Below, one piece after another: positions 1 through 32,137 of a stretch of DNA of 32,137 bases (the first letter of the stretch is position 1; every line of letters begins with the position of its first letter). The DNA comes from a bacterium (GTDB lineage Bacteria > UBA8248): positions 1-32,137 of the forward strand of contig JAVEPB010000190.1 in NCBI GenBank assembly GCA_030922375.1, in the 5' to 3' direction. The translations under genes and the position numbers were made by a program. The notes below the pieces were generated by a model. It ran no database searches. It saw nothing but the letters and a program-made list of their open reading frames with translations, and was not told where the DNA came from.

Positions 1-383
1 CCCAGATCGAGCAGCCCCGCGAAGCCGACCACGACGTTGAGCCCAAGCGCGAGCATGACGTAAATCCCGGTGACAACGAGGATATCCGTCGAGTAGCGAT
101 CCAGCCCCCAGGGCAGCGCCAGGAGCGCCAGAACAAACACCGGGGCGACTCTTTTGTCGCGCGCGAGCGCGCCGGCCCGCTCCCAGTTCCGGCCAAGGCC
201 GCGCTGCATCCGCGCGAGGGCCTCGGCGGCCGGTCCTGCCGAAAACACCGCCCGAAAGAGCTTCGACGCCAAAACCGCCAGCGCGCAGGCCGCACCGATC
301 CAGAGCGCTCCCCGCACTCCTGTAATCGGAAGCGCCAGGAACGCGAACCAAAGGCCCACGAGCGGCGCCGAAGCGAAACTCAC
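1..383 (-). CDS. livM: Branched-chain amino acid ABC transporter permease (LivM family), N-terminal part; continues beyond window start
   Basis: Minus-strand frame opens with GTG (383-381), reading VSFASAPLVGLWFAFLALPITGVRGALWIGAACALAVLASKLF..., hydrophobic, directly downstream of livH. Confidence 0.75.
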   Translation of the reverse strand, partial: MSFASAPLVGLWFAFLALPITGVRGALWIGAACALAVLASKLFRAVFSAGPAAEALARMQRGLGRNWERAGALARDKRVAPVFVLALLALPWGLDRYSTDILVVTGIYVMLALGLNVVVGFAGLLDL

Positions 384-387
384 CGCA

Positions 388-1293
388 TCACCCCCTGTCC
401 GGCCCGTCCGAGCCGCCGAGAAGCCCCTCGGGCCGGAAGATAAGGACGACGACCAGAACGCCGAACGCGAAAACATCCTTGTAGACGGCGGAGACATAGC
501 CCGCCCAGAAACTCTCCAGCATCGCCAGCAAGAACCCCCCGAGCAGCGCCCCCCTCACATTTCCGATTCCGCCGAGGACGGCCGCCGTGAACGCCTTTAT
601 CCCCGCGATGAAGCCGATGTAGTGGTTGATGAGTCCGTAGTACATGCCCACCATCACCCCAGCGATGGCGGCGAGGGCCGAGCCCACCGCGAACGTCACG
701 GCGATGACCCGGTTCACGTCCACCCCGACGAGCGAGGCCATGGTGCGATCCTGGGAGGTGGCCCGCATCGCCCGGCCGAGTCTCGTTTTTTGGATGAATA
801 CCTGAAGAGCGGCCATCACCCCCAGGGCGGTCAGCAGGATAAAAATCTGAAGCCCGCTGACATAGGCGCCATAAATCTCGAAGCCGCCGAGCGCCATCAG
901 ATTCGGAAACGCCTTGTCGCGGGCTCCCTGGGCCACCTGGACGTAGTTTTGGAGAAAGAGGCTCATCCCGATGGCGCTGATGAGGGGTGAGAGGCGGGGG
1001 GCGTTTCGGAGCGGACGGTAGGCGACGCGCTCGAGGGTGACCCCGTAGGCGGCGCAGTAGATCATGGGGATTAAAAATACGAGAACGACAGTCAGCGCGA
1101 CGCTCGTCTGGGAGATGCCCATTGAACCCAGGACGGCGAGAACGGCGATCCCGACGTAGGCGCCGATCATGTAAATTTCGCCGTGGGCGAAATTGATGAG
1201 CTTGAGGATGCCGTAAACCAGGGTGTAGCCAAGCGCGATGAGGGCGTACACCGAGCCCACGACAATTCCATTGACGAGTTGCTGTACGAACAT
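388..1293 (-). CDS. livH: Branched-chain amino acid ABC transporter permease LivH
   Basis: MFVQQLVNGIVVGSVYALIALGYTLVYGILKLINFAHGEIYMIGAY... is the typical LivH N-terminus. Confidence 0.95.
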   Translation of the reverse strand: MFVQQLVNGIVVGSVYALIALGYTLVYGILKLINFAHGEIYMIGAYVGIAVLAVLGSMGISQTSVALTVVLVFLIPMIYCAAYGVTLERVAYRPLRNAPRLSPLISAIGMSLFLQNYVQVAQGARDKAFPNLMALGGFEIYGAYVSGLQIFILLTALGVMAALQVFIQKTRLGRAMRATSQDRTMASLVGVDVNRVIAVTFAVGSALAAIAGVMVGMYYGLINHYIGFIAGIKAFTAAVLGGIGNVRGALLGGFLLAMLESFWAGYVSAVYKDVFAFGVLVVVLIFRPEGLLGGSDGPDRG

Positions 1294-1323
1294 GAACGCC
1301 CTTTCGGGATTTAATATAGAAAA

Positions 1324-1349
1324 GGGGGAAGGCCTCTCGGCCTCCCCCC
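1324..1349 (-). terminator. Rho-independent terminator/attenuator between the substrate-binding protein gene and livH
   Basis: Minus strand GGGGGAGGCC-GAGA-GGCCTTCCCCC followed by TTTTCTATATT; ~11-bp stem with one G-U, 4-nt loop, T tract. Confidence 0.8.
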
Positions 1350-1379
1350 TCGTATTACGAATTCACGCGCCGCGCCGCC

Positions 1380-2510
1380 CTAATTGATCTGGACAAATTT
1401 GCCTCCCTTGACCTGCCAGAAGACATACGGGCTCTCGAGGACGTCACCTTTTTTGTTGAACTGGAGTTCCCCGAGCGCCGTTTTCCAGGCCTTGCTCCTG
1501 AGATGCGCGGCGATCTTGGGGCCATTCGTCGAACCCGCCTCCTCGATCGAGGAGAGGATTAAATTCGACGCCACGTAGCTGTAAATCGTATAGGCGCCCA
1601 CCTCTTTCCCGAAGCGCGCGCGGTGCTTTTTGATGACGCCCTGGGCGGCCGGGATTTTGGCCTGATCCGGGGTAAACGAGAGGTAGCTCCCCTCGGCGGA
1701 CTTGCCGGCGATTTTATAAAATTCATCGACGAAAACACCGTCGCCCGAGATGAAATCGGCCTTGATGCCGAGGCGCTCGCGCATCTGCTTGACGAGTAGA
1801 ATGGCCTCGGGATGAATCCCGCCGAAATAAACGACCTCGGGGTTTTTTTGCTTCATCGCGGTGAGGACGGGCGTATAGTCCTTGTCACCCTGGATGATCC
1901 CGCTGTAGAAAACCGCCTTGACCCCTTTGCGCTCCAGGAATCTCCGGGTCTCGTTGGCGAGGCCCTGGCCGTAGGTCGTCTTGTCGTGGAGGATGGCCAC
2001 GCGCTTTTTCTTGAGCTTATCGACGATAAACGCGGCGGCGACTTCCCCTTGTTGATCGTCCCTCCCGCAAACGCGGAAGACGGTCTTCGAGCCCTGCTCG
2101 GTCAGCTTGGGGTTCGTCGAGGCGGGGGTGATCTGTACAACGCCCGCCTCGGTGTAGACGGTCGAGGTCGGTATGGAGACCGAGCTGTTGAAGTGCCCGA
2201 CCACCCCGACCACACCGGAGTTCACGAATTTATGCGCGATGGAGACGCCCTCGCGGGGGTCGTGCCGATCATCGCCCCAGAGAATCTCCACCTTCATTTT
2301 CTTGCCGCCCACGGAAACGCCGCCCTTGTTGTTCCACTCCGCCACGGCCAGTAGCGCGCCGTTCTTGAGCATCTCGCCGAAAGCGGCCTGATCGCCCGTC
2401 AGCGGGCCGGCGACGCCGATCTTGATCATCGCGGCCCCCGCCCCGCCGGGAAGCGCCACGGCCACCGCAAAGATCATAGGAAGAATCACCCGAAACGCTA
2501 ATCGAAACAT
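1380..2510 (-). CDS. Branched-chain amino acid ABC transporter substrate-binding protein (LivJ/LivK family)
   Basis: MFRLAFRVILPMIFAVAVALPGGAGAAMIKIGVAGPLTGDQAAFGEMLKNGALLAV...; signal peptide plus type-1 periplasmic binding fold. Start at 2510 preferred over 2582 because GGAGGTGTCAAATG gives an RBS. Confidence 0.93.
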   Translation of the reverse strand: MFRLAFRVILPMIFAVAVALPGGAGAAMIKIGVAGPLTGDQAAFGEMLKNGALLAVAEWNNKGGVSVGGKKMKVEILWGDDRHDPREGVSIAHKFVNSGVVGVVGHFNSSVSIPTSTVYTEAGVVQITPASTNPKLTEQGSKTVFRVCGRDDQQGEVAAAFIVDKLKKKRVAILHDKTTYGQGLANETRRFLERKGVKAVFYSGIIQGDKDYTPVLTAMKQKNPEVVYFGGIHPEAILLVKQMRERLGIKADFISGDGVFVDEFYKIAGKSAEGSYLSFTPDQAKIPAAQGVIKKHRARFGKEVGAYTIYSYVASNLILSSIEEAGSTNGPKIAAHLRSKAWKTALGELQFNKKGDVLESPYVFWQVKGGKFVQIN

Positions 2511-2573
2511 TTGACACCTCCGCTCATCCCGCCTGCTGGAGCTAAGTGATGCGATTCCGCCCGGACCAGGTGG

Positions 2574-2607
2574 TTCCGGCACGATGCCGGCTCCGGCGCG
2601 ATTCCGG
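2574..2607. repeat. Two tandem copies of a 17-bp dyad-containing unit upstream of the substrate-binding protein gene
   Basis: TTCCGGCACGATGCCGG / CTCCGGCGCGATTCCGG, each with CCGG...CCGG inverted symmetry. Confidence 0.6.
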
Positions 2608-2736
2608 CGACAACCGCGAAAAATTTATAGGCTTGGACCGAAACCAAATCCCTCAAGGAATAACGAAATAATATCATGCGGCGACGGGATGGCAAGAATA
2701 TTTCCGCCCCTCGCCAATCGACCCGATTTCTATCAA

Positions 2737-3303
2737 TCAGGCCGTTTTGACCCGCTCGATATACTCCCCCGACCGGGTGTCGATTTTCAAGACGTCGCCC
2801 TCGTTCAGAAACAGGGGGACGTTGACCGATGCGCCCGTCTCGAGTTCGGCCGGCTTGCTCCCCCCGGCGGCGGTGTCCCCCTTCACGCCGGGATCGGTCT
2901 TGGCGATGGACAGTTCGACGAAAGTGGGAAGCTCCACCGCGATGGCCTCGCCGTTATGAAACATGATGTCGCAAATCGACTCCTCCTTCAGCCATTTGAC
3001 GCCCTCGCCGATATTCTCCTTGGGCAGCGAGGTTTGCTCGTAATCGGATGTGTCCATGAAAACGTACATCTCGCCGTCGCGATAGAGATACTGCATCTCT
3101 TTTTGATTGATGTCGGGAGAAGCCACCGACTCTCCGGAGCGGAACGTCTTCTCGACCACGCGTCCCGTCTTCAGGTTTTTCAATTTCGTGCGCACGAATG
3201 CGCCGCCCTTGCCGGGCTTGACGTGCTGGAATTCGATCATGATATAGGGCGCGCCATCCATTTCGATCTTGAGCCCGTTCCTGAAATCGCTCGTCGAGGG
3301 CAT
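2737..3303 (-). CDS. efp: Translation elongation factor P
   Basis: STSDFRNGLKIEMDGAPYIMIEFQHVKPGKGGAFVRTKLKNLKTGRVVEKTFRSGE...; conserved KPGKGGAF modification loop. Confidence 0.96.
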   Translation of the reverse strand: MPSTSDFRNGLKIEMDGAPYIMIEFQHVKPGKGGAFVRTKLKNLKTGRVVEKTFRSGESVASPDINQKEMQYLYRDGEMYVFMDTSDYEQTSLPKENIGEGVKWLKEESICDIMFHNGEAIAVELPTFVELSIAKTDPGVKGDTAAGGSKPAELETGASVNVPLFLNEGDVLKIDTRSGEYIERVKTA

Positions 3304-3333
3304 TCGCCTCCCTCCTCCTTGCTGAATAAATGC

Positions 3334-4404
3334 CTATAAAACCGCCAGATCCTTTGAAATAGAGCGGGTGAGATTTTCCCTTCCTTTTTCCGTTACGGCC
3401 ACCATGTCCTCGACGCGGACGCCGCCCCACCCCGGAAGGTAGATGCCCGGTTCAACCGTCACGATCATGCCGGGCTCGAGGCGATCCTTCACGCCGGGCG
3501 CCACCCTCGGCCCCTCGTGAATCTCGAGGCCGACGCCATGGCCCGTTCCGTGGCCGAAGAATTTCCCGTAGCCAGCCGCCCGGATCACGCTTCGGGCGGC
3601 TTCGTCCACCTCACCGCCCGTGGCCCCCGGCCGCACGGCCCCGACCGCCGCCACCTGCGCCCTCAGGACCGTTTCGTAGATTTCGCGCCCCTTTCGCGAG
3701 GGCTTTCCGAGGGAAAATACCCGGGTGGTGTCCGCGTGATAACCATCGACGACGGCCCCGTAATCGATGGTGATCAGATCGCCCCGCTTCATTTTCCGCC
3801 CCGAGGCCACCCCGTGGGGCAGCGCGCCGCGCGGACCCGAGGCGACGATAATGTCGAAGGCCGCACCCGAGGCCCCCAGGCGGCGCATCGCCACCTCGAG
3901 GGCGAGGGCCACCTCCTCCTCGCGCACGCCCGGGCGAATCGTCTTGGCGATCTCGCCCAGAGCCTCCCCGTTCACCCTCGCCCCCTTCCGCAGAAGGCGA
4001 AGCTCCTTCTTATCTTTAACAAGCCTGAGGCGGCCGGCGATGTCCCCCACCGGTTTCAGCCGAATCCCCTTCGCCTCGCTTTTGAGGCGGATAAAAAGAC
4101 TGTAGGAAAGCGCCCCCTCCTCGAAGGCGAGAACCTTCACCCTCCGCTTTTTCGCCTCGGCGGCGGCTCCCGTGATCGGATGATTGTGCTCGACGCGGCG
4201 GAAGGATTTATCCACCTGCCGCGAGGCCTGGGAGCGGTACCTGAAATCCGTGATGAACACGGCGGCCCTCGGCGTCACCAGACACCCGCCCGATGAGCCG
4301 GTGAAGCCCGTCAGGTAGCGCACGTTCCGGAGATCGGTCACCGCAAGGGCGGGAATCCCCTCTTTTCTCATCAGCCGCCGGAGGGCGGCCAGACGCCCGC
4401 TCAC
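3334..4404 (-). CDS. Xaa-Pro aminopeptidase/dipeptidase, M24 family
   Basis: Creatinase/M24 motifs: DYGAVVDGYHADTTRVF, GHGTGHGVGLEIHEGPRV, VTVEPGIYLPGWGGVRVEDMV. Confidence 0.93.
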   Translation of the reverse strand: MSGRLAALRRLMRKEGIPALAVTDLRNVRYLTGFTGSSGGCLVTPRAAVFITDFRYRSQASRQVDKSFRRVEHNHPITGAAAEAKKRRVKVLAFEEGALSYSLFIRLKSEAKGIRLKPVGDIAGRLRLVKDKKELRLLRKGARVNGEALGEIAKTIRPGVREEEVALALEVAMRRLGASGAAFDIIVASGPRGALPHGVASGRKMKRGDLITIDYGAVVDGYHADTTRVFSLGKPSRKGREIYETVLRAQVAAVGAVRPGATGGEVDEAARSVIRAAGYGKFFGHGTGHGVGLEIHEGPRVAPGVKDRLEPGMIVTVEPGIYLPGWGGVRVEDMVAVTEKGRENLTRSISKDLAVL

Positions 4405-4898
4405 AGATCCCCGCTGGGGAATTCGGCGCCCCTGACGTTGAGATCGATCGCCGCGCGCAGCGCCGAGAGATATCCGTAGAGCCCCAGTCCGATGAACGTG
4501 CCCGCCGCGACGGGACCGATCATCGAGAGGTGGCGGAATTCCTCGCGGGTGAGGACATTCGAGATGTGCACCTCGTAGACCGGAAGATCGAGGCCGCCGA
4601 TGGCGTCCCGGAGGACGGCGCTCGTGTGGGTGTAGCCGCCTGGATTAAAGATGCAGGCGGCGCACTTTCCCCCGGGGGCCTTGCCCGGCTCGGGGGGCAG
4701 TGCTCCGGCGGCGCGCTGGAGGGCGTCCACCAGCTCGCCCTCGACGTTGGACTGAAAGCTCTCGAGTTCGGCCCCTTCGGTTTGGGCGGCCTCGCCGAGA
4801 GCGGTCTCGAGGCCGGCGAGCGTGGTTTTACCGTAAATTTCGGGCTCCCGGGTACCGAGGAGATTCAAATTCGCGCCGTTGAGCAATAGAATACGCAC
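4401..4898 (-). CDS. aroQ: 3-dehydroquinate dehydratase, type II
   Basis: MRILLLNGANLNLLGTREPEIYGKTTL...NPGGYTHTSAVLRDAI...EVHISNVLTREEFRHLS. Confidence 0.96.
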   Translation of the reverse strand: MRILLLNGANLNLLGTREPEIYGKTTLAGLETALGEAAQTEGAELESFQSNVEGELVDALQRAAGALPPEPGKAPGGKCAACIFNPGGYTHTSAVLRDAIGGLDLPVYEVHISNVLTREEFRHLSMIGPVAAGTFIGLGLYGYLSALRAAIDLNVRGAEFPSGDL

Positions 4899-4999
4899 CG
4901 GATTTCCTTCCGAAAATTTAACCGTGGCCCTTGCGAGGGGGATGGTAGGCCAGCCGCCGCCGGAGCGTCAACGAGAGGGCGGAGGCATCCCCGGGAGCG

Positions 5000-6109
5000 C
5001 TAGCTCCCGCCCCCCGCCGGCGGCGCGCCCCCCGCCAGCGCAGCGCGCCAGCCCGAGGGGGGGACCTCCAGACCCGTGGTCACACTGCCGATCCTGTCCA
5101 TGAGGACGAATTTCGGCATCCCCTTTCGCGTCTTTTTGTCGCGGGCGAGCGCCGACCGGAGCGCGGCCGTGGCGGGGGGCTTTCGCAGGGCCACAGGGAG
5201 GCCGAAGCGCTCGAGCAGGGCCACCAGCCGCTCGGCGTCGGGCGCGCCGCACTTCCCGGCCGAGACCGAAAGACGGGCCGCCGCCGCCATGCCGATGGCG
5301 ACGGCCTCGCCGTGGTACAGGCTGCTCGAATAACCGGCCAGCATCTCGACGGCGTGGCCGAGGGTGTGGCCAAAGTTGAGCGTCTCGCGCACCCCCGCCT
5401 CGCGCTCGTCGGCCTCGACCACCCGCGCCTTGATCCGGCAGTTCAATGCCACCACCCGCTCCATCACCCCCGCCTCGCGTCGCCGGACGCGCGCCGCGTT
5501 TTTCTCGAGAAACGAGAACAGGCGGGGGTCGGCGATGGCGGCGTGCTTGACGACCTCGGCCAAACCGGCGCGGTAGTGGCGCTCGGGCAAGGTGCGGAGA
5601 GCGGCCACGTCGGCGATCACGGCGGCCGGCTGGTAGAAGGCGCCGATGAGGTTCTTTCCCGCCTTGTGGTCCACCGCCGTTTTCCCGCCCACGGCGCTGT
5701 CCACCAGCGCCAGCAGTGAGGTGGGCACCTGGATATAGGGGAGGCCGCGCAGATAGGCCGCCGCTGCGAATCCGGCGAGGTCGCCCACCACGCCGCCGCC
5801 CAGCGCGACGACGCCGCAACCGCGCTCTATCCGCAGCGCCGCGAGGCGGTCGAAGAGTTTCGAGAGCTGGGCAAGCGATTTGCTGCGCTCGCCCGCTGGC
5901 ACGGCGCAAAGCGAAGCGTCGCACCCGCCGCGCCCGAGCGCACGGAGAACCCGCTCGCCCAGGATCGGAGCCACGTTCCGGTCGGTGACGACGAGCGCCC
6001 GCCCGCCCGGAAAAAACCGCTTCGCCGCCTGACCGAGGCGGCCCAGGGCGCCCCGGCCGATCGAAATCGAGTAGCTCCGCTCCCCCAGATGGACCCGGAC
6101 GCTTCTCAT
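5000..6109 (-). CDS. aroB: 3-dehydroquinate synthase
   Basis: ALGGGVVGDLAGFAAAAYLRGLPYIQVPTSLLALVDSAVGGKTAVDHKAGKNLIGAFYQP; ETLNFGHTLGHAVE. Confidence 0.96.
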   Translation of the reverse strand: MRSVRVHLGERSYSISIGRGALGRLGQAAKRFFPGGRALVVTDRNVAPILGERVLRALGRGGCDASLCAVPAGERSKSLAQLSKLFDRLAALRIERGCGVVALGGGVVGDLAGFAAAAYLRGLPYIQVPTSLLALVDSAVGGKTAVDHKAGKNLIGAFYQPAAVIADVAALRTLPERHYRAGLAEVVKHAAIADPRLFSFLEKNAARVRRREAGVMERVVALNCRIKARVVEADEREAGVRETLNFGHTLGHAVEMLAGYSSSLYHGEAVAIGMAAAARLSVSAGKCGAPDAERLVALLERFGLPVALRKPPATAALRSALARDKKTRKGMPKFVLMDRIGSVTTGLEVPPSGWRAALAGGAPPAGGGS

Positions 6110-7161
6110 GCGGCCGCCAGCGCCTTATAGGCGAGCCCCGCCCCGACGGCGGCGACGGGCGAGAGGTTTTCCACGAAATCGGGGTCGAACAAATCCTTGG
6201 GAATCTCCACCCGGCGGAAAGGCTGGGCGAGTTCGACCGGCACGTCGAGCGAGGCGGCCAGATAGGCCGGAAGCCCGTCGAGATGGACTCCGCCGCCGCT
6301 CAGCACCATCCTGTGAATTTGATCCTCGGGGTGAACCTGGGCATGCATCTGAAAAGTCCGGCCCATCTCGCGCGCGAGGCGCTCGACCTCGGCGCGGATG
6401 GCATCGGCCACCGCCCGGGGGCTCGGCGAGGTCCGGGTCCCCATCTTGATCCCCTCGGCCTCGAGCCGAGTAACGTTCAAGCTCTCCCCGATGGTCTGGG
6501 TGATCCGGGATCCGCCGAAGGCGATCGAGCGCGTCATCAGGGTCCGGCTTCCCTGGATAATGTGAACCAGCGTTTCGGACGCTCCCACGTCCACCAGCGC
6601 GGTCGGCTCGCCGTCTTCATCCACCCCCGAGAGGGCGAAGGCGCTCTCGATGGCCAGCATGTTGAGATCCACGAGCATCGGCTCGAACTTGAGGTGCTTG
6701 AACAGATCGATGACGTCGCCGATCGCCTTTCTCTTGACGGCGATGACCAAATATTCGTCCATCGTCTCCCCGTCCACCTCGACCTCCCGGAGCCGCTGGC
6801 GCCGGAGACGCGTCTCGTCGATCGCGAAGGGGAAAATCTGCTCGGCCTCGGCCTCGACGGCCTCCTCGAGCGCGAGGCCGCTGGCCTGCGGCACCTGGAT
6901 GGTCTTGGCGATCGCCGCCTGACCCGATATACCGACCGCAACGCGCTTTTCTTTTAATTTCTCGGCGCTCACCAACTCCTCGACCGCCCGCATGACCTCC
7001 TCGACCTCGCGCACCTCGCCATCGGCGATGGCCCCGTGGGCGAGCGAGGCGATCCCCAACCGCCCGAGGACAAGGCCCTTTTTCCCCCGGGTGAGCTGAA
7101 CGAGCTTGACGGCGTGGGAGCCGATGTCGATAGCCAGCGGGAAGCTTTTTTTTCCGAACAC
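6106..7161 (-). CDS. pilM: Type IV pilus assembly protein PilM
   Basis: MFGKKSFPLAIDIGSHAVKLVQLTRGKKGLVLGRLG...; actin-like ATPase, PilM family organisation; 4-bp ATGA overlap with aroB. Confidence 0.9.
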   Translation of the reverse strand: MFGKKSFPLAIDIGSHAVKLVQLTRGKKGLVLGRLGIASLAHGAIADGEVREVEEVMRAVEELVSAEKLKEKRVAVGISGQAAIAKTIQVPQASGLALEEAVEAEAEQIFPFAIDETRLRRQRLREVEVDGETMDEYLVIAVKRKAIGDVIDLFKHLKFEPMLVDLNMLAIESAFALSGVDEDGEPTALVDVGASETLVHIIQGSRTLMTRSIAFGGSRITQTIGESLNVTRLEAEGIKMGTRTSPSPRAVADAIRAEVERLAREMGRTFQMHAQVHPEDQIHRMVLSGGGVHLDGLPAYLAASLDVPVELAQPFRRVEIPKDLFDPDFVENLSPVAAVGAGLAYKALAAA

Positions 7162-7186
7162 TTTTCCAGGCCAGGGCGGGAGAATT

Positions 7187-8209
7187 TTAGTGAATGTAGA
7201 GCGGAACCCAGGTAAACGTGAGTAACATCAATATCATACACGAATAACCCAGTAAAATCCGCCCCTTTCCGATGGATTCCTCCATATCCCACACCGGGTG
7301 GCGCCGCCGCCCGATAAAAAGGGCCACCGCCGCCCAGAGAAGCCAACCGGGCCACCAGTAGGACATGACGACCAGTACCGCGCCCACCCCGTTCGAGATG
7401 GCGCGGTGCCACCTGCTCATCAGCGAGAAGACGATGTGCCCGCCGTCGAGTTGACCCGCCGGTATCAGGTTCAGCGAGGTGACCAAAAACCCGCACCATC
7501 CCGCGAAGGCTACCGGGTGAAGGGTCACCACACCATCGAGGCCCTTGGCGCCGAACGCCGTCCAAACCGCACCCTTGAAAAGCAGGGAGGAGCCGAGTCC
7601 CAGCCCGGTTCCGCCGCCACCGCCGCCGCCTCCCGGGGTAACAATCTCCGACATCGAAAGACCCACCAGGACGGCCGGCAGGGCCACCGCCATTCCGGCC
7701 AGGGGACCCGCCACCGCGACATCCATAAGGGCCTTTCGGCTCAAGATCGGGCTCTTGATGCGAATGACGGCCCCGAATGTGCCGAAAAGAGTCGGGGCGG
7801 GAATAAAATAAGGGAGCGTGGCCTCGACCCGCCAGGCCCGGCTGGCGAAATAGTGGGCCAGTTCATGGGCCCCCAGAATTAAAAGCAGCGTAAAGGAAAA
7901 AGGGAACCCGGCCAGGAGAAAGGAAGGATGTGCCCAAATATCTCCGGGCAAAAAACCCCGCTGCATGGCCCCGGCCAGGAGCGTGGTCATCCCGGTCAGC
8001 AAAAACAGGATCGCGGGGAACCAGATTTCGGCGCCACGGAAATGAAACAGCCTCCGAATCCCCTCTAATAGTAATGAGGCGAGTCGCCGGACCGAGGCGA
8101 GCCGCCGGGCCGAAGCGGTCCGCCGGGCCGGGGCGAATCCGTTTTGACGCTGAACGGCAGGAGGCCATTCGAGCGGTTTCGGCGGCCTCCCGGCGGGATT
8201 GAGATTCAT
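7187..8209 (-). CDS. Site-2-protease-like membrane metalloprotease (M50 family)
   Basis: LILGAHELAHYFASR (HExxH) and NLIPAGQLDGGHIVFSL (NxxPxxxLDGGH), multiple TM segments; ATG at 8209 chosen over 8335 (upstream part is unlike the family). Confidence 0.85.
   Translation of the reverse strand: MNLNPAGRPPKPLEWPPAVQRQNGFAPARRTASARRLASVRRLASLLLEGIRRLFHFRGAEIWFPAILFLLTGMTTLLAGAMQRGFLPGDIWAHPSFLLAGFPFSFTLLLILGAHELAHYFASRAWRVEATLPYFIPAPTLFGTFGAVIRIKSPILSRKALMDVAVAGPLAGMAVALPAVLVGLSMSEIVTPGGGGGGGGTGLGLGSSLLFKGAVWTAFGAKGLDGVVTLHPVAFAGWCGFLVTSLNLIPAGQLDGGHIVFSLMSRWHRAISNGVGAVLVVMSYWWPGWLLWAAVALFIGRRRHPVWDMEESIGKGRILLGYSCMILMLLTFTWVPLYIH
8076..8135. repeat. 18-bp tandem repeat (three units plus a partial) within the M50 protease N-terminus
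   Basis: GAGGCGAGTCGCCGGACC / GAGGCGAGCCGCCGGGCC / GAAGCGGTCCGCCGGGCC; encodes RRTASA-RRLASV-RRLAS. Confidence 0.8.
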
Positions 8210-8383
8210 GGGCGCTAGGTCCTCTCTCGCGTCATGGGCCGAGACTACCCCTCCCGCCCCCCAGCGCGCAAACCAGCGCCCCCCGGGGCGGCTTTTCCCG
8301 GTTTTACAGGGTGGGGGCCCTTTCCGGCCCCGCAACAGGAACTCATATGGGCAATTGACCCATTCATACGTATTATGGTGGCC

Positions 8384-10471
8384 ATGTTTGAAGTCACGGG
8401 AACCACCCGGAAAGCTCTGACGACGGCGACGCTTCTCGGCGGATTGATTCTGGCGGCGGTTGGCTGCGGAAGCGCGCCCTCGCCCCAGAGGGTTTCCGCT
8501 CCGCCCCGGCCGCCGGCGGAGCCCGTTATCTCTCCCGAGTCGCTGGCTTCCCCAGTCCCGCGCGCTCCGCTGAGACCCGGAAAGTGGGTGGCCTCGCCTC
8601 CGCCGCTGCCCGATCGCTCGCGCGAGGAGCTGACGAAAACGCTGCGCGCCAATCCGCGCGGCCCTCGGGTGGACAGCGTTTTATACGACCTCGGGCTTCA
8701 CTATTTCGCGGAAGGTAGATTCGACGCCACCATCCGGCACCTTCAAACCCTCCAGAGCCGCTTTCCCCTATCGCCTCTTTACGAGGAGAGCGAATACCTC
8801 CTCGGCCTCGCCCTGCAGGCCCGGGGACGCTACAAAGAGGCCTTCCTCCCCTTGCGCGGTTCCCTGAGCCGGGAGAAGAATCCCCTCCGGCGCGGCCTTC
8901 TTCATGCCGCCCTGGGCGAGGTCTACGAGGCGCAAAAGGACCCCCTGGCCGCGTTGAACTCCTACGGGGAGGCGCTCTCGGTCCACCCCGCCCTCCCGAA
9001 CACGATTCTGCTCCGGGGGCGTATCCTCTCGCTCGCCAAAACGGCTCTGGCCACCCATCAGGTTCAAGCCGCCGCCCGGCGCTTCCGCGGCGGCCCGGCC
9101 GGACCTATCCTGCGGCTCGAGTTCGCCCACCGCGCCGCCGCAGAAAATCGGCCCGAGGCCGCCCTCGCCGCCGCGCGCCTGTTTCTCAAGGACTATCCCG
9201 GCCACCCGAGGAAGGAGGAGACCGAGAATTTCGAGAAACGGCTTCGCGAAAAACTCAACGTCAACCAGGGCCGCGTCGGTGTGCTCCTTCCCCTGTCGGG
9301 CCCCGCCGCCGCGGCCGGAGAGCGGGTCTATCAGGGAATTCAGCTCGCCCTGCGCCATGCGCTCGAGAAAAACCCCGGACTTCGGCTTCAATTGGCTGTC
9401 CGGGACACCCGAAGCACCGCCCAAAGCGCGGGCAACGCCGCGGCCGGCGCCGACGAACTCGTCGGACAGGAAAAAGTCATCGCTCTCGTCGGACCGTTTT
9501 TCAGCCTCGCCGCGGAAGCGGCGGCGGCTGTGGCCCACCGAAAAGAAACGCCCCTCCTGACCCCCTTCGCCATCCGGATGGACATGAGCGCCAGCAGCCC
9601 CATGGTGTTCCGGAATTCCCTGACCAACCGCCTCCAAAGCAAGGGAATCTCCGCCTACGCAGTCCAGAATCTTGGAATTCGGCGGTTCGCCGTCCTCTTT
9701 CCAGAAGATCGGGACGGCCGGGAGCTTGCCGAGCGCTTCTCGGAAGACGTCAGGAGACTCGGCGGGCGCGTGACCAAAATGGTTTCGTTCGCGCCCGAGG
9801 CCAACGATTTCGGCTCCCAGATGCGGGCCCTGGGCGGGCTCTCGGACGCCCAGGTCGCGAGCCGAAAACGCGCCCGAGGCCTCAAAAAAACCGACCCCTA
9901 CGAAATCAAACTCCCCTTCGAGGCGCTCTTTGTTCCGGTCTACCACGACAAAGCCGTTCTTATCGCCCCGCAGGTTCCCTTCTACAACATGCAAGGGATT
10001 CACCTTCTTGGCGGGAGAGGATGGAACAACAGCGACCTCATCCGCTACGGCGAGAAATACGTGGAAAAATCCCTGTTCGTGGATGGATTCTTTCCCGACT
10101 CCGAGGAGCCCCGGGTGGTGCGCTTCGTCAACGAGTTCAGCCGGCTCTTCGGCCACAAGCCCGATATTTTCTCGGCCCTGGGCTACGACGCGGCCATGAT
10201 CGTTTTCTCGAGCCTCGCCAAGGGAGTGAACTCCCGGAGTTCGATGCGCTCGCACCTGAGCCGCCTGAGCGGCTTTGAGGGGGTCATGGGCTTGACGGAC
10301 ATGGGCCCGGACGGAGACACGAAACGGCAGCTCTTCGTCCTTACCGTCCGGAAGCGGCGAATCGAGCACCTCCAGATGATCACCCCGCACCGGGCAATCG
10401 CCTCGGGGGGCGTCGTCCCGCCCGAACCCGGTCCCGAGGCCGCTCCGGCTGGGCCCGACGTCAATCAATAA
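8384..10471 (+). CDS. Penicillin-binding protein activator, LpoA-like lipoprotein (TPR region plus type-1 periplasmic-binding fold)
   Basis: MFEVTGTTRKALTTATLLGGLILAAVGCGSAP (lipobox-like AAVGC); TPR-like LGLHYFAEGRFDATIRHLQTLQSRFP...; RVGVLLPLSGPAAAAGERVYQGIQLAL...VALVGPFFS. Confidence 0.82.
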   Translation: MFEVTGTTRKALTTATLLGGLILAAVGCGSAPSPQRVSAPPRPPAEPVISPESLASPVPRAPLRPGKWVASPPPLPDRSREELTKTLRANPRGPRVDSVLYDLGLHYFAEGRFDATIRHLQTLQSRFPLSPLYEESEYLLGLALQARGRYKEAFLPLRGSLSREKNPLRRGLLHAALGEVYEAQKDPLAALNSYGEALSVHPALPNTILLRGRILSLAKTALATHQVQAAARRFRGGPAGPILRLEFAHRAAAENRPEAALAAARLFLKDYPGHPRKEETENFEKRLREKLNVNQGRVGVLLPLSGPAAAAGERVYQGIQLALRHALEKNPGLRLQLAVRDTRSTAQSAGNAAAGADELVGQEKVIALVGPFFSLAAEAAAAVAHRKETPLLTPFAIRMDMSASSPMVFRNSLTNRLQSKGISAYAVQNLGIRRFAVLFPEDRDGRELAERFSEDVRRLGGRVTKMVSFAPEANDFGSQMRALGGLSDAQVASRKRARGLKKTDPYEIKLPFEALFVPVYHDKAVLIAPQVPFYNMQGIHLLGGRGWNNSDLIRYGEKYVEKSLFVDGFFPDSEEPRVVRFVNEFSRLFGHKPDIFSALGYDAAMIVFSSLAKGVNSRSSMRSHLSRLSGFEGVMGLTDMGPDGDTKRQLFVLTVRKRRIEHLQMITPHRAIASGGVVPPEPGPEAAPAGPDVNQ

Positions 10472-10480
10472 GGATAATTG

Positions 10481-13185
10481 CTACTGGCCCGGTCGAAACG
10501 GGTCGAAGGCGGGCCGGGAGGGCCTTCCCGGGCCCGGGCCTCTCACGGAGGGAATCGGGGTGGTGATGTCCCCGATGACCGGAGAGGGCTTGCCGGAACC
10601 TTGGCCCTTCTTCGTCCGGCGGGTGGCGTCTTCCCTGAAGAAACTCGACATCGATTTTTTCCGTATCCTCGGAGAGGAAAAATTGCCGGAGGGCTCGGTG
10701 CCCCGGACAAACGCCTGACGCACCGAGCCTTCGCTCCCACGAGGTACCCGGAGGCCGGTGTGGGGGTCGATGGAGACGAACCTCACCTTGGCCGGGCGCC
10801 TGAATCTTCGGCGGGGCAGCCCTTCGTGAATCGCCCCCATGATTTTCATCCAGATCGGCAACGCCGCGCGCCCGCCGGTTTCGTTTCTTCCGATCGTCGC
10901 CTTGTCGTCCATTCCCACCCAGACGCCCGCCGAATACTGCGTCGAGACGCCGATGAACCACGCGTCCTGATAATCGTTGGTGGTTCCCGTTTTTCCCGCA
11001 AGCGGTCGCTTGAGTTCCCGGGCACGAACGGCCGTACCCGACTGAACCACGTTTTCAAGAAGACTGAGCATCACGTAAGCCTCCTCGGGGGGAACGGCCT
11101 GCGTCACCGCCGGGGTCGCGTTCCAGATCGATTTTCCATCGGAATCCACCACGAAACTGATGACGTGCGGCTCGATGCGGCGCCCCCGGTTCGCGAGGGT
11201 GGCGTAAAGCGAGGTGAGTTCGAGCAGGGTGACCCCGCTCGACCCCAGGGCGATCGAAAGATTCGCCCGAAGCGGGGAGCGGATACCGAACCGCCTGGCC
11301 CGCCTCACCACTTTTCTCACGCCCACGGAGTTGGCGAGCTTCACCGTAACCACGTTTCGGGAGCGGGCGAGACCCTCCCGCAGCGTGGTGGGTCCGTAGA
11401 ATTTCTCCTCGAAGTTGGTCGGTTTCCAGTAACCCCGCGGGCCGTTTTGGGGGAAAATGATCGGGGTGTCCATTACGATATCCGATGGCGTCCAGCCGTC
11501 GCTGATGGCGGCGGAATAGACCACCGGTTTAAACGCCGAGCCCGGCGGACGCACCGCCTGGTAGGCGCGGTTGAACTGGCTTCGCTCGAAATCGTATCCC
11601 CCCGTCATCGCGCGGATGGCGCCCGTCGAGGGCTCGGTCACTATCGCCGCCGCCTGGACGTCGGGCTCTTGAACCAGCGCCACGGGCACTCCCCTGGGGG
11701 TGGGGCCTTCGTCTGCCTTCTCGCGTTCGAGGCGCTCGACGAGAATGACATCCCCGCGCCGGAGGATTTCCTTCAAGTCATCGAGGAGCAAACCTCTTCC
11801 GTTTTTCCGGGGGTCGAACGGACGGGCCCACTCCGCGTTCTCGAGATTCAGGACGGCGGTCCCCCGCCTCAGGCGAAGCCGGGCGGTATCGGGTCCGAGT
11901 TCGGCGACCACTGCCGGGAGCCAGCGCCCCGTCCGGAATTCACGCCGGTTCACGCCCGCGCCCATGAGCTTCGATACCATTCGCCACACCCGCTCACCGG
12001 CCCATCTCAAATCCACCGACCCGATGGGGCCCCTGTATCCGCGGCGGCGATCGACAGCCATAATCCCCTGCCTGACCGAGTCGATGGTGTCGCGCTGCAT
12101 CGAACGGCGGAGAGTGGTGTGAATCTTGATGCCTCCCCGGTAGAGCTTCGCCGCGCCGAACAGCCGCTCGGCCCGCCGCCGGACATACTCGACGGCATAA
12201 TCGGCCTCGCCCGGCCCCGCAGTTTTTTCACAAGCCGAATCGGCGTCACCTCGGCCTCGGCCCACTCCCCGGGGGTGATGAAGTTTTCCTCGATCATCCG
12301 ACGGAGCACGTGCGCCCGGCGCCGAAGGGCGCGCCGGTAGAATTTGAACGGGCTGTAGGAGGAGGGCGCCCGGGGAAGGCCCGCCAGAAGAGCCGCCTCG
12401 GGGAGGGTAAGCGACTCCGCGTTTTTTCCGAAATAGACACGGGAGGCGGCCTCGATGCCGTAAGCCCCCTCGCCGAAGTAAATCTGGTTGAGGTAGAAAT
12501 TCAGGATTTCGCGCTTGCTGTAGGTCTGCTCGATCCGGATTGCGAGAATGGCCTCCCGAATTTTGCGGTCGATACTTCGCTCGGGACTCAAGAACAGCGA
12601 CTTGGCGAGCTGCTGCGTGATGGTGCTCCCTCCCTCGACCACCCCCCAGTCGAAAAGGTTCTTGATCGCCGCCCGGCCGATACCCACCAGATCGACACCC
12701 GGATGCTCCTCGAAGCGGGCGTCCTCGGTCGCGAGGATGGCCTGGATCACCACGTCGGGAATCTGATCGAGGGTGACGAGAAACCGCTTCTCGACGTAGA
12801 ACTCGCGGAGCAGGCTTCCGCTCTGATCGAAGACGCGCGAGACGAGACTAGGCTTGTGCTTTCTGATGAGAGCGACGTCGGGAAGGTCCGCGGCCACATT
12901 TTGGTAGTAGTAGATTCCCACGCCGGTGGCGGCCACTCCGGCCAGCACCCCCACGATCAAACCGAAGGCCAGAGAGAACCGCACGAAGCGGCGAACCGAC
13001 CGGAGGACCCGCCTGGCGCCCAAGGCAAGAGCCATGCGCCGGGCGCTGGGCGGCCTGGCCCGGGCCTGCGCTTCCGGGGGCGGAGCCTTGGGCCGCCGCA
13101 CCACCGAGGAGCCGAAACCCCGGAGCCGGCGATGGGTTTTCGATAACGGTTTCTGGACCTTGGCCCGGCGGCGCCGTCTGGCCAT
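10481..13185 (-). pseudogene. mrcA: Penicillin-binding protein 1A (GT51 + transpeptidase), split into two frames by an apparent 1-nt deletion at an A6 run (12223-12228)
   Basis: ORF 13185-12007 has the GT51 part (ILATEDARFEEHPGVDLVGIGRAAIKN...GGSTITQQLAKSLFLSPERSIDRKIREAILAIRIEQTYSKREILNFYLNQIYFG). ORF 12265-10481 has the transpeptidase part (RPPGSAFKPVVYSAA, AGKTGTTNDYQDAWFIG). They join as ...IRLVKK|TAGPGEADYAVEYVRR... if one A is added. Real pseudogene, recoding and assembly error cannot be distinguished here. Confidence 0.85.
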
Positions 13186-13244
13186 CGCCTATCTCACTCC
13201 CCCGGCCGGGCAGTTGGGCGAAACTTCCCGGCCGGCCCGAGTCA

Positions 13245-14027
13245 TCATGCCTGCACCGACCCGCATGATATCGTAAACGCCTGGCCGGTGACCCCCCTGG
13301 CGTCATCGCTCGCCAGATAGACCGACATAGCGGCGATCTCGGCCGGATCGAGGAACCGCCCCATCGGGATACTCTCCCGTAACATATCGAGCGTCTCCTC
13401 CTCGCTCCGTCCCTCCCCGGCGAAGCGGGCGAGTTCGCTCCTTCCGTCCTCGATCATCCGGGTGTCCACAAAACCGGGGCAGATCGCGTTGACGGTCACC
13501 CCACTCGCGGCCACCTCGAGGGCCACCGAGCGGACGAAACCGATCACCCCGTGCTTGGCGGCGTGGTAGGCGCTGCGGTGGGCCCCGCCGACCTTTCCCG
13601 AAACCGAGCTCATCGCGATGACACGGCCCCAGCCCCGCCCCGCCATGGCGCCAATCGCGGCGCGCGTCACCCAGAAGACGCCGCTCAGGTTCACACGGAT
13701 GGTCTCGTCCCACATCTCATCAGAGATATCCCCGACCGAGGCGTGCTTCATTATCCCCGCGTTGGCCACGAGAACATCAATTCCCCCGAGGCGCGATTCC
13801 GCCTCGCGCACCGCATCGGCGACCTCCCCGGCGGCCCCCACGTCGCACTTGAGCGAAACGCCCTTTCTCCCCAGCCCCTCGATTTCGGCGGCGACGGAAT
13901 CGACCTCCGGACCCGTCCGGGCGATTACGGCGACATCCGCCCCCTCCCCGGCAAAAGCGAGGGCGACGGCGCGGCCGATACCGCGCCCGCCCCCGGTCAC
14001 CAGCGCCCGCCTGCCCTCAAGCCGCAT
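13245..14027 (-). CDS. SDR-family oxidoreductase (3-oxoacyl-ACP reductase / 3-hydroxybutyrate dehydrogenase-like)
   Basis: MRLEGRRALVTGGGRGIGRAVALAFAGEGADVAVIART...VLVANAGI...SAYHAAKHGVIGFVRSVALEVAASGVTVNAICPGFV; GGAGG upstream of ATG at 14027. Confidence 0.92.
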   Translation of the reverse strand: MRLEGRRALVTGGGRGIGRAVALAFAGEGADVAVIARTGPEVDSVAAEIEGLGRKGVSLKCDVGAAGEVADAVREAESRLGGIDVLVANAGIMKHASVGDISDEMWDETIRVNLSGVFWVTRAAIGAMAGRGWGRVIAMSSVSGKVGGAHRSAYHAAKHGVIGFVRSVALEVAASGVTVNAICPGFVDTRMIEDGRSELARFAGEGRSEEETLDMLRESIPMGRFLDPAEIAAMSVYLASDDARGVTGQAFTISCGSVQA

Positions 14028-15129
14028 GGGCGCCTCCCGGTGTCCCCGCCGTTTCCCCCAAAATTTCGCCGAGACCGATAGCCGCGCGGTCAAAAAACGC
14101 CGAGGTGAGCGAGACAATCTCATCGATCGAATCGAGCCGGTTGACCGCCTCCCGGAACGAGGCGCAATCCGGTATCCCCTTGGTGTAGGCGGCCAGGTGC
14201 TTCCGGCTGTTGAGGACCGCCTGCCGCTCTCCGAGGATTTCCACCAGATCGCGGATGTGGGTCAGCGCCATATTTTTTTTCTCGGCCAGATCGGGCGGAG
14301 GCGGGAGCTCCCCGGTTTTCAGCCATTGGTTCAGGCGGGAGAATATCCAGGGATTGCCGATGGCCCCTCGTCCTATCATGAGACCGTCCACCCCCGTTGC
14401 CTCGATCATCCGGATAGCGTCGGCGGGGGTGAGGATGCTTCCGTTTCCAAGGACGGGCACCGACACCGCTCTTTTCACGGCTGCGATGGTTTCAAGGTCC
14501 ACGCTCCCCGAGAAAAAAGCCTGCCGCGTCCGGCCGTGGACCGTGATAGCGGCGGCTCCGGCGTCCACGACGGTCCGCGCGAAGCGCCCGGCCATCTCCT
14601 TGCCCAGGGTGTCCCACCCCGTCCGCATCTTGACCGTCACGGGCCTTCTAACCGCCCGGACCATCGACCGCACGACCTTCCCCGCTCTGTCCGGGTCCTG
14701 AAGGAGGGCCGAGCCCGCCTTGTTTTTCGTGATTTTCTTCACCGGGCAACCGCAGTTGAAATCGATGATGTCCGCCCCCGCCTCCTCGACCAGCGCCGCG
14801 GCCTCGCCCATCATCGCCGGATCGGCGCCGAACAACTGGATCGAAACGGGTTTTTCGGCCGCCTCGTTTTTCATGATCCCGTAGGATTTCGCGTGCCGCC
14901 GGACGAGGGCCTGGCTGCTGACCATCTCGGTGCACACCATCCCCGCGCCCTGCCTGGAGACGAGCCTGCGGAAAGGCAGGTTCGTGTAGCCGGCCATCGG
15001 CGCCATGACGAGGCGGCCCCGCAGCCCCACCCCGCCGATTTCGAGGGGGGCGCTGTATCCGGGCGGAGGCGCGGGAACCGCGGCGATCTCTTGTTCCGAC
15101 TCGGGGGGGCCGGCTTCTTCAGGTCGCAT
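14017..15129 (-). CDS. dusB: tRNA-dihydrouridine synthase
   Basis: LVMAPMAGYTNLPFRRLVSRQGAGMVCTEMVSSQAL...DFNCGCPVKKITKNKAGSALLQDP...ITVHGRTRQAFFSGSVD...NGSILTPADAIRMIEATGVDGLMIGRGAIGNPW. Confidence 0.94.
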   Translation of the reverse strand: MRPEEAGPPESEQEIAAVPAPPPGYSAPLEIGGVGLRGRLVMAPMAGYTNLPFRRLVSRQGAGMVCTEMVSSQALVRRHAKSYGIMKNEAAEKPVSIQLFGADPAMMGEAAALVEEAGADIIDFNCGCPVKKITKNKAGSALLQDPDRAGKVVRSMVRAVRRPVTVKMRTGWDTLGKEMAGRFARTVVDAGAAAITVHGRTRQAFFSGSVDLETIAAVKRAVSVPVLGNGSILTPADAIRMIEATGVDGLMIGRGAIGNPWIFSRLNQWLKTGELPPPPDLAEKKNMALTHIRDLVEILGERQAVLNSRKHLAAYTKGIPDCASFREAVNRLDSIDEIVSLTSAFFDRAAIGLGEILGETAGTPGGAHAA

Positions 15130-15251
15130 CGAACAATCCTCTCGAAAATACCGCCATCAACTCTTAATTTCTCCGGCCCGGACGCTTCCACGCCGGGCGC
15201 TTCCACGCCGGAATAAATATCCCTGCCGGACTATTAAAGTTCCCAGCCGGG

Positions 15252-16439
15252 TCAGAGTTCCCAGGAGGGATCGGCGTCCATGTCCAAAAAATCCCGGAAC
15301 GCCCCGGGCCCCTCCCGGAGGAGCGAGAAACCGCCCGCGCAGGCGATCATCGCCGCGTTATCCGTACAATACCGCCGCGCCGGGAGGTGAAGGGACCAGC
15401 CCGACTCCCCGGCGCGGGCCATCAGCCGCTCCCTGAGCAGCCCGTTCGAGGCCACCCCTCCGCTCAACGAGACGGCGAGGAGCCCCTCGGCCCTCGCGAC
15501 GCCGTCCGTCTTCTCCACCAAGACCTCCACGGCCGCCTCCTGGAACCCGGCGGCCACGAATTTCACCTCATCGGCGGGGATTTCCTGGGGCCGCTCCCAG
15601 GGAGCGAGCAGCGGATCGCTCCGGTAGTAGCCATTTTTCTTTAAATAGTTTAACACAGCCGTTTTCAATCCACTAAAGCTAAAATCATAAGGTCGGTCCT
15701 TAAGGAAAGGCCTCGGTAATTTCAATGCCTCGGCGGCCTCCCCCCGCTCTTCTCTGAATTCGGCGTGAAGACGATCCACGCGCGCCCCACCCGGATATCC
15801 CAATCCCATCGTGGCCGCAACCTTGTCGTAGGCCTCACCGACGGCATCGTCGAGCGTCCCTCCCAGATGCCGGACATCCCCCTGCCTCTCGACGCGGTAA
15901 AAGTCCGTATGGCCGCCCGAGGCGACAAACGCCAGATGGGGATAGGGTGGCGGGCCTCCATAAGCGCCCGGCGCGGCATCGGCATCCGGCGCGGCATCGG
16001 CTCCCGGCACGGCATCGGCTCCAGGCACGGGCGAATCTTTTTCACCCGGCGAGGGATTTTCCAGGTAGAGTGAGCTGATGTGGCCGGCCAGATGGTGAAC
16101 CCCCACCAAAGGGAGCCCCCTTCCCCAGGCCAGCGCCTTAGCGGCCGAGAGCCCCACCAACAGCGCCACTATCAGGCCCGGACCCCGGGTGGCCGCCACC
16201 CCGTCCAGATCCCCGAGCGCCACCCCCGCGTCCTCGAGCGCCGCGCGGATCACCGGGTCTATCGACTCGAGGTGGCGCCTCGAGGCCAACTCGGGCACCA
16301 CACCGCCGAAGCGGCTGTGAACATCTTCCTGCGAGGCGACCACGTTCGACAGAACCCGGGGGGCATTTGTTCCGTTCTCGAATAACAGAACGGCGGCCGC
16401 CGTTTCATCACAACTCGATTCGATTCCCAGAACGTACAA
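15252..16439 (-). CDS. tsaD: tRNA N6-adenosine threonylcarbamoyltransferase TsaD; apparent TTG start
   Basis: (TTG)YVLGIESSCDETAAAVL...GVHHLAGHISSLYLENP...FVASGGHTDFYRV...SLSGGVASNGLLRERL; GAGGGAGAGG upstream of TTG. Confidence 0.95.
   Translation of the reverse strand: MYVLGIESSCDETAAAVLLFENGTNAPRVLSNVVASQEDVHSRFGGVVPELASRRHLESIDPVIRAALEDAGVALGDLDGVAATRGPGLIVALLVGLSAAKALAWGRGLPLVGVHHLAGHISSLYLENPSPGEKDSPVPGADAVPGADAAPDADAAPGAYGGPPPYPHLAFVASGGHTDFYRVERQGDVRHLGGTLDDAVGEAYDKVAATMGLGYPGGARVDRLHAEFREERGEAAEALKLPRPFLKDRPYDFSFSGLKTAVLNYLKKNGYYRSDPLLAPWERPQEIPADEVKFVAAGFQEAAVEVLVEKTDGVARAEGLLAVSLSGGVASNGLLRERLMARAGESGWSLHLPARRYCTDNAAMIACAGGFSLLREGPGAFRDFLDMDADPSWEL
15967..16030. repeat. 18-bp tandem repeat inside tsaD (three units plus a partial)
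   Basis: CCCGGCGCGGCATCGGCA / TCCGGCGCGGCATCGGCT / CCCGGCACGGCATCGGCT / CCAGGCACGG; encodes PGADAV-PGADAA-PDADAA-PGA. Confidence 0.9.
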
Positions 16440-16453
16440 GACGCCTCTCCCTC

Positions 16454-16468
16454 AAGATTTCAAATCTT
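16454..16468. promoter_or_regulatory. Perfect 15-bp dyad AAGATTT-C-AAATCTT in an AT-rich island just upstream of tsaD
   Basis: Inverted repeat read directly; 15-29 nt upstream of the tsaD TTG start; unusual base composition for this window. Confidence 0.4.
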
Positions 16469-16514
16469 CGAACTCTTAAAATCTCGAAATCTCTACAATC
16501 TGATAACCCATTCC

Positions 16515-16571
16515 AAAAACCGAAGGAGCCCTTGACCAGCCTCCCTGGAGGAAGGGCCGGGGCTCCTTCGG
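16515..16571 (-). terminator. Rho-independent terminator downstream of the S41 peptidase gene
   Basis: Minus strand CCGAAGGAGCCC...GGGCTCCTTCGG (12-bp perfect stem) followed by TTTTTGG; inner CCTCC/GGAGG hairpin. Confidence 0.75.
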
Positions 16572-16674
16572 CGAAACATTCGATTGACCGGCACCGAGCC
16601 AGGGCATTTTCTTGAGCAAAACAACCGAGGAGCGAAACGGCCGAGCGAAACCGGCCTCCATTTACCCGACTACG

Positions 16675-18021
16675 CTAGGCGCCTTTTTTAGCCAACTTTC
16701 CGGCCTGGGCGCCCTTGAGCAGGTGGTCGAGCGCCCGCTCGAGCTGGACATCCTTCACTTTCGCTTCTGGCGCGCCCTGCGCCCCGGCGGAGCCACCCCC
16801 GGTGGAACCACCCCCGGTGGAGGGAGTTTCGCCGGGCTTGACTCCCTTTTTCTCATCCTCGCTCGGCAGGTGGCCGGGAAGATCCCTCTCCCTGAGAATT
16901 CGCCGAGGGGAGACGGCGACCGGTGAGGCGACGATAATATCCGGCTCAATGCCCTTGCCCTGAATCAGCCTGCCGTTGGGCGTGTAGTAGAGCGCCGTGG
17001 TGAGCCGCAGGCCCGAGCCGTCCGTCAACGGTACGATGGTCTGGACCGATCCCTTGCCGAATGTCTTCTCGCCGACAACGGTGGCCCGCTTGAGGTCCTG
17101 AAAGGCCCCGGCCACGATCTCCGAGGCGCTGGCGCTTCCCGGATTGACCAGCACGACGACCGGCATTTTGAAACTCGGGTCCTGATCGGAGGAGGTGTAG
17201 CGGTTTCTCTGATTATTGACCCGGCCCTTGGTGTAGACGATGAGCTTGCCCGCGCCCAGAAACAGGTTCGAGACCGAGACCGCCTGGGAGAGCAGCCCGC
17301 CCGGATTGTTTCTGAGATCGATGACGAGGCCTTTCATTTCCTCGGGTCCGAGTTTCTCGATGGCCTTGCGCACTTCCTCGCCCGTCGAGGACTGGAAGCT
17401 GCGTATGCGCACATAGCCGACCCCGCCGCGCTCCATTCGGCTCCGGACGCTCTTGATCCGGATGACTTCGCGCGTGATCGTGAATTTCAGCGGTTTTTTC
17501 GCGTCCTTTCTGAAAACCGTGATCGTCACTTTCGAGCCGGGAACCCCGCGGAGCATCCGCACGGCGCCTTGAAGGTTCATCTCCTTCGTGCTTTTTCCCT
17601 CGATCTCGACGATTTGATCGCCCGCCTTGATTCCCTCCCGGTAGGCCGGGGTGTCCTCGATGGGGGTGACCACCGTCAACACTCCGCTCCGCACGGTGAT
17701 CTCGATTCCCAGACCCCCGAAACGGCCCGAGGTCTCGACCTGCATCTCTTTATAAAACTCGGGCGACATGTAGCTCGTATGCGGATCGAGGGTGCGCAGC
17801 AGCCCCCGTATCGCCCCGCGGATGAGCTTTTTGCCCTCGATCTCGTTGACGTAGTTCGTCTCGACCAGAGAGAGCACCTCGGTGAAGGTGCGAAGCTCGG
17901 GATAGGTCCCTCCCTCGCGCGCCGACGTGATGCTCATGGGGCTGAGGGCCAACCCGACGGCAAGGCCGCCCGCTGCGGCCAACCACAGCATCCAACTGCC
18001 CACCTGATGCTTTTTCGACAT
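16675..18021 (-). CDS. Carboxy-terminal processing protease, S41 family (PDZ domain)
   Basis: MSKKHQVGSWMLWLAAAGGLAVGLAL...DPHTSYMSPEFYKEMQVETSGRFGGLGIEI...GLVIDLRNNPGGLLSQAV...NPGSASASEIVAGAFQDLKRATVVGEKTFGKGSVQ; start at 18021, upstream part of the 581-aa ORF lacks family features. Confidence 0.93.
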   Translation of the reverse strand: MSKKHQVGSWMLWLAAAGGLAVGLALSPMSITSAREGGTYPELRTFTEVLSLVETNYVNEIEGKKLIRGAIRGLLRTLDPHTSYMSPEFYKEMQVETSGRFGGLGIEITVRSGVLTVVTPIEDTPAYREGIKAGDQIVEIEGKSTKEMNLQGAVRMLRGVPGSKVTITVFRKDAKKPLKFTITREVIRIKSVRSRMERGGVGYVRIRSFQSSTGEEVRKAIEKLGPEEMKGLVIDLRNNPGGLLSQAVSVSNLFLGAGKLIVYTKGRVNNQRNRYTSSDQDPSFKMPVVVLVNPGSASASEIVAGAFQDLKRATVVGEKTFGKGSVQTIVPLTDGSGLRLTTALYYTPNGRLIQGKGIEPDIIVASPVAVSPRRILRERDLPGHLPSEDEKKGVKPGETPSTGGGSTGGGSAGAQGAPEAKVKDVQLERALDHLLKGAQAGKLAKKGA

Positions 18022-18065
18022 ATCGAACACTCCCAGAAATGCGGCTAGAGAACTTTGAAAAAACT

Positions 18066-19295
18066 TCAGCGACGGGGCGAAAGCCACCTGAGGGGATCTA
18101 GCGGAATCGATTCTCTCCGTATCTCGAAGTACAGGGCCGGTTTCCCCAGGACGCCGGTCGCGCCCACACGGGCAATCACCTGTCCTCCGGCCACCTTCTG
18201 ACCCCGATCGACGAGGACTTTCCGGGCCCCGCCGTAAACCGTGTAAACACCCTCGCCGTGGCGAAGGATCAACAGCCGACCATACCCCCGCACCCAATCC
18301 GAGTAAACGACCTCGCCCGGAGCCACCGATTGTACCGGGGCGTCCCTCGGGGCGCGAATCCGGATTCCCCGGCTCCCCCCCGCCCGGTCCTCGAGGCGGG
18401 GCTCGCCCCTGACCGGCCAAGGGAGGCGTCCCTCGAGCTTATCAAACATGGCGGCATTGCGGTCGATCTGCGAATCCCGGACCTTCATCAGCGAAGCGAT
18501 GGCGTCGCGCATGGCGTCGCGGGAGTTTTCCAGCTCCTCCATCAACACCTTTCGTCTGGCTTTATTCTTCTCCAGCAGCGCCAACCGCCTAGACCGGCGC
18601 GAATAGTAACGGGCCACCCGGCCTTTCGCGCGGGCCTGCCTTTCCTTGAGTTTTTTTCTCCGCTCCACCTCCTCGGCAGCGGCGGTTTCGAGGCGGCGGA
18701 GGCGCTGCTCGGCCGCCCGGTACCGGCCGAGGAGTTGTTGATCGTGGCGGGCCAGCCGGGTCACCAGCGTCCAGCGGTCCATCAAGTCCCACATCGACCG
18801 GGACATGATGATTAACCGGACATTCCCGGCGCTTCCGCCCATGTAGAGCGCCCGAAGCCTGGCCCGCAAGCTCAGCCGCCGCTTCTCCTGTTTGTCCCGG
18901 AGTTGTTGGAATTTCCCGCGAATTTCCCCGTGCCGGATCTCCGAGCGCCTCATCTTCCGGGCCAGCAGCCTGAAGCGCTGGTCCTCGACCGCCAATCGGG
19001 CCGAGAGGCGGTCCAGCTGCGAGAGAAGGGATTCGGTCCGAAGGCGGCCCTTGGCGTCGCGGTCGCGCGCGAGGGCCAGACGGGCCTCAATCCGGCGGAG
19101 CTGATCTTCGTCTTTTTCGATCTCGCGCTCGACCTTTTGGATGGCGGCCGAACCGGCGGCTGGCGCGGCCAGTGCGGCTGGCGCGGCAAGGGCCGGGCCG
19201 GCCTGGGTGGTCAGGAAAACCAGGCCCGAAAGGAACAACACAACCGGACGCACACCCCAACCCGGACCCGGCCTCGCCTCCCCTCCCCGGGCCAC
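18066..19295 (-). CDS. envC: Murein hydrolase activator EnvC-like protein (coiled coil + M23/LytM domain)
   Basis: Signal peptide, long coiled coil, C-terminal APRDAPVQSVAPGEVVYSDWVRGYGRLLILRHGEGVYTVYGGARKVLVDRGQKVAGGQVIARVG. Confidence 0.85.
   Translation of the reverse strand: MARGGEARPGPGWGVRPVVLFLSGLVFLTTQAGPALAAPAALAAPAAGSAAIQKVEREIEKDEDQLRRIEARLALARDRDAKGRLRTESLLSQLDRLSARLAVEDQRFRLLARKMRRSEIRHGEIRGKFQQLRDKQEKRRLSLRARLRALYMGGSAGNVRLIIMSRSMWDLMDRWTLVTRLARHDQQLLGRYRAAEQRLRRLETAAAEEVERRKKLKERQARAKGRVARYYSRRSRRLALLEKNKARRKVLMEELENSRDAMRDAIASLMKVRDSQIDRNAAMFDKLEGRLPWPVRGEPRLEDRAGGSRGIRIRAPRDAPVQSVAPGEVVYSDWVRGYGRLLILRHGEGVYTVYGGARKVLVDRGQKVAGGQVIARVGATGVLGKPALYFEIRRESIPLDPLRWLSPRR
19156..19191. 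repeat. Two tandem copies of an 18-bp unit in the envC N-terminal region
   Basis: GCGGCTGGCGCGGCCAGT / GCGGCTGGCGCGGCAAGG, encoding the Ala/Pro-rich LAAPAALAAPAA stretch. Confidence 0.75.
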
Positions 19296-19296
19296 C

Positions 19297-20205
19297 TTAT
19301 TCCCTTTGCTTCCGCAGATAGTGGCTCACCGTAGCCGCGCTTCCCACGAACCCCAGGCCCGCGCCCACCCCGACGAGGAGGACACCCAGATGCCACCCGC
19401 CGGGCTGAACGATAAAACCCTCGACGGAAAATCCCGAGAGCACGGGCAGAAAAAAAGCGTAATAGAGCAGCATCAGCGACGCGTAGGCCGCGCCGCCGCC
19501 GCAGGCGCCGCACAGGACCCCTTCGGTGATATAGGGAGTCCGGATGAATCCGTCGGTAGCTCCGACGAGGTGCATGATGGCGATATCGTCGCGGCGGGCG
19601 AAGAGCGTGAGCCGAATCGTGTTTGCGATGATGAAAAGAACGCCAAGCCCGAGCAGCGCAGAGATCGTCCACATCGCCAGCCGGATGAGTTGAATCGCCC
19701 CCTCGAGCCGCCGGAGCCAGGCGAGGTCGTTGCGGAGACGCTCGACTCCCGGCATCACGCGCACCTGGGCCATGAGCGACTCGATATTCACCATCGTCCG
19801 CCAGCCCGGCCTGAGGATCACCAGGTAGGAAGAGGGAAGAAACGCCTCGCCGAGGCCGTCGAGCACACCTGCGTTGGACCCCAGCTGCTCGCGGAATTTT
19901 CTGAGGGCATCGTCCGATGTCCGCTCGGCCACCCGTTCGACCGCCTCGTAGCGAAGCACCGCGCTCCGGATCGCCTCTTTTTCGGCGGGGGAGATTTCGT
20001 TTTTTAAAAACACCTCGACCTGGAACCGCTCCCGCCAGTTTCCGATGAGATCCGAGACGTTCACCTGGACAATCCAGAGCGCTCCGAAAAAGATCAGGCT
20101 GATCGTCGTCGTCACGATGGTGAGCGCCGCGACGGCGCGGTTCTCCCGCATGTCGAGCAGAGCTTCCCTGAAAAAATAGGGGAACGACTGAAGCCAGCGA
20201 TTCAC
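19297..20205 (-). CDS. ftsX: Cell division protein FtsX
   Basis: MNRWLQSFPYFFREALLDMRENRAVAALTIVTTTISLIFFGALWIVQVNVSDLIGNWRERFQVEVFLKNEISPAE...; located between ftsE and envC. Confidence 0.92.
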   Translation of the reverse strand: MNRWLQSFPYFFREALLDMRENRAVAALTIVTTTISLIFFGALWIVQVNVSDLIGNWRERFQVEVFLKNEISPAEKEAIRSAVLRYEAVERVAERTSDDALRKFREQLGSNAGVLDGLGEAFLPSSYLVILRPGWRTMVNIESLMAQVRVMPGVERLRNDLAWLRRLEGAIQLIRLAMWTISALLGLGVLFIIANTIRLTLFARRDDIAIMHLVGATDGFIRTPYITEGVLCGACGGGAAYASLMLLYYAFFLPVLSGFSVEGFIVQPGGWHLGVLLVGVGAGLGFVGSAATVSHYLRKQRE

Positions 20206-20864
20206 GCCCCGGCCTTCGCGATCTGGCCGAACTCGAGGCGAACCGTCCGCGAGCCGACGTACTCGATGACCGATCGATCGTGGGTGGCGACCACCACGGT
20301 CGTCGCCAGGCGGTTCACCTCCTTGAAAACGTCCATGACCTCGTTGGCCATTTCGGGGTCGAGGTTTCCCGTCGGCTCATCGGCGATGAGAAGCGGGGGG
20401 CGGTTCACCAGGGCCCGGGCGATGGCAACGCGCTGCTGTTCGCCGCCGGACAAAAACCGGGGGTGAAGGTCGCGCTTCTCGGCCAGGCGCACCAGCTTGA
20501 GAACGGCGTAGACTCTGCGGCGCGCCTCGCGGGCGGAAACGCCGATGGCGCGCTGACAGAAGGCGATGTTCTCGAACACCGTCCGGCGCGGGAGGAGCTT
20601 GAAATCCTGGAAGACAACCCCGATCCCCCGCCTGAGGTGGGAGAGTTCCTTCCGGCGTAGGCGGGTGATGTTGCGCCCCGCGATGAAGACCTGCCCCCGG
20701 TCGGCGATCTCGGCTCCGTATAGAAGGGAGAGAAACGTCGTCTTTCCGGCGCCGCTGGGCCCGGTGATGAATACGAACTCCCCCCGCCCGACCTGAAGAT
20801 CGACGCTCTGGAGAACGAAGCGGCCATGCTCGTAGCGCTTCCAGACGTTCGCCAGACGGATCAT
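20202..20864 (-). CDS. ftsE: Cell division ATP-binding protein FtsE
   Basis: MIRLANVWKRYEHGRFVLQSVDLQVGRGEFVFITGPSGAGKTTFLSLLYGAE...VGVVFQDFKLLP-like segment, LSGGEQQRVAIARALVNRPPLLIADEPTGNLDPE; start chosen at 20864. Confidence 0.93.
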   Translation of the reverse strand: MIRLANVWKRYEHGRFVLQSVDLQVGRGEFVFITGPSGAGKTTFLSLLYGAEIADRGQVFIAGRNITRLRRKELSHLRRGIGVVFQDFKLLPRRTVFENIAFCQRAIGVSAREARRRVYAVLKLVRLAEKRDLHPRFLSGGEQQRVAIARALVNRPPLLIADEPTGNLDPEMANEVMDVFKEVNRLATTVVVATHDRSVIEYVGSRTVRLEFGQIAKAGA

Positions 20865-21105
20865 GTCCTGAGAAGGGGCCGCCTCGGGAGTGACCGCCCG
20901 CCTCGCGGCCGGCTGCGTCCTCGGGGAAGAAGGGCTTTGCAATTCCAGCGTCTCCCTAAATGGGGGTCTGTCCCCCGCTCCGGGGTGGCGGCTCCGGAGC
21001 CGGGCCGCCGAATCCTCTAACATCCTAACTATTTGCTTTTAATGAGGAAAGGCAAGAAATCCTGAGTCATATCCGGGGCGGAGCAAGGAGCGCGTCCAGG
21101 GCGGG

Positions 21106-21133
21106 ATTATATAGGATCCGGGGCGGGGATGAA
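21106..21133 (-). promoter_or_regulatory. Putative sigma70-type promoter for the ftsE-ftsX-envC operon
   Basis: Minus strand TTCATC-N16-TATAAT; perfect -10, weak -35; upstream of ftsE start. Confidence 0.4.
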
Positions 21134-23197
21134 TTATTTTCCGGCCAATTCCCTCGCCCGGGCGGCGATGTTTTCGGCCGAGAATCCGAATTTCTCGAAA
21201 CTCACCTTGGCCGGAGCGCTCGCGCCAAAACCGCTCATCGCCACGACACCGCCCGAATCGCCCACCCACTCGAGCCAGCCCTGGGCCGCACCCGCCTCGA
21301 CGGCCAGCCGCGGGCCCGCGCCCGGAGCGAGGACCTCGTCGCGGTAGGCTTGGGGCTGCGCCCGGAAAATATCCCAACTCGGCATGCTCACCACGCGGGC
21401 ATCGACTCCGCCGGCGGCGAGCAGATCCCGGGCGGCGAGACACGGAGCGACCTCCGAACCGGTCCCAATCAGGGTGACGACGGGAGCCGCCCCGCTTTCC
21501 CGCGCGAGAATGTAGGCGCCCCTCAGAACGCCCTCGGCCCCTCCCATGCCAGAGCGGTCCACGGTCGGCAACCCCTGACGCGTCAGCACCAGCATGGTCG
21601 GGCCGTCTCGCCGCTCAATCGCCGCCCGCCAGGCATGGGCCGTCTCGTTCGCATCGGCCGGCCGAATCAGCGACAGATTCGGCACAACCCGGAGGGAGGC
21701 GAGATGTTCGACGGGTTGGTGCGTTGGCCCGTCCTCGCCGAGCCCGATGGAATCATGCGTCATGATGTAGATCACCGGCAGGTTCATCAAAGCGGCCAGC
21801 CGGATGGCGGGTCTCGCATAATCAGTGAACACAAAGAACGTCGCCGCGTACGGGCGGACGCCGCCGTGAAGAGCCATCCCCGAGGAAGCGGAGCACATGA
21901 CATGCTCCCGCACCCCCCACCGCATGTTGCGGCCCGAGAAATTACCCTTAACGAAATCGCCCTCTCCCGACAACAGGGAATTGTTCGATCCGGCGAGATC
22001 GGCGCTTCCCCCCTGGAGCCAGGGAATTTTGCCGGCGATGGCGTTGAGAATCTTCCCGGAGGCAGCCCGGGTCGCGAGCGCTCCATCTCCGGGGTCGAAT
22101 ACGGGAATGTCCTCGTCCCAACCGGGAGGGGGATCGCCCTTGAGCGCGGCTTCAAACCGCGCGGCAAGCTCCGGGTCGGCGACCCGGTAGTCCTCGAGCC
22201 TGTGGCGCCACGCCGCCTCGGCCTCTCGGCCCCGTTCCACCGCCGCTCCCAAGTGGGCCGACACTTCGTCCGGCACGAGAAACTTCTCCTCCTCGGGCCA
22301 GCCGTAGCTTTTCTTCGTGAGCGCGACCTCCTCATCGCCGAGCGGGGCACCGTGCGCGGCCGCCGTGTCCTGAAAGTTCGGAGAACCGAAACCGATGTGC
22401 GAGCGCAAGATAATGAGCGAGGGCCGGGCGGCCTCGTCGCGGGCACTTCGGAACGCGCTCTCGAGCGCGCCCAAATCGTTCGCCGCATCGCCGAGGTTCT
22501 GAACCTGCCATCCGTAGCTCTCGAACCTCCCGGCGACGTCCTCTGTGTAGGCCAACTCCGTCGATCCTTCGATGGTGATGCGGTTGTCGTCGAAGAGGAC
22601 AACGAGTTTCCCGAGGCCGAGATGACCGGCGAGCGAGGCCGCTTCGTGCGAGGCGCCCTCCATCAAATCGCCGTCGCTGGCGAATACGTAGGTGTGATGC
22701 CCCACGATCTCGCGGCCCTCGCGGTTGAACACCGAGGCCAGGTGAGCTTCGGCAATGGCCATCCCGACGGCGTTCATGATTCCCTGGCCCAGCGGGCCCG
22801 TCGTCGTCTCGACGCCGGGCGTCAACCCGTACTCGGGGTGTCCCGGGGTCTTGCTCCCCCATTGCCTGAAATTGACGATCTCCTCGAGAGGAAGATCGTA
22901 GCCGGTCAGGTGAAGAAGCGAGTAGAGGAGCGTTGAGGCGTGGCCGCACGAGAGCACGAACCGGTCGCGGTCGAACCAGTCCGGGTTCCTCGGATTGAAG
23001 CGCATGATGCGGGAAAAAAGAACATAGGCGGCGGGCGCCAGCCCCATCGGGGTTCCGGGATGCCCGGAATTCGCTTTCTGAACCGCGTCCATCGACAGCG
23101 TTCGAATCGTGTTGACGCAAAGCTCGTCCAGAGGCGGCGAAGAAACGACACCGGTCCACTCCGCTCCCTCCGGACCTGATTTTATATTTTGAGGCAT
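21134..23197 (-). CDS. tkt: Transketolase
   Basis: [55 protein letters not shown]...[42 protein letters not shown]...[24 protein letters not shown]. Confidence 0.97.
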
Positions 23198-23314
23198 ACC
23201 GAATGCACTTTCTTCAGGAAATAAATCCGCTCATCAATTACGGAGATAAAACCAAATCGGATCCGCGCCGGCCGGACGCCGAACCACGTGAGTTTGGATC
23301 GTTTCAGATATTTG

Positions 23315-25888
23315 TCAATCCGCGCCGCCGCCCGGTTCCCCCAGTGAACCCGGCGACATGCGTGCCTTTCTCCGCTGAATCGTCCGGAGCCAGCCCTCCA
23401 GTGATTTGACCACATCGCTATGCGGCCCCGAATAGGATGGCTCCGCATCTTCAATAACCTCTTCGGCGGGCCGGGGCAAGTCCCCCTCCCCGCTTTCCGC
23501 CAGCCTGGCCTCAAGCTCCTGTATTTTCGCTTCAAGCCACGGCGAGTCCCGTTCCGCCGTCAACGCCTTGCGGCACAGATCGAGCGCCAGCGGGGCGTTC
23601 CCCTCATTAATATACATATCGATGATCCCGCTCATCATCTCCTCGGCCTGACTCAGGGCGGGCACGGCCTCGGGAGCAGGCTCCTCCATCGCCCCCATAT
23701 CCCCGGCAATATCCGCCTCCCCCGGCGCCGCTTCGGCAGCCTCGGGGAGTTCAGCGAGTTCAATCTCGGGCACGGCCTCGGGAGCGGGCTCGTCGGTCAG
23801 AGAGATCGATTCTTGAGGCAGGGCCTCCTGAGGCGGCGACTCTGGGAGCCCTGCCTCAAGATTTGATACCTCTGGCGTTAAAACCTCCGGAGTCGAAACC
23901 TGGGGCTCTTCTTCCTCCTCGAAAACCACCGATTCGAGATAGACATCCGCGCCGCCCGCTTCGGCCTCCAATTCCGCCCCGGCCTCTCCCGGCTCACCGG
24001 AAGCCGAAGGCTCATCTGTAGACGGGGCCTCTTCGGCGGCGGCGTCATTATCTATTTCCGCCATTTCCTCGGCGAAAAGGGCGTCGAGATCATCTCCCTC
24101 TCCGGCGGGGTCCCCACCGAGGGTGGGCCCTTCAAGGGCGGGCTCCTCAACAGCGGGGCCTTCTTCTCCTTCGGGCACCTCTTCCAGAGCCGCCTCGGCG
24201 ACCGGCTCCGCATCATCCGAAACCTCCGCGGCGATGGACTCTTCCGCTATTATCGCCTCCGCATCGCCCGTGGAAATTTCGGCTTCCTCCGGAAGAGGAA
24301 CCTCCTCCGGCGCCCCTTCCGGGACCTCCGCCGAAACGGACTCTCCAAGCTCCTCCTCGAACAGGGCATCCAAATCGCCGAAGCCCTCCTCGGCCCCGGC
24401 TTCTTCCGCCCCGGCCACCGCCGCAGCCTCTTCCTCTCCGGGCTCGTCGGGCGGCTCCCCGAGGGCGGCCAGATCGTCGAGCCCTTCGGCGGGCTCCTCG
24501 GCCAGCAGCGCATCGAACTCGTTCAGATCGTCGGCCCCGGCTTCCTCTGCCCCGGTCACCGCGGCAGCTTCTTCCTCGCCGGGCTCGTCGGGCGGTTCCC
24601 CGAGGGCGGCCAGATCGTCGGACTCCTCGGCCAGCAGCGCATCGAACTCGTTCAGATCGTCGCCCTCCGGTTCCGCCCCGGCCACCGCCGCAGCCTCTTC
24701 CTCGCCGGGCTCGTCGGGGGGCTCCCCGAGGGCGGCCAGATCGTCGGACTCATCCACGGCATCCACCTCCGCAACAGGCGCGGGAGCGGATGGCTCCTCA
24801 GACTCTTCGGCGAACAGGGCATCGAGATCGTCCACTTCACCGCCCGCGTCCGCCGCGGCAGGAGCCGGGGTATCCTCCGGCTCATCGGCGAACAGGGCGT
24901 CCAGATCATCCACCTCACCGCCCGCTTCCGCCTCGGCAGGCGCGGGGGCGGCGGCCTCTTCCGGTTCATCGGAGAACAGGGCATCGAGATCGTCCACCTC
25001 GCCGCCCGCGTCCGCAGGTTCCTCAGCCTGGGCAGCGGGAGCCTCAACATCGGGCGAGGCTTCGCCGCCAGCGGCCTCGTCAAGGATGGAGTCAAAATCC
25101 TCCACCTCGGGCGCGACACCGGCGTCAACATCGAGCGCGGCATCATCGAGCGCATCAGCGCCGCCTCCAGCGACGCCAGCGCTGCCTGTAGCCTCCTCAA
25201 GAATGGAGTCAAAATCCTCAACCTCGGGCACGGGCGCGGCCCCGCCGCCGGCGCCGAGTTGATCCTGAAGATCGGAGATTTTTTCGAGGTAATCGGTATT
25301 CTCCGGGTCCTCCTCGGCGAGAGTTCGGTAGACATCCAGTGCTTTTTCGAGATGACCTTGGGAGACATAAAGCTCGGCGAGCGATTCGGTAGGCACGGCA
25401 TCGCCAGCCTCCTCGATCGGGGCCTCCCCGATCGACACCCCGTCCCGCACGGGCGCGGAGGGGACCGAAGCCGGAGCGGCTCCGCCTTCTTCGAGAGCGG
25501 CTGCGGCGGCATCGCCCGGATCGAACATGCCGATCGCCACGAGAGCGCGGCGCACCCCTCCCTCATCGCCCGACTTCTTGTGGCAATCCATGAGGAAGCG
25601 CTGGGCGGCGAGATTCCAGGGGGATCGCGCAATCGCCTTTTCGAGCTCGCTCGCCGCCTCGCTGATCTGATCTTTCGCCAGGTAAATTTCGCCGAGAAGG
25701 ACGCGGGGGGCGGTGTAGGCCGCGTGATGCTGGAGGCCGCTCGTCAGAAGGTCGATGGCCTTATCGGCTTCGCCCTTCTCCCAGTTGAGGCCGGCAAGCG
25801 GAAAAAACGCCGGGGAGGCCGGATCGTCGGCAAGCTGTGCCTCGAGAGCCTGAATCCTGGAATCGATATCGCCTAGTCGAGATGCCAT
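23315..25888 (-). CDS. TPR-containing protein with a long acidic Ala/Glu/Asp-rich repeat region
   Basis: MASRLGDIDSRIQALEAQLADDPASPAFFPLAGLNWEKGEADKAIDLLTSGLQHHAAYTAPRVLLGEIYLAKDQISEAASELEKAIARSPWNL (TPR), then acidic repeats with DDLDALF/EFDALL, then a helical C-terminus with a further TPR-like segment; start at 25888. Confidence 0.85.
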   Translation of the reverse strand: MASRLGDIDSRIQALEAQLADDPASPAFFPLAGLNWEKGEADKAIDLLTSGLQHHAAYTAPRVLLGEIYLAKDQISEAASELEKAIARSPWNLAAQRFLMDCHKKSGDEGGVRRALVAIGMFDPGDAAAAALEEGGAAPASVPSAPVRDGVSIGEAPIEEAGDAVPTESLAELYVSQGHLEKALDVYRTLAEEDPENTDYLEKISDLQDQLGAGGGAAPVPEVEDFDSILEEATGSAGVAGGGADALDDAALDVDAGVAPEVEDFDSILDEAAGGEASPDVEAPAAQAEEPADAGGEVDDLDALFSDEPEEAAAPAPAEAEAGGEVDDLDALFADEPEDTPAPAAADAGGEVDDLDALFAEESEEPSAPAPVAEVDAVDESDDLAALGEPPDEPGEEEAAAVAGAEPEGDDLNEFDALLAEESDDLAALGEPPDEPGEEEAAAVTGAEEAGADDLNEFDALLAEEPAEGLDDLAALGEPPDEPGEEEAAAVAGAEEAGAEEGFGDLDALFEEELGESVSAEVPEGAPEEVPLPEEAEISTGDAEAIIAEESIAAEVSDDAEPVAEAALEEVPEGEEGPAVEEPALEGPTLGGDPAGEGDDLDALFAEEMAEIDNDAAAEEAPSTDEPSASGEPGEAGAELEAEAGGADVYLESVVFEEEEEPQVSTPEVLTPEVSNLEAGLPESPPQEALPQESISLTDEPAPEAVPEIELAELPEAAEAAPGEADIAGDMGAMEEPAPEAVPALSQAEEMMSGIIDMYINEGNAPLALDLCRKALTAERDSPWLEAKIQELEARLAESGEGDLPRPAEEVIEDAEPSYSGPHSDVVKSLEGWLRTIQRRKARMSPGSLGEPGGGAD
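24408..24770. repeat. Tandem DNA repeat (three copies, 126 bp and 141 bp spacing) within the acidic TPR protein gene
   Basis: Encodes DDLAALGEPPDEPGEEEAAAV(A/T)GAE... three times; the spacings differ by exactly 5 codons. Confidence 0.85.
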
Positions 25889-25975
25889 TAGAGTCTGCCG
25901 GACGGGATGGAATAAACAATAACAACGTAAGGCTAGCAAAGCCCACTTTCCCTGACAAGGCTTGAAGATCAACCC

Positions 25976-26005
25976 TTTACCCGCCTTGAACCGGAAACGT
26001 ATACT
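25976..26005 (+). promoter_or_regulatory. Putative promoter for hyuAB
   Basis: TTTACC-N18-TATACT in the divergent intergenic region. Confidence 0.3.
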
Positions 26006-26050
26006 CCCCGGACCTCTTCTCGAAATTCCGCCGGGAGATAGAACTCGAAG

Positions 26051-28180
26051 ATGATTCAAATTGGCATCGACGCCGGGGGAACATTCACGGATTTCTGGGT
26101 AGCGGAGGACTCTCCCGGCCTCTCTCCCGAATACGAGGGAGCCCCCCATAAAACCCCCTCGACGCCGGAGGACCCCTCCCGGGCGGTCATCCGGGGGCTG
26201 GGGGAAATCGCCGCCGCGCGGGGGCTAACCACAGGGGATCTCCTCGAAGACACCCGCCTCATTGTCCACGGGACGACCGTTGCGACCAACGCCGTCCTCA
26301 CCGAAAGCGGCGCCCGGGCCGGCCTCATCACCACCCGGGGTTTCAGGGATATTCTCGAAATGCGCCGGGGCTGGCGCGAGGATTTTTTCGACAACAAGCG
26401 GCCGCTGCCCAAACCCCTCATCCGCCGGGCGCTGCGCCGCACGGTGACGGGCCGCCTCGATGAGACCGGAGCCGAACTCGAACCCCTCGACGAGGTCAGT
26501 GTGCGCGAGGAGGCCCTGAGGCTCAGGGCGGAGGGCGCCGAGTCGGTCGCCCTTTGCTTCATGCACGCCTGGGCGAATCCGGCGCACGAAATGCGGGCGG
26601 CCGAGATCGTACGCGAAGCGTTCCCCGAGGCGTTTCTGACCGTCTCCTCGGAACTCCTGCCGCAGATTCGCCTCTTTGAGCGAGTGAGCACCTGCGCCTT
26701 CAACGCCTATGTCGGCCCCATCATTCAAGAATATCTGGAGAAGCTCGACAGCGCGCTGCGCGGGCTCGGCTTCGGGGGCGCTTTCCTCATCATGGGCTCC
26801 CACGGCGGGGTCATGACCGCCCCCGTCGCCGCGCGGCGGGCCGCCGCCTCCCTGCTCTCGGGCCCGGCCGCGGCCCCCGTCGCCGCGGGCCGGGTGGCCG
26901 CTCCGCACGGAATCGAGGACTACATCGTCACCGACATGGGCGGGACCAGCTTCGATGTCGCTCTCGTCCAGGGCGGCGAACCCCTCGTTTCCCAGGAAAA
27001 CTGGCTCGGCGGCAAGCGAATCGCCCTGCCCTCGCTGGACATCCACACCCTGGGCGCGGGCGGAGGAAGCGTCGCCTGGGCCGACCGGGGAGGCATCCTC
27101 CACATCGGCCCCGAGAGCGCCGGGGCGAGCCCCGGGCCCGCCTGCTACGGCCAAGGCGGGCGGAAGCCCACGGCCACCGACGCCTGCCTGGCCCTGGGCT
27201 ACCTGGACCCCGAATATTTTCTCGGGGGAAAGGTCCGCCTCGATCCCCGCGCCGCCGGCGAGGCCATTAACCGGGGCGTCGCCGAGCCGATGGGGATGCC
27301 GGCCGAGGAGGCGGCGCTGGGAATCTACGAGCTCATCTGCGTCCAGATGGCGGCGGGAATCCGTGAGGTGACCATCCGCCGGGGGCTCGACCCGCGCGAT
27401 TTCCTGATGCTGGCGGCGGGAGGGGCGGGACCGCTTCACGCCAATCACATCGCGCGCGAGCTGGGCATCTCCCTCATCATGGCCCCCAGGGACTCGGCCG
27501 TTTTTTGCGCGGCCGGCATGCTCGCCTCGGATCTGAAGCACGATCTCGCGGTGAGCTGGCGTGCGAGATTCACGGAACTCGTCCCGGCGGAGCTGGCCGC
27601 GCGCTTCCGTGCGCTCCGGGACCAGTGCAGGGCCGTCCTCTCCGAGCAGGGAGTCTCCGGGGAGCGCATGCGGTTCGAGCCGGGGATGGACATCCGCTAC
27701 ATCGGTCAATACCACGAGGTCGGCGTCCCCCTGCCCACCGAGATGATCGATGCACCCGACATCGGCGGCATCCTCGACCGATTTCACGAGCGCCACGACA
27801 TCCTCTACGGCTACGCCACCAGAGAAATGCCGGCGGAATGCATCACGATGCGCATGAGCGCCCGCGGCCGGATGGACCGCCCCGAAACCCTTTCCCAAAA
27901 ATTAGGCGAGCCGCCCGCCGCGCCCCTCCCCCACGGCCGCCGGCCGATTCGCCTGCCCGGCGAGCCTCGCCGCCTCCCCGCCGAGGTCTACCGGTCGCTC
28001 ACACCGGGGCAGCTAATCGCCGGGCCCGCCATCGTCGAGCGGCCGAACACGACCGTTCTCGTCCTGGGGGATTACGAACTCGCCTGCGACGCCTCGGGCA
28101 ACTACATTATCTGGCCCGAAGCCAGGTCCGCTGAGATGCGCGCCCGCTTTCTTTCAGATGTCGGGAGCGCCCGGGGATGA
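26051..28180 (+). CDS. hyuA: Hydantoinase/oxoprolinase subunit A (HyuA family)
   Basis: MIQIGIDAGGTFTDFWV...LIVHGTTVATNAVLTESGARAGLITTRGFRDILEMRRG...VTDMGGTSFDVALV...HTLGAGGGSVAW. Confidence 0.94.
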   Translation: MIQIGIDAGGTFTDFWVAEDSPGLSPEYEGAPHKTPSTPEDPSRAVIRGLGEIAAARGLTTGDLLEDTRLIVHGTTVATNAVLTESGARAGLITTRGFRDILEMRRGWREDFFDNKRPLPKPLIRRALRRTVTGRLDETGAELEPLDEVSVREEALRLRAEGAESVALCFMHAWANPAHEMRAAEIVREAFPEAFLTVSSELLPQIRLFERVSTCAFNAYVGPIIQEYLEKLDSALRGLGFGGAFLIMGSHGGVMTAPVAARRAAASLLSGPAAAPVAAGRVAAPHGIEDYIVTDMGGTSFDVALVQGGEPLVSQENWLGGKRIALPSLDIHTLGAGGGSVAWADRGGILHIGPESAGASPGPACYGQGGRKPTATDACLALGYLDPEYFLGGKVRLDPRAAGEAINRGVAEPMGMPAEEAALGIYELICVQMAAGIREVTIRRGLDPRDFLMLAAGGAGPLHANHIARELGISLIMAPRDSAVFCAAGMLASDLKHDLAVSWRARFTELVPAELAARFRALRDQCRAVLSEQGVSGERMRFEPGMDIRYIGQYHEVGVPLPTEMIDAPDIGGILDRFHERHDILYGYATREMPAECITMRMSARGRMDRPETLSQKLGEPPAAPLPHGRRPIRLPGEPRRLPAEVYRSLTPGQLIAGPAIVERPNTTVLVLGDYELACDASGNYIIWPEARSAEMRARFLSDVGSARG

Positions 28181-29919
28181 GCGTTAACGGCATCGACCCC
28201 ATCCTCGCCTCCGTCCTCCAGAGGCGGCTGCGCTCCATCACCGAGGAGATGGCCCTCACCCTCCTTCACACCACCCGATCGCCCATCCTCTCGGAGGGCC
28301 GGGACTTCGCCACCGGCATCTACCGGGCGAACGGCGACATGCTCGAGCAGACCGAGTACACAGCGCTCCTTGGCTTCGCCCTTCAACCCTCGCTCAAGGC
28401 CTGCATCGAATATTTCGGGGACGACATCGGTCCGGGCGACGTGATCTTTCACAACGACGTTTACAACGCCGGAAACCAGATCAACGACCTGGGGGTGTTC
28501 AAACCCATTTTCCTCGAGGGCAAGCTCGTCGCGTGGGCCGCTTGCAAGGCCCATCAGGCGGACCTGGGCGGGGGCGCTCCCGGCGGCTACAACCCGGACG
28601 CCACCGAGGTCTGGCACGAGGGCCTTCGTGTGCCGCCCCTGAAGATGTGGGCGGGCGGGAAGCTCCGCCGGGATGTCTGGGACTTTCTCTTCGCCAACAC
28701 CCGCCTCGACATCGTCGCCGAGGATGCAAAGGCCTGCGCCGGCTCCTGCAGCGTGGGCGAGCGGCGCGTCCTCGATGTATTGGACCGCTACGGCCGCGAT
28801 GTCTTCGACCGCCATATGGACTACGTCATCGACGGCGCCGAGCGAATCATGCGGGGCGAGATCGCCGCCATGCCCGACGGTGTGTACCGGGGCGAGTCCT
28901 TCCTCGCCAACGACGGTCACCAGGAGGGCGTCCGCCACAAAGTCGTCTGCACGGTCACCATCGCGGGCGATTCGATCAAATTCGACTACACGGGCTCGGC
29001 GGGTCCGACGCCCGGCTACGCGAACGCCCCGCTTCACGCCGCGACGAGCGGCCTGATGATCGCCGTCCTGATGAACGTCGATCCGCAAATTCCGCACAAC
29101 GCGGGCATCCTCCGGCCCCTCGAAATGATCTTCCCCGAGAACTCGATGCTGAACGCCGAGTTTCCCCATGCCACCAGCTACGGCAACCACCTCACCCACC
29201 AGATATGGGAGGCCGCCGTGAAGGCGCTCGCTCAGGCGGTACCCCACAGCGTCACCGCCGGATGGAACAAGTGCTACTGGGGGATGTCGAGCGGCCTCGA
29301 CGGGCGGAGCGGCCGCCGCTACGTCGATTTTTTCCTGTTCGCGATGAAGGGGGGATCGGGCGCGACCGAAGGCCTCGACGGCTCCGCCCATCTGGGCACG
29401 GTGATGACGGGCGGGGCGATGACCGCGCAGGACCCCGAGATGCACGAGGTCCAGACCCCCCACCGCCTTCATCACTTCGAATTCGAGATCGACTCGGCCG
29501 GCCCCGGTCGCTGGCGCGGCGGGCTCGGCGTTCGGTCAAAGTGGAAGATCCTGGGCCAGGACGCCAAGGTCATCATGTTCGGCCAGCAGACCGAGCCCGG
29601 AGAGGAGCCCTTCGGCCTCTTCGGCGGCAAGCCCGCCGGCCTCAACACCGCCCGCCTCACCCATCCCGACGGGCGGGAACGCCGGCCCAAGGGCCACGAA
29701 ATCATCCCGGACGCGGACGGCGCGATTATCGAGATGACCGCATCGGGCGGCGGCGGGTACGGGGACCCGAGGCTGCGGCCCGCCGACCTGATCCGGGAGG
29801 AGGTGCGCGACGAAATTATTTCAATCGAATCGGCCCGGCGCGACTACGGGGTGGCGCTCGATCCCCTGACGCTCGAAATCGATGAAGACGAAACCGCGCG
29901 CCTCCGGAAAGGGGTCTAG
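28177..29919 (+). CDS. hyuB: Hydantoinase B/oxoprolinase family protein (HyuB)
   Basis: MSVNGIDPILASVLQRRLRSITEEMALTLLHTTRSPILSEGRDFATGIYRANGDMLEQ...; C-terminal TASGGGGYGDPRLR; ATGA overlap with hyuA. Confidence 0.94.
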   Translation: MSVNGIDPILASVLQRRLRSITEEMALTLLHTTRSPILSEGRDFATGIYRANGDMLEQTEYTALLGFALQPSLKACIEYFGDDIGPGDVIFHNDVYNAGNQINDLGVFKPIFLEGKLVAWAACKAHQADLGGGAPGGYNPDATEVWHEGLRVPPLKMWAGGKLRRDVWDFLFANTRLDIVAEDAKACAGSCSVGERRVLDVLDRYGRDVFDRHMDYVIDGAERIMRGEIAAMPDGVYRGESFLANDGHQEGVRHKVVCTVTIAGDSIKFDYTGSAGPTPGYANAPLHAATSGLMIAVLMNVDPQIPHNAGILRPLEMIFPENSMLNAEFPHATSYGNHLTHQIWEAAVKALAQAVPHSVTAGWNKCYWGMSSGLDGRSGRRYVDFFLFAMKGGSGATEGLDGSAHLGTVMTGGAMTAQDPEMHEVQTPHRLHHFEFEIDSAGPGRWRGGLGVRSKWKILGQDAKVIMFGQQTEPGEEPFGLFGGKPAGLNTARLTHPDGRERRPKGHEIIPDADGAIIEMTASGGGGYGDPRLRPADLIREEVRDEIISIESARRDYGVALDPLTLEIDEDETARLRKGV

Positions 29920-29939
29920 ATATATCGGCGCGGGGCGGC

Positions 29940-30374
29940 TCAGGATGAAACCAGCGGGCCGCCGTACAGGCGGTGCTCGACCATGATTCAAAGATCCATG
30001 ACGACCTCGAGGCCCGCCCGCTCGGCGCGGGCCGCGGCTTCCTCGTCGATGACGCCTTTTTGGAGCCAGATCGCCCGCGTCCCGGCGGCGATGGCTTCGT
30101 CCACCACCCCGCTCACGAAATTGCTCCGCCGGAAAACGTTCACCATCTCGGGGGGCTCGGGCAGCGCGGAGAGCCGCGGATAGCACCGCTCGCCGAGGAG
30201 TTCATCGTGACCGGGGTTGACGGGAACGATCTCGTAGCCCGCCTGTTGCATGTAGATGCTCACGTAATGGCTGGGCCGGTGTTCCTTGGGCGAGAGACCC
30301 ACCACGGCGATGCGCCTAAAATCCCGGAGCACCTGCCGGACGGCCCCTGAATCCTGAAAGTCGCCGCCGCTCAT
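29940..30374 (-). CDS. CoA-binding-domain protein (YccU-like); candidate selenoprotein with in-frame TGA at 29988-29990 (conventional ORF 29988-30374)
   Basis: MSGGDFQDSGAVRQVLRDFRRIAVVGLSPKEHRPSHYVSIYMQQAGYEIVPVNPGHDELLGERCYPRLSALPEPPEMVNVFRRSNFVSGVVDEAIAAGTRAIWLQKGVIDEEAAARAERAGLEVVMDL-(TGA)-IMVEHRLYGGPLVSS-stop. Family assignment is strong; the readthrough extension is inferred. Confidence 0.72.
29946..29990 (-). promoter_or_regulatory. Candidate bacterial SECIS-like stem-loop immediately 3' of the in-frame UGA
   Basis: RNA: UGAAUC AUGGUCG AGC A CCGCC-UGUAC-GGCGG CCC GCU GGUUUCA; CCGCC/GGCGG apical stem, AGC/GCU below, UGAAUC/GGUUUCA outer pairing; apical loop UGUAC starts after 19 nt, G at loop position 2. 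Confidence 0.55.
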
Positions 30375-31204
30375 TCGCTTATTTCCGCCTCCGCGGTCCG
30401 ATGGTCGCTCGCTTCCCACTCCCCCAAATGTTCCCGAAGCGATTCGGGGCTGTCGGCTGCGCCTAAAAACGCGGACACGGCCTCCTCATCGGTATCGTAG
30501 AGCGGATAGCACGAAGCCGGGGCCGCCCCGCCGGGCAGGTGGACCACCGCGTCCACCATGAACCCCGGTATATTCGTCCGCTCGGGTTTGTCCTCGAAAA
30601 ACTTCGTTGGGGCGATACGCTCGGCGGTGAGGATGACGCCCTCGGAGGCGCGGGAGAGGAGCACATCCTCGAACGGGCCGCCGTCGATACGCGCGTTTCC
30701 GGCCGCGTCGGCGTGCTGAACGTGGACGACCGCCCAGTCGGGCCGTATTCGGGGGATCATGTAAACGCTCTTTCCCGTGTAGGGGTCCTCGGCCTGGAGG
30801 AACCCCGAACTCGCCGGGGTGTCCGAGCCGTCGAACCCCGAGACCGGCTGGCTCGGAAGCCCGTAGGCCGAGGCGCGCAGGCCCGCGATCACGCTGTAGC
30901 AGGCGTGTTCCACCACCCGGATATTTCCGCTCTCGACCCCGCGCCGGTAGGAGGGCGCCATGCCGAAGAGGTTTTCGTAGCCGATGTAGCCCGCCCGCAC
31001 CTCGGCCACCGCCCCCGCCGCGCAGAGGAGATCGATCTCGTAGGCCCCCGCCGTTTTAATCATGACGAGGCCCCGGCGACCCTGACGCGCGAGCTCGCGG
31101 GCGAAGGCCGACGGGGTGCGCGAGAGCGAATTGCCGCCCAGCGCGACCATCTGACCGTCCCGGACGAGGCCGCCGGCCTCTACAAGAGATATCAGCTTGC
31201 TCAC
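30371..31204 (-). CDS. CoA-transferase family protein, subunit A-like
   Basis: MSKLISLVEAGGLVRDGQMVALGGNSLSRTPSAFARELARQGRRGLVMIKTAGAYEIDLLCAAGAVAEVRAGYIGYENLFGMAPSYRRGVESG...; ATGA overlap with the CoA-binding gene. Confidence 0.85.
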   Translation of the reverse strand: MSKLISLVEAGGLVRDGQMVALGGNSLSRTPSAFARELARQGRRGLVMIKTAGAYEIDLLCAAGAVAEVRAGYIGYENLFGMAPSYRRGVESGNIRVVEHACYSVIAGLRASAYGLPSQPVSGFDGSDTPASSGFLQAEDPYTGKSVYMIPRIRPDWAVVHVQHADAAGNARIDGGPFEDVLLSRASEGVILTAERIAPTKFFEDKPERTNIPGFMVDAVVHLPGGAAPASCYPLYDTDEEAVSAFLGAADSPESLREHLGEWEASDHRTAEAEISE

Positions 31205-31260
31205 ATTTCCTCCTGTCGCGCCGGCCGGGCTAGCGGTCCTCCGGCTAACAGCCGACTCGG

Positions 31261-32031
31261 CTAGCGTTCCACCCGGCGAAGCGCGGCGAACTCCGAGTAG
31301 CGCACCCCCTCGGGATCGATCTCGGCGAGGGCGGCGAGTTCATCCTCCGTAGGCGGGATGGTCTCGGGTACTTCAGCGCCCAGATCGAGCGGAAATCCCG
31401 TCCGCCCGACCACCTCTTCCACCGAAACGCCCGGATGAACGCTCCCCAGCTCAAGGCCCCCCCCGCGCATCTCCATCACGGCCAGCGGAGTGACCACCCG
31501 CGCCAGGTTGCCCGACTGGGTGACGAAATCCACCTTCTCGACAAAAGTGCGCCGGTCGTGCACCACCCGCCAGATCACGATCCGCCGGGCCTGCTCCATG
31601 ATGACCGACCCGCCCCCGCCTCCGGGCAGGCGAACCTTAGGGGCGGACGGCTCGCCGATGTAGCTCATGTTCACGCGGCCCGCCTTGTCGATCTGCGCAC
31701 CGCCCAGGTACATGAGATCGACCCCGCCCCGCGCGAAAAGATCGTAGGCGTCGGCGTTCGAGAAGATCACCGCCGCCCCCTGGCACAGCGCCGGATCGTT
31801 CGTGCTGAAGGGCAACCGCCCGGGCCTTGGGTCCACCGAGCCGGCCACCTCGATGAGAACGCTCCCCGGCGCATGCAGCTTTTTGGCGAGAAAAATCGCC
31901 ACCATCGGAAGCGGGGAGTTCACGCCGTGAAAGACGCGCTCACCCTCGCGCAGCTCCCGGGACAGGCAGACGGCCATCTGATCCGCCGCATCGCGCGCGG
32001 CCTGAACTTCGCTTTCCGCTTTCAGACTCAT
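31261..32031 (-). CDS. CoA-transferase family protein, subunit B-like (glutaconate CoA-transferase B / IpdB-like)
   Basis: VFHGVNSPLPMVAIFLAKKLHAPGSVLIEVAGSVDPRPGRLPFSTNDPALCQGA...DLMYLGGAQIDKAGRVNMSYIG...RLPGGGGGSVIMEQARRIVIW. Confidence 0.85.
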   Translation of the reverse strand: MSLKAESEVQAARDAADQMAVCLSRELREGERVFHGVNSPLPMVAIFLAKKLHAPGSVLIEVAGSVDPRPGRLPFSTNDPALCQGAAVIFSNADAYDLFARGGVDLMYLGGAQIDKAGRVNMSYIGEPSAPKVRLPGGGGGSVIMEQARRIVIWRVVHDRRTFVEKVDFVTQSGNLARVVTPLAVMEMRGGGLELGSVHPGVSVEEVVGRTGFPLDLGAEVPETIPPTEDELAALAEIDPEGVRYSEFAALRRVER

Positions 32032-32035
32032 TTGA

Positions 32036-32137
32036 TCATACCTGTAGATACGCCTCGGCCTCTGCGAGATATTCGGCGAGACCGTCCGCCGTTCGGGAAA
32101 CCTCCATGTAGCGGCGCATCCTCGCCTCGTCCACTCC
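32036..32137 (-). CDS. C-terminal fragment of a gene extending beyond the window (possibly another CoA-transferase-type subunit)
   Basis: Open frame GVDEARMRRYMEVSRTADGLAEYLAEAEAYLQV-stop, directly upstream of the CoA-transferase B gene; product assignment is a guess from context. Confidence 0.4.
   Translation of the reverse strand, partial: GVDEARMRRYMEVSRTADGLAEYLAEAEAYLQV

Follow-up and report, generated by a model that had tools for sequence, protein, structure and literature searches.

In a little-known genus of marine bacteria, a gene encoding a protein of the CoA_binding_2 family (PF13380) carries an in-frame UGA at codon 129, at the position where the other aligned members of the family have an invariant cysteine, and is very probably a selenoprotein gene in which this UGA is read as selenocysteine (Sec). 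The recoded codon and its conservation are directly visible in the DNA of all the species of the genus available for comparison; Sec incorporation itself is inferred, with high confidence, from these sequences. In the proposed decoding, SelB and tRNA-Sec would read UGA codon 129 as Sec and thus yield a complete 144-residue CoA_binding_2 protein. The gene lies on contig JAVEPB010000190.1 (assembly GCA_030922375.1), which was analysed over a stretch of 32,137 nucleotides, hereafter the window. The features concerned are the following:

29940..30374, minus strand: gene of the probable Sec-containing CoA_binding_2 (PF13380) protein, 144 codons followed by a terminal TGA
29988..29990, minus strand: in-frame UGA, probable selenocysteine 129; the genus has TGA in five of five species, the 20 remaining homologues of the alignment have Cys
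29943..29987, minus strand: readthrough tail IMVEHRLYGGPLVSS; no difference among the five species over its first 11 residues, +16.3 bits in a Cys-only profile
29959..29973, minus strand: SECIS-like hairpin CCGCC-UGUAC-GGCGG; formed in five of five species, energy not above chance
30371..31204, minus strand: CoA-transferase subunit (PF01144), preceding the UGA gene within one operon; order kept in five of five species
31261..32031, minus strand: second CoA-transferase subunit (PF01144, Pfam match)
28177..29919, plus strand: hydantoinase B / oxoprolinase gene (PF02538); convergent position kept in five of five species
26051..28180, plus strand: hydantoinase A / oxoprolinase gene (PF01968, PF05378)

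The gene starts with the ATG at 30374-30372, which overlaps the stop codon of the upstream CoA-transferase gene in an ATGA at 30374-30371. Its frame runs through GLEVVMDL to the TGA at 29990-29988, continues over 15 codons and ends at a second TGA (29942-29940), 20 bp before the convergent hydantoinase B gene; both the overlap and the frame remaining open past the first TGA had been described in an earlier note on this DNA and are found as described. The gene order is the same throughout the genus (five of five species), with the CoA-transferase subunits located upstream of the UGA gene and the hydantoinase genes convergently downstream. The operon seems to contain three CoA-transferase-type genes, since it is preceded in congeners (loci L099, L100, L101 and L102) by an extra gene for a CoA-transferase subunit, which shares about 49% identity with the gene at 30371-31204, in a position beyond the window end at 32137. 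Elsewhere in the window, a 944-aa ORF (23315-26149, minus strand) with TPR-like sequence contains long acidic imperfect tandem repeats with periods of 141, 126 and 78 bp; the start predicted for it overlaps that of hyuA.

Conservation of the UGA codon and of the sequence downstream

The replacement of a reactive Cys by UGA is the hallmark of Sec. An alignment of 25 homologues contains seven invariant columns, including position 129, which is occupied by Cys in 20 of the 20 sequences outside the UGA group, and Cys is likewise the residue in additional homologues from other phyla, in agreement with the earlier proposal that the TGA takes the place of the conserved Cys of the family. Within the phylum, sampled by 18 species from six genera, TGA occurs at codon 129 in all five available species of the genus, a sample of five separate assemblies only, and is absent from the other five genera, whose aligned homologues have Cys. 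Of 386 surveyed genomes, drawn from across families, 69 gave a strong match, a TGA within the match being restricted to the genus of the window; no Sec version was detected outside this genus, either in the 386 genomes or in the two small phyla with the next best matches. In the phylogenetic tree, the UGA proteins of the five species group in a single clade (support 100/100) nested among Cys proteins of the phylum and a few others, so that the data are explained by one Cys-to-Sec change in the genus ancestor. All five species also possess, elsewhere in the genome, a separate Cys paralogue which belongs to another branch of the tree (L094 3288-3695, plus strand, and its equivalents in L095-L098, with provisional starts). 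This paralogue has a longer C-terminal tail and occurs in other genera of the phylum as well.

The 11 residues that follow the UGA, IMVEHRLYGGP, are identical in the five species, and the five nucleotides that vary within their codons are all located at third positions, for which the probability by chance is about 0.004 if the three codon positions are assumed equally likely to vary. Beyond these 11 codons the sequence becomes variable; up to there, the downstream codons are conserved at the protein level, with exclusively synonymous changes. Scored against a profile built from Cys proteins only, the full product reaches 181.7 bits versus 165.4 bits for the product cut at the UGA. The 16.3 bits contributed by the true tail exceed the contribution of any of 536 other tails derived from the window (next best total 175.9; 537 were scored, the lone one equalling 181.7 being taken as the true tail itself, a member of the set), and none of 500 shuffled tails reached this score. 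The earlier impression of a family-like rather than random tail is thereby borne out.

These data bear most directly on the possibility that the TGA is a genuine stop and that a functional protein of 128 residues is made, devoid of the Cys and of the last helix, with an incidental conservation downstream. The residues preceding the TGA still obtain by themselves the 165.4 bits mentioned above, as a functional short form would allow. However, 11 downstream residues fixed in five species with synonymous change only, a tail resembling that of the family and a Cys invariant in the other homologues all speak against the short form, which is considered very unlikely.

Decoding of the UGA codon

The earlier note also pointed to a SECIS-like hairpin following the UGA. 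The hairpin CCGCC-UGUAC-GGCGG (29973-29959) is indeed present, with a UGA-to-loop spacing of 19 nt and G as the second loop base, and in all five species it fits the published SECIS constraints, namely a hairpin 16-37 nt downstream, a G within the first two bases of the loop and an energy of at most -7.5 kcal/mol (PMC13188914), but 197 of 400 sampled TGAs of the window do so too. A stricter version with at least five contiguous pairs is satisfied by 128 of 768 TGAs, with the loop at exactly 19 nt in 9 of the 768, and the energy of the hairpin is no better than that of dinucleotide shuffles (z = -0.66). Taken alone, the hairpin is therefore weak evidence for a SECIS, because about half of the sampled TGAs in this GC-rich window also fit, and its use as an independent proof of Sec was rejected on the basis of these controls; what stands of the earlier observation is the hairpin with its spacing and loop base, not its being unusual among the TGAs of the window. 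No compensatory changes occur in the stem among the five species, because the stem is nearly invariant. Third positions do not vary within the stem or at the G of the loop, whereas several outside do, which is consistent with selection at the RNA level but does not prove it. An Rfam scan of the window matched no family.

The machinery for Sec, sought as selA, selB, selC and selD, was for the most part recovered. The genome of the window contains a tRNA-Sec whose anticodon is UCA, as well as selB and selD, the last with an in-frame TGA of its own at the expected active-site position in an AGGUGSK motif. This UGA-containing selD (L048 634-2493, minus strand) is an independent selenoprotein of the same genome. 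In contrast, selA was not found in this draft genome (G000) but is complete in three congeners, in one of which (G003) it is located 947 bp upstream of selB; the selB contig of the window's genome extends only about 650 bp upstream of selB, so that an assembly gap explains the missing gene, whose absence is probably due to the draft state of the genome. The tRNA-Sec was found in four of the five species and selB in all five, although partial in one. The species without a tRNA-Sec match (G002, 70% complete) probably owes this to a draft gap as well. The congener G003 shows two equally scoring tRNA-Sec matches, on contigs C100 and C104, which correspond to a duplication or to a mixture of strains in the draft.

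Conservation tells that the codon is translated and not which residue enters, and would also result if an ordinary near-cognate tRNA read through the UGA and inserted Cys or Trp instead of Sec. Yet the genome carries tRNA-Sec, SelB and a UGA-containing selD, the UGA stands in for a reactive Cys, and TGA serves as the ordinary stop of the neighbouring gene; such readthrough is considered very unlikely. Since TGA terminates the adjacent CoA-transferase gene, the code is not changed genome-wide, and a globally altered genetic code was rejected. A pseudogene, a point mutation or an assembly error deserves hardly any credence: a single change from TGC or TGT would be enough to create the codon, but close relatives, for which the earlier note had considered TGC or TGT a sign of such an accident, carry the identical TGA in five genomes that were assembled separately, purifying selection acts on either side of it, and a sequencing error or pseudogene is thus refuted by the congeners.

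Fold of the protein and its possible CoA chemistry

The readthrough product matches the Pfam profile PF13380 with 146.9 bits (cut-off 22.8) over the whole profile (1-116 of 116), the match covering residues 20-135; the domain therefore spans UGA codon 129. By its membership of this family, the product would bind CoA. Its predicted structure has a mean pLDDT of 92.8, with a last helix (residues 130-137) wholly C-terminal to the UGA residue, and in this model residue 129 is part of the loop joining the last strand to the last helix. The closest structural matches of the model are PH1109, TT1466 and a CoA-binding protein of Klebsiella, followed by the CoA-binding domains of acyl-CoA and succinyl-CoA synthetases; the comparison with 2d5a gives a TM-score of 0.89 and an rmsd of 1.5. 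PH1109 (2d59, 2d5a), TT1466 (1iuk) and the Klebsiella protein (2duw) are solved PF13380 structures which share the common fold (TM-scores of about 0.8-0.9) and match the profile with E-values of about 1e-43 to 1e-42, but they have Cys, not Sec, at this column of the printed alignments and are devoid of any known activity.

Some indication of the role of residue 129 comes from YneT of B. subtilis, a small putative CoA-binding protein and a probable relative of the PF13380 CoA_binding_2 family. In B. subtilis spores, Cys126 of YneT is bonded to CoA within the peptide TVIMDLCIK (PMC8127865), to be compared with VVMDL-U-IMV here, at a similar C-terminal place; YneT, however, has Cys instead of Sec, and the likeness refers to the published peptide and to knowledge of the family. 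In the alpha subunit of S. aureus succinyl-CoA synthetase (SucD), CoA is found on the Cys of LVGPNC (PMC5989533). This subunit and the ADP-forming acyl-CoA synthetases have a homologous CoA-binding domain but are large ligases with additional domains and, again, Cys in place of Sec. In the profile alignment, the GPNC Cys of an acyl-CoA-synthetase-like domain falls on position 129, so that Sec129 would be located where homologous domains form mixed disulfides with CoA.

By analogy with these proteins, a CoA redox role of the UGA-gene product is proposed tentatively, with a likelihood somewhat short of even. As the likeliest chemistry, the protein would offer a redox site with one selenol, whose selenolate could either attack CoA disulfides and protein thiols modified by CoA, or capture CoA under oxidation; the Se-S-CoA bond formed at Sec129 would then be resolved by other thiols. 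Candidate roles include the reduction of CoA disulfides, the removal of CoA from proteins, the storage or sensing of CoA, and a service to the adjacent CoA transferase. In the last respect, Sec could serve the CoA-transferase metabolism, e.g., by binding CoA or acyl groups or presenting them to the partner enzyme, rather than redox defence. The conserved operon with the CoA-transferase subunits, together with the ATGA overlap in the window, is in line with this option, which is nevertheless rather unlikely, the CoA published on the matching Cys being a mixed disulfide and not a thioester (PMC8127865, PMC5989533).

Significance for the CoA_binding_2 family

The earlier note did not recall this family as a known selenoprotein family, and the open-licence literature agrees: no CoA-binding protein of the PF13380 kind figures among the 119 families and subfamilies of prokaryotic selenoproteins catalogued in 2026 (PMC13188914, Table 1) or in a selenoprotein list of 2022 (PMC9312934). 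The nearest catalogued function is that of a FAD-dependent CoA-disulfide reductase selenoprotein, also tied to CoA redox chemistry but with an unrelated flavoprotein fold and mechanism (PMC13188914, Table 1). No report of a Sec-CoA chemistry is apparent from the titles and abstracts of the few open-licence papers on CoAlation together with selenocysteine, and nothing relevant to selenoproteins of the Nitrospinota appeared among the ten best-ranked literature matches.

Thioredoxin-like folds dominate the selenoprotein catalogue, and the present protein adds a probable selenoprotein family outside these folds. Sec is usually a catalytic redox residue, and the invariant Cys of the widespread CoA_binding_2 family is therefore a likely reactive site. 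In B. subtilis, deCoAlation activity has so far been reported for enzymes of the thioredoxin type (PMC10136147). A more speculative and doubtful extension would be that the CoA_binding_2 proteins are CoA redoxins, a class of enzyme sought for a long time, with one thiol that exchanges CoA with proteins and CoA disulfides, and in which the genus has replaced the catalytic Cys by Sec; if this were true, the protein would represent the first Sec-CoA selenenylsulfide enzyme. Together with the CoA bound to the matching Cys of B. subtilis, the probable Sec would make of this protein a testable case for a family handling CoA disulfides.
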